61,759 nt of DNA, taken from Alphaproteobacteria bacterium. GTDB taxonomy: Bacteria; Pseudomonadota; Alphaproteobacteria; Rhodobacterales; Rhodobacteraceae. Below the pieces are notes generated by a model. The model ran no database searches, was not told the origin of the DNA, and saw only the letters and a list, made by a program, of their open reading frames with translations. The translations under genes and the position numbers were made by a program. Positions within the stretch are counted from its first letter, which is position 1, and the number at the start of each line of letters is the position of its first letter. Location: assembly GCA_003331935.1 (NCBI GenBank), contig QOQE01000010.1, positions 1 to 61,759 on the forward strand. The letters are read 5' to 3'. Positions 1 to 61,759 of the stretch are shown here, in pieces.

Positions 1-1614
1 TATGCCTAGAGATACTGCCGAAGCTTCCGTCTTATGATTTATCCCGAAGGCTTTTAAGGCAACAGTTTTTTTCAAAACTCTAAATTTATTTACTAGGGAG
101 TTTGTGTCTCTAATAATAAAGCCCTTTGGAACATTAAGACCTATTTCCTTTAAAACTTTTTTCGATTGGAATTCATTTATCGTTCGAGATTTTCTATCAG
201 GCCACTGAGCCCATATAACTGATGGGGTGCTCTGTTTGTTCCACATTTTACTTACATCTCTTAATGCACCTAAAGCACCAAGGCTACTCTCAAGTCCAGT
301 CAACGGAATTATTGCGTGCTTTAATAGATCCTTTGCTAACTCTTCAGGCATATTCTCTTCAAGAGACGTTATAAAACCAACTGGACACATTGCACTTTTT
401 TTTGCTTCTTTTATTGCCTTGATGGCTGGCACCCATGCTTCTGTCGTGCATCGATCTTGTTTTGGAAGATCCATTATTATAAATAAAAAATCATATCGCA
501 CTTCTGTCATGCATTTAAAAGCTTGTTGTAACTTCTCTTGATCATTCCAAATGTATGTTTGATAGTCTAGGGGGTTAGATAGATGCACTAAATTCCCCAA
601 TATTGACTTTAACTCTTTCTTTTGTTTTAGACTTAGCTTTGGAAATTGAAACTGTAGGGGTTCGGCCAAGTCAGCAATAAGACTTGCTTCTCCACCAGAG
701 CATGACAGAGATGCAATCTTGCTTCCAGATATTGGCTGATGAACGTGTAAAATCATCAACGCATTCAGAAAACTCCCAAGACCATCAATTGTTGCTATGG
801 CTAATTTATTAAGGAACGCTATGGCGCCTTTATAGCTACCCGCCATTGAAGCAGTGTGGGAAACAGTAGCACTTTCTGCTAACTTCGATTTCCCCACTTT
901 CAACGCTACGATTCCCTTTTTCTTAGCTTTGGCTTCTCTAGCCAGTTTTTCAAAGTCTTTTGGGTTTTTTATTCCCTCTATATGAAGGCCAACAGCGGTT
1001 ACTCTTGGATCTTGTAATAATTCAAAAGCTATTTGTGCTTGGTTTAGTTGTCCTTGATTTCCGACAGTTACAACATATGCAATAGGCAGGCCCCTGCATT
1101 GCATTGTTAAATTGATAGCAATATTTGAGCTTTGGGTCAGGATCGCTACCCCAGTATGAACCTTTTCTCCTCCATGTTGATCCGGCCAAATAAGGGCATT
1201 GTCCAAATAATTAATAAAACCATAGCAGTTAGGGCCTAAAACCGGCATTCGCCCTGCCGCCGCTATTATTTTATCTTGTAACGTCTTACCATACCGTGAT
1301 TTATCATCTGCCAACGTTTCTGAAAACCCTGAAGCAAAACTTACAACGCCTCCCGCATTAAGTTCAGCTAACTCCTTGATAATAGATATAGTTTTTTCTC
1401 TATTCACTCCAACAAACGCTGCATCAGGAGATGCTGGTAGATCAAAAGATGATCTATAACATTTAACCCCTTCAATAAATTTTTTTGTGGGGTGAATGGC
1501 CCAGATCTCACCAGCAAATGAAATTTTTTTAAGCTCTTTGATAACATTTCCCGACCACCCTCCACCATAAACGGCAATAGTTTTTGGTCTCAAAAGTCTG
1601 TCTAGTGACTTCAC
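1..1614 (-). CDS. Acyl-CoA synthetase, NDP-forming (acetate--CoA ligase family), 3' end cut by the window
   Basis: My own translation gives 538 codons open to the window edge from a GTG at 1614; a TTG at 1617 is also possible. It starts 5 bases after the stop of the acyl-CoA dehydrogenase gene, so the two are probably cotranscribed. Residues about 1-120 resemble the CoA-binding Rossmann domain (PKTIAVYGGG near the start, GPNCYGF around residue 129). A succinyl-CoA-ligase-like flavodoxin part follows, with VSHTAS carrying the likely phospho-accepting His. From about residue 470 (NEFQSKKVLKEIGLNVPKG) the ATP-grasp half begins and is then cut. Family members are about 700 residues, so roughly 160 are missing. 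The family makes acyl-CoA from a carboxylate, CoA and ATP or GTP. The substrate cannot be told; with the neighbouring dehydrogenase it suggests catabolism of a carboxylic acid. Confidence 0.85.
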   Translation of the reverse strand, partial: MKSLDRLLRPKTIAVYGGGWSGNVIKELKKISFAGEIWAIHPTKKFIEGVKCYRSSFDLPASPDAAFVGVNREKTISIIKELAELNAGGVVSFASGFSETLADDKSRYGKTLQDKIIAAAGRMPVLGPNCYGFINYLDNALIWPDQHGGEKVHTGVAILTQSSNIAINLTMQCRGLPIAYVVTVGNQGQLNQAQIAFELLQDPRVTAVGLHIEGIKNPKDFEKLAREAKAKKKGIVALKVGKSKLAESATVSHTASMAGSYKGAIAFLNKLAIATIDGLGSFLNALMILHVHQPISGSKIASLSCSGGEASLIADLAEPLQFQFPKLSLKQKKELKSILGNLVHLSNPLDYQTYIWNDQEKLQQAFKCMTEVRYDFLFIIMDLPKQDRCTTEAWVPAIKAIKEAKKSAMCPVGFITSLEENMPEELAKDLLKHAIIPLTGLESSLGALGALRDVSKMWNKQSTPSVIWAQWPDRKSRTINEFQSKKVLKEIGLNVPKGFIIRDTNSLVNKFRVLKKTVALKAFGINHKTEASAVSLGI

Positions 1615-1619
1615 CAATT

Positions 1620-2780
1620 TCAGTCTTCCAAAGGGCGTAGCAGTTCTCGGCTGATTATGTGCTTTTGGATTTCTGATGTTCCATCCCAAATTCTTTCAAC
1701 CCGAGCATCTCTCCAGAACCTTTCAAAAGGAAGGTCATCCATCAATCCCATTCCTCCATGTAATTGAATACACGTGTCTGTTACTCTCGCCAGCATTTCT
1801 GTCGCGTATAACTTTGCTGAAGCAATTTCTCTATTAACTGGAAGTTTTTTATCTAATTTTGATGCAGCTGACAGCGTAAGAAGGTCAGCAGCATCAATTT
1901 CTGTAATCATATCTGCAAGCTGAAAGCTTACTCCTTGGAACTGACTTATTTTTTTGCCGAATTGTTCTCTCTCGATTGTAAAGGGGAGTGTTAACTCAAA
2001 AGCTCTTCTTGCTCTTCCAACGGATGTTGCGGCAACTGTTAATCGTGTTCCGTAAAGCCACTCATTAGCAATTTCAAACCCCTTGTGGACCTCACCCAAT
2101 ATCTGTTCGTCAGAAAGCTTGCAGTCTTCAAACCTTAAGATGCAATTCTGATATCCTCTGTGAGATACTGAGTTATATCCCTTACATATTTCAAATCCGG
2201 GGGTGCCTCTGTCAACAAGAAAACAGGAGATTTTCTTCTTTTTACCTTTAGCTGTTTCTTCTTCCCCCGTTGCAATAAAAACAATAATGAAGTCAGCGAT
2301 GTCTGCATGGCTTATGAAGTGTTTGGTTCCATTTACAATCCAATCACCACCCTTTTTTTGTGCCGTACATTCCATGCCCCTAACGTCAGAACCGGCTCCT
2401 GGTTCAGTCATTGCGAGTGCGTCAAACTTTTCACCCTTTATCGCAGGGAAGAGGTATTTTTCTTTTTGCTGTTCATTACATGCCATAAGGATACCCGAGG
2501 GCCGACCAAAAAAAATTGTCAGAGCGTTCGAACCTCTCCCGAGCTCTCTTTCCAACAATGTAAACTCTAAATGATTTAAACCGCCACCTCCGAGCTCCGA
2601 GGGAAAGTTTGCCGCAAAGAAGCCAATTTCTTTGCATTTTTTCGCGATTTCAACTCCAAGCTCTTTGGGAACTGCTCCTGTTTCTTCAACCAATTTTTCA
2701 TGAGGATAAACCTCTTTCTCTAGAAAATTTCTAACTGTGTCAACTATCAGAGTTTGTTCGCCACTTAATTGAAAATCCAC
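1620..2780 (-). CDS. Acyl-CoA dehydrogenase
   Basis: A 386-residue FAD-dependent acyl-CoA dehydrogenase of normal family length, oxidising an acyl-CoA to the 2-enoyl-CoA and passing electrons to ETF. The family signature MTEPGAGSDVRGM is at residues 124-136. RxQFGKKISQFQ is at 271-282, and QLHGGMGLMDDLPFERFWRDAR near 339-360 forms the C-terminal helical domain. The segment IWDGTSEIQ has Asp366 where medium-chain enzymes carry the catalytic Glu of the EGT motif. That Asp variant is common in this broad family, and the base may be elsewhere. The synthetase gene follows 5 bases after the stop, so activation and first oxidation of one substrate is likely. The chain length or branching of the substrate cannot be read from sequence. 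Confidence 0.93.
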   Translation of the reverse strand: MDFQLSGEQTLIVDTVRNFLEKEVYPHEKLVEETGAVPKELGVEIAKKCKEIGFFAANFPSELGGGGLNHLEFTLLERELGRGSNALTIFFGRPSGILMACNEQQKEKYLFPAIKGEKFDALAMTEPGAGSDVRGMECTAQKKGGDWIVNGTKHFISHADIADFIIVFIATGEEETAKGKKKKISCFLVDRGTPGFEICKGYNSVSHRGYQNCILRFEDCKLSDEQILGEVHKGFEIANEWLYGTRLTVAATSVGRARRAFELTLPFTIEREQFGKKISQFQGVSFQLADMITEIDAADLLTLSAASKLDKKLPVNREIASAKLYATEMLARVTDTCIQLHGGMGLMDDLPFERFWRDARVERIWDGTSEIQKHIISRELLRPLED

Positions 2781-2915
2781 AGTTCTATAGATCCCTAGAC
2801 TTGTAAAATTATTTTATTTGTATAATCCTAATATCAACTTTGTTAAAAACCAAAGCAAAAAGTTGTGAACATTGGCTTGCCTGTAAAATTCATAACTGGA
2901 TCTTTTAGGAGAACT

Positions 2916-4334
2916 ATGGAAAGGCACTCACTTAAAAAAATTATCAAATTATTGTGTACAAAGAAAATATCCGAGGAAGAGTTAGTAAAATATTATTTCT
3001 CTAGAATAGAGAAACACAACCCAACTCTTAATGCGATCGTGTCCCTTAGAAATATAGATCAGGTTTTTGATACTCTGGATACGTTAAAGCGTTATCCATC
3101 TGAAAAAAAAAGAAAGTTATTGGGTATTCCTCTTGCCATAAAAGATTTGATCGATGTTGCGGATCTTCCAACAACTTATGGAGTTCCGAAATATAAAAAT
3201 AATATAGCAAAAAAAAATAGTCTAATTGTTGAAAGACTAATTGATAGTGGTGCTTTAATTATTGGAAAAACAAATACTCCTGAGTGGGGGTTAGGGTCAC
3301 AAACGTTTAATCGTCTTTTTGGCGCTACAGCTAATCCTTATGATACCACCAAAACTCCAGGTGGCTCAAGTGGTGGAGCGGCTGCAGCTATTGCGGCCGA
3401 TTTCATTCCAGTAGCTGATGGATCAGACATGATGGGCTCATGTAGAAACCCTGCCGCCTATTGTAATCTATATGGATTCAGACCAACCCCAGGCTTAATA
3501 CCTGAAGAAAGATCTAAAACTAGACATAAAAAGTTGCCCATTTTATCAACTCTTGGCATGCTAGCTAAAAATCCTGAAGATTTGGCCTATTCTCTTGATA
3601 TTGTTTCAGGTGCACATAGATCTGATCCATTTTCTTTTGATCTTAATAGCTACTTCGATGACTCGAGTATTTCTGATGATATAATGAGAAAAATAAAAAT
3701 AGGCTGGTTAGATAATTTTGATGGTTATTATCAAGTGGACGAAGAGATACGTAACCAGTGTATTAAAACTCTTTCTGCACTAGCTCAAAATATAGCTGTA
3801 GTTGAAGAAGTTAGGCCGACGGCTAATCCCCATCACCTGAGTAATAGTTGGAAGACGCTAAGGTCGAAAAGTTTATATGACGAGATAGTAAATTACAACT
3901 TGGCTGCAGATGAAAAAATACATTCGATTGATTGGGAAATAAAAAATGGCGAGCTCATTAAAGAAAAGGACATTGATGAAGCTCTATTATGGAGATCACT
4001 ATGGGACAAAGATATTAATTCAATTTTTAAAAAATATGATTATTTGGCATTACCCTCCACTCAGGTTCACCCCTTTAATAAAGATATTCCGTCTCCTACT
4101 GCGATCAATGGAGATCAGATGGAAACATACCACCAGTGGATGGATATAGTTGTTTTGGCAAGCATTCTAGGTTTACCCACAATCTCAGTTCCTGTCGGCT
4201 TCAGTAGGGAGGGTCTCCCTATAGGAATGCAGCTAATTGGAAAAAGAAGGTCTGATACAAATTTAGTTGCCTTTGCAAAAAAATATGAAGCCATTTTCAA
4301 TTACTCAGACGTCATTCCAAAACATTTTAGTTAG
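2916..4334 (+). CDS. Amidase signature family protein
   Basis: A 472-residue member of the amidase signature family, which hydrolyses C-N amide bonds with a Ser-cisSer-Lys triad. Visible residues are Lys76 in AIKDLID, the cis-Ser at 151/152 in GGSSGG, and the nucleophile Ser175 in MGSCRNPA. The 24-residue spacing between Ser151 and Ser175 matches the family. I chose ATG 2916 over an upstream in-frame GTG at 2865 because AGGAG lies 4 bases before it. The nucleophile loop DMMGSCRNP departs from the usual D-G-G-G-S-I-R pattern but keeps the Ser. It is divergent from the acyl-CoA dehydrogenase gene. A GatA role is unlikely because no gatB or gatC is adjacent. The substrate is unknown. Confidence 0.9.
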   Translation: MERHSLKKIIKLLCTKKISEEELVKYYFSRIEKHNPTLNAIVSLRNIDQVFDTLDTLKRYPSEKKRKLLGIPLAIKDLIDVADLPTTYGVPKYKNNIAKKNSLIVERLIDSGALIIGKTNTPEWGLGSQTFNRLFGATANPYDTTKTPGGSSGGAAAAIAADFIPVADGSDMMGSCRNPAAYCNLYGFRPTPGLIPEERSKTRHKKLPILSTLGMLAKNPEDLAYSLDIVSGAHRSDPFSFDLNSYFDDSSISDDIMRKIKIGWLDNFDGYYQVDEEIRNQCIKTLSALAQNIAVVEEVRPTANPHHLSNSWKTLRSKSLYDEIVNYNLAADEKIHSIDWEIKNGELIKEKDIDEALLWRSLWDKDINSIFKKYDYLALPSTQVHPFNKDIPSPTAINGDQMETYHQWMDIVVLASILGLPTISVPVGFSREGLPIGMQLIGKRRSDTNLVAFAKKYEAIFNYSDVIPKHFS

Positions 4335-4424
4335 ATTCATGCATTTTTTAAAAAGGCAAACAAATTCAATGCAATGTTGTAAAATGCGGTCAGAGGGCGA
4401 ACCAAATATAATTTAAAACCATAT

Positions 4425-5711
4425 ATGGAGAAAAAGATAAACATGAATTTCCAAGATTTTTTTAATCCTGATAGGGTCGTAGATCTAAGCTTTTTCAATT
4501 TTGAGAACGCTATTACTGCCTGCTATTATGCAGATAAAAATTTGAGAGTCAAAAAAGTCAATAAAAACTTCAAGGGGTTTTTTCCTGTTTTGGGCAACGT
4601 TAAGGATGCATATTTCCCCGACATTTTGAAGCAGCTTGGTGTGACAGACGAACAGATACAACTTTTTGAAAATGAAATACACAATAAGGGCTCTGTTTTA
4701 ATTCCCAAAGTAAAAATAATTATAGATAATAAAGAACGTCTTTTTTCATTACTTTCAACAAAAACAAAAAATTCTGATTTTGAGTACTTAAATGGAATTC
4801 AGGGTCAATTCGTGGATAGAACAAATGAGCATGAGTTAACTAAGCAGCGAGATTTATTAATAGAAGGGCAATTAAAAGATAAGCAAATAATTGAAGAGAA
4901 AAGTAAAAAGCTTGAAAGTCTTGCAACTAGGTTGGCCAAATATCTTTCTCCACAGATTTATAAAAATATTTTCGACGAAGAAAAAGACCAAGGAGTATCT
5001 CATGGCAGAAAGAATCTAACCGTCTTTTTTTCTGACATCGTAAGTTTTACTGATTTGACCGATAAAATGGAGCCTGAGAAACTTGCGCTAATCATTAATT
5101 CCTACCTATCGGAAATGTCGACAATAGCCATAAAATATGGTGGTACAATAGATAAATTTATTGGGGATGCTTTGATGGTTTTTTTTGGTGACCCAGAAAC
5201 TCTTGGGGAAACCAATGATGCCCTTAAATGTGTAGAGATGGCGATAGCAATGCAGGAAAGAGTAAAAGAATTGCAATCACATTGGAGGGGTTTGGGAGCG
5301 GTTGAAGGAATCTCTGTCAGGATGGGGGTTTCAAATGGCTTTTGCACTGTAGGGAACTTTGGCTCAGACTTACGATTAGACTATACAATACTCGGAAGCC
5401 CTGTGAACCTTGCTGCGAGACTTCAGTCTATGGCCGAAGTAGATGATATGCTCGTTGATGAAAACACAAAAAACCTTATTTCTTCAGAAGTTGAGACTGA
5501 TTTTGTTAAAGAATATACACCCAAAGGTTTCGTAAGACCCATTGGAGTATATAAAATTAAGAAATTTAAGTCTAAAAAAGAGGATAGGATACGATTATCA
5601 CACAAAGGGAAGAGGGTTGAAATTAATGTTACGGACAGTTCCGACATTCGTGCTGCTATAGAGGAATTGAAATCTATCCAACAGGCGTATGAGAAACAGC
5701 TAGATAAATAA
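4425..5711 (+). CDS. Class III adenylate cyclase with N-terminal PAS-like region
   Basis: A 428-residue protein. Residues about 20-135 look like a divergent PAS or similar sensory fold. A charged helix of about 135-180 (LTKQRDLLIEGQLKDKQIIE) acts as a linker. The class III cyclase domain spans about 195-380. Metal ligands are Asp204 (FFSDIVSF) and Asp248 (FIGDALMVFFGD). The purine-specifying pair is Lys244 and Asp319 (RLDYTILG), the combination for ATP rather than GTP. Transition-state residues Asn328 and Arg332 are present, so the domain looks catalytically complete as a homodimer. No transmembrane segment is evident, so it is probably cytoplasmic. A cyclic-nucleotide-binding protein gene lies at 23411-23749 and may be a receptor for its product; that link is inference. 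The last 50 residues are a charged tail with coiled-coil character. Confidence 0.92.
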   Translation: MEKKINMNFQDFFNPDRVVDLSFFNFENAITACYYADKNLRVKKVNKNFKGFFPVLGNVKDAYFPDILKQLGVTDEQIQLFENEIHNKGSVLIPKVKIIIDNKERLFSLLSTKTKNSDFEYLNGIQGQFVDRTNEHELTKQRDLLIEGQLKDKQIIEEKSKKLESLATRLAKYLSPQIYKNIFDEEKDQGVSHGRKNLTVFFSDIVSFTDLTDKMEPEKLALIINSYLSEMSTIAIKYGGTIDKFIGDALMVFFGDPETLGETNDALKCVEMAIAMQERVKELQSHWRGLGAVEGISVRMGVSNGFCTVGNFGSDLRLDYTILGSPVNLAARLQSMAEVDDMLVDENTKNLISSEVETDFVKEYTPKGFVRPIGVYKIKKFKSKKEDRIRLSHKGKRVEINVTDSSDIRAAIEELKSIQQAYEKQLDK

Positions 5712-5750
5712 TATTGATGATTTGATTTTGGGCTACAATTTTTTTGAGGT

Positions 5751-6188
5751 TTAACAAAGAGTTTCTGACACTTTCGTTGTTGCTTTTATAGTTACTAGAG
5801 CAGAAGCGGTTAATATCTTATTCTTATCTTTTATCGTATACACTTTAGACTCTCCATGAAAAATACTTCTACCCCCTTGTAAAATCACTGCCTCAGCAAT
5901 TAGCTTTTCCCCATTTGCAATATTTAGAAAATTAATTTTAAATTCAATTGTTAGGGGTTCCTTTTCCTTGCCCATCAAGGTCATTGCAGCAAATCCAGCT
6001 GCATTGTCCGCTATCGCTCCTGAAATACCTCCGTGAAATAAACCATGTTGTTGAGTTATATTTTTGTCATAAGCTACTTCTATGTTGGCTTTCCCCGAGG
6101 ATATCGAAGTGAGTTTAGCACCTATATAAGGCATAAGTGGTTGATTTAGGAAAGAAACTCTCAATTCTTGTTCTGTGCGAATATCCAA
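5751..6188 (-). CDS. PaaI-type hotdog-fold thioesterase
   Basis: A hotdog-fold acyl-CoA thioesterase of the PaaI group. HGGISGAIADNAAGFAAMTLM matches the family's HGG...D...A helix, with a following strand (PLTIEFKINFL) typical of the fold. The frame is open to TTG 6257, but that would overlap the preceding AhpD-like gene by 65 bases. TTG 6188, 4 bases after that gene's stop and behind an AGGG, gives a normal 145-residue protein, so I use it; GTG 6248 is another option. It is in an operon with the AhpD-like gene. It probably clears an aryl- or acyl-CoA, but the substrate is unknown. Two more genes of this kind are in the window, at 16349 and 60103. Confidence 0.85.
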   Translation of the reverse strand: MDIRTEQELRVSFLNQPLMPYIGAKLTSISSGKANIEVAYDKNITQQHGLFHGGISGAIADNAAGFAAMTLMGKEKEPLTIEFKINFLNIANGEKLIAEAVILQGGRSIFHGESKVYTIKDKNKILTASALVTIKATTKVSETLC

Positions 6189-6192
6189 AATT

Positions 6193-6795
6193 TTATACCC
6201 TATGTTTTCCAGGTGTCCAATTGGTGGTTTCCTTAAGATACTTTTCACCTTTTTCAATTGGCAAATCTTCTAGAGCTGAGCCCATACTGTCATTCCAACG
6301 ATTGAGAAAACCAAAAAATGCAATGACACTCATTATTTCAATAATGTCATTATCATTCCAATATCTTTTTAATTGAGACACTAATTTTCCCGTCACCTTA
6401 TTAGGCACAGAAGCTGCCGCAAAAGCGAAGTCTAGAGCTGCCTTTTCTGCATCTGAAAAAGCAGATGAATTAGAATAAGTCCACACTTCATCTAGTCTTT
6501 TTTTCGAGCTTCCAAAGCGTTCGGCTCCTAAAATTGTATGAGCTTGGCAATAAAGACAACCTGAAGAAAAACTTGATATATATCCAATAAGTCTTTTAAA
6601 TTCTGGTGTAACTGATCCTTTGCATTCCATCACCGCAATGTTTAGGTTTGTAAATGCGTCAGCAATCTTGGGATGGTAACTCATAGTTTTAACAGAACTC
6701 GGTATAACGCCGAGAGGTCCTTTAAAGAACTGAATTTTTTCTAATAGATTTGAATCAATTTCATTTTCGTCAAGCGGTTTTACAATTTCCATCAT
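6193..6795 (-). CDS. AhpD/carboxymuconolactone decarboxylase-like peroxidase-related protein
   Basis: A 200-residue alpha-helical protein of the AhpD-like, 'uncharacterised peroxidase-related' type. The redox motif is Cys80-Leu-Tyr-Cys83 followed by His86 (SSGCLYCQAHTILGA), the CxxC-xx-H arrangement that AhpD uses for thiol-dependent peroxide reduction. EKAALDFAFAAASVPNKVT and the C-terminal IIEIMSVIAFFGFLNRWND helix are also family-like. It starts with tandem ATGs at 6795 and 6792. The thioesterase gene follows directly. By family it is a cytoplasmic alkylhydroperoxidase-like thiol enzyme, but partner and substrate are not known. Confidence 0.87.
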   Translation of the reverse strand: MMEIVKPLDENEIDSNLLEKIQFFKGPLGVIPSSVKTMSYHPKIADAFTNLNIAVMECKGSVTPEFKRLIGYISSFSSGCLYCQAHTILGAERFGSSKKRLDEVWTYSNSSAFSDAEKAALDFAFAAASVPNKVTGKLVSQLKRYWNDNDIIEIMSVIAFFGFLNRWNDSMGSALEDLPIEKGEKYLKETTNWTPGKHRV

Positions 6796-7008
6796 TTTCC
6801 CTTGGTACTATTTCATAAAATAATTGAAAAAAGTATTTCAGAATTAATTGAAAATAGCACTAGCTTAAATTCGAAATGCGCAAATAATCATCTTGGGATA
6901 TTATCTTTTCCATAAACTATTAAGATTTTATGGACTTATCCACTTCCTTTATAACTTCAGAACAGAATTGAAGGATTTTAATGTTAAAAGGTTTTTTAGA
7001 ATATAGGT

Positions 7009-7053
7009 TCCCCTCATACATAGGTTTGGGTTTATATTGGGAGTATGAGGGGA
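7009..7053 (+). promoter_or_regulatory. Hairpin that would pair the ribosome site of a leader peptide
   Basis: TCCCCTCATAC (7009-7019) and GTATGAGGGGA (7043-7053) are perfect reverse complements, separated by a 23-base loop. The 3' arm contains GAGGGG, a good Shine-Dalgarno match 5 bases before an ATG at 7058. If the RNA is made, folding would hide that ribosome site. No U-run follows, so it is not an intrinsic terminator. A role in controlling the sugar operon starting at 7194 is inference. Confidence 0.4.
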
Positions 7054-7057
7054 CTAC

Positions 7058-7102
7058 ATGACTGCAAAATGCATGCCACGCTTAACGATATCACAAACTT
7101 AA
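7058..7102 (+). CDS. Possible 14-residue leader peptide
   Basis: The frame ATG to TAA encodes MTAKCMPRLTISQT. It is preceded by GAGGGG with 5-base spacing, a better ribosome site than many real genes here have. The site sits inside the 3' arm of the hairpin at 7009-7053. The frame ends 91 bases before the aminotransferase start. It could be a regulatory leader, a fragment or chance; there is no homology to support it. Confidence 0.25.
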   Translation: MTAKCMPRLTISQT

Positions 7103-7193
7103 AAGAAAAAAAATCATAGTTTTTTGCTAGCTAAAGACGCTTTCCTTTTTTGCTTTATATCACTAATATGCTTTAGGTGAGTAGGAGGTTAAG

Positions 7194-8333
7194 TTGCCCG
7201 GATTTGAGGTTATCGACGAAGAAGAGAAAAAAGCAATCTCTCGCATCTTTGATGAAGGAAAGGTTTTTTTCGCGCATGGCTTTGATAATAAGAGAAAGCA
7301 TTATCATGTAAGGGAATTCGAAAATAAATTAAAAACTGTGTTTAGCCCTCAAATGGCTGATGCTCTATGCGTTTCATCTGGTACTGCCGCGATAAAAGTG
7401 GCTCTAAAGGCTTTAGGTATAGGTAAAGGGGATAACGTTATAACACAGTCCTTTAATTTTATTGCAACAGTAGAAGCGATTGTAGATACTGGCGCCAGTG
7501 TAATCTTCACCGATATAGATGATACATTAAATATGAGCCCCATGAGTCTAGAAAGTCTAATCACCAAAAAAACAAAAGCTATCATACCAGTTCATATGTT
7601 GGGAGTACCTGCAGATATGATATCAATAAACAAAATTGGGAAAAGGTTTAAGATACCGATAATTGAGGATGCATGCGAAGCAATAGGAGCAAAAGTTGCA
7701 AAAAAGTATGTTGGAGGGTTAAGTGAATTTGGTGTATTTAGCTTTGACTTTGGCAAAATGATTACGACTGGAGAAGGGGGTGCACTTTTTTCTAAAAAGA
7801 AAAACGACGGAAAAATTGCGAGAATGTATCACGATCATGGCCATAAAAATATTCCTGATCTACCAAGAGGATTAGATCGTGCAGGCTTAATAGGGTTTAA
7901 TTACAGAATGACAGAAATAAGTGGGGCCTTTGGCAAGGTTCAGTTAGGGAAATTTTCAGGTATTTTAAAGGAGTCAAAAAAAAGATATCTTACTCTCGAA
8001 AGATACATTAGCCATAACCAAATAAAATTAAGGCACGTAAATTTAGGTAATGAGCCGAATTATGATACTTTTGTTATCTCTATTGAAAATAAGAAATTAC
8101 GCGATCGAGTGATTAGTTTATTAAATCAAACTGGCTTTGGCACAAAAAATTTACCCGATGCTTTTAACTGGCATTGTGCATATTTTTGGAAACATATTAA
8201 TAAAAAAATTAGGAATAAAGAAGTAACCAATTGCTATAAGAGGTTACTAAGGTGCGTCGCTATTCCAATTTTAGTATCGAAGCCAATTATAGATTACAAA
8301 AATATTGCCAGTTATATTAATGAATTGTCTTAA
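7194..8333 (+). CDS. DegT/DnrJ/EryC1-family sugar aminotransferase, KdnA-like
   Basis: A 379-residue PLP-dependent sugar aminotransferase. SSGTAA at 61-66 binds the cofactor phosphate, Asp159 (IEDACEAIG) contacts the pyridine N, and Lys188 in SFDFGKMITTGEGG is the Schiff-base lysine. The start is TTG 7194, 5 bases behind AGGAGG, giving MPGFEVIDEEEK. That N-terminus, the HDHGHKN stretch at about 213-219 and GLIGFNYRMTEISGAFGKVQLGK resemble, from memory, Shewanella KdnA. KdnA transaminates the 8-aldehyde of Kdo to 8-amino-3,8-dideoxy-octulosonate. The family itself is certain and the KdnA-like substrate is probable. It overlaps the cytidylyltransferase gene by 14 bases, and a GMC oxidoreductase follows, so the three enzymes likely work in sequence on one sugar acid for LPS or capsule. 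Confidence 0.85.
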   Translation: MPGFEVIDEEEKKAISRIFDEGKVFFAHGFDNKRKHYHVREFENKLKTVFSPQMADALCVSSGTAAIKVALKALGIGKGDNVITQSFNFIATVEAIVDTGASVIFTDIDDTLNMSPMSLESLITKKTKAIIPVHMLGVPADMISINKIGKRFKIPIIEDACEAIGAKVAKKYVGGLSEFGVFSFDFGKMITTGEGGALFSKKKNDGKIARMYHDHGHKNIPDLPRGLDRAGLIGFNYRMTEISGAFGKVQLGKFSGILKESKKRYLTLERYISHNQIKLRHVNLGNEPNYDTFVISIENKKLRDRVISLLNQTGFGTKNLPDAFNWHCAYFWKHINKKIRNKEVTNCYKRLLRCVAIPILVSKPIIDYKNIASYINELS

Positions 8334-9117
8334 TGAAAACTTAGTTATAGTAATTCCTGCTCGAAAAAACTCAAAAAGGCTCAAAAATAAAAATTTTAAG
8401 GATTTTCACGGGTTCCCTTTATTTGAGTGGAGTATAGCGGCTGGATTGTTTATAAAGCACCAGCTCGGTGGCTCAAGAAAAATTTCAGTTATTTGTTCCA
8501 GCGATGACCATCAGATTTTAGATCTAATAAAAAAGAAATATATATCTAATGTTTACGCGATTCAAAGAAGTGCCAAGCTATCTGATGATAAGGCAATTCT
8601 ATCTGATGTTATAATTGATTGTATCCATAGGCTAGCTGATGAAGGCATGATTTGCGTAGATGATTATTTGGGTGGGAGCTTTATCTTGTTGCAACCAACA
8701 TCACCTATCCGATTAAAAAATGATCTAGTTAACTTTTGTAGCCAAATAAGAGATTTAGGTGATTATCATTCAGTAGTATCAGTCAATAGACGCTATAAAG
8801 TAATTAAAGATGTTTATAAGATAATTAATAAAGGTGAAGTAAATTCAGATTTTTCAATTGGGTTCATAGGTCAAAAATTGATTACATGGAAGGATATTGA
8901 AAATAATAATACGGCTTTTGTCGACGGTAGTTTGTATTCAGGCTCTGTATCTATGCTGAAAGAAAAAGGCTTTATGCCTGAGGCTAAGACTTTGGCTTTT
9001 CCTCTTTCAATAGATAACTCGATAGACATTGATACCGAAGAAGAATTTAAAGATGCTCTACTATTGATCAAAAAACTAAAAGAATTGGGAATAGAGTATG
9101 TCAAACCAAGAATATGA
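8320..9117 (+). CDS. Acylneuraminate/nonulosonate cytidylyltransferase (NeuA-like)
   Basis: A 265-residue CMP-sugar synthetase that activates a 2-keto-3-deoxy sugar acid with CTP. The N-terminal VIVIPARKNSKRLKNKNF is the nucleotide-binding loop of NeuA-type enzymes. LLQPTSPIR and the C-terminal SIDIDTEEEF motif with metal-binding Asp residues follow. It reads more like NeuA/PseF than KdsB, whose loop is PARYASTRLPGKP. ATG 8320 is chosen; ATG 8305 is in frame and would overlap the aminotransferase by 29 bases instead of 14. Its end overlaps the GMC gene by 20 bases, indicating translational coupling. The substrate may be a sialic-type sugar made by the NeuB encoded on the other strand, or the amino-Kdo suggested by the upstream gene. 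Confidence 0.85.
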   Translation: MNCLNENLVIVIPARKNSKRLKNKNFKDFHGFPLFEWSIAAGLFIKHQLGGSRKISVICSSDDHQILDLIKKKYISNVYAIQRSAKLSDDKAILSDVIIDCIHRLADEGMICVDDYLGGSFILLQPTSPIRLKNDLVNFCSQIRDLGDYHSVVSVNRRYKVIKDVYKIINKGEVNSDFSIGFIGQKLITWKDIENNNTAFVDGSLYSGSVSMLKEKGFMPEAKTLAFPLSIDNSIDIDTEEEFKDALLLIKKLKELGIEYVKPRI

Positions 9118-10639
9118 CTTGGCCATTATTGGTGCTGGGACTTCTGGTTTAGAAATTGCAAAAAATGCAAGCAGATGTGGGTTCAAAGTTTGTTTGATAG
9201 AACAAGGGCATTCTGAGGGTAAAAGTTATTTTAATAAAATACCTTTACTATCAGGCAAATTACTGCAAAACAACAAACATTGCTTGAGTTTCACATCTCA
9301 TAAACAAAAAGGTTTGAAAAACCGAGAACTACCTATTCTTCAGGGAACTGGTTTTGGTGGTTCGAGTTTGATAAATGGTAACGTCTCATATTTAGGTTTT
9401 AAGAAAAAGTTTCAAGATGTTTTCTCTTTTTGGCCAAAAAGTTTGTTCCAGAGAATAATAGACAATATATACTGTGACGCAGATTTCTCATACATTAGAG
9501 AGTTCGGTTATTCAGATAACCTAACCAATATTTTTTGCAAAACTCTCAATAGTTTTTTAGTGCCTGAGGTTGAAGATTTAGATAACTTACTCGAAGGGTG
9601 GGCAAAAATTCATCTAAATATTCGCGACTCTAAAAGATATAATTTTTCAAATGACTTCAATGAAAATGCGCTTCACAAAAACATTATGAAGCTAGCCAAT
9701 ACTCGCGCTACTAAGATCCTTTTCAAAGACAATAATGCTACAGGAGTTGAGTGCGAAAATATAAAAACTAGATTGAAAACTGTTGTTAATGCCCGAAAGA
9801 TTATTCTTTCGGCAGGCACTATATTTTCACCATTAATTTTAATGCAGTCAGGTATCGGGGACTCCAAAGAGGTCTATAAAACTGGAGTCCCATTAAAATT
9901 TAAGCAAGAACATGTTGGAAAGCATTTAAAAGATCACGCCAACTTTAGGATTGAATTTGACTGTTTAGGGTTTGATACTCTTAATCAAAAAACGCGCGGA
10001 TTGAAATTATTTATGGAGTTGATTAGGTATCTTATCTCAAGGGACTCCATTTTTAAAAGTCCAGGAGCAACTCTTGCCTGGAATAAATCAAGTTTTAATA
10101 AGAAAAATAATATAAACGATTTGGTTAGATATCATTTGGTACATTTTACACAAGAACGAAATTTGTTATCCTCTAAAGGAATAAAATTTCAAAAAGCACA
10201 AAGAGCGTCTATTGGATGTTTTCAAGTTTTTCCAAAATCTGAAGGATCAATATTTTTAAATGATATAAAAAAAATACAAATTGACCCAAACTATTTGTCA
10301 CACAAATATGATAGAGCTCTTGCTCATAAAGCGTATTTAAGCGCGTTCGATCTCCTGAAAAAAGCAGGCTTTTCTCAAATTGGCAACAAGCTTACTTTTT
10401 CTGAAATAGAGAAAAATTTGGAAGCGGAAACATATTCTGGATATCATTTGATTGGGACTAATAGAATGTCTAAAGATAAAGGTAATGGAGTCGTAGATGA
10501 AAACTTCAAAGTGTTTGGGACTAACAATCTTTATGTATGTGACGCATCAGTATTTCCTGATTTTGTTTCAACGCATCAATATTTACCCACTTTAGCAGTA
10601 AGTAAGATTTTTTCGTTACAACAAGGGATACTTACTTAG
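9098..10639 (+). CDS. GMC-family FAD-dependent oxidoreductase
   Basis: A 513-residue glucose-methanol-choline family flavoenzyme. The FAD Rossmann motif GAGTSG is at 12-17, the second flavin loop is GTGFGGSSLINGNVS, ARKIILSAGT is the conserved mid-protein motif, and the C-terminal GMC_C domain contains His450 (GYHLIGTNRM) and NNLYVCDASVFPDF. The usual His/Asn catalytic pair would be His493 (STHQYLPTL) and its surroundings. There is no signal peptide, so it is cytoplasmic. GMC enzymes oxidise alcohols to carbonyls. Coupled by overlap to a sugar cytidylyltransferase and aminotransferase, it probably makes the sugar carbonyl for transamination, the step done by the unrelated alcohol dehydrogenase KdnB in Shewanella; that is inference. 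It overlaps neuC tail to tail by 8 bases. Confidence 0.88.
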   Translation: MSNQEYDLAIIGAGTSGLEIAKNASRCGFKVCLIEQGHSEGKSYFNKIPLLSGKLLQNNKHCLSFTSHKQKGLKNRELPILQGTGFGGSSLINGNVSYLGFKKKFQDVFSFWPKSLFQRIIDNIYCDADFSYIREFGYSDNLTNIFCKTLNSFLVPEVEDLDNLLEGWAKIHLNIRDSKRYNFSNDFNENALHKNIMKLANTRATKILFKDNNATGVECENIKTRLKTVVNARKIILSAGTIFSPLILMQSGIGDSKEVYKTGVPLKFKQEHVGKHLKDHANFRIEFDCLGFDTLNQKTRGLKLFMELIRYLISRDSIFKSPGATLAWNKSSFNKKNNINDLVRYHLVHFTQERNLLSSKGIKFQKAQRASIGCFQVFPKSEGSIFLNDIKKIQIDPNYLSHKYDRALAHKAYLSAFDLLKKAGFSQIGNKLTFSEIEKNLEAETYSGYHLIGTNRMSKDKGNGVVDENFKVFGTNNLYVCDASVFPDFVSTHQYLPTLAVSKIFSLQQGILT

Positions 10640-11756
10640 TGGAGGTCTCAAAAAACGCTTTCTGCAAATTTAATTTCCAGATTTTTTTATCTTTCAAAAT
10701 CTTAGTAAATTTTTTTGCTGATTGGCCTGTTCCAAAACTATTATCAGTCGGAAAACGTTTTCCCCATAGGCTTTCAACTAACCTATCAAGATTCTTATTT
10801 TTGAAAACATCAACGTTTTTTATACTTTTGGCCTCAGCTCTTCTAAATTGGCGTGATCCTATATTGATAGAAGGAACCCCGAGAAACGGAGCCTCTCGAA
10901 CGCCAACAGAACTATTTCCGATTATTATTTGAGAATTTTTTAATAAAGTTGAAAAATATGAAAATCTCATTGAAGGTATTTGTTTAAAATGAGATGAAGG
11001 CAGTTTTCCGATAGCCTTAAATATTATTTCACATCCTGGGTCATTGTTTGGAGAAATAACTACAAAATTCTTTTTTAAATTTTTTAAAGAATCGCAACAA
11101 ATTTGGATCTCTTTCTTTAAGCTTTCCAATTCAGACGTTACAGAATGAAAAATAAAAATCCCATATTTATCCCATTGGATGTCATAATAACTCAGCACCT
11201 CATGGAGAGGAATTGTATTTCTCTTTTTATGTGTATCAAGTTCTGGAGATCCAAGAACGAAAACTCTATCAGGATGTTCCCCGAGTTTCGTGACTCGGTT
11301 TTTTGCTGATGTAGAGCTTACGAAGTGCACCGTGCATAACTTGGTGTTACAATGCCGATAAACTTCATCTATAGTTCCCGACACTTCTCCTCCTTCAATG
11401 TGGGCACTTCGTAAGTTATTTGTTGCACAAACAAGAGAGGCAGCAACTGCTTCAATTCTATCTCCATGAATTAAAACAAGGTCTGGCTTTAGCCTGCTGA
11501 CATATTCGGAGATGCCCGTAATAGTTCTCGAAAGGATTTTATCCTGTGGATCTCCCTCCATCTGATTGATGAATTCAAACCGTTTAATTTTTTTCATCCT
11601 TGAAACTTCGATGCTAGTTAGACCATACTTTTCTAGAAGGTGCATGCCAGTAACAAAAAAGTAAATTTTAAATCCCGCCAATCTCGCGCTTGATGCTAAT
11701 GGTTCGAGTTTTCCAAAGTCGGCTCTAGTGCCTGTTATGAACAATAGTTTTTTCAC
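10632..11756 (-). CDS. neuC: UDP-N-acetylglucosamine 2-epimerase (hydrolysing), NeuC
   Basis: A 374-residue NeuC/SiaA-type enzyme that converts UDP-GlcNAc (or a related UDP-sugar) to ManNAc (or analogue) and UDP, the first step to nonulosonic acids. ITGTRADFGKL at the N-terminus, LIHGDRIEA, AHIEGGEVSGTIDEVYRH and GNSSVGVREAPFLGVPSINIG are all hallmarks of the hydrolysing 2-epimerases. The start is GTG 11756, 10 bases after the neuB stop, with no strong ribosome site. It forms a neuB-neuC operon. It could act on a GDP- or bacillosamine-type substrate as in legionaminic acid routes; sequence alone does not decide. Confidence 0.9.
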   Translation of the reverse strand: MKKLLFITGTRADFGKLEPLASSARLAGFKIYFFVTGMHLLEKYGLTSIEVSRMKKIKRFEFINQMEGDPQDKILSRTITGISEYVSRLKPDLVLIHGDRIEAVAASLVCATNNLRSAHIEGGEVSGTIDEVYRHCNTKLCTVHFVSSTSAKNRVTKLGEHPDRVFVLGSPELDTHKKRNTIPLHEVLSYYDIQWDKYGIFIFHSVTSELESLKKEIQICCDSLKNLKKNFVVISPNNDPGCEIIFKAIGKLPSSHFKQIPSMRFSYFSTLLKNSQIIIGNSSVGVREAPFLGVPSINIGSRQFRRAEAKSIKNVDVFKNKNLDRLVESLWGKRFPTDNSFGTGQSAKKFTKILKDKKIWKLNLQKAFFETSTK

Positions 11757-11766
11757 AGTAATAACT

Positions 11767-12774
11767 TTATTCCAAATCAGACCATTTTATCTGATTATTC
11801 TTTGCAATATCTCTTTTTAAAGTCTTTCCTAAAACTTTTTCAAATTCAAAGGCGGCTATTTCTCCGTCACCAGGTCTTCTAGCCCAGATATTGTGCCTAT
11901 CAATAGTATCACCCTTTTTAAGGTCTTTATCAGTAACAATTGAAGATCGTGCAAACCTATAAACATCTTTTTCAATATCAGCTATAAACTTATTTCTATC
12001 TCTTGCATAAGCGATGTCTTTGCTTTTTTTTATAAGGTGTTCGAGTTCGTCTGGGTCCATTGAGCATGAGATGTCAGGTCCTTTTCGATTTTTAGTGTCA
12101 GTGAAATGTTTTTCAATAATTGTCGCACCTAATGCAACGGCTGCTAAAGACATGGTTGGTCCAATTGAATGGTCTGAAAATCCTATTTGGGCTTTAGGAA
12201 ACTCGTGCGACAATTGTGCTAAACTACCTAGCGCAATTTCCTCTGGTGGGCAGGGATAAATGTTCGTACATTCTAACAGTGCGTATTTTATTGAGTGTTT
12301 TTCAAGAATTTCTACAGGCTTTTTTACTGAGGATATATTTTGCATTCCTGTGGAGAGGATGATTGGCTTCCCAAATTTTGCAATATGCTCAACCAAAAGA
12401 AGGTTGTCACATTCTCCAGAACCAATTTTAAAGGCAGGTACATTTATATCATTTAAAAAGTCTGCAGCAGATCTAGAGAAAGGAGTGGAAATATAAATCA
12501 TTCCTAAGTCTTCTACTATCTTTTTTAAATTTATTTCTTCATCTCTTGTTAAAGAACATTTTTCCATTACATCCCAAATCGAGACATCTGCGTTAGGGGG
12601 CATTATTTTTTTAGCATCTGGTGTCATCTCGTCATCAAGAAAGTGTGTCTGGTGCTTAATAACCTCGCAGCCTTTCTCAGCAGCTTTTTTAACCATTTGT
12701 GCTGCAACTGAAAAAACTCCACCATGATTTATACCTAATTCTGCAATTATTAGAGGTGCTTCTTTGGAGCTAAT
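11767..12774 (-). CDS. neuB: N-acetylneuraminate (nonulosonic acid) synthase, NeuB, with a non-canonical start
   Basis: NeuB condenses phosphoenolpyruvate with ManNAc or an analogue to give a nine-carbon sialic-type acid. CEVIKHQTHFLDDEM, ADVSIWDVMEKCSL, YISTPFSRSAA, KIGSGECDN, LSTGM, ALLECTNIYPCP and GFSDHSIGP match the TIM barrel. The C-terminal antifreeze-like SAF domain (FARSSIVTDKDLKKGD, IWARRPGDGEI) is complete. The first ATG in frame is at 12696, but the frame stays open upstream and encodes the conserved family N-terminus PLIIAELGINHGG, so the protein must begin earlier. No ATG, GTG or TTG exists between that motif and the upstream in-frame stop. I place the start at ATT 12774, next to an AGGA; the exact codon is uncertain. 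neuC follows 10 bases later. Confidence 0.85.
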   Translation of the reverse strand: MSSKEAPLIIAELGINHGGVFSVAAQMVKKAAEKGCEVIKHQTHFLDDEMTPDAKKIMPPNADVSIWDVMEKCSLTRDEEINLKKIVEDLGMIYISTPFSRSAADFLNDINVPAFKIGSGECDNLLLVEHIAKFGKPIILSTGMQNISSVKKPVEILEKHSIKYALLECTNIYPCPPEEIALGSLAQLSHEFPKAQIGFSDHSIGPTMSLAAVALGATIIEKHFTDTKNRKGPDISCSMDPDELEHLIKKSKDIAYARDRNKFIADIEKDVYRFARSSIVTDKDLKKGDTIDRHNIWARRPGDGEIAAFEFEKVLGKTLKRDIAKNNQIKWSDLE

Positions 12775-12821
12775 GGTCCTGTTTTTAATTTTTAAAATTT
12801 TTAAACCTATCTTTTGAAATA

Positions 12822-14264
12822 ATGATTAGTAAAATGGCGTTGCCGAATTGGAAAAATACGCAAGTATTTAATAGGTTAATTTTTTCTAGGTGTCGATTGA
12901 AATTTGAATTGAAAAAAAATATCTCTTTATTGGTTTTTAATCTTTATCAGGTTCTCTGGTATCTATTCTTACCCATTGCATTACTATATTTTTTTTATCG
13001 TTCTATAAAAGAACCGGGATATGCTTCGGAACTCTCAGAGAGATTAAGCTTTTATCAAAAAGACATAAAGGGAGCTTGTTGGTGTCACGCTGTGTCTTTG
13101 GGAGAAGTGAGAGCAGCCCGCCCTATTTTTGATAAACTTCTTTTGAACGGAGAGAAATTATTAGTTACCACGCTGACTTTATCTGGAAAAAATGCGGTAC
13201 GATTGGAATATCAGGCAGAAATAAAACTTGGAAAAGTAGCAGTTGTCTACGCCCCACTTGAAATTACATTTTTTTTCAAAAGGTTCCTTGCCCGTTTTAA
13301 ACCTAGGTGCTGTATAATTTTAGAATGTGACCTGTGGCCAGTGATGATCGCATCCACTCAAAGAGAAAAAATCCCTTTAATCTTTGCCCAGGCACAATAC
13401 CCTGAAAAAGGATTTATAAGAGATAAAAAATTTCCGTTTCTGAAAGCAAGTTTGATCGAAAAGTTCGATTTGATTTTAGCTAAGTCAGAGAGGCATAAAA
13501 GCAGATTTGAGTATTTTGGAGCAAAAAAGGTATTAGTTATTGGGGACACTCGCTTTGAGCAAAATGTTCCAGTAGATCAAATTAGCATGGCGTCCAAGAT
13601 TAAGAAAAAACTTCTGAAGAAATGTTTTACAGTGTGTTTTGCCAGTATTGGGAAAAAGGAATTTGAAATAATAAAGGAAATAGTTCTAGCGCTGTCTGAA
13701 AAATTCCAAGATATTTTTTTTATAATTGTTCCCCGACACCCTAATGACTTTGGTAAGTATAAGACCTTATTTGATAAGGGTTTAATTAAAGTAAAAACAC
13801 GTAGTGAGTTAATGGAGCAAAAAGTAGATTTTAAAAAGATGAGTTTTGATACCTTTGAAGGTTTACTTAATTTTAGTTTGCTATGGGGAGATAGTCTTGG
13901 AGAATTGAATTTCTATATGGCAATGTCCGACATCGTTTTTATGGGAGACTCGTTAAACAACGAAGGATCGCATAACATTATTGAACCTTTAGCAATAAAA
14001 AAACCTGTAATTGTTGGTCCAAGCATTTGGGGAATTGAATTTCCTGCATTGGAAGCCTTAGATGCAGGAATTATTAAAAAAATTAGCGGACAAAAAGAGT
14101 TAGCAGCAGCTCTGGTAGAAGTATATCATGATAAAAAAGAAAAGAATATTAGCAAAACCAGTATTACAAAAATGGAAAACTTCTATATCAATAATCATGG
14201 TGCTTCTGAAAAGTTTATGAAAGAGATGACCAATAACAAGTTTTTAGGGTTTAACCATGATTAA
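12822..14264 (+). CDS. 3-deoxy-D-manno-octulosonic acid transferase, WaaA/KdtA-like
   Basis: A 480-residue glycosyltransferase that transfers Kdo-type sugars from CMP-sugar to lipid A at the inner membrane. A membrane-anchor helix (FLPIALLYFFYR) precedes KEPGYASELSERLSFY and HAVSLGEVRAARP, whose Glu is the family's catalytic base. The C-terminal GT-B half carries GDSLGELNFYMAMSDIVFMG and GSHNIIEPLAIKKPVIVGP, the CMP-binding stretch. About 30 N-terminal residues before NISLLVFNLYQ have no counterpart in usual WaaA, so the true start may be a later TTG near 12906. The usual length is about 425. Placed next to nonulosonate and KdnA-like genes, it may be specialised for a modified Kdo; a separate housekeeping copy could exist outside the window. 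Confidence 0.85.
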   Translation: MISKMALPNWKNTQVFNRLIFSRCRLKFELKKNISLLVFNLYQVLWYLFLPIALLYFFYRSIKEPGYASELSERLSFYQKDIKGACWCHAVSLGEVRAARPIFDKLLLNGEKLLVTTLTLSGKNAVRLEYQAEIKLGKVAVVYAPLEITFFFKRFLARFKPRCCIILECDLWPVMIASTQREKIPLIFAQAQYPEKGFIRDKKFPFLKASLIEKFDLILAKSERHKSRFEYFGAKKVLVIGDTRFEQNVPVDQISMASKIKKKLLKKCFTVCFASIGKKEFEIIKEIVLALSEKFQDIFFIIVPRHPNDFGKYKTLFDKGLIKVKTRSELMEQKVDFKKMSFDTFEGLLNFSLLWGDSLGELNFYMAMSDIVFMGDSLNNEGSHNIIEPLAIKKPVIVGPSIWGIEFPALEALDAGIIKKISGQKELAAALVEVYHDKKEKNISKTSITKMENFYINNHGASEKFMKEMTNNKFLGFNHD

Positions 14265-14271
14265 AAGCGAC

Positions 14272-15438
14272 TTACGTTTTAATTTCTTTGGTCTCATTTG
14301 GCAAATAAACTAATGAAAAAATACAAATTAAAGCCAGTATCCCAACTAACAAAAACGCATAATAGTAACTCTGGGTCAAATCAAAAATAGCTCCTGCTAC
14401 TATAGGTCCAGACACGGATCCTATTGCGCCAAAAAATGTTATCTTTCCAAAAACAGCACCGATATTTTTGAGACCAAAGTTTTCCGCTATAATAAAAGGA
14501 GCTATTGTGAAGTGACCACCATGAGAGAAACCATACAAACAGAGTAGAACGTAAATAAAGTAAATATTTTCTGTGAAAGGTATGGTGAATAAAGCAAAGG
14601 TCATAGGGCAAAGACAAATTATATACGTTTTTTTTCCGCCTAGTCTGTCCGCTAGCACGCCTATAGAAAGTCTCCCAAAAATACTAGAAAAACCTATTAT
14701 TGAAAGAAGTAAAGCGCTCTCCTCTAGAGATAAGCCAACATTTAATCCATGCGCGGCGATATGTGTCATTGTAGTGAACATGGTGAAGAAAATGCAAAAT
14801 TGACAGAAAGCTAAAAGGCTAAAAACTTTCTTGTCCAGTAATTCGAATGAAGTTTTCGCGTCAACTGGTGTCTTTCCCGAAGTTTTTGGTGCGGTTATTA
14901 TTGATGCTGCCAAAACCAATCCGATGCTTGCAGCAATACCAAGATAAAATGTAGCTGTCTGCCAACCGAATCTTATAATTAAAAAAGCGATGAGGGGAGG
15001 CATTATCATTTGACCCATTGCTGTACCTATCTTGGCAACCGATGTCATTAATCCTCTTTTTGAGTCGAACCACTTTGCTATGGTTGATAAAGTGGAAATA
15101 TCGTGGGTGCTGAGCCCTACCCCAATAAAGAAGAAAAAAATCAAAAATAAATGCCATACTTCGTTGGATAGTGAAAAGAGAATGAAACCTATTCCAAAAA
15201 TAAAACCATTCACACTCAAAACAATTCTAGGGCCAAGTCGATCATTTAAATAACCTCCTGGTATGGCTAGTATACCCCATGCCATCCAGCCAGCTGCTCC
15301 AATTGATGATAAAATTGTTCTCGACCATCCAAACTCTTTTTCAAGCTCGGTCATAAGTACGCCATAAGTGAATAACATCCCTACTATAATGAACTGTGTG
15401 AAGAAAGAACCTACAACAACATTTACTTTTTTTATCAT
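14272..15438 (-). CDS. MFS transporter, monocarboxylate/oxalate-formate-antiporter type
   Basis: A 388-residue protein with about twelve hydrophobic helices. The N-terminal half reads FGWSRTILSSIGAAGWMAWG and GGYLNDRLGPRIVL, the loop 2-3 motif of major facilitators. The second half repeats it as GRLSIGVLADRLGGKKTYI. This subgroup (MCT/OxlT-like) commonly moves carboxylates. It starts at ATG 15438 and converges with the waaA-like gene 7 bases away. The substrate is not predictable, and no catabolic operon sits on the same strand. Confidence 0.87.
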   Translation of the reverse strand: MIKKVNVVVGSFFTQFIIVGMLFTYGVLMTELEKEFGWSRTILSSIGAAGWMAWGILAIPGGYLNDRLGPRIVLSVNGFIFGIGFILFSLSNEVWHLFLIFFFFIGVGLSTHDISTLSTIAKWFDSKRGLMTSVAKIGTAMGQMIMPPLIAFLIIRFGWQTATFYLGIAASIGLVLAASIITAPKTSGKTPVDAKTSFELLDKKVFSLLAFCQFCIFFTMFTTMTHIAAHGLNVGLSLEESALLLSIIGFSSIFGRLSIGVLADRLGGKKTYIICLCPMTFALFTIPFTENIYFIYVLLCLYGFSHGGHFTIAPFIIAENFGLKNIGAVFGKITFFGAIGSVSGPIVAGAIFDLTQSYYYAFLLVGILALICIFSLVYLPNETKEIKT

Positions 15439-15551
15439 TTTACGTTTAGGCCTAAAAAATCTGACATATTTAATTTGGTTTTGTTATTGATCATGCCAAA
15501 GAGGGTGTTAACATAAACCTATTATAATATTGATCGTTTTGGGTAATTAAA

Positions 15552-16352
15552 ATGAAAATGCAAGAAAAAAAAGTATGCTTAGTAATTGGTGCTGGAGCAG
15601 GGATTGGTGTAAATGTGGCAAAGAAATTTGCAGTTTCGGGTTATCATTCAGTAATTTCAAGAAGAACTAATCAACAAGGCTTAGATGATGCTGTAAAGAA
15701 CATTGAAAAAGAAGGGGGGAGTGCGACAGGGTTTTTAATCAACGCGATTGAAGAAAATTCGATAGAAAACCTTATTGAAAAAGTTGAGGAAACCATCGGA
15801 TCTATTCACGTCGTGGTTTTCAATTTAGGATCTCAGATTGGCAATAGGTCGCTGAATGAGACATCTGAAAAAGTATTCGAACGAGGATGGAGAATGGCTA
15901 CGCTAGCTCTTTTCCGTACAGCTAAGAAGCTTTTTCCCTACATGGAAAAAAGGGGAGGAGGAACTCTTTTGGTCACATCATCTACTGCAGCGGTAAGAGG
16001 AAATAAGGGACAGCATTCTCATGCCGCATCAATGGGGGGAAGGCGCATGTTATGTCAAACCTTAAACGCAGAGTTTTCCAGCAAGGGAATACACACAACA
16101 CATATAATCATAGACGGAGCCGTTGACGCGCCAGACACGCTAGGCAAAATGATGGGGGAGGAGGCCTATCAAGCACTGCGTAAGGAAAAGGGTTTAGAAA
16201 AAGACGGTTTGTTGTTACCTGAAAAAATAGCTGAAACATATTATCATCTTGCTGATCAACATAGGTCGGCATGGACGCATGAGGTTGATCTTAGAGCTTA
16301 CAATGATGATCCTTGGTGGAATACGCCTAGAAATATTGCAAGTAGCATCTAG
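15552..16352 (+). CDS. SDR-family oxidoreductase-like protein with degenerate active site
   Basis: A 266-residue short-chain dehydrogenase/reductase fold. The N-terminal VIGAGAGIG (11-19) is the NAD(P)-binding glycine motif, FNLGSQ at 90-95 replaces the usual NNAG, and VTSSTAAVRG carries the Ser strand. The catalytic Tyr-x-x-x-Lys is absent: by spacing from Ser144, the expected positions are His157 and Met161 in GQHSHAASMGGRRML. Binding of a cofactor is likely, but classical SDR chemistry is not. ATGs at 15552 and 15558 are both possible. A TATAAT is present at 15523-15528. It overlaps the thioesterase gene tail to tail by 4 bases. It could be a pseudoenzyme or use another mechanism. Confidence 0.85.
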   Translation: MKMQEKKVCLVIGAGAGIGVNVAKKFAVSGYHSVISRRTNQQGLDDAVKNIEKEGGSATGFLINAIEENSIENLIEKVEETIGSIHVVVFNLGSQIGNRSLNETSEKVFERGWRMATLALFRTAKKLFPYMEKRGGGTLLVTSSTAAVRGNKGQHSHAASMGGRRMLCQTLNAEFSSKGIHTTHIIIDGAVDAPDTLGKMMGEEAYQALRKEKGLEKDGLLLPEKIAETYYHLADQHRSAWTHEVDLRAYNDDPWWNTPRNIASSI

Positions 16353-16801
16353 TTAATTACGTTATAAGGTTTCGGAGTAAACCATGAGCTGTCTTCGGCC
16401 ACGTCATTATGATAAAGAGACATTTGTTGAGTTCCTGAAGAGACGGTTATATTGTTTTGGATCAACTGGCACTGGGTGAACGCAAAATTTTTACCCTCAC
16501 GAAGAATGGAAGCTTCTGTTGTTACTCTTCCAGGTCGGCAGGGATTTAAATATTGTATATTCAGGCCTAAAGTTAATCCGGTAGTGTACCCTTTGTGAAT
16601 AAGATCGACTACAAAAAACATAGAAGCATCCAATATGAATGAAACAGTGCCCCCATGCGCTATCGTTCCCTTGGTGTGACAGAAATCAATGGGTATATGC
16701 CAATCAACTTTTACAGTTTTGTTTCTTATGTTTAACTCGGTCACACAGGGCTCAAGTCTCTCTTGTATTTTAGCATATCTAATTTCTGAAGGATCTGTCA
16801 T
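16349..16801 (-). CDS. PaaI-type hotdog-fold thioesterase
   Basis: A 150-residue hotdog-fold acyl-CoA thioesterase. The family core is TIAHGGTVSFILDASMFFVV, with the HGG and Asp of the active-site helix, followed by TTGLTLGLNIQYLNPCRPGRVTTEA as the central strands. It starts at ATG 16801. It shares only the fold motif with the genes at 5751 and 60103. It converges with the SDR-like gene, and the two stops overlap within CTAG. The substrate is unknown. Confidence 0.85.
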   Translation of the reverse strand: MTDPSEIRYAKIQERLEPCVTELNIRNKTVKVDWHIPIDFCHTKGTIAHGGTVSFILDASMFFVVDLIHKGYTTGLTLGLNIQYLNPCRPGRVTTEASILREGKNFAFTQCQLIQNNITVSSGTQQMSLYHNDVAEDSSWFTPKPYNVIN

Positions 16802-16867
16802 CTTTTAACATCTGCTCTTTTTGTTTAATATAAAGGTATGAACACGATAAAAATAAAAAAAAAGTAA

Positions 16868-17638
16868 ATGTGCAAGTACATTTTTACTCCAATAGCACAT
16901 AGGGGAGGGTCTGAGGTTGCTTTTGAAAATACCTTTCAAGCTTTTACTGATGCGTATGATCTTGGCTATAGATGGCTAGAAACAGACGTGCAAGTTTCTA
17001 AAGATGGCGTGCTTTATGCAATCCACGATGATAATTTAAAGAACATTACTGGTAAAAATGTTAAAATTCATGATCTTAGCTCAGATGATTTAGATCAAAT
17101 ATTGATAAGGGGAAAATATAATATTCCTAGGCTTAAAAAATTACTTCAAAATTTTAATGATGCAACTTTCAACTTGGATTCCAAAAACATAAATTCTGCA
17201 AAAGCTCTAGTAACGCTTCTTAACAGAGAAAAGTTCTTTAAAAATCTTTGTTTGGGATCTTTTAGCCATAAGACACTGCAGTATATAAGAAAGTCTGTGA
17301 AAAGAGACCTGCCCACAACTTTTAGTCAAATGGAAGTTTTGAGTTTGCTCGTAGATATTAAACTGGATAAGGAGCCCAGATACAGAGGTAACTATCTTCA
17401 AATTCCAAAGAGCTATTTCGGCTTTAACCTTGTATCCAAAAAATTATTACACTTCTGCAAAAAAAACGAAATTAAAGTACACATTTGGACAATTAATAAG
17501 AGTAGCGAGATGAAAAATCTTATTGGTATGGGAGTAGATGGTATAATGACTGATAGATGCCGAGCTCTTTTAAAAGTGTTAAAAAGCAGTGATTTTATTG
17601 ATAAAAAAATAACATTAGAGCCCTTCTTAGTTGCTTAG
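16868..17638 (+). CDS. Glycerophosphodiester phosphodiesterase family protein
   Basis: A 256-residue TIM-barrel GDPD that hydrolyses glycerophosphodiesters to glycerol 3-phosphate and an alcohol. His11-Arg12 (AHRGG), Glu38 and Asp40 (LETDVQ) and His53 (IHDDNL) supply the catalytic and metal-binding residues. The C-terminal VHIWTINKSSEM and GVDGIMTDR strands complete the barrel. There is no signal peptide, so it is cytoplasmic, consistent with phospholipid turnover or scavenging of deacylated lipids. The MFS gene begins 20 bases downstream and may share the transcript. Confidence 0.9.
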   Translation: MCKYIFTPIAHRGGSEVAFENTFQAFTDAYDLGYRWLETDVQVSKDGVLYAIHDDNLKNITGKNVKIHDLSSDDLDQILIRGKYNIPRLKKLLQNFNDATFNLDSKNINSAKALVTLLNREKFFKNLCLGSFSHKTLQYIRKSVKRDLPTTFSQMEVLSLLVDIKLDKEPRYRGNYLQIPKSYFGFNLVSKKLLHFCKKNEIKVHIWTINKSSEMKNLIGMGVDGIMTDRCRALLKVLKSSDFIDKKITLEPFLVA

Positions 17639-17658
17639 ATGCTCTCGTATCTATAAAA

Positions 17659-18888
17659 ATGTCTAAATACACTAATCTAACAATAATAAAAATAATAAAA
17701 AAATTAAGAAACATTTTGCAATCTAAAAATCCCTCAGTGATAGCTTTATCGACAGCATCTGCAGTATCTGTGACTGGCCTAGCATTTATTAGTCCTGTTA
17801 TTTTGCTACTAAAGAGTTCTTATCAAATCAGCTCTAATGAAGTTCAGCTGGCAATAACTATTTACTTGATGGCTATTTGTGTTTCCCAGATGTTTTGGGG
17901 GCCTTTATCAGACATTATTGGTAGACGTAAAGTGTTAATATTCGGAGCGGCTCTTTTTTCAATAGGGGGATTTTTGGCGTCTTTAAACGTATCCTTTGAG
18001 ATCTTTATATTTTTTAGATTTTTACAAGGAATTGGTGCAGCTGCCTGCCTCTCAATGCCAAGAGTAATGCTAACTGAAAGCTATGGGGCTACGGAGGCAT
18101 CAGGTAAAATGTCGACTTTACTCGCTTTTATGGCTATTTTTCCTATTCTAAGTGCAGCTTTTGGTGGTTTGATTGGCGAGATTTATGGATGGCAAATGAA
18201 TTTTATTACGTTGTTTGCCTTTGGTTTTATTGTCTTTTTGCTGAACTACACTTATTCTCCTGAAACAATCAAGAATAAAGGTAAAAAACTCTCCCTTAGA
18301 ACGACATTTCTCGATTTTAGATCTTTACTTGGGCAAAATGCTTTTCTTTATTTTTCAGGAGTCTCATCAATTCAAGCAGCCTTTTTCTTTTCAATGGCAG
18401 GTTTTATGCCGTATCAATTTGAACGTTTAGGTGCGTCACCAAGTGAGTATGGACTTTGGTTTTCTTTAACCAGCATAGGTTATATCATTGGGAATATTAT
18501 CAGCAAAAGCTACTCGAACAGGGTGGGCTTGAATAAGTTTGCACTTTTTGGGTCTTCTTGGTGTTTTTTATCTATTGCTCTGATGTTTTTATCCGAAGTA
18601 CCGCTGATCAGTTTACCTTTAACGCTTGCGTCTGCTTGTTTTATGTTTGGATTGGGTAACGGGTTTATATTAGCGAATGTTTTGGTTTTAGCACTTTCAT
18701 CCGTGGAAAAAAAACGTGTAGGCTCTGCAAGTGGCTTATTAGGTGCTATGCAAATGTTGTGTGGTGCCATGTTGGGGAGTTTAATAGTATTTGTGGGAGG
18801 AGATCAGCAATTTTGGCTAGCGTTAACTATTCTTTTATCTCTTAGTATTGTTTCTATACTATGCTGTTATAGAGCATTTGTCATATGA
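17659..18888 (+). CDS. MFS drug-resistance transporter, Bcr/CflA type
   Basis: A 409-residue major facilitator with about twelve transmembrane helices. WGPLSDIIGRRKVLIFG is the loop 2-3 motif with the GRR basic turn. FRFLQGIGAAACLSMPRVML and FPILSAAFGGLIGEIYGWQ are the motif C region of drug:H+ antiporters of the Bcr/CflA group. The N-terminal 35 residues are polar. A drug or metabolite exporter in the inner membrane is the likely role. It follows the glycerophosphodiesterase gene by 20 bases; a functional link is not evident. Confidence 0.85.
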   Translation: MSKYTNLTIIKIIKKLRNILQSKNPSVIALSTASAVSVTGLAFISPVILLLKSSYQISSNEVQLAITIYLMAICVSQMFWGPLSDIIGRRKVLIFGAALFSIGGFLASLNVSFEIFIFFRFLQGIGAAACLSMPRVMLTESYGATEASGKMSTLLAFMAIFPILSAAFGGLIGEIYGWQMNFITLFAFGFIVFLLNYTYSPETIKNKGKKLSLRTTFLDFRSLLGQNAFLYFSGVSSIQAAFFFSMAGFMPYQFERLGASPSEYGLWFSLTSIGYIIGNIISKSYSNRVGLNKFALFGSSWCFLSIALMFLSEVPLISLPLTLASACFMFGLGNGFILANVLVLALSSVEKKRVGSASGLLGAMQMLCGAMLGSLIVFVGGDQQFWLALTILLSLSIVSILCCYRAFVI

Positions 18889-18982
18889 CTTAACTAACCC
18901 ATGAAAAGATTTTATTGATTTGCGATTTCAACGAAATGTGCAAACATATTGGTAGTGAGTATAAAAATAACTTAATAGAAAA

Positions 18983-20164
18983 ATGCAAATTTATCGTGAA
19001 AAACTTAGGGAGTGGATGAATGACTATGTCGAGAAAGATAAGTTCAACGGGTGCTCTTTAAGTATAGCAGACACTGATGGTAATACTGTTTTGGATATTG
19101 CCAGTGGCTTTAACGATAAGGAAAAAACCAAGGAATTTAACTCGAGGTCCATAGTAAGAATTTTCTCCATGACAAAAGCTGTAGTCTCCGCTTGTCTGCT
19201 TCAATTACTACATGAGAGAAATATTCAGCTAGATGAAACATTAGATCATTATTTTGAAAATTATTCTGATTGTTTTGCTCTTGTAGAAAATGCAAAAAAT
19301 GTAACTGAAATAGAAAAAACGAAGGCGCCCTCTATTTATCAATTACTTAATCATACGTCTGGATTATCTTATTTTTTCAATGATGATTTAATCGCAAAGG
19401 AATATTTGAAGAGAAATCTTACAACAGCACCAGGTAATCATGATCTTGCGATTTTTACAGAAAAAGTAACTAGTTTACCCTTATGCTTCGAAGCTGGCAC
19501 TAGGTGGAATTACTCTGTTGGAATTGATCTCGCTGGTAGATTAATCGAGATTATTTCTGGGGTGTCCTTGGATATTTATCTTAGAAAATTTTTGTTTGAT
19601 GAATTAAAAATGAATGACACTGGGTTTTTTCTGCCAACCAGCCAAACAGATCGTTTTGCTGATTGTTTTTTTTTTCATGATATGCCCCAAAATTTCCTTC
19701 CACTGATGGGTCAATATGAAAATTTTTACTATGAAAAAAACAAGGTGACAAATTTCTCTGGGGGATCGGGTCTCCTATCTACTGGTCTTGATTATCTAAA
19801 ATTTGCAAATCTTTTGCTTAATGATGGAAAATTAAAAAACAAAAGGATCTTTGCAAAAGAAGTAATGAACAGAATAAGGACAAATTCAATACATAGTGAC
19901 ATAGCTTCCAATGGAGTTCAGTCTTTTGCACAAATGCCAACCGTTGGCATGGGCCATAGTCTTGCAGGTAGTGTGATAATTGATCCGAACGAAAGCTTTG
20001 TCAGTAATGTTGGTGATTTTGGGTGGGGAGGAATGGCAAGTAATTATTTTTGGATTGATTTTAAGAAAAATTATACGGCTGTTTTTATGACTCAATTGTT
20101 ACCCTCTGCATCATATCCAAATAGAAAAGAACTTAAGGGGTTAGTTCATCAGTCCTTGCAGTGA
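18983..20164 (+). CDS. Serine hydrolase, beta-lactamase class C/EstB-like
   Basis: A 393-residue member of the beta-lactamase/transpeptidase-like family. The SxxK motif is Ser62-Met-Thr-Lys65 (FSMTKAVVSA) and the YxN-type tyrosine is Tyr177 (WNYSVGIDLAGRLIE). The C-terminal GDFGWGGMASNYFWID provides the third motif region, as in esterases of this family. There is no signal peptide, which argues for a cytoplasmic esterase rather than a periplasmic beta-lactamase. The substrate is unknown. A rho-independent terminator lies 97 bases after its stop. Confidence 0.88.
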   Translation: MQIYREKLREWMNDYVEKDKFNGCSLSIADTDGNTVLDIASGFNDKEKTKEFNSRSIVRIFSMTKAVVSACLLQLLHERNIQLDETLDHYFENYSDCFALVENAKNVTEIEKTKAPSIYQLLNHTSGLSYFFNDDLIAKEYLKRNLTTAPGNHDLAIFTEKVTSLPLCFEAGTRWNYSVGIDLAGRLIEIISGVSLDIYLRKFLFDELKMNDTGFFLPTSQTDRFADCFFFHDMPQNFLPLMGQYENFYYEKNKVTNFSGGSGLLSTGLDYLKFANLLLNDGKLKNKRIFAKEVMNRIRTNSIHSDIASNGVQSFAQMPTVGMGHSLAGSVIIDPNESFVSNVGDFGWGGMASNYFWIDFKKNYTAVFMTQLLPSASYPNRKELKGLVHQSLQ

Positions 20165-20261
20165 TAGCATAACGGTTTTGCAATAATACGTATTGTATTA
20201 ACAAATGTAAAACACTACAAACGACGGTGGATAACACTACTCTGTCATTCCTCCCTTCACT

Positions 20262-20287
20262 GGCCGCTTTGATCGCGGCCTTTTTTT
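20262..20287 (+). terminator. Rho-independent terminator
   Basis: GGCCGC (20262-20267), a 7-base loop and GCGGCC (20275-20280) form a perfect GC-rich 6-bp stem followed by seven T residues. In this AT-rich DNA it stands out as a strong intrinsic terminator. It may end the serine hydrolase transcript or a small RNA containing CCTCCC at 20250-20255. Confidence 0.85.
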
Positions 20288-20334
20288 ATGCTATAAGGTA
20301 TTCTAATGGTTCTAAATAATAAGAATGGTTAAGG

Positions 20335-20499
20335 ATGATGAAATTCTTGCTTAAATTAATTGGTACTGCGGTTATAGTACTTTGGTGGATAGTGGCTGGT
20401 TTTTTTAAAAAAATAGTGGATATCTTCAGGTTGCTTGCAAGAATTAAAAAAATATTTGTAAATAAAAATGAAAATCGTAAAGGGGGGGATAGCTTATGA
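20335..20499 (+). CDS. Small membrane protein translationally coupled to an acyl-CoA dehydrogenase
   Basis: A 54-residue frame with tandem ATGs at 20335 and 20338 behind AAGG. It encodes one transmembrane helix (LIGTAVIVLWWIVAGFF) followed by a basic tail (LLARIKKIFVNKNENRKGG). Its TGA overlaps the ATG of the acyl-CoA dehydrogenase as ATGA, a classic coupling arrangement. A run of seven G residues at 20482-20488 serves both as its last Gly codons and as the ribosome site of the next gene. I recognise no family. It could be a small inner-membrane partner of the enzyme or simply a coupling gene. Confidence 0.55.
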   Translation: MMKFLLKLIGTAVIVLWWIVAGFFKKIVDIFRLLARIKKIFVNKNENRKGGDSL

Positions 20500-21665
20500 A
20501 GGATATAAACTTTAAACAGACCGAAGATACCTTATTTCTAGAAGAAGAACATATAATACTGAGAGAGCAGCTAAAAAAATTCGTCGAAACTGAAGTAAAA
20601 CCGGTGGCTCAAAATTGGGAGTACAATGGCTTTATACCTAGGGAGGTGTTCAAAAAAATGGGTACTCTCGGTTTTCTGGGAATAACATATCCAACCGAAT
20701 TTGGTGGTTCTGAGATGGATGTTCGCGGCAGCGTGGTTTTTGCAGAAGAACTCGGCAAGTCTACATTTTCTGGCTTCGCAATTGCTTCTTTAGTGCATAC
20801 TGATATGGCCTCTGTTCATCTATTAAACGCGGGAAATATAGAACAAAAAGAAAAGTATCTTAGTGATATAGTTTCTGGAAATAAAATTTCTTGTGTTGCG
20901 GTGACAGAACCGAACGCCGGTTCTGATGTAAAAAATATACGAACGAAAGCGCAAAAAGTTGGAAACAAATATATCATTAATGGATCTAAGATTTTCATTA
21001 CTAACGGTGTGCACGCTGATATATATTTCGTGGCAGCAAAGACCAATGATGCGTTGCAACAATCAGCCAGTATTACAATGTTTATCGTCAAAAAAGATAA
21101 CCCTGGGCTGATTGTTAACAAACAATTAGATAAGCACGGATGGAGATGTTCAGATACTGCTGAACTTTTCTTTCAAGATTGTGAAGTTGAGGAAGCTGAC
21201 GTACTTGGAACCCTCCATAAAGGCTTTTATGCAATCATGCAAAACTTCCAAAACGAGAGATTGGTTATGGGTGCAATGGCTATGGGTGAAGCGCAAGCTG
21301 CGATTGATATTACCGTGGAATATGTTAAGCAGAGAGACGCTTTTGGTGGAAAGTTGTGGGAAAAACAAACGGTTAGACATAAGCTTGCCGAACTCCAATC
21401 AAAAGTTACAGCAGCGCGTTATATGGTTTATGGAGTTGCAAATAAAGTTAGACTTGGAATTGATGTTATTAAAGAAGTATCAATGATTAAAGTGCTTTGT
21501 GGAGAGTTAGTTAATAAAGTTATGTATACTTGTTTGCAGTTTCATGGTGGAACTGGATATATGACGGGCACGGAAATTGAAAGACTCACACGAGATGCAA
21601 GAGCCCAGTCGATTGGAGGAGGTGCTACAGAGGTTATGTTGGAAGAGGTCGCTAAACGTATGTAG
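20496..21665 (+). CDS. Acyl-CoA dehydrogenase
   Basis: A 389-residue FAD-dependent acyl-CoA dehydrogenase. Motifs are GFLGITYPTEFGGSEMD, VAVTEPNAGSDVKNIRTKA for flavin and substrate binding, FHGGTGYMTGTEIERLTRDAR, and GGGATEVMLEEVAKRM at the C-terminus, where many family members have GGGxxEIM. The profile is closer to long- or branched-chain enzymes than to the protein encoded at 1620-2780. The start is fixed by the G-rich ribosome site at 20482-20488 and the ATGA overlap with the small membrane gene. A crotonase gene converges at 21696, consistent with beta-oxidation, but the substrate cannot be assigned. Confidence 0.93.
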   Translation: MKDINFKQTEDTLFLEEEHIILREQLKKFVETEVKPVAQNWEYNGFIPREVFKKMGTLGFLGITYPTEFGGSEMDVRGSVVFAEELGKSTFSGFAIASLVHTDMASVHLLNAGNIEQKEKYLSDIVSGNKISCVAVTEPNAGSDVKNIRTKAQKVGNKYIINGSKIFITNGVHADIYFVAAKTNDALQQSASITMFIVKKDNPGLIVNKQLDKHGWRCSDTAELFFQDCEVEEADVLGTLHKGFYAIMQNFQNERLVMGAMAMGEAQAAIDITVEYVKQRDAFGGKLWEKQTVRHKLAELQSKVTAARYMVYGVANKVRLGIDVIKEVSMIKVLCGELVNKVMYTCLQFHGGTGYMTGTEIERLTRDARAQSIGGGATEVMLEEVAKRM

Positions 21666-21695
21666 AAAATACTTTATACGACTTATTTAAAGGAC

Positions 21696-22439
21696 TTATT
21701 TAAAGAATTTGTCGCTACGGTTTGCATAAGCTAAACCAAAAATATCTTGGTCGTTGTAGGATGTAGCCTTTGCAATTGCGTTGGCGTGGTTATTTACACT
21801 TTCCTTTGTAAGGATAAAAGGTAAACGGGGCATCTCGGCTGCTTTTCTTGCGAACTTCATTGATTCCAGCTTTAGTTTGCTCGGACTCAAATAACTGTCG
21901 ATTAAACCCCAATCTTTGGCAGTTGGTGAATTTATTTTTTCTGCTAATAGTAAAAGCCTTTTTGTTTTTGCGGGACCCAGCAGGGCATTTAACCTTGGTA
22001 CTGATCCCCAACTCATATTCAATCCTCTCTCTACTTCTGGCACATAAAACTTTGCTGCTGTTTCGGAAATTCTTAAATCGCATGAGGTAGCGAGAGCAAC
22101 TCCTCCTCCTACACACCACCCCCTAATCTCACATATCGTTAGACAGTGTAGCTTTTCCCACTCGTCACACATTATCTTTCCAAGTTGGAAGTAGTCTCTG
22201 TTCTCTTCAAAACCGAGCTTTTTAAGTCCCAAAAATTCCTTGTCTTTCAAATCAAAACCAAAAGAAAAATTTTGTTGGCCTCCAGATAAAATTACTGCCA
22301 TTAATTTTTTATTGCTGGCTAATTCTTTAGCAGTCTCGGTTAGTTGTCTAATAACATCCAGCGACAATAGATTTGAACGCTTACCACTGTCAAATGAAAC
22401 GGAGGCTACTTCATCCTTTAGAAATTCAACACGAACCAT
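21696..22439 (-). CDS. Enoyl-CoA hydratase/isomerase family protein
   Basis: A crotonase-fold protein of about 247 residues. FGFDLKDKE and IRGWCVGGGVALATSCDLRIS form the oxyanion-hole region, and FYVPEVERGLNMSWGSVPRL the following active-site stretch, in which Glu of PEV is kept. A-x-x-WGLID matches the C-terminal family motif. I take the second ATG (22439, MVRVEFLKDE) as the start because the family begins about ten residues before the first strand; ATG 22457 adds six hydrophobic residues. It probably works in acyl-CoA oxidation with the convergent dehydrogenase gene. Confidence 0.87.
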   Translation of the reverse strand: MVRVEFLKDEVASVSFDSGKRSNLLSLDVIRQLTETAKELASNKKLMAVILSGGQQNFSFGFDLKDKEFLGLKKLGFEENRDYFQLGKIMCDEWEKLHCLTICEIRGWCVGGGVALATSCDLRISETAAKFYVPEVERGLNMSWGSVPRLNALLGPAKTKRLLLLAEKINSPTAKDWGLIDSYLSPSKLKLESMKFARKAAEMPRLPFILTKESVNNHANAIAKATSYNDQDIFGLAYANRSDKFFK

Positions 22440-22603
22440 AAATACGATAATAAACATTATTTAAAATAAATAAATTATATTTGGTTATTTGATTGGGTTA
22501 GGTGTTTCAAACTGAAAATTTAAAAACAAGCCAATTAAAAAAACAAATAATCGATAGTTTTTTTATTTTGTTGGTGTATCCTTTTAAAAAAAAAGGGATT
22601 GTT

Positions 22604-23398
22604 ATGGATGTCATATTTCATGGAGTGCGAGGATCAACTCCTACAGCTGACCAAAACTTTTTAAAGTATGGGGGTAGTACGACCTGTACTGAAATACTTC
22701 ATGAACAATTTCAAATAATTTTTGATGCAGGTACAGGGTTTCAAAATGTAAAGATATTTAAAGATCGTCCGACATATTTGATTTTTTCGCACTTTCATTA
22801 CGATCACATTCAAGGCTTGCCTTTTAATCATCAGATATTCGATCCTTCTAACAAAGTAACAATTTCTTCTGGCTTGGTAACAGCAGAAGAATTGAGGGAA
22901 GTGTTTGTCAGAGCCTTCCAACCAATGTATTTTCCGATTCCGCTAGTAGACACATTAAAGAACTTAAAGTTTGTGGAATTCAATTTAATTGCCGATGAAC
23001 TTATGGATCTCTGCTCCCTGAGCACCATACAATTAAACCATCCTGGAGGGGCGGCTGGTTATATAGTTGAAAAGGAAAATAAAAAAGTATGTGTTTTTCT
23101 TGATCATGAATATGGACAGGAGCCGACTGTTGATGATGAGCTTCTTACAATAGCCAGAGAAAGTGACTTAATTGTCTGGGATGGTATGTTTTTAAATGAA
23201 GAACTTCCACCCAAAAAAGGTTGGGGGCATTCTAGTATTGAACAAGGAATTGCCTTCTCAGAGAAAACGGCCTGCAAGAACCTAGCTATAGCTCATCATG
23301 CACCTAATAGAAATGACGAACAACTTAACGAGCACTCTAATAATCTATCAAGTGATAAAGTTTTCTTCGCCTATCAGGGCCTAGCTCATTCAGTGTAA
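22604..23398 (+). CDS. Metallo-beta-lactamase-fold hydrolase
   Basis: A 264-residue MBL-fold protein. The zinc motif HFHYDH lies at 63-68, preceded by IFDAGTGFQ and RGSTPT...YGGSTTC, a start seen in phosphodiesterase-like members. LNHPGG and FLDHEYG supply later metal ligands. ATG 22604 is preferred to an upstream GTG at 22502 because it has AGGGA in front and the family begins at FHGVRGS. It is cytoplasmic. A stand-alone cyclic-nucleotide-binding domain gene follows after 12 bases, so a role in nucleotide second-messenger control is plausible but not shown. Confidence 0.88.
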   Translation: MDVIFHGVRGSTPTADQNFLKYGGSTTCTEILHEQFQIIFDAGTGFQNVKIFKDRPTYLIFSHFHYDHIQGLPFNHQIFDPSNKVTISSGLVTAEELREVFVRAFQPMYFPIPLVDTLKNLKFVEFNLIADELMDLCSLSTIQLNHPGGAAGYIVEKENKKVCVFLDHEYGQEPTVDDELLTIARESDLIVWDGMFLNEELPPKKGWGHSSIEQGIAFSEKTACKNLAIAHHAPNRNDEQLNEHSNNLSSDKVFFAYQGLAHSV

Positions 23399-23410
23399 AG
23401 TAGTAATCTT

Positions 23411-23749
23411 ATGAAAAAGATAGATTTTAAGTCGGGTCAGTATATTTTTAAAGCAGGAGACAAAGGCAAAGAGATCTTTTTGCTAATGTCGGGTGATGTT
23501 GGTATATTTTTGCCAACTAATGATACAAAAGACCCAAATTTTATGGTTGGAGAAAACGAAGTCTTTGGAGAAATGGGAGTAATCGAACACAAGCCAAGAA
23601 TGGCTAGTGCACGCTGTATGTCTGATGCCACTGTAATTGCTTTATCGGAAAGTGAATTTGAAGCAAGAGTTGAGAAAGCAGATCCTTTTATTAGAGCTTT
23701 ATTAAGAATTCTTTCCCAGACAGTAAGAAATTTGCAGGATAAAAAATGA
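23411..23749 (+). CDS. Stand-alone cyclic nucleotide-binding domain protein
   Basis: A 112-residue protein consisting only of a Crp-like cNMP-binding domain. The beta-roll start is GQYIFKAGDKGKEIFLLMSG. The phosphate-binding cassette is FGEMGVIEHKPRMASARC at 52-69, with Glu54 for the ribose and Arg63 for the phosphate; VIALSESEFEARV and a C-terminal helix follow. No DNA-binding helix-turn-helix is present, so it is not a complete Crp regulator. It may act as a small cAMP-responsive subunit, perhaps with the upstream MBL-fold protein, and the cyclase encoded at 4425-5711 is a candidate source of ligand. Its stop overlaps the next start (ATGA). Confidence 0.9.
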   Translation: MKKIDFKSGQYIFKAGDKGKEIFLLMSGDVGIFLPTNDTKDPNFMVGENEVFGEMGVIEHKPRMASARCMSDATVIALSESEFEARVEKADPFIRALLRILSQTVRNLQDKK

Positions 23750-23955
23750 CTTGCCAAAATACTTTGAAAACAGTCTTGTGGTTTATTTTCATATGCGTTT
23801 TAACTTCTGGTTGTAAGTCCACTGTAGACAAATACGCAATTTCGACGTGTAAAGCTGTAGAAACAAATATTGCTAGATGTAGCCAGCTTATAGCTGATGA
23901 TATATCTGATAAAAATGCAAATACGTTGTCTTCTGTTGTCGAAGGAGAGCTATAA
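23746..23955 (+). CDS. Small predicted lipoprotein
   Basis: A 69-residue protein with a hydrophobic signal (TVLWFIFICVLTSGC), a lipobox-like LTSGC and lipidation at Cys23, followed by a short polar domain with two further cysteines (Cys35, Cys45). It starts by ATGA overlap with the cyclic-nucleotide-binding gene, so it is in the same operon. I recognise no family; by its features it is a small envelope lipoprotein. Confidence 0.65.
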   Translation: MTCQNTLKTVLWFIFICVLTSGCKSTVDKYAISTCKAVETNIARCSQLIADDISDKNANTLSSVVEGEL

Positions 23956-23965
23956 TTCCAACGTT

Positions 23966-24379
23966 ATGAATACCATAGAGCAAGTAAGTTTTAAGACCGA
24001 AGGCTATCAGATTGTGAATATCACTGATACTATCCAGGAAATTGTTAATCATAATAAGCTTGTTAAAGGGTTAGTAAATTTATCTATACTACATACAAGT
24101 GCATCTTTAACAGTTCAAGAGAATGCCTCTAAGGATGTCTTAAATGATATAAAGACATTTTTAAGTGGTTTAGCGCCTGAGTATGCAAATTATTTACATG
24201 ATATAGAGGGGCCTGACGATATGCCTGCGCATTTGAAAACATTAATAACAAACACTCATTTAACGTTATCGGTGGCTTCAAGCAAATTGATACTAGGCAT
24301 TTGGCAAGGAATATATTTATGTGAGTGGCGTAAGTATGGTCAAAGTAGATCTATAACTGTTCACTTGCTTGGAAAATAG
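23966..24379 (+). CDS. YjbQ family protein
   Basis: A 137-residue member of the UPF0047/YjbQ family, sometimes annotated as secondary thiamine-phosphate synthase. LSILHTSASLTVQENAS, DDMPAHLKTLITNTHLTLSV and LGIWQGIYLCEWR are all strongly conserved family stretches. ATG 23966 is chosen because it gives the family length and does not overlap the lipoprotein gene, unlike an upstream frame extension to 23897. The real biochemical role of the family is not settled. It probably shares the operon running from 22604. Confidence 0.88.
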   Translation: MNTIEQVSFKTEGYQIVNITDTIQEIVNHNKLVKGLVNLSILHTSASLTVQENASKDVLNDIKTFLSGLAPEYANYLHDIEGPDDMPAHLKTLITNTHLTLSVASSKLILGIWQGIYLCEWRKYGQSRSITVHLLGK

Positions 24380-24409
24380 ATTTTATAACGAAAATACACT
24401 AGAAAAAAC

Positions 24410-24438
24410 TTGACAATGAAAGTAGACATAATAGGAAT
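24410..24438 (+). promoter_or_regulatory. Candidate sigma-70 promoter for rplU
   Basis: A perfect TTGACA (24410-24415) is followed after 16-17 bases by a weak -10 (TAGGAA/AGGAAT at 24432-24438). It lies 25 bases before the rplU start. The -35 is convincing and the -10 is poor. Confidence 0.5.
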
Positions 24439-24462
24439 ATGTCAAAGAATTGAGAGATAGAA

Positions 24463-25050
24463 ATGTTCGCAGTAATTGAAACCGGTGGCAAACAATATAA
24501 AGTCCAGAAAGACGATATTTTGGCTGTTGAAAAACTTTCGGCAAAAGGTGGAGATAAAATACAGTTTAACTCAGTCCTTCTAACTGGAGGCAAAGAGGTT
24601 AAAGTTGGTAACCCACTTATTAAAGACGCTGGAGTTCAGGCAACAGTAATTGACCAAATAAAAGATAAGAAAGTGGTTTCTTTTGTTAAGAGGCGTAGAA
24701 AGAGCTCTTCCAAAAGTAAGAAGGGCCACAGACAGCAAATCACCCTGGTAAAAATAACAGATATATTGGAAAACGGCGCTGATAAAACCAATGTTCAAGA
24801 GGCAAGGTCTGGAAAAGGTCTAAAAATTGACTACGCTACAAAAGTAAGTACCAAGAAAAAAACAGAAAAGGCAGTTTCAAAGGCTAAGGTGGGACCTAAA
24901 AAGGAAGCACTTGTAAAAAAAGAAACCAAGGTGAAAACAGAGACAAAGCCAGCGAAGGCAGCATCTAAAACTGCCACAACTAAGAAAAAAACGGAAACAG
25001 TGACTGAGCCAACAAAGGCTAAGAAGGCAACGAAAAAAAAATCATCTTAG
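24463..25050 (+). CDS. rplU: 50S ribosomal protein L21 with long C-terminal tail
   Basis: The first 103 residues are a standard L21 (MFAVIETGGKQYKVQKDDIL; KRRRKSSSKSKKGHRQQ), which binds domain I of 23S rRNA. It continues into a tail of about 90 residues rich in Lys, Thr and Ala (for example KKETKVKTETKPAKAASKT), giving 195 residues against about 103 in E. coli. Alphaproteobacterial L21 often has such a tail, though this one is long. It heads the rplU-rpmA-lysE-obgE-proB-proA run. Confidence 0.97.
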   Translation: MFAVIETGGKQYKVQKDDILAVEKLSAKGGDKIQFNSVLLTGGKEVKVGNPLIKDAGVQATVIDQIKDKKVVSFVKRRRKSSSKSKKGHRQQITLVKITDILENGADKTNVQEARSGKGLKIDYATKVSTKKKTEKAVSKAKVGPKKEALVKKETKVKTETKPAKAASKTATTKKKTETVTEPTKAKKATKKKSS

Positions 25051-25082
25051 CCGATTACCTTAGGTGATATTAGGAGGAAGCA

Positions 25083-25352
25083 ATGGCACATAAAAAAGCT
25101 GGTGGATCATCTAGAAATGGTCGCGATTCTGCTGGTCGCAGATTGGGAGTAAAGAAATATGGCGGAGAGGCCGTATCACCGGGTAACATAATAGTAAGGC
25201 AGCGAGGAACTAGGTGGTTTCCTGGAGAGAACGTGGGTATGGGTAAAGACCATACTCTATTTGCTTTAAAAGTTGGAAAAGTAAAATTTTCAAAAGGGTT
25301 TAAAAAGCGAAAGTTTATTTCTGTAGAAGAGACGGTTGCGGCAGCTGAATAG
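25083..25352 (+). CDS. rpmA: 50S ribosomal protein L27
   Basis: An 89-residue L27. The N-terminal [16 protein letters not shown], whose flexible end reaches the peptidyl-transferase centre, and GVKKYGGE and [14 protein letters not shown] are invariant family stretches. A strong AGGAGG lies before ATG 25083. There is no N-terminal extension of the kind cleaved in Firmicutes. The LysE-like gene starts 13 bases later. Confidence 0.98.
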
Positions 25353-25365
25353 TGTCGGGTCTTAG

Positions 25366-25956
25366 TTGATTTCAGATTATATTGCTCTAATTTTTTTTGT
25401 AATCGCAATGGTTGCGTCCCCTGGGCCTGCCAACGTTATTTTGTTCGCGCTGGGGTGCAACCAGAAATTTAAAAATTCTATTCCATTTATACTAAGCGTT
25501 GCACTATCTAAGCAACTGATAATTTGGCCGATAGGGTTTAGTTTGTTCTTGATAAATGATCTGATCGAACAGTATTCGAGCATAATGATGATACTGTCAG
25601 TACTATTTATATCCTGGATAGGCTACAAAATCATATTTATGGATTTTTCGGTAAAGGATAAACCCAACGTTTGGGTTCCAAGATTTTATCATGGGCTAGC
25701 AGTGCATCCTTTAAATCCTAAGGCATGGCTAATGGTTACTTTAGCATTTACGGCTTTTCAGAGCCAAGGGGTCTCAATGGAAACAATCCCAAATATAGCA
25801 ATGATTTTTTTATTCATACAATTAATTTTTCACTCAGCGTGGTTTTGGTTTGGGTCTCTTATAAGAAAAGCTAATTTGTCAGAAAAAAATAGTCGGGTTG
25901 TTAAGATGGCTTTATTGCTTAGCCTTTTTGTGAGTATAGTGTTTTCCTATTATTAA
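25366..25956 (+). CDS. LysE/RhtB family amino-acid exporter
   Basis: A 196-residue inner-membrane protein with about six helices. The N-terminal [15 protein letters not shown] is the family's PGP signature, and [10 protein letters not shown] is the conserved central motif. It starts at TTG 25366, just after rpmA. By family it exports an amino acid or related compound. Its place between rpmA and obgE and upstream of proB-proA would suit a proline-pathway or homoserine exporter, but that is only context. Confidence 0.85.
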
Positions 25957-26001
25957 TTATTTACATGTAACTTATTTATTGACTGAGAGCCTATTTTACA
26001 A

Positions 26002-27039
26002 ATGCAATTTATTGATTTGGCACTTATACATATCAGATCTGGAACCGGAGGATCAGGATGCTCAAGCTTTAGGCGCGAGAAATTTATAGAGTTTGGTGGT
26101 CCTGATGGTGGCGACGGCGGAAAAGGGGGCAATGTCGTTATTAGAGCAGTTTCAAATCTCAATACGTTAATTGACTTCAAATATAAGCGACACTACTTTG
26201 CCAAAAATGGTAGGCCTGGTATGGGGCAAAATAAAACTGGTGCAAATGGTGACGACGTAATTCTTAACGTTCCAGTTGGAACTGAAGTATTATTAGAAAA
26301 TAAGAAAACGGTGTTGGTCGATTTGATTCATGAAGGCCAGCAATATGTGATAGCAGAAGGAGGAAATGGAGGATGGGGCAACAGTAGATTTAAATCCTCT
26401 ACTAACCAAGCTCCTAGGCAAGCCAACAAAGGTCATTCAGGATCTGAGTTGACATTGTGGTTAAAACTAAAGTTACTTGCTGATGTAGGTCTGGTTGGGT
26501 TGCCGAATGTAGGTAAGTCATCTCTTCTCTCAGCAATGAGCAATGCTAAACCTAAGATTGGTGATTTTTCATTTACAACACTCACGCCAAATTTAGGTCT
26601 GGTGAGTTATAAGCAAGGCGATTTTATCTTAGCCGATATTCCTGGAGTTATAGAGGGAGCTAATCGTGGGAAGGGCATCGGTATTCAGTTTCTTGGCCAC
26701 ATCGAAAGATGTCAGGTGTTGGTTCATGTTTTAGATATATCATCAAATAGCCTTATTTCTGATTTCGAAGTTACAATAAATGAATTAAAGCAATATAAAA
26801 GTGATCTGGTAAGTAAAATTAAGTGTGTTGTGCTAAATAAAGTAGATCTTATGAAAAATAAGAAAATAGAGAAAATAGTGGAAAGTTTCAATAAAAGCGG
26901 AATAGAAGTCTTCCCCATTTCCACTTTTTCAAGAGTTGGTATTAATGAGTTAAAAGACAGTCTGCTGGAGTTACTAAAAAAAAATAACAGAGTAGAAGCC
27001 AAGACGAACGGAAGGACTGGAAAATGGAGCCCAATTTAA
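26002..27039 (+). CDS. obgE: GTPase Obg/CgtA
   Basis: A 345-residue essential ribosome-assembly GTPase. The N-terminal Obg fold is glycine-rich (RSGTGGSGCSSFRREKF, GPDGGDGGKGGNV). The G domain has G1 GLPNVGKSS at 166-174, G3 DIPG and G4 NKVD. It works on the 50S subunit and in stress control. Its TAA overlaps an ATG of proB as TAATG. The C-terminal domain is short, as usual in alphaproteobacteria. Confidence 0.97.
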   Translation: MQFIDLALIHIRSGTGGSGCSSFRREKFIEFGGPDGGDGGKGGNVVIRAVSNLNTLIDFKYKRHYFAKNGRPGMGQNKTGANGDDVILNVPVGTEVLLENKKTVLVDLIHEGQQYVIAEGGNGGWGNSRFKSSTNQAPRQANKGHSGSELTLWLKLKLLADVGLVGLPNVGKSSLLSAMSNAKPKIGDFSFTTLTPNLGLVSYKQGDFILADIPGVIEGANRGKGIGIQFLGHIERCQVLVHVLDISSNSLISDFEVTINELKQYKSDLVSKIKCVVLNKVDLMKNKKIEKIVESFNKSGIEVFPISTFSRVGINELKDSLLELLKKNNRVEAKTNGRTGKWSPI

Positions 27040-28169
27040 TGAAAATTAGTCCTGATAGAAAGAAAATATTTCAACAATCATCATCGATTGTCATAAAAGT
27101 TGGCTCATCTTTACTTGTTGAAGATAAACTTGGCGCAATTAAAAAAAAATGGTTTGCATCCTTCATTGAGGATATCATTGAGTTACGAAAATTGGGTAAA
27201 ACGGTAATAATTGTTTCCTCTGGGGCTATAAATTTAGGTAGAAAGATTCTTAATCTTAAAGATAACGATTTAACATTGGAACAAGAACAAGCAGCGGCAT
27301 CGGTTGGCCAGATCGAACTTTCGAAGGAATATCAGGAGCACTTTAAGTTTAAAGGGTTTATATGTTCACAGGTACTTATAACTTTAGATGATTTCACAAA
27401 TCGTAGAAGGTATTTGAATTGCAAATCAACTTTGAAGACACTTTTGAATTTAGGGGTCATTCCTATTGTTAACGAGAATGATACTGTAGCAACTGATGAA
27501 ATACGATACGGAGATAACGACAGATTAGCTGCTCAGGTTGCATCTATATGTGACTCAGACCTTTTGATATTGCTATCTGATATTGATGGGCTTTACACAG
27601 AGTCGCCCAAGAAAAGTAAAGATGCAGAGCATATTCCTTTTATCAGTGAGATTACAGAAGAAATAGAGCAAATGGCAAAGGGTCCAGAAAATGATTTTTC
27701 GCATGGAGGTATGAAAACAAAAATTGAGGCCGCTAAAGTAACAACCTCGGTGGGCTGCAATTTAATTATAGCTAATGGAAAAAAAAATTATCCAATTAGT
27801 GATATTGCTGAAAATAAAGCAACATGGTTTTTAGCTTCCCAAAGAGTAAAGGCTGCTAGAAAAAAATGGATTTTAAATATGAAATCCTTAGGTGAGATAA
27901 CAATAGATTTTAAAGCAGAAAAAGCATTAAAATCTGGGAAATCCTTATTGCCAGTGGGTGCAACTAAGTGTACAGGTAAATTTAGTAGAGGAGATGTAGT
28001 GGCTGTTAGGGGCGAAGATGGACAAATACTTGCTAAAGGGCTGACTTCATTTAATCAAGTTGAAACAGAAAAAATAATCGGCATTAAATCAGAGGACATA
28101 CCCAAGGTATTAGGGTACAATCGAAAGCCAGAGCTTATCCATAGAGACAATATGGCATTCTTTAATTAG
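27039..28169 (+). CDS. proB: Glutamate 5-kinase
   Basis: ProB phosphorylates glutamate, the first step of proline synthesis. The amino-acid kinase domain shows IVIKVGSSLLV, IIVSSGAINLG, VPIVNENDTV-like IPIVNENDTV and GGMKTKIEAAK. The C-terminal PUA domain (LLPVGATKCTGKFSRGDVVAV) is present, as in two-domain enzymes subject to proline feedback. I use ATG 27039, which overlaps the obgE stop; ATG 27024 is also possible and adds five residues. Coupled with proA. Confidence 0.95.
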   Translation: MKISPDRKKIFQQSSSIVIKVGSSLLVEDKLGAIKKKWFASFIEDIIELRKLGKTVIIVSSGAINLGRKILNLKDNDLTLEQEQAAASVGQIELSKEYQEHFKFKGFICSQVLITLDDFTNRRRYLNCKSTLKTLLNLGVIPIVNENDTVATDEIRYGDNDRLAAQVASICDSDLLILLSDIDGLYTESPKKSKDAEHIPFISEITEEIEQMAKGPENDFSHGGMKTKIEAAKVTTSVGCNLIIANGKKNYPISDIAENKATWFLASQRVKAARKKWILNMKSLGEITIDFKAEKALKSGKSLLPVGATKCTGKFSRGDVVAVRGEDGQILAKGLTSFNQVETEKIIGIKSEDIPKVLGYNRKPELIHRDNMAFFN

Positions 28170-28182
28170 GGAAGCTTTAAAT

Positions 28183-29436
28183 TTGACTAATAACTTAAAT
28201 ATACTAGCGATTGGAAAAAACGCGCGTAGTGCAGCTTTCAGTCTCTCCGAAACTTCAGACCAAGTGATAAGTGAAACTTTAGCTCTATTTTCAAGTCTTA
28301 TTCAAAAAAATAGAGCTAAGATCCTTGAAGCAAATGATGAAGATGTGAAGCTAGCTCTTTTAAATAATGCGAATAAAGCCTCTATTGATAGATTAAGGCT
28401 AAATGAAGATCGGATTGATTCTTTGCAAAATGTAATGTTGAATGTGGCAAAGCAAAAATCACCTGTAGACCAAATATTGGAGACGGTAATACGTCCAAAT
28501 GGTTTAAAAATCAGTAAGGTCACTACGCCAATTGGCGTGATTGGAGTGATTTTTGAAAGTAGACCAAATGTTTTTTGTGATGCAGCTGCCCTTTGTCTTA
28601 AGTCGAAAAACTCCTCTATACTGAAACCCGGTTCTGACGCTTTGAATACTGTGCAAGCATTATATGATGTGCTTCTACAGGCTTTGACCGACAAGAAAAT
28701 GCCAGAAAATTGTGTTCAAATACTTGGATCTGGAAATAGACAAGAAGTAAAAGAGTTGGTAGGTATGCCAGATTATGTTGATGTAGTGATACCTAGGGGA
28801 GGAAGGAGTTTAGTTGAATTTATAAAAAATGAAGCCAAAGTGCCAGTATTTGCTCATTTAGAGGGAATAGTCCATATTTATGTTCATGAACAAGCAGACT
28901 TTGATCTCACGAAGGCTGTAGTGCTTAATTCCAAGTCCAGAAGGCCAGGAATATGTGGAGCCGTGGAAACGCTTTTAATTGATAAAGGATTTCATGAGAA
29001 GCACGGAGAAAATCTTATAAACTTTCTTATTTCTCAAGGAATAGAAATAAGAGCAAATAAGAAACTATTTAATAACAACTTTATCATCGATATAGTTGAA
29101 AACGACTATGGCTTTGAATTTCTTGATAACATTCTCGCAGTTAAAATTGTAGAAGATATAGATAGTGCTATTTCGCACATCAGAAATTATGGATCAAATC
29201 ATACGGACTGCATATTAACGGAGAATAAATCTGCCAGCGAATTGTTTTTTAAGAGACTAGATAGCTCAATTCTCTTATGTAATGCATCTACTCAATTTGC
29301 TGATGGTGGAGAGTTTGGTTTTGGTGCAGAAATCGGTATTTCTACCAACAAGCTTCATGCTAGAGGACCTATAGGCGCCCAGCATTTAGTTTCATTTCAA
29401 TACCATGTAAATGGAAATGGGACTTTAAGACCTTAA
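28183..29436 (+). CDS. proA: Gamma-glutamyl phosphate reductase
   Basis: A 417-residue aldehyde-dehydrogenase-fold enzyme that reduces gamma-glutamyl phosphate to the semialdehyde with NADPH. The catalytic nucleophile is Cys258 in SRRPGICGAVETLL. GVIGVIFESRPNV and HLEGIVHIYV are family signatures. It starts at TTG 28183, 13 bases after proB. The C-terminus ARGPIGAQHLVSFQY is complete. Confidence 0.96.
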   Translation: MTNNLNILAIGKNARSAAFSLSETSDQVISETLALFSSLIQKNRAKILEANDEDVKLALLNNANKASIDRLRLNEDRIDSLQNVMLNVAKQKSPVDQILETVIRPNGLKISKVTTPIGVIGVIFESRPNVFCDAAALCLKSKNSSILKPGSDALNTVQALYDVLLQALTDKKMPENCVQILGSGNRQEVKELVGMPDYVDVVIPRGGRSLVEFIKNEAKVPVFAHLEGIVHIYVHEQADFDLTKAVVLNSKSRRPGICGAVETLLIDKGFHEKHGENLINFLISQGIEIRANKKLFNNNFIIDIVENDYGFEFLDNILAVKIVEDIDSAISHIRNYGSNHTDCILTENKSASELFFKRLDSSILLCNASTQFADGGEFGFGAEIGISTNKLHARGPIGAQHLVSFQYHVNGNGTLRP

Positions 29437-29445
29437 AAGTTTTAG

Positions 29446-30000
29446 CTACGAAGTCCAGGTTCTGAACGGACCAGAGTCAATGTGAACAAACCCCGAACGC
29501 GCATATCTGCCTACCCCGCCGGTCTTGAAACTTTTTGCTGCCTTGCTGATTTTATCAGTTGATCGTGTTCTCATTCGAATATCCGCCGCCATTGCTTTAA
29601 CATGGTATGAGTTTTGAGCTACTCCATCTGTCATCCTGGAAAGCATCTTATTTGTTTTTCTGGTTCTGTAACCAGAGAGAAGATAAAATGGTTCTGAGCT
29701 GTCAAGTAGACCCTGTGTTGCTGACAGAATATCTATGTTAGCTGGATCATAGGCTCTTTCTTTGTTTTGTCTCCAATCCCTCATAAAGTAGTTTATCTCT
29801 TGTAAAGCACCATCTACATATGATCCTTCTATCCAGTAAACCGAATTTATAAATTCTCCCGTATTGAAGTTTCGAAATCTTATCTTTCTAATATCACCTG
29901 CGCCCTTTAAAAATCCAGGTGCCTTTGCGAACACGGGCGCTGCTGCGACAACGGATGCAGCTGACGCAATAGCTGTGAGCAAGGTTCGTCTTGTTACCAT
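29446..30000 (-). CDS. DUF882/YcbK-type M15-like peptidase, exported
   Basis: A 184-residue protein with an N-terminal export signal (TRRTLLTAIASAASVVAAAP-type, twin-arginine-like, cut probably after VFA). The YcbK/DUF882 zinc site is visible as His133 and Asp140 (SYHVKAMAAD) and His173 (FVHID). SGYRT at 109-113 is also typical of the M15 fold. It is a predicted periplasmic peptidoglycan hydrolase or modifier. It is divergent from an L,D-transpeptidase; in E. coli the homologues ycbB and ycbK are also neighbours, so a shared role in cross-linking is likely. Confidence 0.88.
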   Translation of the reverse strand: MVTRRTLLTAIASAASVVAAAPVFAKAPGFLKGAGDIRKIRFRNFNTGEFINSVYWIEGSYVDGALQEINYFMRDWRQNKERAYDPANIDILSATQGLLDSSEPFYLLSGYRTRKTNKMLSRMTDGVAQNSYHVKAMAADIRMRTRSTDKISKAAKSFKTGGVGRYARSGFVHIDSGPFRTWTS

Positions 30001-30151
30001 ACCTGATTTGCCTCGATTTTTATAATTCTTTTATACGACATATTTATTGCATGATATAGAAAAAAATAAAAGATAAAGTTTCGAATCAGTAGAATTTTTT
30101 GAAAAAAAGTTTATCTTGTTCATTGGTAGTCGTCTTTCGCACGTAAATTTT

Positions 30152-30179
30152 TTGACTCCTTTAATATAACTCGTCAAAT
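30152..30179 (+). promoter_or_regulatory. Candidate promoter for the L,D-transpeptidase gene
   Basis: TTGACT (30152-30157) and TCAAAT (30174-30179) are separated by 16 bases and lie 37 bases before the start at 30217. The -35 is one base off consensus and the -10 is four of six. It is in the divergent region between the DUF882 and transpeptidase genes. Confidence 0.4.
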
Positions 30180-30216
30180 TTTTTACTCAAGAAATATATT
30201 CACGGAGGTAGAAAGA

Positions 30217-31872
30217 ATGAGCGGCAACAAAATTATAGTGTGTGATCTTCCAAAAAAGCTTTTGGCGCTGAGAAGGCTATTGTTTTTGGGAGTAACAAGT
30301 ATTGTTTTTATCTTGAATATCTCTGCCTTCGCTTCGCTTTCTCAGGAAAGTCAGAGCAAAGAGCTCTCTCTGCGTAGCGCATTAAAATCTTCGTTGGGTG
30401 AATTCTATAAGATGGGCGATCCAATTTCTTTATTCTACTTTGAAAGAAATTATGAACCATTTTGGATCGAAAATAGAAAGAGACTGGAAAGCTTGTCCAG
30501 ATCTTTAAGTGAAGCTGGTTCTCATGGCCTTCCTGAATTTCGTTATCCCTTAGGCGAACTAAAGGAAGCAATATTCGAAGACGATCCAACTCAGAAAGCG
30601 AAGCTTGAGTTAATGGCAACAGAGGCCTTCTTACTGTTTGCTAAAGATATCTCAGGCGGTATTCTTAAGCCGAATATGATTGATGCTAACATAAACGTTG
30701 ATCCCCAAAGAAGAGAAGCGAGTGAACTATTAGCGTCGTTAACAGAAAGCTTCGATGTGTCTTCTTTTTTTGAAAACCTCTTTCCAAGATCAAATGAATA
30801 TGAATACTTAGTTGGTGAGTTAAGGAGGATGCGGGATATATTAAGAAATGGATCTTGGGGAGATCCAGTACCCTCGGGGACCACCCTACAAGTTGGTATG
30901 ACCCATGAACACGTTCCCTTTCTTCGAAAACGGCTCAGTAAGATGGGTTATCCAGTATCTCAAACTAATCAAAGGTTATTTGATGAACAACTTGATGCAT
31001 CAGTTAAAAAATTTCAAGAGTATCATGGGTTAAATCCTGATGGTGTTTTTGGAAAAAGAAGTATTGAAGCAATCAATGTTTCTCCCAAAACCAGATTAGT
31101 TCAGGTATTAGTAAATTTGGAGAGGATGAGATGGAACAACCAAGATCGTGGCACGGAATATGTTTCGGTTAATCAGGCAAATTTTTACGCATACTTTAAA
31201 TCAGGAAACAAGAAAGTCTGGGAGTCCCGAGTGGTTATAGGATTGCCTAGCAATCAGACAGCCGAGTTCAATGATACTATGACCCACATGGTAGTTAATC
31301 CAACTTGGCATGTTCCTAAGAGTATCGCTGTTGATGAATATCTACCATTAATTCAAAAAGATTCGAATTTTTTAGTTGATAACGAAATGGTCTTGATGGT
31401 TCGGGGAACTGATACCATAATTGACTCTAGTTTAATTGATATGCAGGCGTTTACCCCTGACAACTTTCCCTTTCTAATCAAACAAATTCCAAGCAACATC
31501 AATGCTTTGGGCATGGTAAAGTTTATGTTTCCTAATAAATTCAGTATTTATATGCATGACACACCAATGAAGGAACTTTTCTTCAAAGATGAGAGAACAT
31601 TTAGTCATGGTTGTATCAGGTTACAAGAACCATTCGAATTCGCGTACTCTTTGTTGAGAAACCAAGTGGTTGACCCAGTGAATAAGTTTCAAGAGATACT
31701 AAAAAAAGAAGAAGAAACTTATATAAATCTATCCAGAAATATTCCAGTGTACATCACCTATCGTACAGCTTTCTTTGATGATTTTGGTCAAGTACACTAC
31801 AGAGCAGATGTTTATGGGAGAGATGCTCTCGTCTACATGGCGTTAGCTGACGCAGGAGTATCTCTTTATTGA
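30217..31872 (+). CDS. L,D-transpeptidase, YcbB/LdtD type
   Basis: A 551-residue periplasmic enzyme that makes 3-3 peptidoglycan cross-links. A hydrophobic N-terminal segment (LLFLGVTSIVFILNISAFA) is a signal or anchor. A scaffold domain (FYFERNYEPFWIENRKRL-like) follows, then a peptidoglycan-binding domain (FQEYHGLNPDGVFGKRSIEAIN). The YkuD catalytic domain carries His464-Gly-Cys466 in SHGCIRL. A good GGAGG ribosome site precedes ATG 30217. lpxD begins 31 bases after the stop and may share the transcript. Confidence 0.92.
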   Translation: MSGNKIIVCDLPKKLLALRRLLFLGVTSIVFILNISAFASLSQESQSKELSLRSALKSSLGEFYKMGDPISLFYFERNYEPFWIENRKRLESLSRSLSEAGSHGLPEFRYPLGELKEAIFEDDPTQKAKLELMATEAFLLFAKDISGGILKPNMIDANINVDPQRREASELLASLTESFDVSSFFENLFPRSNEYEYLVGELRRMRDILRNGSWGDPVPSGTTLQVGMTHEHVPFLRKRLSKMGYPVSQTNQRLFDEQLDASVKKFQEYHGLNPDGVFGKRSIEAINVSPKTRLVQVLVNLERMRWNNQDRGTEYVSVNQANFYAYFKSGNKKVWESRVVIGLPSNQTAEFNDTMTHMVVNPTWHVPKSIAVDEYLPLIQKDSNFLVDNEMVLMVRGTDTIIDSSLIDMQAFTPDNFPFLIKQIPSNINALGMVKFMFPNKFSIYMHDTPMKELFFKDERTFSHGCIRLQEPFEFAYSLLRNQVVDPVNKFQEILKKEEETYINLSRNIPVYITYRTAFFDDFGQVHYRADVYGRDALVYMALADAGVSLY

Positions 31873-31903
31873 TTAGTATTACAAGAATTTTAAGCAGATC
31901 ATA

Positions 31904-32956
31904 TTGTTAACCCTTGAAGATATTTCAAGTAGCATCGGAGGTGCTTTAGAGGGAGACCCCCAATTACCTATTTCTGGACCCAGCGAACCAAAGTTAGCTC
32001 AGAAAACACATCTCGCATTAGCACTGAGTGACCAGTATATAAAAGAGATAAGCCTTGGCAAAGCTAAAGCTGCTTTATTTACAAAAAGAGTGGAGTGGAA
32101 AGAATTAAAGCTTGAAGGTGCCATCTTTCTCAATAGAGGAAAGTCGGCCTTATATAAAGTTAACAGGTTATTTCACTCTCCCCCAAAGCAAGAAGAGGGC
32201 GTGAGTCCAAGCGCAGTTGTCGATGAAACTACCAGGATTGGTAAGAACGTAAATATTGGTCCGTTTACATACATAGGATCTAACTGTGTAATTGGAGATA
32301 ATGTGACGATTTTCTCTAATGTTTCAATATTGAACAATGTAATTATTGATAATGCGTCTGTTCTCTATCCTGGAGTAAGAGTTTTTGAAAATGTTAAAAT
32401 AGGTAAGAACGTTATATGTAATGCAAACGTTGTCATTGGAAGTGATGGCTTCTCTTTTGTATCAGATACAGGAGAGGGTATTGAAAAAGTTATGCTAGCT
32501 AGGTCAGATCAAGTAAAGATGAATTTAAATAATTACCTTAAGGTTGAAAGTTTAGGATCTGTAGAGATACATGATAACGTGGAGATAGGTGCTAGTTGCT
32601 GCATAGATAGAGGAACAATTAGTAACACTGTTATTGGGGAGGGTACTAAAATAGATAATTTGGTTCACATTGCTCACAATGTGCAATTAGGTAAGAATTG
32701 CTTGATTTGTGGCCAAGTTGGTATCGCGGGCTCGGCTATAATTGGTGATAGGGTCGTGATGGGTGGTCAATCAGGTGTTGGAGATAATATTGAGGTTGGA
32801 TCAGACGTTATTCTAGGTGGTAAAACTGGTTTGTCAGTTAATGCTAAGTCGAACCAGTTTCTGATGGGTAATCCTGCTATGTTAAAAAGTAGAAATATAA
32901 AATCCTACATGGCCTTCAGGCGTTTGCCACAAATAATAAAAATGTTGAAAAAATAA
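31904..32956 (+). CDS. lpxD: UDP-3-O-(3-hydroxyacyl)glucosamine N-acyltransferase
   Basis: A 350-residue LpxD, which adds the amide-linked 3-hydroxyacyl chain to UDP-3-O-acyl-GlcN in lipid A synthesis. The N-terminal UDP-binding domain runs to about residue 95. A left-handed beta-helix of hexapeptide repeats follows ([16 protein letters not shown] onward), with the catalytic-His stretch [22 protein letters not shown] is near the C-terminus. The start is TTG 31904. An acyl carrier protein and ketoacyl synthase follow, which could supply its special acyl chain. Whether a second lpxD exists elsewhere is unknown. Confidence 0.94.
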
Positions 32957-33013
32957 TTTATTTATATAGCGTGTCACAAATTCTTAATATTCTTAAGCTA
33001 GTGAATATTTGTT

Positions 33014-33274
33014 ATGGATAAGATTGAAATGCAGGTTTTGGAATTGGTTGGCGAACTGGCTGGCATAGACCCAAAAAAAATATCTTTATTATGTAAGTTT
33101 GAGGACCTTAACCTTGACTCAGTCGCCATAGTTGAACTTATTTTTTCTTTGGAAGAAAAGTTCAATATATCAATTCCCTTTGAGGGATTAGATGAAAGTG
33201 AATTGAAGAAAAATTTTCATACTGTTTCAAGCCTCATAAATCATTTAAGAGAACTCCTGAAAAGAGATGTGTAG
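33014..33274 (+). CDS. Acyl carrier protein
   Basis: An 86-residue ACP. The phosphopantetheine site is Ser36 in LNLDSVAIVELIF, with helix II and the acidic EEKFNISIPFE typical of the family. It is less acidic and more divergent than a housekeeping AcpP, so it is likely a specialised ACP, as AcpXL is in rhizobia. It lies between lpxD and a KAS gene, so delivery of an acyl chain for lipid A is the best guess. Confidence 0.9.
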   Translation: MDKIEMQVLELVGELAGIDPKKISLLCKFEDLNLDSVAIVELIFSLEEKFNISIPFEGLDESELKKNFHTVSSLINHLRELLKRDV

Positions 33275-33301
33275 GTCTGTTTTCTTTGTTATCGAACTTT
33301 T

Positions 33302-34525
33302 ATGACAAATAGGGTTGTAATTACGGGCATGGGTGGGGTCTCATCTATCGGGATGTCCGTGTCTGAAATATATAATAGTATGAAGGAAGGCAAATCTGGA
33401 ATTGGTATGCTCGATATTCCAGATTTGGCGAGACTAAAAGTGAAAAATGGGGGGCAGATCAAAAGCTTTGACGCTAACAACCATTTTGAACAAAAAAAAA
33501 TTGCCCGGATGGATCGATTTTCGCAATTTGCTTTGTTAGCCGCTGACGAAGCAATCATGTCCTCAGGCCTCAAAAACTCTCAAGAAACCTGGTCAGAAAA
33601 TGCTGGTATAATTTTGGGATCGTCTATTGGCGGTATTGAAACTATTAATAATAGTTATAAACAAGTTTTTGAGGAAGGGCATAATAGGTTGCATCCCCTT
33701 ACTATCCCGAAGATAATGAATAATTCCGCAACAAGTTTGATTTCTATTGAATACAGAATACAAGGCCCAAGCTTTACAGTCTCTTCGGCTTGTTCTTCAG
33801 CCAACCATGCAATGGGATTGGCTTACGAAACTATAAAAACAAGAAAATCAAATATTATGATTACTGGTGGCAGTGAGAGTTTTCTTAGTTTTGGTGGGAT
33901 TAAACCTTGGGAAAGTTTAAGAGTTTTATCTCACGACAAATGTCGACCTTTTTCTAAAGGAAGAGATGGTCTAGTTCTTGGTGAAGGGGCTGGAATATTT
34001 GTATTTGAAAGTTTGGACTCTGCAAAAAAAAGAAAGGCAGAAATTGTTGCAGAAATAATCGGATTTTCAATGTCCTCTGATGCCTCGGATCTTATTAAAC
34101 CAAATAATATAGGCCCTGAAAAAGCTCTAGAGGGAGTATTGAAAGATGGAATGATTAATAAGACAGATGTGGATTATATCAATGCACATGGCACCGGTAC
34201 AATATTAAATGATAAAATGGAATCCAAAGCTATCAAAAAGGTTTTCGGACCATATTCTAAATCTCTCAAAGTTTCTTCGACAAAGGCCTTGCATGGCCAC
34301 CTAATCGGAGCCACAGCGGCAATTGAACTGTTTGCTTGTACGCTTGCTATAAATGAAAAAGTAATTCCTCCAACAATTAATTATCTAGGTTTAGACCCAG
34401 ATTGCAATCTTGATGTAGTACCAAATTGTTCTCAAGAGCTGAAAAAAGTAGGAGTGGTTCTAAACAATTCTTTCGCGTTTGGAGGCATGAACGCAATACT
34501 AGCACTGAAGAAGTTTGATGGTTAA
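33302..34525 (+). CDS. Beta-ketoacyl-ACP synthase, FabF-like
   Basis: A 407-residue condensing enzyme. The catalytic triad is Cys164 (SSACSSANHAMG), His296 (NAHGTGT) and His333 (STKALHGHLIGA). GFALGG-type FAFGGMNAIL is the C-terminal glycine loop. It elongates acyl-ACP by two carbons. The company of lpxD and a non-standard ACP suggests lipid A fatty-acid synthesis rather than bulk lipid synthesis. It overlaps the CorC-like gene tail to tail by 4 bases. Confidence 0.92.
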   Translation: MTNRVVITGMGGVSSIGMSVSEIYNSMKEGKSGIGMLDIPDLARLKVKNGGQIKSFDANNHFEQKKIARMDRFSQFALLAADEAIMSSGLKNSQETWSENAGIILGSSIGGIETINNSYKQVFEEGHNRLHPLTIPKIMNNSATSLISIEYRIQGPSFTVSSACSSANHAMGLAYETIKTRKSNIMITGGSESFLSFGGIKPWESLRVLSHDKCRPFSKGRDGLVLGEGAGIFVFESLDSAKKRKAEIVAEIIGFSMSSDASDLIKPNNIGPEKALEGVLKDGMINKTDVDYINAHGTGTILNDKMESKAIKKVFGPYSKSLKVSSTKALHGHLIGATAAIELFACTLAINEKVIPPTINYLGLDPDCNLDVVPNCSQELKKVGVVLNNSFAFGGMNAILALKKFDG

Positions 34526-35814
34526 GGGCTTAATTTCTTTATTTTTATCTTTGTTATACGATTACCTTTTCTCTTTAAAATTTCATATCGGAATCCATTA
34601 AATATAAAAATTTGTTTTTCAGATGGTATAGATTGGGCCTCATGGATAACAAGACCTGCCACTGTATTCGCTTCCTCGTCAGGAATATTCCAGTCTCGAT
34701 GTCTATTCAAGTCTCTGATGGTCATATTACCTTCGACTATTATTGAGCTGTCATTAAGTTCTTTTACTTGTTGTTCGATCACATCGTGTTCATCGCTGAT
34801 TTGACCTACTATTTCTTCTAAAATATCCTCCAGTGTAATCAGACCACGAAGAGCGCCATACTCATCAACTACAAGAGCAAAGTGTGATTTTCTTTTTAAA
34901 AATTGCTTCATTTGTTGATCAAGAGTAGTCGTTTCTGGAACGAAATAAGGTTTCATTGCGACGTCTAGGATTTTTATGTCATTAACGTTGAATTTACTTG
35001 AAGATTGCCCGAGGCCAAATCGCTTAAAAGACCTTAAAACATCTTTGGCGTGGAGTACTCCTATTACATTTTCTGGGGTATCCTCAAATATTGGAAGTCT
35101 TGTGTGAGGCGAGTTTAGGCACTTCTCAAAAATTTCACTAGGTGAACTATTAGCACTTATCATCTCTATCTGACTACGGTGTAACATAATTTCTTCGACT
35201 TCACGATTACCAAGATCAAGTGCGCCAAGAAGAATATCTCTAGCTTCTTTTTGAACCGCCCCTTCGGAGTGATGCAGGGATATAGCCCCCGCGATTTCTT
35301 CAGTGGCCATTTCTTCCATATTACCATCGGACTTTACTCCAAAAATATAGAAAATAAATCGTACAAAAAATCTAACTGCTTTAATAAAGGGGGTGAAGAC
35401 AAAAACAAAAAACCTTACTAAACCTGCAACCTTTATCGAAACACTCTCAGGATTGGTTATCGCATATGTTTTGGGCATAATTTCAGCAAAGACTAATATT
35501 AAAAAGGTCATCGTAAATGTTGCCACAAGAACACCATTATCTTGGAAAAGAACTGTCATTAAAGAAGTTGCTAGGGAGGTAGCTAGAATATTGACTAAAT
35601 TATTTCCTAATAATAATGCGCCAAGTAAGCTTTCCCCATTTTCTTTTAGGGCTAAAGCTCTAGATGCCATTTTTGAACCCTTAGCTTTGAGTGCAGTTAG
35701 TTTGGCTTTACTTGCTCCGGTTAAAGCAGTTTCAGATCCTGAGAAAAAAGCTGAAATAATCAACAAGCCAATAATAGAAAGCGATATTAACCAAAAACCT
35801 GAATCGATAAGCAT
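34522..35814 (-). CDS. HlyC/CorC family protein: CNNM transmembrane, CBS pair and CorC domain
   Basis: A 430-residue integral membrane protein. An N-terminal DUF21/CNNM domain with about three to four helices (LISAFFSGSETALTGASKAKL) is followed by two CBS domains (MLHRSQIEMISANSS; FALVVDEYGALRGLITLEDILEEIVG) and a C-terminal CorC_HlyC domain (VEGNMTIRDLNRH, NTVAGLVIHEA). The family is linked to magnesium and cobalt efflux or magnesium homeostasis. In Rhodobacterales it is commonly near aroK, aroB and xerD, as here. ATG 35814. Confidence 0.92.
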   Translation of the reverse strand: MLIDSGFWLISLSIIGLLIISAFFSGSETALTGASKAKLTALKAKGSKMASRALALKENGESLLGALLLGNNLVNILATSLATSLMTVLFQDNGVLVATFTMTFLILVFAEIMPKTYAITNPESVSIKVAGLVRFFVFVFTPFIKAVRFFVRFIFYIFGVKSDGNMEEMATEEIAGAISLHHSEGAVQKEARDILLGALDLGNREVEEIMLHRSQIEMISANSSPSEIFEKCLNSPHTRLPIFEDTPENVIGVLHAKDVLRSFKRFGLGQSSSKFNVNDIKILDVAMKPYFVPETTTLDQQMKQFLKRKSHFALVVDEYGALRGLITLEDILEEIVGQISDEHDVIEQQVKELNDSSIIVEGNMTIRDLNRHRDWNIPDEEANTVAGLVIHEAQSIPSEKQIFIFNGFRYEILKRKGNRITKIKIKKLSP

Positions 35815-35848
35815 ATTTTATTCCTTTCCTAAATAACTAAGTGTCTGT

Positions 35849-36778
35849 TTATAAGCTCTTGAATTTTTTTTTTGCAAAAGGGTGATTTTCCTGAACACTC
35901 TTTATAATCTTTTCATCTAAGACGTGAGTATAAATTTCAGTAGTACTAAGGTTTTTATGACCTAGCAAAGTTTGTATAACTCTTAAGTCAGCGCCATTTG
36001 ACAATAAATGAGAGGCGAATGCATGCCGGATTTTATGCGGCGAAATATTCCCTGCATTCAGTCCAGCAATGTTAGCAATTTCTTTAATGATTAAAAAAAA
36101 TCGCTCTCTGTTTAGGTGGCCACTTTTTGACCTTGAAGGAAATAAATAATCACTTTTGTAAAACTCTGTGTTGGTTCTTTTAAGCTCTGCCAGATAATTT
36201 TTTATTACAGATAAAGCAATTTTTGAAATTGGAACCAGGCGTTCTTTGTTTCCTTTACCTTTTATAAAGATTAATTCTGGCGAGCCAGTAAAAGCCGATT
36301 TTTTAAGAGAAACAAGCTCACTAACCCTCATTCCACTGGCGTATAGTATTTCAATTAAAGCCTTGTTCCTTATTCTCTCAAGGTTATCTTTGCCAACACT
36401 GCCAGCAAAATTCAACAACTTTAACACTTCTTTCTCAGATAAAAAGCTGGGTATTTTCTTAGCTTTTTTAAAGCTCTTTATATCCTCACAAGGATTACGG
36501 TCGATAAAGCCTTCCCGGACTAAAAATTTAAAAAATTGTTTGATAGTAGATAATCTTCGGGAAATGGTGTTGTCTGAGAAACCTCTTTCTCTTTGAATTT
36601 GGAAAAAGTTGCTAATGTTAGTTTTTCTAATGCTTGCAATACCCAGGTCTTGCACTTTCATAAATGAAAAAAAAATCTTGAGATCTGCTTCATATGACGC
36701 AGCCGTATTTAAGCTCATATTTTTTTCGGTCACGATACTTAAAACAAAATCAGATGATAAATTATGTAACTTTTTCAT
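35849..36778 (-). CDS. Tyrosine recombinase XerC/XerD
   Basis: A 309-residue tyrosine recombinase of the chromosome-dimer-resolving type. An N-terminal SAM-like core-binding domain is followed by the catalytic domain with Arg151 (SGMRVSELVSL), Lys175, His248 and Arg251 (PHKIRHAFASHLL), His274 (LLGHKNLSTT) and nucleophile Tyr283 (IYTHV). All catalytic residues are present. It acts at dif with a partner Xer. Context (aroK/aroB side) suggests XerD, but XerC and XerD are hard to tell apart by sequence. It is 3 bases after the secreted protein gene. Confidence 0.93.
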   Translation of the reverse strand: MKKLHNLSSDFVLSIVTEKNMSLNTAASYEADLKIFFSFMKVQDLGIASIRKTNISNFFQIQRERGFSDNTISRRLSTIKQFFKFLVREGFIDRNPCEDIKSFKKAKKIPSFLSEKEVLKLLNFAGSVGKDNLERIRNKALIEILYASGMRVSELVSLKKSAFTGSPELIFIKGKGNKERLVPISKIALSVIKNYLAELKRTNTEFYKSDYLFPSRSKSGHLNRERFFLIIKEIANIAGLNAGNISPHKIRHAFASHLLSNGADLRVIQTLLGHKNLSTTEIYTHVLDEKIIKSVQENHPFAKKKFKSL

Positions 36779-36781
36779 TTG

Positions 36782-38344
36782 TCACATAGCCAGCTTTTTA
36801 ATGGTATTTAGAGCGATCAGCTCTATTGAAATTTGGTTAACTAAGTCAATAAGTCCAATTTTTGTTAACATACTTAAGCCTAGCTTAAGTTCTTCTTTCT
36901 TTGTAGCTAAGCCATCTCGTAACATATTTAAGCTTTCTAGTAAAATTAAACCCTTTTCCATTTGGCTTTCATAGCCTCTATTTCTTGGAAAACTTTTTTT
37001 AATTACTTGTATATTCAAGTTTTTCACTAATCTGCATAAGTCGTTGTCTGTTTCATAATTTACGAATATTTTTTTATTTATATCTAGCAAGCAATTGATG
37101 CTCGGAACGGTTGATCTTGACATATAAAAATCATTACTCACGTTATCTGTAAGGCTAAGAAGAGCAATTGCAAGATCAAATAGTTTTTTATCATCAGACT
37201 GATATAATTTTTTTAGTTCGTCCTTATATTCAGTGGACATTTGTGTAAGTAAGTTTTTTTTTTGAAATACTTTTATAGCCTTTATTAGCGCTGAAAGGGT
37301 TTTTTGTTCATTATAATTCTCAAAAGATCTATCTAATTCAATGATAGTTCTTTTCGCGTTAAGCGCTTTATCTTTTTTCTCATCTGGACTTAATCTGTAT
37401 AGATCAAATAACGTATTGGCATTGACCACATAGCTTGATGCTAATTGCTCCACAGATTTAATTCGTACTTTAGAAGACATGTCTGATCGGCTAAATGCAT
37501 ATGCATATTTATTCGGAATTATGTCTGGGGGTATTATATCTTTTTTTCCATGCATTAAAAAAAAGTTAGTTGGGCTTAATTCACTGATCGTTATCCTGTT
37601 ATTATAATTCATCTCAATATCAGGATCTAAATAATTTAATAATAACTGTTCTTCTTTTTGACTAAATTGATTTAAGGATGAACCTACTGTGAAAGCTAAA
37701 GCAGCTGCTTGCCAGTCATTTGCTCTTACTAAGCATATTATTTTAAACTGAAGCATTCCTTTGAAATTTGGGTATTTATTTGCTATATCACAAGTTTTTG
37801 AAAGTCTTCCATTTAGTGACGCTACTTCAATCTTTCTCTTCATGAAGTCAATGGGGGGGGGATTTATATAGTTAAGTATTTCTTCTGCTTCATCCAACGC
37901 TCCTATATTGATTAATTGATCAATCCGTGACAACAGGAAAGAGTGCCCCATATTATTAGTGCCTATCGAATTTAATGGCGGTTTTGCGTCTACAAGTAGC
38001 AATCTTTTAAAGATTTTATTTGTACTCGCTAACGAAAGTCTAGGCATGTCATTAAGTTTCTCTGAAAGGACTTTTTCGCTGGAATTACTCCATAAATCAT
38101 CAGGAAATTCAGTTCTTTCAATAGCGATTAGGCCTATACCATTAAAGTTTATTTTGCCTAAAAGAGTTTCCTCAATTTTTTCTGACAGCTTGTTCGATGG
38201 GTCAGATATCAACAATGGACTTTCTACTTCACTAGGTTCTTTTAAAGAATTTTTAGGCTCACTATCATCTGAGTAAGCTTTAGAGTAAAAATTAACTGAG
38301 GCTAGAAAAACTAAGATAAAAGCCCTAATTCTTTGACTGATCAT
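36782..38344 (-). CDS. Predicted secreted protein of unknown function
   Basis: I do not recognise the family. ATG 38344 gives about 520 residues with a signal peptide (IRAFILVFLASVNFYSKAYS). A TTG at 38359 is in frame but would lengthen the overlap with a small gene upstream. The body is helical and Leu/Lys/Asn-rich, with repeat-like segments such as IDQLINIGALDEAEEILNYI and DWQAAALAFTVG that suggest TPR-like helices. A run of nine C (in the coding strand) encodes Pro-Pro-Pro in YINPPPIDFMKR and is a slippage risk. It probably belongs to an operon with the upstream small membrane gene and the downstream xer gene. Confidence 0.8.
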   Translation of the reverse strand: MISQRIRAFILVFLASVNFYSKAYSDDSEPKNSLKEPSEVESPLLISDPSNKLSEKIEETLLGKINFNGIGLIAIERTEFPDDLWSNSSEKVLSEKLNDMPRLSLASTNKIFKRLLLVDAKPPLNSIGTNNMGHSFLLSRIDQLINIGALDEAEEILNYINPPPIDFMKRKIEVASLNGRLSKTCDIANKYPNFKGMLQFKIICLVRANDWQAAALAFTVGSSLNQFSQKEEQLLLNYLDPDIEMNYNNRITISELSPTNFFLMHGKKDIIPPDIIPNKYAYAFSRSDMSSKVRIKSVEQLASSYVVNANTLFDLYRLSPDEKKDKALNAKRTIIELDRSFENYNEQKTLSALIKAIKVFQKKNLLTQMSTEYKDELKKLYQSDDKKLFDLAIALLSLTDNVSNDFYMSRSTVPSINCLLDINKKIFVNYETDNDLCRLVKNLNIQVIKKSFPRNRGYESQMEKGLILLESLNMLRDGLATKKEELKLGLSMLTKIGLIDLVNQISIELIALNTIKKLAM

Positions 38345-38459
38345 CTGTATTGACTTCAATAATGATTTCGCCTTTTGGCGGGTCTTGTTCGATCAGGAGA
38401 TATAAAAAAAAACATGTAATAAATAAAAATATTGATCCTATGATATAATATTTTAGCAA
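38325..38459 (-). CDS. Small membrane protein, 44 residues
   Basis: The frame starts at TTG 38459, 8 bases behind GGAG, and ends at TAG 38325, overlapping the secreted protein gene by 20 bases (up to ATG 38344). It encodes one transmembrane helix (YYIIGSIFLFITCFFLYLL) and an acidic tail (IEVNTDDQSKN). It is too short for standard gene calling. The ribosome site and overlap support translation; the function is unknown. It could anchor or couple to the following secreted protein. Confidence 0.5.
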   Translation of the reverse strand: MLKYYIIGSIFLFITCFFLYLLIEQDPPKGEIIIEVNTDDQSKN

Positions 38460-38578
38460 TGTTATTGCTCCTTACTAAGGCTCACTTTTTTGTTGTTTCT
38501 AAATTTTTGCACCATGTTGCAATTTTTGTTGTTATAAAACACAAAACGTAGCTTTTATATTGTAAATGAATTTACGCA

Positions 38579-39121
38579 ATGAAACAAATTTTATCTAAAT
38601 CAATTGTGTTGATAGGTCTTATGGGTAGTGGCAAGAGTGCTATTGGGAAAATGCTTTCTGAAGTGATTGGTGTTCCTTTTTCCGATACAGATAGCATAAT
38701 CGAGAAGGAAGTTGGCAAGGAAATAAATGAAATATTTGATGACTCCGGTGAAAGATACTTTAGGCAAGTCGAAGAAAAGGTTGTAGAAAGGACGTTAGAA
38801 GATAACCCCCATATTATTTCAACTGGGGGAGGATCTATAGTATCTCCCAAAACAAGGAACCTTATAAAGGTTAAATCTTATTCTATTTGGATCCAATGTG
38901 ATGTTCGTATAATCGCAAAGAGGTTACTCAATCAGGGGAACCGCCCTCTTTTAAAGAACAAAAACATCTTAGACACTCTAATTGAGAAGAATGAGGATAG
39001 AATTAAATTTTACAGTAAGGCAGATATTTATATTAAGAATGAAAGTCCTAACTTGGAACTGGTAGTAGACTCGATTACTAGAAATTTATTAATCAAGAAG
39101 GTGATGAAAAATAATGATTAG
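38579..39121 (+). CDS. aroK: Shikimate kinase
   Basis: A 180-residue P-loop kinase that phosphorylates shikimate at O3 in aromatic amino-acid synthesis. The Walker A motif is GLMGSGKS at 13-20 and DTDSIIE is the shikimate and Mg site. GERYFRQVE and STGGGS follow, and GNRPLL carries the lid Arg. It overlaps aroB by 8 bases, the usual aroK-aroB operon. Confidence 0.96.
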   Translation: MKQILSKSIVLIGLMGSGKSAIGKMLSEVIGVPFSDTDSIIEKEVGKEINEIFDDSGERYFRQVEEKVVERTLEDNPHIISTGGGSIVSPKTRNLIKVKSYSIWIQCDVRIIAKRLLNQGNRPLLKNKNILDTLIEKNEDRIKFYSKADIYIKNESPNLELVVDSITRNLLIKKVMKNND

Positions 39122-40226
39122 AAACAAAACTGTAGGCATTTTATCGAAGAAAACTAGTTATGATATTTGGATAGGTGAAAACCTGCTTAAACAAAAGACT
39201 AAAGATCTGGGCTTAACTTTAAGACACAAGAAAATTGCAATCGTTACTGATAAAAATGTTCACGCTTCTCAATATTCTAATCTCTTAAATCAAGTGGCCG
39301 AGTTAGATATTAAGCCTCACTTGTTTTTAATCGAACCAGGGGAGTCATCAAAGAGCTGGGATATTTTGAAAAAAGTTCTTGATTGGCTAACTGAGCTAAA
39401 CTTTGATCGGACTGACTATATTATTGCTTTTGGTGGAGGCGTGGTTGGCGATTTAATTTCGCTTGCCGCTAGCTTATTTCGCAGAGGTATAAATTTGATC
39501 CAAGTTCCCACCACTCTGTTATCTCAAGTGGATAGCTCTGTTGGAGGTAAGACCGCTATTAATAGTGGATCGGCTAAAAACTCTATTGGAACTTTTTACC
39601 ATCCAAAGACTGTCTATTGTGATATAACTTTTCTAAGCACATTATCAGAAAGGGATTTTCTCTGTGGATATGCAGAGGTTTTTAAAATGGCTCTTGTGTT
39701 TGATAAAGGTTTCTATGAATTCTTGATAGATAACCAAAAACTGACATTAGCAAGAGATAAAAAGGTCTTAACGCACATCATCGAGAAATCACTGGAACTA
39801 AAAAGTCACATTGTCGAAATCGATGAAACAGAGAAGGGAGAGAGGGCACTATTAAATTTTGGTCATACCTTTGGGCATGGTTTAGAAACATATTTTAATT
39901 ATTCTCAAAAATTGTTGCACGGAGAAGCGGTTTCGCTGGGCATCGTGTTTGCCGCTTGCTTTTCCCATGAAGAAGGTTATTTAAAACAACATGCGTTAGA
40001 TAAAATCAAAGAACATTTGAGTGTGATGAAACTGCCGACGGCTGTAACCCAAATTGAAAATCAAAAATTGAGTCCTAGAAAGCTCATCAACTTTATGAAA
40101 CAAGATAAAAAGGTGGTTGGCAATAATATTAACTTGATTTTATTAAGAGATATAGGTAGAGGCTTTATTGAAAGAAACGTGTCTTTTAAAAAAGTTGAAG
40201 ATTTTTTGCAACGTCAATTAGATTGA
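39114..40226 (+). CDS. aroB: 3-dehydroquinate synthase
   Basis: A 370-residue NAD- and metal-dependent enzyme that cyclises DAHP to 3-dehydroquinate. FGGGVVGDLISLAASLFRRG binds NAD, and VPTTLLSQVDSSVGGKTAIN is the hallmark motif. The metal ligands include the His of NFGHTFGHGLE. It is full length and completes the aroK-aroB pair; its last bases overlap the start of the efflux adaptor gene. Confidence 0.97.
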   Translation: MIRNKTVGILSKKTSYDIWIGENLLKQKTKDLGLTLRHKKIAIVTDKNVHASQYSNLLNQVAELDIKPHLFLIEPGESSKSWDILKKVLDWLTELNFDRTDYIIAFGGGVVGDLISLAASLFRRGINLIQVPTTLLSQVDSSVGGKTAINSGSAKNSIGTFYHPKTVYCDITFLSTLSERDFLCGYAEVFKMALVFDKGFYEFLIDNQKLTLARDKKVLTHIIEKSLELKSHIVEIDETEKGERALLNFGHTFGHGLETYFNYSQKLLHGEAVSLGIVFAACFSHEEGYLKQHALDKIKEHLSVMKLPTAVTQIENQKLSPRKLINFMKQDKKVVGNNINLILLRDIGRGFIERNVSFKKVEDFLQRQLD

Positions 40227-41347
40227 AAATGGTTACCAAGCTACATATCGACTTTAATAAACCTCTTAAGCAGAAAGATAAATTATTTTCATTTTTTCGC
40301 TCTAAAAAAACTGTAGCGGGCTTGATAGTAGCATTGATCATCGTGTGGATGGCCCCCGGTTTTCTCGGAGGTAACAAGGAAGAAAGAGTAACTAATAAAA
40401 AAACCGATACTCAAAAAGTATTCGTAGTTTCAGCGCAAAGAGTGCAAAACCGAGATACTTACAAAGTTGTCAGAGCTAGCGGCGTACTAAAACCAATTTA
40501 CGAAATCGATGTTTTAAGTAAGAAGGACGGTGAAGTAAACTTCATTGCGAGGCAACGAGGTCAGTCGTTAAAAAAGAACGACATTATACTCGAAATAGAT
40601 AAAGGAACAATAATACAACAACTTGAGGCGGGTGAAGCTGCTTTACGATTGGAAGAGAAAAATTTTTCAATAGCGGAGAGTCTGTCAAAAAAAGATATGA
40701 CATCAGAGTTGAACCTTGTTAGGGCAGAGGCCGCCTTGACCAAAGCAAGAGCAGATGTTGCAACGCTTCAAAAGAATCTTGACAACAGCACCGTAGTGGC
40801 GGGAATTGAGGGGATTCTTGAGTCCTTAAGTGTAGAAGAAGGTCAATTTGTGAAAAAGAATCAAAAAATTGGAAAGATCATTGATCTTTCCAAAATGTTA
40901 CTTTTCGCCCCGGTGGCTCAAACAGATGTTGCTAAAATATCATTGAATGATGAAGTTGTAATTAATGTAACGGGAGTAGGAAACAAGAGAGGAATAGTTA
41001 AGCGTGTAGCGTCGTCAGCTAGTGAGGCTACTCGAACATTTATTGTTGAAATTGAGATTAATAACGAGGATAGATCTTTAAAGGCTGGAATGAGTGCAGA
41101 GGTTGGTATTCTAGTAGAAAAAGTGCAAGCCTTTTCAATTTCACCTGCACACCTGGTCATCGGAGAAGATGGATCGTTAAAGGTCAAGACTGTAAGAGAA
41201 GATAAAGTTTACGAAAAGGATGTTTTATTAGTCAGAACTTCCGGTGACTTTGCCCTAGTGTCCGGTTTGCAAAATGATGAAATAGTTTTGACGACTGGTC
41301 AGGCATTCGTAAGTCCTGGTGAAAAAATTGAATATAAAATTAATTGA
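40223..41347 (+). CDS. RND efflux periplasmic adaptor, HlyD/AcrA family
   Basis: A 374-residue membrane-fusion protein. One N-terminal helix (TVAGLIVALIIVWMAPGFL, near residues 29-50) anchors it. A lipoyl half-motif (EIDVLSKKDGEVNFIARQRGQSL), a short alpha-hairpin and a beta-barrel follow, with the second lipoyl half at VVAGIEGILESLSVEEGQFVKK. It links an inner-membrane RND pump to an outer-membrane channel, which is not encoded nearby. TTG 40223 or ATG 40229 is the start. It holds a 25-base perfect inverted repeat at 40869-40893. The pump gene follows 10 bases later. Confidence 0.9.
   Translation: MKMVTKLHIDFNKPLKQKDKLFSFFRSKKTVAGLIVALIIVWMAPGFLGGNKEERVTNKKTDTQKVFVVSAQRVQNRDTYKVVRASGVLKPIYEIDVLSKKDGEVNFIARQRGQSLKKNDIILEIDKGTIIQQLEAGEAALRLEEKNFSIAESLSKKDMTSELNLVRAEAALTKARADVATLQKNLDNSTVVAGIEGILESLSVEEGQFVKKNQKIGKIIDLSKMLLFAPVAQTDVAKISLNDEVVINVTGVGNKRGIVKRVASSASEATRTFIVEIEINNEDRSLKAGMSAEVGILVEKVQAFSISPAHLVIGEDGSLKVKTVREDKVYEKDVLLVRTSGDFALVSGLQNDEIVLTTGQAFVSPGEKIEYKIN
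40869..40893. repeat. 25-base inverted repeat with 12-bp arms inside the adaptor gene
   Basis: TTGGAAAGATCA, one T, then TGATCTTTCCAA: the arms are perfect reverse complements. It lies in frame within the adaptor gene and encodes IGKIIDLSK. The codons satisfy both the protein and the palindrome, so it may be chance or a protein-binding site. A one-base spacer is too tight for a simple RNA hairpin without opening the stem tip. Confidence 0.8.
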
Positions 41348-41357
41348 GAATTAAGAA

Positions 41358-44300
41358 ATGAAAACAATCATTGAGGGATGCTTTAGAAGACCAGGAGCTG
41401 TTATTCTGGCCTTAATATTGATATTCTTTTCGGGTATCAGTGCATTTTTATCCATACCAAAGGAAGCATCACCCGATGTCGAAATTCCTGTAGCATATGT
41501 CAGCGTAGCCTACGATGGTATATCGCCCTCTGATGCAGAAAAGCTGTTAACAAAACCCTTGGAAAAAGAACTCAAAACGGTTACCGGGTTAAAAAAAATG
41601 ACTTCAGCTGCAACAGAAGGCTATACATCCATAACCGTTGAATTCGATGCAGGTGAAGATATAGACCTTGTTTTGGAGGATGTACGGCAAGCGGTCGATG
41701 ACGCAAAAAAAGATTTACCAAAAAATGCTGAAGAACCGAAAGTAGAAGAAATAAGTTTGGCGCTATTCCCAATTTTATCTGTTTCGTTATCCGGCAATGT
41801 TTCAGAGTCAGCGTTAATAAATATAGCAAACAATCTTAAGGAAAAAGTTGAGAGCGTTTCCGGTGTTTTGGAAGTTGAGGTTGGTGGTGATAGAGAAGAG
41901 GTTATAGAAATACTTATTGATGCGAGTTCTATAGAATCTTACGGTATCAATCCGCAAGACGTTATAGGACTGGTAGCAGCAAATAATCAGTTAGTTACAG
42001 CTGGTGCGATCGAAAATGAAAATGGCAGATTGGTCGTTAAGGTACCAGGTGTTGTTGAAACATTAGATGAACTTTTCGCGATGCCCATAAAAATAGCTGA
42101 TGGTACAACTATAAACTTTGGTGATATTGCAATTATAAGAAGAACTTTCGAGGATAAAAAAAGCTGGTCAAGAGTAAACGGTAAACCCGCCGTCGTGTTA
42201 GATATTAAAAAAAGAGTGGGTTCAAATATTATTGAAGTGGTTGATGCTTCAAAGAAAATTATTTCCGAGGAGGTATCCAATATTCCAGGAAATATAAATG
42301 TTGATTACTTATTTGATGAGTCTAAGTCGGTAAGAACTTTGCTTAATGATTTAGGCAATAATGTCTTCGCAGCAGTTTTAATAGTTTTAGTTATAGTAGT
42401 TCTAGCATTAGGTGTAAAAAATGCTCTTTTAATAGGGTTTGCGATACCGAGTAGTTTTCTTCTTGGGTTCATCATTTTGAGCAATTTAGGGGTAACTATG
42501 AATATAATTGTTTTGTTTTCCCTTATACTTGTAGCGGGTATTCTGGTAGATGGAGTTATTGTTACCACAGAGCATGCTGACCGAAAAATATCTCTAGGAT
42601 ATGACAGACGGACCGCCTACTTGGAGGGTGCGGTAAGAATGTCTTGGCCTATAGTGGCATCTACGGTGACCACTTTGATGGTTTTTTTCCCTCTTTTGGT
42701 TTGGCCTGGAATAGTTGGTCAATTTATGAAATATCTGCCGATAACAATGATTGTTGTTTTATCAGCATCCCTTTTGATGGCGTTGATATTTATCCCTATA
42801 TTAGGAAGTTTAGTGGGCAAGGTTTCAACGAACAAAAGATCTAACACAACGCCTCCAAAATTTTATAAAGATATTCTTAAAATCTCAGTAACTCGACCGA
42901 TACGGTCGATATTTTTAGTCAGCTTATTAATATTAGGATCTTACGTAGCCTATTTTTCTGCAAAGTTAGGAGTGCAATTTTTCCCTGACATTGAACCGGA
43001 GCAAGCCGTTGTGCAAATACTTTCAAGAGGCGATCTGTCAGCATCAGAGAAAAATTCTTTGGTTAAGGATACCGAGGCATCTATCTCTGACTTAAACGGT
43101 GTAGATATAAATTTCGCTAAATCTGGTGCAGATGGTCGAACTAAAGACTTGGTTGGGTCGGTACGAACCATATTCTCGGATTGGAACACGCGAGAGAAAG
43201 CTGCTGACTTGATGGAAAGCATGAGGGGAAATGTTAAGTTTCTAGAGGGAGCAGATATAAACATAGTCGCTCAGAAAGAAGGCCCAGGAGGTCAAGGGAA
43301 GCCTGTAAGAATTGAGATAACAGGTTCAGACTTCAATGAATTAAACAAAGCACTACTCGATATCAAACAGAAAATGAATGAAATAGATGGTTTCATTGAC
43401 ATCTCTGATAATTTACCCTCCCCAGGGTTAGAGTGGAACTTAAATATTGATAGAGAGATGGCGGCTCGACACGGTGTTACGGTCGCTAGCCTTGGTACGA
43501 TGGTAAAGTTGCTCACCAAAGGAGTGAAAGTTTCAGATTACAGGCCAGATGACACAGATGAAGAGCTTGAGGTATTTTTGAGATATATAAAGTCTGAGAG
43601 GAATTTGGACAGGCTACAGGAGCTAAGAGTTCCAACACCAGACGGCAGATACGTACCCTTGTCGGTCTTCGCTGAACTTAAACCTGAGAAAAAAGGGGGT
43701 ACCATTTCTCGATTGAATGGCAACAGGCTCAGATCTATTGAAGCAAATGTCAGGGAGGGAATGAGGGCACCTTTCTTGATCGAAAAACTTAAGAGTGAAT
43801 TGGAGAATATAAATTTCTCAAAAAATGTAAACGTGAACTTTGCAGGAGAGGATGAAGATATAAAGGAAACACAATCGTTCCTGGGGCAATCCCTAGTTTT
43901 CTCCCTCGTACTAATGTCAATTGTATTGATGATACAATTTAATTCAGCATGGCAAACTATTGTGACAATGTCTGCAATAATTCTGTCGACTGGTGGTATT
44001 TTCTTATTGTTGTTTTTGACTGAAAGACCATTTGGTGTGGTAATGTCTATGCTGGGTTTGATTGCACTTGCGGGAATCGTTGTGAATAACAATATCGTTT
44101 TAATCGACACCTTCAATGAATTTAGAAAGAAAGGCCATTCTCATAGGGAGGCCGCTTATTTGGCAGGACTTACAAGATTTAGACCTGTTATTCTAACAGC
44201 GATTACAACTATATTAGGTCTTGTACCAATGGTATTTGGTCTAACTATAAGGTTTTCCGATAGAGATATACTCGTAGGAGCTCCTTCGTCTCAGTGGTGG

Positions 44301-44468
44301 GTCGATCTTTCTAGTACAATTGCTGGAGGTCTTACTTTCGCTACGTTCTTAACTTTAATTGCTACCCCCGCCTTGTTAGTACTGGGTAAGACATCCGTAT
44401 CCTCACTAAAGAATGGAATAGCCGGTTTTTTCATTAGAAGGCTTAGGCCAAAAATATTCTCTACCTAG
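41358..44468 (+). CDS. RND efflux transporter permease
   Basis: A 1036-residue inner-membrane pump with the usual two-fold repeat. TM1 is AVILALILIFFSGISAFL, two large periplasmic loops follow, and helix clusters include VLIVLVIVVLALGVKNALLIG and LVFSLVLMSIVLMIQF. The TM4 proton-relay position reads LVDGVIV with Asp398-Gly399, where AcrB has Asp-Asp. TM10 reads VVNNNIVLID (Asn910-912), where AcrB has Lys. It is the partner of the upstream adaptor. The substrate is unknown, and the altered relay suggests a distinct subfamily. It overlaps the RACo-like gene tail to tail by 8 bases. Confidence 0.93.
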   Translation: MKTIIEGCFRRPGAVILALILIFFSGISAFLSIPKEASPDVEIPVAYVSVAYDGISPSDAEKLLTKPLEKELKTVTGLKKMTSAATEGYTSITVEFDAGEDIDLVLEDVRQAVDDAKKDLPKNAEEPKVEEISLALFPILSVSLSGNVSESALINIANNLKEKVESVSGVLEVEVGGDREEVIEILIDASSIESYGINPQDVIGLVAANNQLVTAGAIENENGRLVVKVPGVVETLDELFAMPIKIADGTTINFGDIAIIRRTFEDKKSWSRVNGKPAVVLDIKKRVGSNIIEVVDASKKIISEEVSNIPGNINVDYLFDESKSVRTLLNDLGNNVFAAVLIVLVIVVLALGVKNALLIGFAIPSSFLLGFIILSNLGVTMNIIVLFSLILVAGILVDGVIVTTEHADRKISLGYDRRTAYLEGAVRMSWPIVASTVTTLMVFFPLLVWPGIVGQFMKYLPITMIVVLSASLLMALIFIPILGSLVGKVSTNKRSNTTPPKFYKDILKISVTRPIRSIFLVSLLILGSYVAYFSAKLGVQFFPDIEPEQAVVQILSRGDLSASEKNSLVKDTEASISDLNGVDINFAKSGADGRTKDLVGSVRTIFSDWNTREKAADLMESMRGNVKFLEGADINIVAQKEGPGGQGKPVRIEITGSDFNELNKALLDIKQKMNEIDGFIDISDNLPSPGLEWNLNIDREMAARHGVTVASLGTMVKLLTKGVKVSDYRPDDTDEELEVFLRYIKSERNLDRLQELRVPTPDGRYVPLSVFAELKPEKKGGTISRLNGNRLRSIEANVREGMRAPFLIEKLKSELENINFSKNVNVNFAGEDEDIKETQSFLGQSLVFSLVLMSIVLMIQFNSAWQTIVTMSAIILSTGGIFLLLFLTERPFGVVMSMLGLIALAGIVVNNNIVLIDTFNEFRKKGHSHREAAYLAGLTRFRPVILTAITTILGLVPMVFGLTIRFSDRDILVGAPSSQWWVDLSSTIAGGLTFATFLTLIATPALLVLGKTSVSSLKNGIAGFFIRRLRPKIFST

Positions 44469-46479
44469 CTGATCTTCTCTGCCTTTTTTGATTAAAGTTC
44501 ACGTCAGGTATATTTTTAAACTTAAAAAGCTCTGGGTGAATAGAGCTTTCATTGGGAAATGAAGATCCTTCCATGAAGTGTTTTTGGAAGGTTGGTTCAA
44601 CAGCGGTCTCTATTTTCTGGACCCGCTTCACAATAGACGAGATTTCTTTTCTAGATTCTTTATCTAAAAGAGCAATAATTGCTCCTGCACCCGCCGAGTT
44701 GCCACTTGCAACTATTTGACTGACTTTTGCATCAGGTACTAGGCCAATAATCAAAGCATGTTCAGGAGATATTTGAGATCCAAAAGCACCCGCCAGAACT
44801 ATGTTGTCTATTCTATTAATTCTGCTTTTTTCTAATAAAATTTTGAAGCTGGCATGTAGGGCAGCTTTAGCAAGTTGAATTGCTCTAATATCCATATTGG
44901 TTATAGACAAGGAAACTTTTGAGTCACTATATAAGAGATAAGAATTTGTTCTATCAGAGCTAATGCATCTATTTGAACCAGTTTGAGCACCTGAACCGAT
45001 GAGCCCATTTGCGTCTAATAGGCCAGCGAGGCGCATCTCTGCCACCGCTTCAATTATCCCAGAGCCACAAATACCGGTAATGCCAACTTTAGATACATTT
45101 TCTTTAAAACCTTTGTCATTTGACCATTGCTCGCAACCTATAACTTTGAAACTTGGTTCTTTAGAAATTGGATCGATGCGAACTCGTTCAATTGCACCGG
45201 GGGCAGCTCTCTGACCTGCTGAAATCTGAGCTCCCTCAAGAGCTGGACCAGTTGGGCATGAACAGGCAAATATTTCTTCACCCTTAGCAAGAAGTATTTC
45301 TGCGTTAGTTCCAATATCAACTAATAAAGTAGTGGTGTTTTCTAACTTTTGTGGCTGTTCTGCTATTATAACAGAGGCAGCATCTGCGCCAACGTGGCCC
45401 CCGATACATGGAATTGTATAGACATAACCCTCCAGATTTAGGTTTAAGCCTATATCTTTAGATTTAAAATTTAGACTATCTGAAAACGCTAGAGGAAAGG
45501 GCGCTTGACCTAGTTCCTTTGGATTAATTCCAAGAAGAAGATGATGCATAATGGGATTAGCAACAAAAACAGTTTCAAAAACTCTATCCAATCTGATTTG
45601 ATGTCTTTCTGTAATTTTTACTATAAGTTCATTCAGCCCTTCTATTACAACCCTGTTCAAGGTAGCTAAACCTTTTTCTTCCATCATGCAATATGAAACC
45701 CTACTCATGACGTCTTCGCCAAACCTTATCTGTGGGTTCATTATACCCATGCTACCTATAATTTTTCCTGAGTTTAAATCACAAAGGGTCGCTGCGATTG
45801 AAGTTGAGCCCAAATCAATCGCTAGGCCAAATGCTGGTATTTCTGAATATCCAGAATGTATATCTACAATTTCTGGGGCTGAATTTCCCATATAATAAAG
45901 TAAAATCGTTACTTTCCAATTACCTTTTCTCAATTTTTCTTGCAGGTCTTTGAGAACATTTATACTGCAGGTGACCTCTTCAACATTCCAATCTTTTTTT
46001 AAACTGGCACGTAAGCGGTCAAAGTCACTCTCCAGGGAGTCGAGTTGAGGTTCTGAAACTTCGATATAAAAAGCTTTGACTGATGTATTAAGAGAGAAGT
46101 CTCTTAAATTAGTTTCTTTTTTTATAATTTGTTTATGAATTTGACTATCTTCTGGAACATCAACTACCAAATCCCCAAGAATTTTTGTTTGACATCCCAG
46201 CCTTCTTTCTTCAGATAAATGAAATTTATTTCTATAAATGATCTCAGTATCGTTTCGATCTGAAACGCTTACATGTTTTGAAAGAATATTTAATTTACTA
46301 AATTCTCCAAAAGTTGGCTCCACCTGACACTTTGAACATCTTCCTCTCGCACCACATATGCTATTTAAGTCTACCGAAAGAGTTTGGGCTGCCTCAAGTA
46401 TAGTCGTTCCTTTTTTAACGCGCCCTCTTATTCCCGAGGGTGTAAAAACAATGGTTGCAAAGGAGTTTTTATCGTCCAT
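44461..46479 (-). CDS. ASKHA-domain corrinoid activation protein (RACo/RamA-like, DUF4445)
   Basis: A protein of about 672 residues. The N-terminal [2Fe-2S] ferredoxin domain has the cysteine cluster CGARGRCSKC. An inserted middle region and a C-terminal ASKHA/actin-like ATPase domain follow (FGLAIDLGSTSIAATLCDL; LLVDIGTNAEILL; GAFGSQISPEHAL). The family reductively reactivates the Co(II) corrinoid of methyltransferases using ATP. I use ATG 46479, 10 bases after the methyltransferase stop; an upstream ATG at 46539 would overlap that gene by 50 bases. It completes the corrinoid block. Confidence 0.9.
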   Translation of the reverse strand: MDDKNSFATIVFTPSGIRGRVKKGTTILEAAQTLSVDLNSICGARGRCSKCQVEPTFGEFSKLNILSKHVSVSDRNDTEIIYRNKFHLSEERRLGCQTKILGDLVVDVPEDSQIHKQIIKKETNLRDFSLNTSVKAFYIEVSEPQLDSLESDFDRLRASLKKDWNVEEVTCSINVLKDLQEKLRKGNWKVTILLYYMGNSAPEIVDIHSGYSEIPAFGLAIDLGSTSIAATLCDLNSGKIIGSMGIMNPQIRFGEDVMSRVSYCMMEEKGLATLNRVVIEGLNELIVKITERHQIRLDRVFETVFVANPIMHHLLLGINPKELGQAPFPLAFSDSLNFKSKDIGLNLNLEGYVYTIPCIGGHVGADAASVIIAEQPQKLENTTTLLVDIGTNAEILLAKGEEIFACSCPTGPALEGAQISAGQRAAPGAIERVRIDPISKEPSFKVIGCEQWSNDKGFKENVSKVGITGICGSGIIEAVAEMRLAGLLDANGLIGSGAQTGSNRCISSDRTNSYLLYSDSKVSLSITNMDIRAIQLAKAALHASFKILLEKSRINRIDNIVLAGAFGSQISPEHALIIGLVPDAKVSQIVASGNSAGAGAIIALLDKESRKEISSIVKRVQKIETAVEPTFQKHFMEGSSFPNESSIHPELFKFKNIPDVNFNQKRQRRSAR

Positions 46480-46489
46480 ATAAATTATC

Positions 46490-47404
46490 TTATGTTTTTT
46501 GCCGTCGTCTTCTTGAAGCTCTTGCACCAATGGAGCCATCCTCTACAACTCTATTACTCTTAATCCAATTTGCTCCGTTAGGATCATGGTTCATAAGAAA
46601 GTCGGCTGATCTTATTGCATTAATTTCATTCTCGTTAGTTGGGTTCATTATTGCGCTCGTTAGCCCAGAGCAAATAGCCATCGATAAATAAGATGCGTTA
46701 ATTCCGTGCCTATTGGGTAGTCCAAAAGAAATATTAGATGCACCACAAGTTGAGTTTACACCTATTTCCCGCAGTTTTTTTACAAGGTCAAAAACTTGTA
46801 AGCCTGCAGTTGCCATTGCACCAATAGGCATAACCAATGGATCTACAACAATATCACTCTTAGGTATGCCGTAGTCAGCAGCTCTATTAATAATTTTTTT
46901 TGCCACTTGAAAACGCACTGCTGGATCTTCTGATATTCCCGTATCATCATTAGATATAGCAACAACTGGCACATTATATTTTTTTACTAATGGAAGAATT
47001 GTTTCCAATCTCTCTTCCTCACCTGTAACTGAATTTAGAAGAGGGCGTCCTTTAGCCACTTCAAGTCCAGCCTCTAAAGCTGCTGGCACTGAGCTATCGA
47101 TACAAATCGGAACATCAGTCAAGCTTTGCACAAGGTTGATTAATTTTTTAATTAATGGTGGCTCTGTAATATTGGGATCTGGGTTGTTATTATAAACAAC
47201 ACCAGCATTTACATCCAAAATATGAGCTCCACACTTAACCTGATTTAGTGCATCCTTCTCCACAGTTGAAAAATCATCATTTTGTAGTTCTAGTGATAGT
47301 TTTTTCCTTCCAGTTGGGTTTATTCTTTCTCCAATTATGCAGAAAGGTTCTTCAATCCCAATCTTTACAGCTTTGGTTGATGACTCTATTAGTGTAACAC
47401 TCAT
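46490..47404 (-). CDS. Methyltetrahydrofolate:corrinoid methyltransferase (pterin-binding)
   Basis: A 304-residue DHPS-like TIM-barrel of the AcsE/MtrH-type methyltransferases. IIGERINPTGRKKL, HILDVNAGVVYNN, CIDSSVPAALEAGL, NSVTGEEERL and ISNDDTG line the pterin pocket. It moves a methyl group between a corrinoid protein and tetrahydrofolate. It is full length and lies between the metF-like and RACo-like genes, with 8 to 10 bases between stops and starts. The corrinoid protein itself is not in the window. Confidence 0.92.
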   Translation of the reverse strand: MSVTLIESSTKAVKIGIEEPFCIIGERINPTGRKKLSLELQNDDFSTVEKDALNQVKCGAHILDVNAGVVYNNNPDPNITEPPLIKKLINLVQSLTDVPICIDSSVPAALEAGLEVAKGRPLLNSVTGEEERLETILPLVKKYNVPVVAISNDDTGISEDPAVRFQVAKKIINRAADYGIPKSDIVVDPLVMPIGAMATAGLQVFDLVKKLREIGVNSTCGASNISFGLPNRHGINASYLSMAICSGLTSAIMNPTNENEINAIRSADFLMNHDPNGANWIKSNRVVEDGSIGARASRRRRQKT

Positions 47405-47412
47405 TTTTCCTC

Positions 47413-48276
47413 CTAAGCTGCCGTAGAGCCAATGTTTTTTGCAAACGAAGCACTCGCTTCTATTCCTCCTAAAGGAAAAAAATGCAAAGAGTCCACGTTT
47501 TTAAATAGCTTATTTTTTTTATTTAGATCTAACGCATTAACTATTTCTGTTGGTTCGAATGGTAATAGTAGCTTTGTTAGATCTTTAGCTCTCTTTTTCA
47601 ATACCGATATGGAGGGGCCAACCCCGCACATTATTGCATATTTTATTAATGTTTGTAATTTTGTTGGTCCAGCCAAACCTAAACTTATAGGCAAATCTAT
47701 TTTCTCACTTTCTAGTATTTCCAACCATTTTATTACTGGGTTAAGATCGAAACAAAATTGGGTGGTTATTCCGACTTGCAATTTCGTTCGTCGTGCAAAA
47801 TCCTGCTTTATTTTTAAAGCATTTATAGTCTTTTCTAGAGATCCATCTTTATCGATGTCTGGATTGCCTTCTGGATGGCCCGCGATTTGTATTTTTTTGA
47901 ATGAATATTTTTCGAATATTCCACTTTCTAACATTTGAATCGAGTTAAAAAGCTCGCCGGAAGGAGTTTTTCCATTTCCTGCAAGCAATAAACTTTGTTC
48001 TACACCAAAGGACGCATATTCTTTGACCCAATCTTCAAGCTCGCCTACATTCGAAATAATTCTTGCTGGGATATGAGGCATTGGAACCATTCCTTCAGAA
48101 ATTAATCTTTTACAGGTGGCAAACATTTCTTCTACCGGAGTATCTTCGAGATGCGCCACGTATACGGTTGTTTTTTCTGGTAGTATCCGCTTGAAGTTAT
48201 CGACCTTTTTTGCTGTTCTTGGCATAACTTCTATGGAAAATTTTTTAGAATTATTTTTTTGGGTTTTTGTATTCAT
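47413..48276 (-). CDS. Methylenetetrahydrofolate reductase-like protein
   Basis: A 287-residue flavin TIM-barrel of the MetF family. The N-terminal IEVMPRTAKKV-type strand, VAHLEDTPVEEM, QIAGHPEGNPDID and the C-terminal FFPLGGIEASA agree. It interconverts methylene- and methyl-tetrahydrofolate. It differs from the main biosynthetic MetF and belongs to the C1 block with the methyltransferase and RACo genes. Its ATG overlaps the preceding stop as TAATG. Confidence 0.88.
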   Translation of the reverse strand: MNTKTQKNNSKKFSIEVMPRTAKKVDNFKRILPEKTTVYVAHLEDTPVEEMFATCKRLISEGMVPMPHIPARIISNVGELEDWVKEYASFGVEQSLLLAGNGKTPSGELFNSIQMLESGIFEKYSFKKIQIAGHPEGNPDIDKDGSLEKTINALKIKQDFARRTKLQVGITTQFCFDLNPVIKWLEILESEKIDLPISLGLAGPTKLQTLIKYAIMCGVGPSISVLKKRAKDLTKLLLPFEPTEIVNALDLNKKNKLFKNVDSLHFFPLGGIEASASFAKNIGSTAA

Positions 48277-48578
48277 TAAGATATACCGCCATTTTCAATA
48301 AGCTCACTCAATTTTTTATTATTGTAGTCATTTTCAAATCTTTTGTTTTCATTGTTTATTATATCTTCCAAAGACCCCTCACAGAGTACAGGAGAGGTTT
48401 TTCTCCATTCTTTTAAATATGAATCTGTATCAGTGAAATTGAGCTTCATAGCACATTTATCAATAGCTTTTTCGAAGCGATCGGGTAGCTTTACTTTCTT
48501 TGCTTTGCGTCCTTTTCCCACAATAAATTGAGCAGGAATATCTCTCCAAAAAATATAAACAACCTGCTGAGATGGCAT
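48276..48578 (-). CDS. 'Virulence factor' family small protein (Pfam Virulence_fact type)
   Basis: A 100-residue protein starting VVYIFWRDIPAQFIVGKG and containing KVKLPDRFEKAID and LKEWRKTSP. From memory these match the small family misnamed 'virulence factor', which in Rhodobacteraceae sits with metF-like, pterin methyltransferase and RACo genes. It is the first gene of the block and overlaps metF by one base. The biochemical role is unknown; context points to corrinoid-dependent C1 transfer, not virulence. Confidence 0.8.
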   Translation of the reverse strand: MPSQQVVYIFWRDIPAQFIVGKGRKAKKVKLPDRFEKAIDKCAMKLNFTDTDSYLKEWRKTSPVLCEGSLEDIINNENKRFENDYNNKKLSELIENGGIS

Positions 48579-48689
48579 CTTATTATTATTCCTGTAAAAA
48601 GTTTTTATTGAGTTATATTTAGCCTAATCATATAAGCAATGTCATGTTGCTACATAAATATAATTTTTTCCACTTTTTTTTGATTAAAT

Positions 48690-49355
48690 ATGAGAAATTT
48701 AAAGGTAAAAGTAAAGTCTGCTAAAGGAAGAACTACTTCATCTACAAGGTGGCTTCAGAGACAGCTTAATGATCCTTTTGTTAAAGAGGCAAGACTCCAA
48801 GGATTTAGATCTCGTTCCGCTTTTAAGCTGGTGGAAATTGACAATAAATTCAATTTACTTAAAAAGGGATATAGAGTTTTAGACTTAGGTTGCGCTCCGG
48901 GCGGATGGTGTCAAGTAGCAGCCAAAAAGGTAGGTGTAAAACCCTCTGAAAATTTAGTTACTGGCTTGGATTTAAAGCCGTGTGAAGCAATTGTAGGAGT
49001 GACCTTTTTTGAAACAGATTTTCTAGATGAAGGACAATTTTTAAAGTTTGAAAAATCGTTAGAAAAAAAATTCGACGTTATTTTATCTGACATGGCTCCA
49101 AATGCTACAGGTCATAAAAAAACTGATAATCTTCAGATTATGGCTCTTGTCGAAGCAGCGACCGACTTTGCAGTTAAGTTTTTGAAACAAGATGGTTCTT
49201 TTGTGGCAAAGGTATTAGATGCTGGCGCAGGCCCAGAAATTCAAAAACTAGTTAATAAGAAATTCGAAAAAGTGATAAATTTCAAACCTAAAGCCAGTAG
49301 ATCCGACTCGTCAGAACGATACTTGGTTGCTATTGGTTTCAAAGAAGGAGAGTAA
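48690..49355 (+). CDS. rlmE: 23S rRNA (uridine-2'-O)-methyltransferase RlmE/FtsJ
   Basis: A 221-residue Rossmann methyltransferase that methylates U2552 of 23S rRNA. SAM binding is at VLDLGCAPGGW. The K-D-K-E catalytic tetrad is Lys46, Asp134 (LSDMAPN), Lys174 and Glu209. It is full length. guaB starts 4 bases after its stop, an operon-like spacing. Confidence 0.95.
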   Translation: MRNLKVKVKSAKGRTTSSTRWLQRQLNDPFVKEARLQGFRSRSAFKLVEIDNKFNLLKKGYRVLDLGCAPGGWCQVAAKKVGVKPSENLVTGLDLKPCEAIVGVTFFETDFLDEGQFLKFEKSLEKKFDVILSDMAPNATGHKKTDNLQIMALVEAATDFAVKFLKQDGSFVAKVLDAGAGPEIQKLVNKKFEKVINFKPKASRSDSSERYLVAIGFKEGE

Positions 49356-49359
49356 GAAA

Positions 49360-50814
49360 ATGCAAATAAAAGAGGCCCTAACTTTTGATGACGTATTGTT
49401 GGTCCCTAATGGATCCAATATTTTACCAAGTGAGGCCAATACTCAGACACTGATAACAAAAAATATTTCTCTTAATAACCCAATAATGTCATCAGCCATG
49501 GATACCGTAACGGAGTCTAGAATGGCAATTGCTTTAGCTCAATATGGTGGGATAGGCGTAATTCATAGAAATTTAAAAATAAAAGAACAAGTTGCCTGTG
49601 TTAACGATGTTAAACGGTTCGAGAGTGCCATTGTTTATGATCCCGTTACATTGAAAGAAAATCAAAAATTAAGTGAGGCAAAAGATCTTCAAAACAAATT
49701 GAGCATTACTGGTTTCCCAGTGGTGAATGAAAAGAACATTTTAAAAGGTATTTTAACTAATAGGGATATGAGGTTTGTAGAAAATTTAGAAACACCTGTA
49801 AGCGAAATGATGACTAATACTAATTTGGCAATTGTTAACGAGCCTGTAAGTAATGAAAAAGCACGATCTATTTTGTCAGAACGTCGAATAGAAAAGCTCT
49901 TAATAGTTAACAAAAAGAATGAATTGGTAGGCTTGATGACTGTGAAAGATCTTGAAAATTCTGTTTTAAATCCTCTCGCAACAAAGGACTCACTAGGAAG
50001 ACTTCGTGTTGCGGCAGCTTCGACGGTGGGTCAGAAGGGACTTCAGCGATCTATATCTTTAATTGAAGCTGGAGCGGATATGGTTGTGATTGATACCGCG
50101 CATGGACATTCATTGCATGTGCTTAAAGCTGTAGAAGAACTAAAAAACAAGTTTCCAAATGTTGATATCGTAGCAGGGAACGTAGCTACACCTGAGGCAA
50201 CGGGAGCACTTTTTAAAGCGGGAGCTGATGCGGTTAAAGTGGGTATAGGTCCTGGTTCAATCTGTACAACTAGAATAGTAGCAGGTGTGGGAGTCCCCCA
50301 ATTTACGGCGCTCTTGGACTGTGCAGAAGAAGCTGATAAGCGCGGCAAAGTGATAATAGCTGATGGTGGAATAAAGTATTCGGGTGATTTTGCTAAAGCT
50401 ATAGCAGCAGGTGCATCGTGTGTAATGGTAGGATCACTATTAGCTGGAACGGATGAAGCGCCAGGAGAAGTTTTATATTACCAAGGGAGAAGTGTAAAAA
50501 ATTACCGAGGTATGGGGTCCGTTGGAGCGATGGCAAGAGGGTCAGCAGACAGATACTTCCAAAAAGAGATTGAAGCTGATAAGCTTATTCCAGAGGGAAT
50601 TGAAGGTCATGTTCCTTATAAAGGCCCTGTATCAAAAGTCCTCCATCAGCTTCTTGGAGGTCTTAAAGCAGCAATGGGCTATACCGGAAATCAGACAATT
50701 GAATCCATGAGAAAAAATTGTTCTTTTGTAAAGATTACAAATGCTGGTCTCCGAGAGAGTCACGTTCATGATGTAAGTATAACGCGACAAGCACCGAATT
50801 ATTTTTCAAGTTGA
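49360..50814 (+). CDS. guaB: Inosine-5'-monophosphate dehydrogenase
   Basis: A 484-residue IMPDH, which commits IMP to GMP synthesis. The TIM barrel is split by a CBS pair (DPVTLKENQKLSEAKDL; TNLAIVNEPVSNEKAR). The catalytic Cys302 is in GPGSICTTRIVAGVGVPQ, and YRGMGSVGAM is the flap region. ATG 49360 is chosen because the family begins MxxxEALTFDDVLLVP and a GGAG lies before it; a longer frame from 49327 would overlap rlmE. The rsmB-like gene follows after one base. Confidence 0.97.
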   Translation: MQIKEALTFDDVLLVPNGSNILPSEANTQTLITKNISLNNPIMSSAMDTVTESRMAIALAQYGGIGVIHRNLKIKEQVACVNDVKRFESAIVYDPVTLKENQKLSEAKDLQNKLSITGFPVVNEKNILKGILTNRDMRFVENLETPVSEMMTNTNLAIVNEPVSNEKARSILSERRIEKLLIVNKKNELVGLMTVKDLENSVLNPLATKDSLGRLRVAAASTVGQKGLQRSISLIEAGADMVVIDTAHGHSLHVLKAVEELKNKFPNVDIVAGNVATPEATGALFKAGADAVKVGIGPGSICTTRIVAGVGVPQFTALLDCAEEADKRGKVIIADGGIKYSGDFAKAIAAGASCVMVGSLLAGTDEAPGEVLYYQGRSVKNYRGMGSVGAMARGSADRYFQKEIEADKLIPEGIEGHVPYKGPVSKVLHQLLGGLKAAMGYTGNQTIESMRKNCSFVKITNAGLRESHVHDVSITRQAPNYFSS

Positions 50815-50815
50815 G

Positions 50816-52021
50816 ATGAGACGGGACTCGCGCGCTAACGCGGCTATATTTATTTTAGATGAGTTTTTAGCCGGTCAAAACCTAAACGCAATTCTTTCTA
50901 AATGGACGAAAGCTAATAGGTATGCAGGATCAAGTGATCGGGAGTCCATACGAGATATAGTTTTTGATATCTTAAGAGTAAAAAAGACATTCACTTTTAT
51001 ACTTAACAAAGAAAAACAAGTCATAAATGGTAGAGCGCTAGTTTTTCTCTACTCAGTTTACTATTCACTACCCTTAAATGATATTTTTACTGGGCAAAAG
51101 TATGGGCCTGACAAACTCAATAATTATGAAAACGAGTTTTCTGAAATAGCTAAGGAAAACAATGAAAGAGGTTTTGAGGTCATAGATAATATTCCTGATT
51201 TCCTCCTTACTGAATTTCAACGATCTCTTGGTAGTAAATTCGGTAATGTTATGCGTTTATTAGAAAAACGTGCTCCTGTGTCTATTCGTGTTAATGCTCA
51301 CAAATCAGATGTTTCGTCAATATTAGAGGTACTTTCTTCGGAGGGGATAGAAGGAAAAATAGCGAAAAAAGTGAGATACGGAATAGAAATTATTGGTAAT
51401 CCCCGTCGTCTCACACAGCTCAAAGCTTTCAAAGATGGCTATTTTGAAGTGCAAGACCTCCACTCTCAGAAAACAATTGAAGGATTGCCAATAAAAGAGG
51501 ATACAAAGATTCTAGATTATTGTGCGGGCGCAGGTGGTAAAATTTTGAACATAGCATCCTTGTTAAAAGGTAATGGTAGATTTTTTGTTCATGATTTAGA
51601 TAAGAAGAAGTTAATTGAAGCAGACTTGAGAGCTAAGAGAGCAGGAATAAAACTTAAAAGACTTAATGCTGAAAATATGGAACAGCACCATAATAGCTTT
51701 GATTATATTTTAGCTGACGTTCCCTGCAGTGGTTCTGGTACATGGAGAAGAAATCCTCAACAGAAATGGAGAATTACATCGGACTCTTTAGAGGAAATTT
51801 TAAATAGACAAATTACAATCCTAAATGAGGTGAAAGATCTTATAAAAAAAAATGGGTTGCTTTTTTATATAACATGCTCTCTTTTAAAAATAGAAAATGA
51901 AGAAGTAGTAGATGACTTTCTAATTCAAAACAAAAATTTCAGTTTGTCAAATAAAGAGAATATTACTATTGACACCCAGGGTGATGGCTTTTTTTGTGCT
52001 GTATTACAAAAGAAAAATTAA
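50816..52021 (+). CDS. RsmB-like rRNA cytosine-C5 methyltransferase
   Basis: A 401-residue m5C RNA methyltransferase. An N-terminal NusB-like helical region precedes the SAM-binding motif I DYCAGAGGKILNIA and motif IV DVPCSGSGTWRRNP, with Cys304. Motif VI YITCSLLKIENEE has the second catalytic Cys354. This Cys-Cys pair is the NSUN/RsmB pattern. C967 of 16S rRNA is the likely site. Start ATG 50816 follows the guaB stop by one base. Confidence 0.9.
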   Translation: MRRDSRANAAIFILDEFLAGQNLNAILSKWTKANRYAGSSDRESIRDIVFDILRVKKTFTFILNKEKQVINGRALVFLYSVYYSLPLNDIFTGQKYGPDKLNNYENEFSEIAKENNERGFEVIDNIPDFLLTEFQRSLGSKFGNVMRLLEKRAPVSIRVNAHKSDVSSILEVLSSEGIEGKIAKKVRYGIEIIGNPRRLTQLKAFKDGYFEVQDLHSQKTIEGLPIKEDTKILDYCAGAGGKILNIASLLKGNGRFFVHDLDKKKLIEADLRAKRAGIKLKRLNAENMEQHHNSFDYILADVPCSGSGTWRRNPQQKWRITSDSLEEILNRQITILNEVKDLIKKNGLLFYITCSLLKIENEEVVDDFLIQNKNFSLSNKENITIDTQGDGFFCAVLQKKN

Positions 52022-52055
52022 AGTTGATATTATTTTTTTTTATGATAGCGTTGCA

Positions 52056-52070
52056 GAACAAAGTAGGAAC
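52056..52070 (+). promoter_or_regulatory. LexA box of the alphaproteobacterial type, recA operator
   Basis: GAAC-AAAGTAG-GAAC is a perfect direct repeat GAAC-N7-GAAC, the reverse complement of the GTTC-N7-GTTC LexA site known for alphaproteobacteria. It sits 60 bases before the recA start and between a TTGCAG (52051-52056) and TACAAT (52076-52081), so LexA would block the promoter. Confidence 0.8.
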
Positions 52071-52129
52071 ATAAATACAATTAAAGTAGCCAATAAATAA
52101 TATACATGATAAAACAAAGGACCCTGTAA

Positions 52130-53191
52130 ATGGAAAATTTAATAAATATCTCAGAAAGAAAAAATATGGATAAAGATAAGGCCTTGGATACTGCATTAGC
52201 TCAAATTGAAAGAAGTTTTGGTAAAGGGTCAATTATGAAACTTGGCCAGGATAATCCAGTTATGGATATAGAAGCGGTATCTACTGGTTCTATTGGTTTA
52301 GATGTGGCTTTAGGGATTGGCGGTCTTCCTAAAGGAAGAATTATTGAAGTTTATGGGCCAGAAAGTTCAGGAAAGACAACTCTAGCGCTACATGTTATTT
52401 CTCAGGAACAAAAAAATGGTGGTATTTGTGCATTTGTTGACGCAGAGCACGCTCTTGACCCCAGTTATGCAAAAAAACTTGGTGTTAATTTGGATGACTT
52501 ACTTATCTCCCAACCTGATGCGGGTGAGCAGGCTTTAGAAATAACTGAGACATTGGTAAGATCTGGTGCGGTGTCAGTTGTTGTAGTCGATAGTGTTGCT
52601 GCATTAACGCCACGATCTGAGCTAGAAGGAGATATGGGTGATGCACAAGTAGGTGCCCAGGCAAGATTAATGAGCCAAGCAATGCGGAAGTTAACAGGAT
52701 CAATCAGTAGATCTAACTGTATGGTAATATTCATAAATCAAATTAGAATGAAAATAGGTGTTATGTTTGGAAGTCCTGAAACAACCACAGGTGGTAACGC
52801 TCTAAAATTTTATTCTTCAGTCAGGCTAGATATTCGTAGAATTGGTGCCCTAAAAGATAGAGATGAAATTGTAGGAAATGCAACAAGAGTAAAGGTCGTT
52901 AAAAATAAGGTCGCACCACCATTTAAACAAGTTGAATTTGATATTATGTATGGTGAAGGTATCTCAAAAACAGGTGAAATTATAGATCTTGGCGTAAAAG
53001 AAGGAATAATTGAAAAGTCGGGTGCATGGTTTTCTTACGGAGATGAGCGCATAGGGCAAGGCCGAGAAAATGCGAAAATATTTCTTAAAGAAAATGAAAA
53101 AATGTGCAGCGAAATAGAAGAAAAGATTAGGAAGTCTTATAGTATTAATGATGATGAAGTAGTAGAGGAAGTAACAGACAAAGCCGAATGA
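52130..53191 (+). CDS. recA: RecA recombinase
   Basis: A 353-residue RecA. Walker A is GPESSGKT at 76-83, Walker B is [10 protein letters not shown], and the L2 loop is [27 protein letters not shown]. The C-terminus is acidic ([11 protein letters not shown]), as in other RecAs. ATG 52130 is used, with AAGGA before it; ATG 52166 is a second candidate. Regulated by the LexA box at 52056-52070. Confidence 0.98.
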
Positions 53192-53271
53192 TTTTTGTAT
53201 TAATATAGAGTTTAAAAACTTAAAAAAATCTGTATGGTAGGGTCAGTTAATACAATCATTTTGGATTACTG

Positions 53272-55923
53272 ATGCTTTTAAGAGATATTAGAGAAACATT
53301 TGTAAATTTTTTTAAAACAAATGATCATCAAATAGTTAAAAGTTCATCTCTCATTCCAGATAACGACCCAACCCTTATGTTTACAAATTCAGGGATGGTA
53401 CAGTTTAAAAATTTTTTTACTGGTGTTGAAAAACCAAAAATAAAAGCAGCGGTTTCATCTCAAAAATGTGTACGCGCTGGTGGTAAGCATAATGACCTAG
53501 ATAATGTGGGCTATACAGCAAGGCACCATACGTTTTTTGAAATGCTTGGTAATTTTTCCTTTGGAGATTATTTTAAAGAAAGAGCTATAAGATTAGCATG
53601 GGAGCTTTTAACTAATGAGTTTAAGTTACCTAAAGATAAACTATTAGTGACAGTTTTCCATGAAGACACTGAAGCTATAAAACTTTGGAAGAAATGCGCC
53701 AACCTTCCTGATGATAGAATAATTCAAATCGCTACCAGTGATAATTTTTGGAGTATGGGACCGGTTGGACCTTGTGGTCCTTGCTCAGAGATTTTTTATG
53801 ATCATGGCCCATCAGTAGCCGGTGGTCCTCCTGGTTCACCTGAAGAAGATGGTGATCGTTTTGTGGAAATCTGGAATCTCGTTTTTATGCAATATGAGCA
53901 AATGCCTGATGGCAATAGGATCGATTTACCTAAGCCGTCTATTGATACAGGGATGGGTTTGGAAAGAATAGCAGCTGTTCTGCAAGGTAAGCACGATAAT
54001 TACGATACAGATCTTTTTAGAAAGCTCATTGAGAACTCTGCTAGTTTTTCAAATACAAACCCCTATGGTAGTAATAATATTCATCATAGGGTTATCTCGG
54101 ATCATCTGAGATCTGCTTCGTTTTTAATTGCTGATGGTGTTATGCCCTCTAATGAGGGTAGGGGGTATGTACTTAGAAGGATAATGAGACGAGCAATGAG
54201 GCATTGCCAATTATTGGGGTGTAATGAACCACATCTCCATAAAATATTTCCAACCTTATTGGAACAGATGGGTAGTGCTTTCCCTGAACTTATTGAAAGA
54301 AAAGATACTATTGAAAATTCTCTTAAGGAAGAAGAGACACGCTTTAAACTTACTCTAGATAGAGGTCTTAAACTTTTAGGCGATGAGCTCGCTACGCAAA
54401 AAGACAGTAAGCTTTTTTCAGGTGAAGTGGCTTTCAAATTATATGATACTTATGGTTTCCCCCTCGATCTTACCGAAGATGTGCTGAGAGAGAATGATAA
54501 AAAAGTAGATATCAAAGCTTTTGAAGTGAAGATGAAAGAACAGCGTCAAAAGGCACGAGCGTCTTGGACCGGATCAGGGGATAAAGCTGAAGAAAAAATA
54601 TGGGCTGAGCTAAGATCAAATGAAGACGCTACAGAATTTTTAGGTTACGAAAACGATAAAAGTCAGGGTCTTATTTCAAAGATTATAAAAGATGGTAAGT
54701 ACGAAAAAAAAATCTCTGCTAATGCATCCGGTATGATAGTTATGAATCAAACTTGCTTTTATGGAGAGTCTGGTGGTCAGGTTGGAGATCAAGGGTGGCT
54801 ACGAGGGGTCAACGGGGAAGGACAAGTAATAGACACAAAAAGGGTCGGGCAAATTTTCGTCCACTTTGTTGAGGTAAAGAAAGGTTATTTTGAAGTTGGT
54901 GACAACTTAGAACAGCATATAGATAAAGATCTTAGACTGGAAATTAAAAGCAATCACTCTGCAACCCACTTAGTGCATGAGGCACTAAGAAGGGTAGCCG
55001 GGGATCATGTGGCGCAAAGAGGGTCTCTCAATAACGGTGACAGACTTCGATTTGACTTTAGTCATGATAAACCTTTAACAGAAGAACAAGTTTTTTTAAC
55101 TGAGCAGATAGTTAATGAGCAAATAAGAAAAAACACCAAGGTAATTACAGAAGTGATGCAATTAGAGAGTGCAAAAAAACAAGGTGCAAGAGCTTTGTTT
55201 GGTGAGAAATATAGTGATGATGTCAGAGTTGTTAAAATGTCTCCAGAAAATGGGGGCTACTTTTCAATAGAACTATGTGGTGGTACGCATGTTAATTCTA
55301 CTGGTGATATTGGATTTTTAAAAATTGTTAGTGAAAGTGCGTCTTCATCAGGAGTTCGTAGATTGGAAGCTGTCACAGGGAAAAAAGCTGTGCGCTTTGT
55401 TGAAAACATCCAAGTTATGAACAACAGAGTTTCGTCACTTTTGAATGTTAATTCCGAAAATTTGATCGAAAGAGTGAATAGCCTATTGGAAGAGAAAAAA
55501 AGGCTAGAGCAAAAAAATATTGAACTCAATAGAGCACTCATCAGCGGTGAAAATGAGAAAGACAGTCAAAAATTAGAAAAAATAGGAGCAGACATAGGTT
55601 TTATAGGAAAAATTGTTAAAGATGTGCCAAGTAAAGAGCTTAGAACTCTCGTAGATAATATTAAGAAAAAAAATAAATTTGTTATTGTTGCACTCTTTTC
55701 AAAAATTGAAAATAAGGTACAGATAGCAGTGGGTATTTCTGACTCTTTAATTGAAAAAGTGTCAGCAGTTGACCTGGTTAAAATTCTATCTTCAAAGACA
55801 GGCGGCACTGGTGGAGGAGGTAGACCTGATTTTGCTCAAGGTGGAGGTACTGCTCCTGATCAGGCCGAGAATGCATTGGTCGACTTGAAATTTTATTTGA
55901 AGAATATGCTATCTGACAGTTAG
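53272..55923 (+). CDS. alaS: Alanyl-tRNA synthetase
   Basis: An 883-residue class II synthetase that charges tRNA-Ala and edits Ser and Gly. The aminoacylation core is [15 protein letters not shown] and [14 protein letters not shown]. The editing domain carries the zinc ligands His562 and His566 (NHSATHLVH) and Cys669 and His673 (CGGTHV). The C-terminal glycine-rich [16 protein letters not shown] closes the C-Ala domain. It often neighbours recA. It overlaps icd tail to tail within TTAG. Confidence 0.98.
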
Positions 55924-57143
55924 AGGTTTATTTCAGATAATTTTTTTTCAAGATTTGTGTTAACTTTTTCAAGAAACCCTTCAGTTGATAAATATTTTTG
56001 ATCCTTGCTCACAAGTATTGCGAGATCCTTAGTCATATCTCCGTTTTCAACTGTCTCTATCACTACTTTTTCAAGAGTTTCTGCAAAAGTAGCCAACTGT
56101 GAGTTTTCATCTAGCTTCGCTCTATGCTTAAGCCCACCAGTCCAAGCATATATAGACGCTATAGAGTTTGTTGACGTAGCTTCACCCCTTTGATGCGCCC
56201 TGAAGTGTCTGGTAACAGTTCCATGCGCTGCCTCAGCCTCTACTATTTTTCCATCTGGAGTCATTAGTTGGCTTGTCATAAGACCAAGAGACCCGAAGCC
56301 TTGCGCGACGGTATCTGACTGAACATCTCCATCATAGTTTTTACAGGCCCAAACAAAGCCTCCAGACCATTTTAGTGCGCATGCGACCATATCATCAATA
56401 AGTCTATGCTCGTAAATAATACCCGCATTCTTAAACTTAGACTCAAATTCTTTTTCATAAATTTCCTGAAAGAGATCTTTAAACCTTCCATCATAAGTTT
56501 TCATAATTGTATTTTTTGTTGAAAGATAAACATCCCAATTCATTTTCAAGCCATAATTCATCGAGGCTCTAGCAAAATCAATGATAGATTGGTCCAAGTT
56601 ATACATTCCCATCGCTATTCCTGATGAGGGTGCATCAAACACTTCATGCTCAATTTCTTTTCCATCTTCTCCAACAAATTTCATAATTAACTTTCCTTTT
56701 CCAGGAAATTTAAAATCTGTAGCTCGGTATTGGTCTCCATATGCATGTCTACCAACTACTATTGGCTTAGTCCAACCAGGAACAAGACGAGGTACATTGT
56801 TGCAGATGATTGGTGCCCTAAAGACCACGCCTCCTAAAATATTTCGAATAGTACCATTAGGCGACTTCCACATTTTTTTAAGACCAAATTCTTCAACTCT
56901 CGCTTCGTCGGGGGTAATAGTTGCACATTTTACAGCAACCCCATGTTTAAGGGTTGCATTGGCAGCTTGAATGGTAACATTGTCGTCTGTGCGGTCTCTC
57001 TCTTCAATTCCAAGGTCATAGTATTCTAAAGGGATGTTTAAATAGGGAAGTATCAGTTTGTTTTTTATGAAGTCCCAAATAATTCTTGTCATTTCGTCGC
57101 CGTCCATTTCGACAACAGGATTTTCCACTTTAATTTTAGACAT
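55920..57143 (-). CDS. icd: NADP-dependent isocitrate dehydrogenase
   Basis: A 407-residue isocitrate dehydrogenase of the dimeric, eukaryote-like NADP type typical of alphaproteobacteria. [20 protein letters not shown] begins it. [13 protein letters not shown] binds isocitrate, and [20 protein letters not shown] plus [19 protein letters not shown] form the metal and cofactor site. It converts isocitrate to 2-oxoglutarate in the TCA cycle. ATG 57143. Confidence 0.97.
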
Positions 57144-57274
57144 TGATTTGCTCTTTTAATTGAAAATATTTAAAATAATTCGTACTTAAGGTTTATGGGA
57201 ATCTTAATTCGTGTTCAACTGTTTTTTCTTTTAATTAAGCTAAATACTTACGAGTTAAAAATAAGTGGAAAGCA

Positions 57275-58006
57275 ATGCATAAGTTGAACCCAGTTTTCAT
57301 TTTGGTAAACCCCCAAATGGCTGAAAATATAGGTGCAGTTGCAAGAGCAATGCTAAATTTTGGTTTCCAAAATCTAAGGCTGGTTAATCCTAGAGAAAAT
57401 CACCTCTCTGATAGAGCATTAGCTATGGCTGCTGGCGCAGGTAGAGTTTTAGATCAAGCCCAAGTTTTTGAAAATTTAGGAGACGCTTGCAAGGATCTCA
57501 ACGAAATTTTGGCTACAAGCGCTCGTGATAGGTATAAATATAAGGATGTGGTCGATCCAATAATCGGGTGTGAGACGATTTTTCAAAGCTGTTCAGAAGG
57601 CTACAAAATAGGAATTCTGTTTGGTGGTGAAAGAGCAGGCCTTTCTAATGATGATTTATTCTTAGCTAAAAGGCTTATTAGAATACCCTCTAACCCAATA
57701 TTTAGCTCGTTAAACCTTGCTCAGAGCGTTTTATTAATATGTTATCAGTTAAATATTTGTTTTCTTGAAAGAAGTGCCGGATCGTCTCAGACTAATGTAC
57801 CAATAACAAAAGCTAATTATGAAGAAATGCAAGTTTTAGCAACAAAATTAGAAGACGAGTTGGATAAGAAAAGATTTTTTTATCCTGAAGGCAAAAAGAA
57901 ACGAATGAAGACCAGGTTAAGAAAATTAATTTATGGTCTTGAATTGAATAAAGAAGACGTAAAGATCTTTCATGGTGTATTGAAGGCCCTTATCAAAAAA
58001 AACTAG
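57275..58006 (+). CDS. SPOUT RNA methyltransferase, TrmJ-like
   Basis: A 243-residue SpoU/TrmH-family 2'-O-methyltransferase. ILVNPQMAENIGAVARAMLN is motif 1, LFGGERAGLSNDDL is motif 2 and SLNLAQSVLLICYQL is motif 3, making the trefoil-knot SAM site. The length matches TrmJ, which acts on position 32 of tRNA. GGAAAG precedes ATG 57275. The C-terminal helix pair (KKKRMKTRLRKLIYGL) is also TrmJ-like. Confidence 0.9.
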   Translation: MHKLNPVFILVNPQMAENIGAVARAMLNFGFQNLRLVNPRENHLSDRALAMAAGAGRVLDQAQVFENLGDACKDLNEILATSARDRYKYKDVVDPIIGCETIFQSCSEGYKIGILFGGERAGLSNDDLFLAKRLIRIPSNPIFSSLNLAQSVLLICYQLNICFLERSAGSSQTNVPITKANYEEMQVLATKLEDELDKKRFFYPEGKKKRMKTRLRKLIYGLELNKEDVKIFHGVLKALIKKN

Positions 58007-58084
58007 TTTTCATTGTGGTATTTTCTTTTCCTTTTTTTTGCTCTATTTTATGGATAATCAATTATAAAAATTTAAATCCTATTT

Positions 58085-59215
58085 ATGACCAAAAATAGAA
58101 AATTATTTGAAGAAATAGACGAACGTGCAGGTAAAACTCAAGATAGTTCAAAAGAAACCTCATCTGTTGGAGAAGAGTTCTGGCTGTGTATCTGGCTTTG
58201 GACATTATTGGTGTCTCTGGTAAGTCTTATTCTCGTTGGAGGTTGGACTCGTTTAACAGACTCTGGCTTATCTATAGTCGAGTGGAAGCCTATCACCGGC
58301 ATGATCCCTCCTCTTAACTCTGAGGGATGGATTAGGGAGTTTGAAAAGTATAAAAGTATTCCTGAATTTAAATTAGTAAATTTTTCTATAACTATGGAGG
58401 AGTTTAAGTTTATCTATTGGTGGGAATGGGGGCATAGACAGTTAGCCAGGTTTATAGGACTTATTTGGCTTGTTGGATTTCTTATATTTTGGATTGGGAA
58501 GCAAATTCCGGAGAGATGGACTTTTTATTTTTTTGGCATTGGCTTACTTGGCGCTTTGCAGGCTTTTTTGGGATGGTGGATGGTATCTTCTGGATTAGAT
58601 GGACAAGTAGTGGATGTTTTTTCATACAGACTGGCTATCCACTTGACTATGGCATTTATAATCCTCGCTCTGATCTTTTGGGCTATTTTGTTTCATTCTG
58701 AAAGCTCAGTAAAGATGTTCGAGTCTCGAAGATATAGGAATAAATTTTCTGTAAATGTATTAATGGGACTTGGTTTTCTATCTTATATTCAACTTGCACT
58801 AGGAGCACTTGTGGCAGGTATCGATGCAGGAAGAAGTTATAATGATTGGCCATTGATGAATGGAAACTGGATACCTGTCGATTTGTTTGAGTATGAACCT
58901 TTTATAACGAATTTTTTTGAAAACGCTGGTCTTGTTCAATTTAACCATAGATTAACTGCTTATTTACTTTTTTTTGCAGTAAGTATCGTTTGGTGGACTA
59001 ATAGAAAAAGCCCTTACCATAAAATAAGAGTAGCTTCAAATTACCTAATGACGATCGTAGTAGTGCAAATGCTTTTAGGAATAATTACTGTGTTATACAG
59101 CGCACCTCTTTCGTTAGCTAGCTTGCATCAATTTACAGCTATCTTATTTATACTTGCTTACATTAACCTATTATTTAAAACCTACTACCCTCTAAGCCAA
59201 GAAATAAGTTCTTGA
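58085..59215 (+). CDS. ctaA: Heme A synthase, CtaA/COX15 type
   Basis: A 376-residue inner-membrane protein with about eight helices that oxidises heme O to heme A for cytochrome c oxidase. GGWTRLTDSGLSIVEWKP is the family start. The heme and catalytic His positions are in HRQLARFIG, YRLAIHLTM, FNHRLTAYLL and SLHQFTAILF. The alphaproteobacterial, mitochondrial-like long form is indicated by LVAGIDAGRSYNDWPLMNG. It converges closely with the crotonase gene. Confidence 0.95.
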   Translation: MTKNRKLFEEIDERAGKTQDSSKETSSVGEEFWLCIWLWTLLVSLVSLILVGGWTRLTDSGLSIVEWKPITGMIPPLNSEGWIREFEKYKSIPEFKLVNFSITMEEFKFIYWWEWGHRQLARFIGLIWLVGFLIFWIGKQIPERWTFYFFGIGLLGALQAFLGWWMVSSGLDGQVVDVFSYRLAIHLTMAFIILALIFWAILFHSESSVKMFESRRYRNKFSVNVLMGLGFLSYIQLALGALVAGIDAGRSYNDWPLMNGNWIPVDLFEYEPFITNFFENAGLVQFNHRLTAYLLFFAVSIVWWTNRKSPYHKIRVASNYLMTIVVVQMLLGIITVLYSAPLSLASLHQFTAILFILAYINLLFKTYYPLSQEISS

Positions 59216-59238
59216 TTAATATTTTTATGGGACCCTGA

Positions 59239-60015
59239 TCAATTCTTTTTATTTAGGAAATCGTTCATACCTTGATTAGTCTCTTTATAGAGTAAATTTT
59301 CGACTATCACGCTTGACGCGTACGAGTACGCATCATCTATTTCCATCTCGGCTTGTTTATAGAATGCTTTTTTCCCTACTTTAACGGCCAAAGAAAGTTT
59401 TGATGAAATCTTATTTGCTATTTCAAGAGACGTTTCACTTAACTCTTTACTATTGGCTACCTTGTTTATAAGCCCTAGTTTTTCTGCTTGAAAGGGGTCT
59501 AAAAAATCCCCTGTAGTGAGCATTTCGAAAGCTTTTTTTCTACTTATGTTTCTGGACAACGCAACCATTGGAGTTGAACAGAAAAGTCCAATATCAACTC
59601 CATTCACTCCAAAAGAAGCTTCTTCTGATGCAACAGCAATGTCACATGTTGCTACCAATTGACAACCCGCAGCTGCCGCTACACCATGTACTTCTGCAAT
59701 AACGGGTTGTGGTAGTTCCCGAATGAGCTTCATGACATGAGTACATTTTGACAACAATTCTTCAAAGTAAGCCTTGCCCCCGTCATTCTTTAAATTTCTT
59801 TTCTCTTGCATTTCCTTTAGGTCATGACCTGGGCAGAAAGCGCGTCCAGCCGCTTTAATAATCACAGCTTTTATTTCCTTCGACTGCTGAATTTCTTCAA
59901 AATTTAATTTCAGTGCGTCTAGCATCGCATCTGAAAGAGCATTTAAGTTCTTTGGTGAATTTAATGTTAAAATTGCTACTTCATTCTGATCTGATCTTAA
60001 TAAAATCTCTTCCAT
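59239..60015 (-). CDS. Enoyl-CoA hydratase-like crotonase, ECHDC3-like
   Basis: A 258-residue crotonase-fold protein. FCPGHDLKEMQ, VHGVAAAAGCQLVATCDIAVA and NGVDIGLFCSTPMVALSRNI follow the pattern of human ECHDC3 rather than a classical hydratase. The usual PExxLG glutamate is Asp here (VDIGLF), so ordinary hydration of enoyl-CoA may not be its activity. ATG 60015. It is divergent from the thioesterase gene. The substrate is unknown. Confidence 0.88.
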   Translation of the reverse strand: MEEILLRSDQNEVAILTLNSPKNLNALSDAMLDALKLNFEEIQQSKEIKAVIIKAAGRAFCPGHDLKEMQEKRNLKNDGGKAYFEELLSKCTHVMKLIRELPQPVIAEVHGVAAAAGCQLVATCDIAVASEEASFGVNGVDIGLFCSTPMVALSRNISRKKAFEMLTTGDFLDPFQAEKLGLINKVANSKELSETSLEIANKISSKLSLAVKVGKKAFYKQAEMEIDDAYSYASSVIVENLLYKETNQGMNDFLNKKN

Positions 60016-60102
60016 TTTCTAGTCTTTCACTATTTAATATTGTTTCTTTAATTTCTTTTACAATTATATTGTATCCTAAGTAATTCATAATGTTAAATTG
60101 AA

Positions 60103-60510
60103 ATGAAAAATGTTGAAGACTTAAAAGCTTATTTTGAAAAGATTTTTTTTCAAAAAGCCTCCAGGTTTGAGTTTTTAGAGATTGATGATGGTCACTCCCT
60201 TGTAAAGTTAAGCCCTAAAGAGGAAGATTTGAGGCCTGGAGATACTGTGTCAGGACCTGTGATGTTTGAGATTGCAGATTGTGCCTTTTATGCGGCAGTT
60301 CTTTTCAAAGATCCTGACCCAATGTCTGTCACGGTAAATTGTTCCATGAACTTTTTCAGAAGACCCAATGTTAGTGATTTGTTTGCTAGCGCTACAATAC
60401 TAAAGTTCGGGCAAAAGTTAGTAGTAGGAGAAGTGACAATTTATTCGGGATCCTTAGAAAATAGCGTTGCCCAAGCAATGATGACGTATGCTAGACCGGT
60501 AAAAAAGTGA
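60103..60510 (+). CDS. PaaI-type hotdog-fold thioesterase
   Basis: A 135-residue hotdog-fold protein. VSGPVMFEIADCAFYAAVLF is the active-site helix with Asp in the usual place, but Gly-Pro replaces the HGG signature. SVTVNCSMNFFRRP and ASATILKFGQKLVVGEV are the strands. It is a likely acyl-CoA thioesterase of unknown substrate, and could be regulated with the divergent crotonase gene. Confidence 0.83.
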   Translation: MKNVEDLKAYFEKIFFQKASRFEFLEIDDGHSLVKLSPKEEDLRPGDTVSGPVMFEIADCAFYAAVLFKDPDPMSVTVNCSMNFFRRPNVSDLFASATILKFGQKLVVGEVTIYSGSLENSVAQAMMTYARPVKK

Positions 60511-60547
60511 TTTTCTCAAAAATAAAGAAAAACAGTACACTTTGCTA

Positions 60548-60575
60548 TTGACCTAGGGAATTAATGGGTTAAAAG
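60548..60575 (+). promoter_or_regulatory. Candidate promoter for rplM-rpsI
   Basis: TTGACC (60548-60553) and TAAAAG (60570-60575) are 16 bases apart and lie 25 bases before the rplM start. The match is five of six and four of six, so this is only a candidate. Confidence 0.35.
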
Positions 60576-60600
60576 GTTATACGATTTTAGGATATTTGTA

Positions 60601-61068
60601 ATGAAAACCTTTTCAATAAAGCCCTCAGAGATAGAGAAAAAGTGGATTTTAATAGATGCTGACGGCGTTGTTTTGGGTAGGCTTGCTGCAAGAATAGCCA
60701 CTATACTACGAGGTAAAGAAAAGCCTACTTTCACACCCCATATGGATATGGGCGATAATGTTATTGTAATAAACGCTGAGAAGGTGCATTTGACGGGCAA
60801 TAAAAGAGATACTAAAACGTATTATTGGCACACGGGATATCCTGGTGGTATCAAATCTAGAGTGGCTAGTGACATGTTAGAAGGTCAGTTCCCAGAAAGG
60901 GTTATTGAAAAAGCGGTAAAGCGTATGTTGCCGGGAGGTCCTCTGTCAAAACAACAAATGACAAATTTAAAAATATATAAAGGTGGAAGCCACCCACATG
61001 ATGGACAAAGCCCTGAGATATTGAATATTAAGGATATGAACGAAAAAAATACTAGGAGAGTCAGATGA
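60601..61068 (+). CDS. rplM: 50S ribosomal protein L13
   Basis: A 155-residue L13, one of the early-assembling proteins of the large subunit. [34 protein letters not shown] and [19 protein letters not shown] are family signatures. Its TGA overlaps the rpsI start in ATGATG, the normal rplM-rpsI pair. Confidence 0.97.
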
Positions 61069-61523
61069 TGGCCGAAGTAGAGGAAGCGGTGAGTGCGCCA
61101 ACTGTTGAATTAGATGAAAAGCCAAAACTCGATAATTTAGGAAGAGCTTATTCTACAGGTAAAAGAAAAGATGCTGTTGCAAGGGTTTGGATAAAGAAGG
61201 GTAGTGGTAAAATCACAGTCAACAAAAAACCTTTAGAGAAGTATTTTGCTCGTCCAACCCTGCAAATGATTATTCAGCAAGCATTCTCAGTTACTAATGC
61301 CGAGGATCAATTCGACGTAATGGCAACCGTGAAGGGTGGAGGGCTTTCTGGACAAGCTGGTGCTGTAAGGCATGGTATGTCTAAAGCTCTAACAATTTTC
61401 GATGGAGAATTTCGCTCTGTCCTAAAAGCAGCAGGCTTTTTGACTAGAGACAGTAGGGTTGTTGAACGCAAGAAATATGGAAAGCCCAAGGCCAGAAGAT
61501 CATTTCAGTTTTCTAAGCGCTGA
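61065..61523 (+). CDS. rpsI: 30S ribosomal protein S9
   Basis: A 152-residue S9. An acidic N-terminal extension of about 20 residues, as in other alphaproteobacteria, precedes [14 protein letters not shown]. The C-terminal [18 protein letters not shown] reaches the P-site tRNA. It is followed by a clear terminator at 61564-61596. Confidence 0.98.
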
Positions 61524-61563
61524 TTTTTTCACGCTACAGTTTTTAATAAAATCGTTATAAAAC

Positions 61564-61596
61564 AAGCACTTAGTCGTTTTTAAGTGCTTTTTTTTT
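61564..61596 (+). terminator. Rho-independent terminator of the rplM-rpsI operon
   Basis: AAGCACTTA (61564-61572) and TAAGTGCTT (61581-61589) form a perfect 9-bp stem with an 8-base loop, followed by a T run to 61596. It lies 40 bases after the rpsI stop. Confidence 0.9.
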
Positions 61597-61598
61597 GA

Positions 61599-61619
61599 AT
61601 GCACGTTTGATGCACGTTT
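61599..61619. repeat. Tandem 10-base direct repeat after the rpsI terminator
   Basis: ATGCACGTTT occurs at 61599-61608 and 61610-61619, an 11-base period. It is directly after the terminator and before a hairpin at 61667. Such repeats can be protein-binding or attachment sites, but no integrase is visible before the window ends. Confidence 0.6.
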
Positions 61620-61666
61620 TTAATAATCGCTTTATTTTATTGAAGGCGTTTGCTAAGATAGTGCAC

Positions 61667-61687
61667 AAAAGACTCACAGAGTCTTTT
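61667..61687. other. Perfect 9-bp hairpin near the window end
   Basis: AAAAGACTC, a 3-base loop and GAGTCTTTT form a tight stem with A and T runs at its ends. It could be a bidirectional terminator for a gene beyond the window or part of an open frame that runs from 61610 to the edge. Confidence 0.55.
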
Positions 61688-61759
61688 CAGATTCACAACA
61701 AATACGATTGTAGGAAGAGCGTCGTAATTTTGCTTAAAGTTCGGTTTTATGCTGGGATG

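Follow-up and report, generated by a model that had tools for sequence, protein, structure and literature searches.

Six genes occupy positions 7194 to 14264 of the window (the whole stretch of 61,759 nucleotides that was analysed), and all six open reading frames lie where the original prediction had placed them (Table 1). Family models also bear out the names it had given to the genes. Here CmpS denotes the cluster's CMP-sugar cytidylyltransferase, and WaaA-prime denotes both the cluster's GT30 paralogue of WaaA and the clade to which that paralogue belongs. As had been noticed, there are overlaps among the first three genes, of 29 and 20 bases if the listed starts are used. Perhaps CmpS begins instead at an ATG at 8320, and WaaA-prime probably begins at a TTG at 12897, the same TTG start being found in a relative (L010). 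The reading frame of NeuB extends to about 12795, and the match to the family profile spans 11770 to 12795, but upstream of the internal methionine there is no ATG, GTG or TTG with which to begin. No 4,6-dehydratase or N-acetyltransferase of the Pse or Leg type was found beside the synthase among the nine proteins scanned (5754 to 15438), and Pfam and NCBIfam family models found no product of KdnB or of a kds gene among the six proteins of the cluster.

Table 1. Genes of the six-gene cluster, in coordinates of the window
Product	Positions	Strand	Start and family evidence
KdnA-like PLP aminotransferase	7194-8333	+	TTG start; DegT/DnrJ, PF01041, 247 bits
CmpS, CMP-nonulosonate-type cytidylyltransferase	8305-9117	+	PF02348, 45 bits
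GMC flavoprotein oxidoreductase	9098-10639	+	PF00732 and PF05199
NeuC, hydrolysing UDP-GlcNAc 2-epimerase	10632-11756	-	TIGR03568, 346 bits, above cut-off of 236
NeuB, N-acetylneuraminate synthase	11767-12795 (listed ORF 11767-12696)	-	PF03102, 236 bits
WaaA-prime, WaaA-like GT30 paralogue	12822-14264	+	PF04413, 140 bits

The cluster is real and is kept as a unit, not assembled by chance. The GMC gene is present in 19 of 22 genomes of the genus, adjoined in all 19 by genes encoding CmpS, NeuC and NeuB and in 18 each by the KdnA-like and WaaA-like genes, the misses falling at contig ends. The neighbourhood comparison proposed with the original prediction shows the genes kept together in relatives. 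Within the family, a KdnA-like gene accompanied by a GMC gene occurs in only three genera, the genus of the window and two sister genera (G003 and G045), and all three have NeuB and NeuC. The sister genera carry an operon of KdnA, CmpS, GMC and WaaA-prime genes that has no neu gene inside and lies far from NeuB and NeuC, unlike the genus of the window, where neuC and neuB lie within the cluster. When the best four candidates per genome were considered, a class-wide scan with a GMC profile at 1e-80 matched one genome of 337, the window's own. In the plasmid collection neither a close relative of the GMC enzyme (2 records, best 26% identity) nor WaaA-prime (25 records, best listed 31%) was found.

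The best solved relative of the aminotransferase is KdnA (5k8b, 188 bits; the next chain scores 147). The original prediction called the enzyme KdnA-like and proposed a tree to check it. In that tree (14 rows, with a single KdnA reference, itself on a long branch), the aminotransferase and KdnA group together with support of 100/99, apart from ArnB, WecE, PseC, LegC and perosamine synthase. An earlier tree of 16 rows, from which L187_499 (on a very long branch) and L242_313 were later removed, set KdnA and the cluster's enzymes apart from those for other sugars in the same way, at 91/99. Neither outcome named beforehand as telling against the prediction, an aminotransferase of some other sugar specificity or a lack of joint conservation, came about. 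Judging from these comparisons, KdnA is the nearest aminotransferase of known function. KdnB and KdnA together convert the terminal C8 alcohol of Kdo to an aldehyde and then to an amine, KdnA aminating the terminal aldehyde. Across seven homologues, the PLP-binding Lys188 of the aminotransferase is invariant, as are His450 and His493 of the GMC enzyme, which we take to be the catalytic pair of the GMC family. At 1e-40 the nearest solved relatives of the GMC enzyme are alcohol oxidases (8rpf and 8rpg). Enzymes of the GMC family, and of the DegT family too, have a wide range of substrates, and the pairing of a GMC enzyme with an aminotransferase has precedent in aminoglycosides. A literature search for that precedent found no paper.

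Among NCBIfam models, the best for CmpS is PseF, at 66 bits (cut-off 206), while the KdsB model scores 20 bits (cut-off 155). At E 0.01 the solved relatives of CmpS are exclusively of the NeuA type. In a tree of 41 rows, CmpS falls on the NeuA/PseF side of a 100/100 split from 21 KdsB rows, with the tool warning of long branches meeting, that of KdsB among them. By these measures CmpS is of the NeuA/PseF type and not of the KdsB type. NeuC and NeuB are 57% and 58% identical to their counterparts on Sinorhizobium meliloti plasmid CP090105. The nearest solved relative of NeuB is Neisseria meningitidis NeuB (332 bits, the next protein scoring 130), and against TIGR03569 it reaches 325 bits (cut-off 400), scored on the reading frame lacking its first 30-odd residues. 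Enzymes of the NeuC family convert UDP-GlcNAc to ManNAc, and those of the NeuB family condense ManNAc with PEP to give Neu5Ac.

The original prediction described the sixth gene as Kdo transferase-like. WaaA-prime falls below the cut-offs of all five NCBIfam WaaA models (best 260 bits, cut-off 524) and scores 68 bits against Aquifex WaaA (2xci). In a GT30 tree of 68 rows (reading frames of 330 to 560 amino acids, 25 of 92 removed as duplicates and E. coli added; the tree excludes shorter genes and those that are truncated or split, as in G120), it forms a clade of its own (100/100), apart from the canonical WaaA of the family. The nearest row outside the clade is E. coli WaaA, a Kdo transferase. 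The catalytic glutamate is retained in all 25 WaaA-prime sequences, but at positions that hardly vary among the other 43 GT30 rows, that of E. coli among them, they carry clade-specific residues.

Of the 82 family genomes examined, 15 have WaaA-prime, and each of these also has a NeuB-family synthase. In counts over 80 family genomes (leaving out G080-G099, and scoring G021 as lacking WaaA-prime despite a 107-residue piece at a contig edge), genomes with WaaA-prime had a NeuB-family gene in 13 of 13 cases, as against 11 of 67 without it. Fisher's test gives 8e-9, or 2e-5 once the six genomes behind the profiles are set aside, although family genomes are not independent samples. The two WaaA-prime genomes found later (G331 and G138) both have NeuB and NeuC inside the 20 kb inspected. 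In 12 of the 15 genomes WaaA-prime occurs without KdnA or GMC and still with a NeuB-family gene, and in one (G079) it lies inside a pseudaminic acid operon, beside PseB, PseC, PseF and PseI. By trees and co-occurrence, WaaA-prime is not the ordinary Kdo transferase gene but represents a divergent GT30 clade associated with NeuB-family synthases. One genome, G017, has a NeuB of the window's type and no WaaA-prime.

Kdo itself is probably available to carriers of the cluster. Of the 22 genomes of the genus, 13 have a kdsA above its cut-off and 12 a kdsB-like match of at least 96 bits, and both genes are present in G003 and G045. In the window's own assembly, which is 90% complete, searches turned up no KdsA, no true KdsB and no second GT30 gene. 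Loss of Kdo from this genome was considered and rejected: kdsA is probably missing through a gap in the assembly, because the region around kdsA in a relative (G105) aligns at the DNA level only as far as the end of contig C11 (32154 of 32158), leaving the kdsA stretch unmatched.

The original prediction saw routes to Kdo8N and to a nonulosonate side by side. With no product of KdnB or a kds gene among the six and a CmpS that is not of the KdsB type, the two are better read as one, and of the two products it offered, a nonulosonate aminated after its formation seems the better. We give about even odds (roughly 0.5) to a single pathway in which 9-amino-9-deoxy-Neu5Ac is made, activated with CMP and placed on LPS by WaaA-prime. 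NeuC would form ManNAc from UDP-GlcNAc, and NeuB would condense it with PEP to Neu5Ac. On the free sugar acid, the GMC enzyme would then oxidize a primary hydroxyl, most likely that at C9, to an aldehyde. Transamination of this aldehyde by the KdnA-like enzyme would leave CH2NH2, giving 9-amino-9-deoxy-Neu5Ac. These two steps are modelled on the action of KdnB and KdnA on Kdo, at its terminal C8. CmpS would turn the amino-sialic acid into its CMP donor, and WaaA-prime would transfer it to the LPS core or the lipid A region. We infer the substrate, the carbon, the order of steps, and the donor and acceptor of WaaA-prime. The overlap of the CmpS gene with both of its partners suggests that the GMC and KdnA-like enzymes act on the sugar that CmpS activates. 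Counted in favor are the linkage within the genus, the KdnA clade, the type of CmpS, the association of WaaA-prime with NeuB, its distinctive residues, its place in the Pse operon of G079, and the presence of NeuB and NeuC in all three genera with KdnA and GMC. Counted against are the action of the nearest characterized aminotransferase on Kdo rather than Neu5Ac, the probable availability of Kdo, the position of E. coli WaaA nearest to the WaaA-prime clade, the distance of the sister-genus operon from NeuB and NeuC, the NeuB-family genes in genomes without WaaA-prime, and the lack of a usual start codon for NeuB in the window's assembly.

Some of these same facts would suit a route to Kdo8N as in Shewanella, with Kdo as the substrate of the KdnA-like enzyme and of the GMC enzyme, which would stand in for KdnB, CmpS making CMP-Kdo8N, WaaA-prime attaching it, and NeuC and NeuB serving a separate sialylation. 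The KdnA clade, the kdsA and kdsB genes of most well-covered relatives and of the sister genera, and the operon of the latter without a neu gene are all in keeping with it. We nonetheless consider it unlikely, given a CmpS that is not KdsB-like, the 12 genomes in which WaaA-prime keeps company with a NeuB-family gene and not with KdnA or GMC, and the position of neuC and neuB inside the window's cluster. Another possibility is that WaaA-prime came from elsewhere as a second Kdo transferase of the ordinary kind and lies in nonulosonate loci by chance. Its catalytic glutamate and the proximity of E. coli WaaA would then be expected, and canonical waaA too is located in several of the same loci; but the co-occurrence with NeuB-family genes in 15 of 15 genomes, the place inside the Pse operon and the changed residues make this rather improbable. 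A different amino sugar would result if the GMC and KdnA-like enzymes worked instead at another carbon (C8, C7 or C4), on the precursor ManNAc or on an acceptor sugar; we regard this as more doubtful still. The breadth of both families would allow it, and nothing computed here fixes the carbon. Against it stand the terminal position of the aldehyde that KdnA aminates, the alcohol oxidases that lie closest to the GMC enzyme among solved proteins at 1e-40, and the overlap of the CmpS gene with both of the genes in question.

The proposed amino-sialic acid pathway resembles known systems in part. It shares with the Shewanella Kdo8N pathway a transaminase clade and, as proposed, the conversion of a terminal alcohol through an aldehyde to an amine on a keto-deoxy sugar acid, but it has a GMC enzyme instead of KdnB, a cytidylyltransferase that is not of the KdsB type, and neuB and neuC. 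Kdo8N has been called a hallmark of the LPS of Shewanella (PMC6357163). The S. meliloti NeuA-NeuB-NeuC locus has related NeuB and NeuC, but around them the annotation shows polysialyltransferase and capsule export genes in place of the GMC, KdnA-like and GT30 genes found here. WaaA-prime shares PF04413 and the catalytic glutamate with WaaA proper, but stands apart in its clade, its residues and its linkage to NeuB. The pseudaminic acid operon of G079 likewise holds WaaA-prime beside nonulosonate genes, but for a different nonulosonate and with no GMC or KdnA-like gene among those mapped.

A broader reading, which we hold only tentatively and at less than even odds, is that the GT30 clade comprises nonulosonic acid transferases throughout the family and that in the window's genus and the two sister genera the donor is a natural 9-amino-9-deoxy-sialic acid made by the GMC and KdnA-like pair, so that small ocean bacteria would bear a zwitterionic sialic acid on their LPS. 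No title or abstract opening joining WaaA or GT30 to nonulosonates was found in searches of open-licence literature. If the reading is true, the fold of a Kdo transferase has been re-used for nonulosonic acids. PMC9587256 counts seven families of inverting sialyltransferases and GT30 as the one family of inverting Kdo transferases, and beside those seven there would be a further kind of bacterial transferase. There would also be a sialic acid with a positively charged tail, and the enzyme pair making it could serve to prepare amino-sialic acids. Finally, the second waaA-like genes of the family would be misnamed; the window's WaaA-prime matches only WaaA models in NCBIfam, each below its cut-off.

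All six open reading frames of the original prediction are present in the window between 7194 and 14264, and their family names were confirmed. On the + strand, the genes for a KdnA-like aminotransferase, a CMP-sugar cytidylyltransferase (CmpS, 8305-9117) and a GMC flavoprotein oxidoreductase (9098-10639) overlap. On the - strand lie neuC and neuB, separated by 10 bases; neuC converges tail to tail on the GMC gene with an 8-base overlap, and the WaaA-like gene (12822-14264, +) diverges from neuB. The NeuB frame extends to about 12795, with no ATG, GTG or TTG start upstream of an internal Met. At the aligned NeuB start codon, the 15 genus genomes read have TTG (11), ATG (2), CTT (G102) and, in the window (12690-12800, - strand), TTA. 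The window's gene may use a rare start codon, for example ATT, or its sequence may contain an error.

The six genes form a genuine island that is kept together across the genus. Of 22 genus genomes, 19 carry the GMC gene; the other three, 62-77% complete, have no GT30 match of any kind either. CmpS and NeuC flank GMC in all 19 and KdnA in 18 (in the remaining genome the contig stops inside CmpS). NeuB lies on the GMC contig in all 19, and the GT30 gene does so in 18, the copy in genome G101 standing at the edge of a different contig. Gene order is identical in the deepest members of the genus, G111 and G116 (GMC 55% identical), and the GMC gene also occurs in six named uncultured Alphaproteobacteria records (77-79% identity). 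When 337 genomes of the class were searched with the GMC profile at 1e-80, with four candidates scored per genome, a single one matched, that of the window itself. Among 99 other family genomes, GMC reached 1e-40 or better in two, G003 and G045. There, KdnA, CmpS, GMC and the WaaA-like gene follow in that order on one strand with no neu genes inside, and NeuB-NeuC-WaaA occupy a separate locus. The window's island thus unites two modules that are separate, yet share a genome, in both of these relatives.

The closest solved structure to the aminotransferase, whose PLP lysine is invariant, is KdnA 5k8b (188 bits, aligned from residue 1; runner-up 147 bits). In a 14-row tree, with a single KdnA reference on a long branch, seven cluster proteins joined Shewanella KdnA (100/99) as against ArnB, WecE, PseC, LegC and perosamine synthase; an earlier tree with two extra rows gave the same split at 91/99. 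For CmpS, the solved relatives at E 0.01 number four, every one NeuA-type, and it has IPARKNSKRLKNKN where E. coli KdsB has IPARYASTRLPGKP. A 41-row tree, which drew a tool warning of long branches meeting, placed it on the NeuA/PseF side, split at 100/100 from 21 KdsB rows including that of E. coli. Taken together, these sequence comparisons make CmpS a likely CMP-nonulosonate synthetase.

The WaaA-like protein fell under the cut-off of all five WaaA models. In a 68-row GT30 tree it lies inside a 25-row clade (100/100), named here WaaA-prime; canonical WaaA rows from the same genomes are placed elsewhere, and the nearest row outside the clade is E. coli WaaA. One branch holds 15 proteins from the KdnA-GMC genera (100/96) and another nine (100/97), seven of which adjoin a short-chain dehydrogenase gene, SDR263; the protein of genome G079 falls outside both. 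The catalytic Glu is retained in 25/25, and five other positions set the clade apart.

Residues distinguishing 25 WaaA-prime rows from 43 other GT30 rows (E. coli numbering)
Position	WaaA-prime	Other GT30
R154	Q in 23/25	R in 40/43
Q183	K in 25/25	Q in 39/43
K208	R in 24/25	K in 43/43
G333	S in 20/25	G in 43/43
P336	I in 24/25	P in 43/43

WaaA-prime matches of at least 343 bits occurred in 13 of 80 family genomes, other matches listed reaching at most 163 bits. All 13 carry a NeuB-family gene, of the window's type (at least 615 bits) in 11 and of another type in two (G056, G079), as against 11 of the 67 genomes without WaaA-prime, where the window's type appears in two (G017, G021). Fisher's test gave p = 8e-9, or 2e-5 minus the six profile-source genomes, values not corrected for common descent. 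A class search added family genomes G331 (573 bits) and G138 (529 bits; next match 220 bits), and in both the inspected 20 kb also contains NeuB and NeuC, bringing WaaA-prime to 15 of 82 family genomes and the NeuB-family gene to 15/15. NeuB lies within 20 kb of WaaA-prime in 11, far from it in G003 and G045, and on another contig in G022 and G056. The compared nonulosonate genes were absent from the GT30 loci of G279, G367, G235 and G392 (4 of 97 matching other-family genomes).

The genes adjoining WaaA-prime in the 15 genomes include SDR263 (8/15), a CmpS2 gene (8/15) and a Gfo/Idh-like gene (7/15). They stand by it at locus L183 (14435-16847) and at matching places in other family genomes, perhaps as another nonulosonate tailoring set. 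G079 has WaaA-prime inside a pseudaminic acid operon (locus L255, 5691-12003), in the order PseI, WaaA-prime, an unnamed gene and a PseH-like gene. Its PseB, PseC and PseF are above cut-offs; PseI reaches 328 of 340, and the PseH-like protein 48 bits of 93 needed.

The proposal of two routes side by side, one of KdnA type to 8-amino-Kdo (Kdo8N) and one through NeuC and NeuB, is not supported, given the split of CmpS from KdsB and the place of the GT30 gene in a NeuB-linked clade. We favor, with a probability of about one half, a single route to an amino-nonulosonate that a dedicated GT30 transferase attaches, the GT30 part having better support than the exact sugar. The window's NeuC by its family model, and probably NeuB by its nearest solved relative, belong to the Neu5Ac type, and a scan of nine proteins in the region of the cluster brought up no Pse/Leg-route dehydratase or acetyltransferase. 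KdnB and KdnA turn the terminal CH2OH of Kdo into CH2NH2. By analogy, the GMC enzyme (alcohol oxidases are its closest solved relatives at 1e-40) and the KdnA-clade transaminase may do the same to Neu5Ac at its terminal C9. That their genes overlap the CmpS gene points to amination before activation by CmpS. As acceptor we propose the LPS core or lipid A, given that the transferase belongs to GT30 and that canonical waaA is present in several of the same loci. The LPS of Rhodobacter capsulatus, according to PMC9631793, contains Neu5Ac, which fits the model if the family is Rhodobacteraceae.

Would the aminating enzymes instead make Kdo8N, a hallmark of Shewanella according to PMC6357163? Kdo is probably available in the genus as substrate (kdsA above cut-off in 13 of 22 genomes, a kdsB-like match of at least 96 bits in 12 of 22), and the amination operon of G003 and G045 does not adjoin neuB/neuC. 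These two points leave some room for Kdo8N, which we consider unlikely. As for the transferase of the favored amino-nonulosonate route, PMC9587256 lists seven inverting sialyltransferase families and a single inverting Kdo transferase family, GT30, and PMC5811610 describes GT30 enzymes as CMP-Kdo transferases. Among the open-licence papers that the searches listed, no title or abstract opening reports nonulosonate transfer by a GT30 enzyme or a naturally occurring 9-amino sialic acid.

Related loci were seen elsewhere. In Sinorhizobium meliloti, plasmid CP090105 has a locus (L301, 8321-12444) that carries NeuA-NeuB-NeuC with annotated polysialyltransferase and capsule export genes; its NeuB and NeuC are 58% and 57% identical to the window's, and its NeuB shares 76% identity with the G003 protein. 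Some genus members have, by a second WaaA gene, a cluster (loci L121, 1443-9957, L122 and L123) that encodes a cytidylyltransferase, glycosyltransferase-like proteins and a KdsA-like protein; the last is about 297 aa long and, at 84-88 bits, falls short of the KdsA cut-off. The WaaA-prime gene of G120 is broken into two ORFs (locus L137, 6656-8039). A stretch of about 166 bases in contig G000:C10 (loci L245, L246), 93-95% identical to two sites in the kdsA region of G105, may be one of the genus's intergenic repeats.
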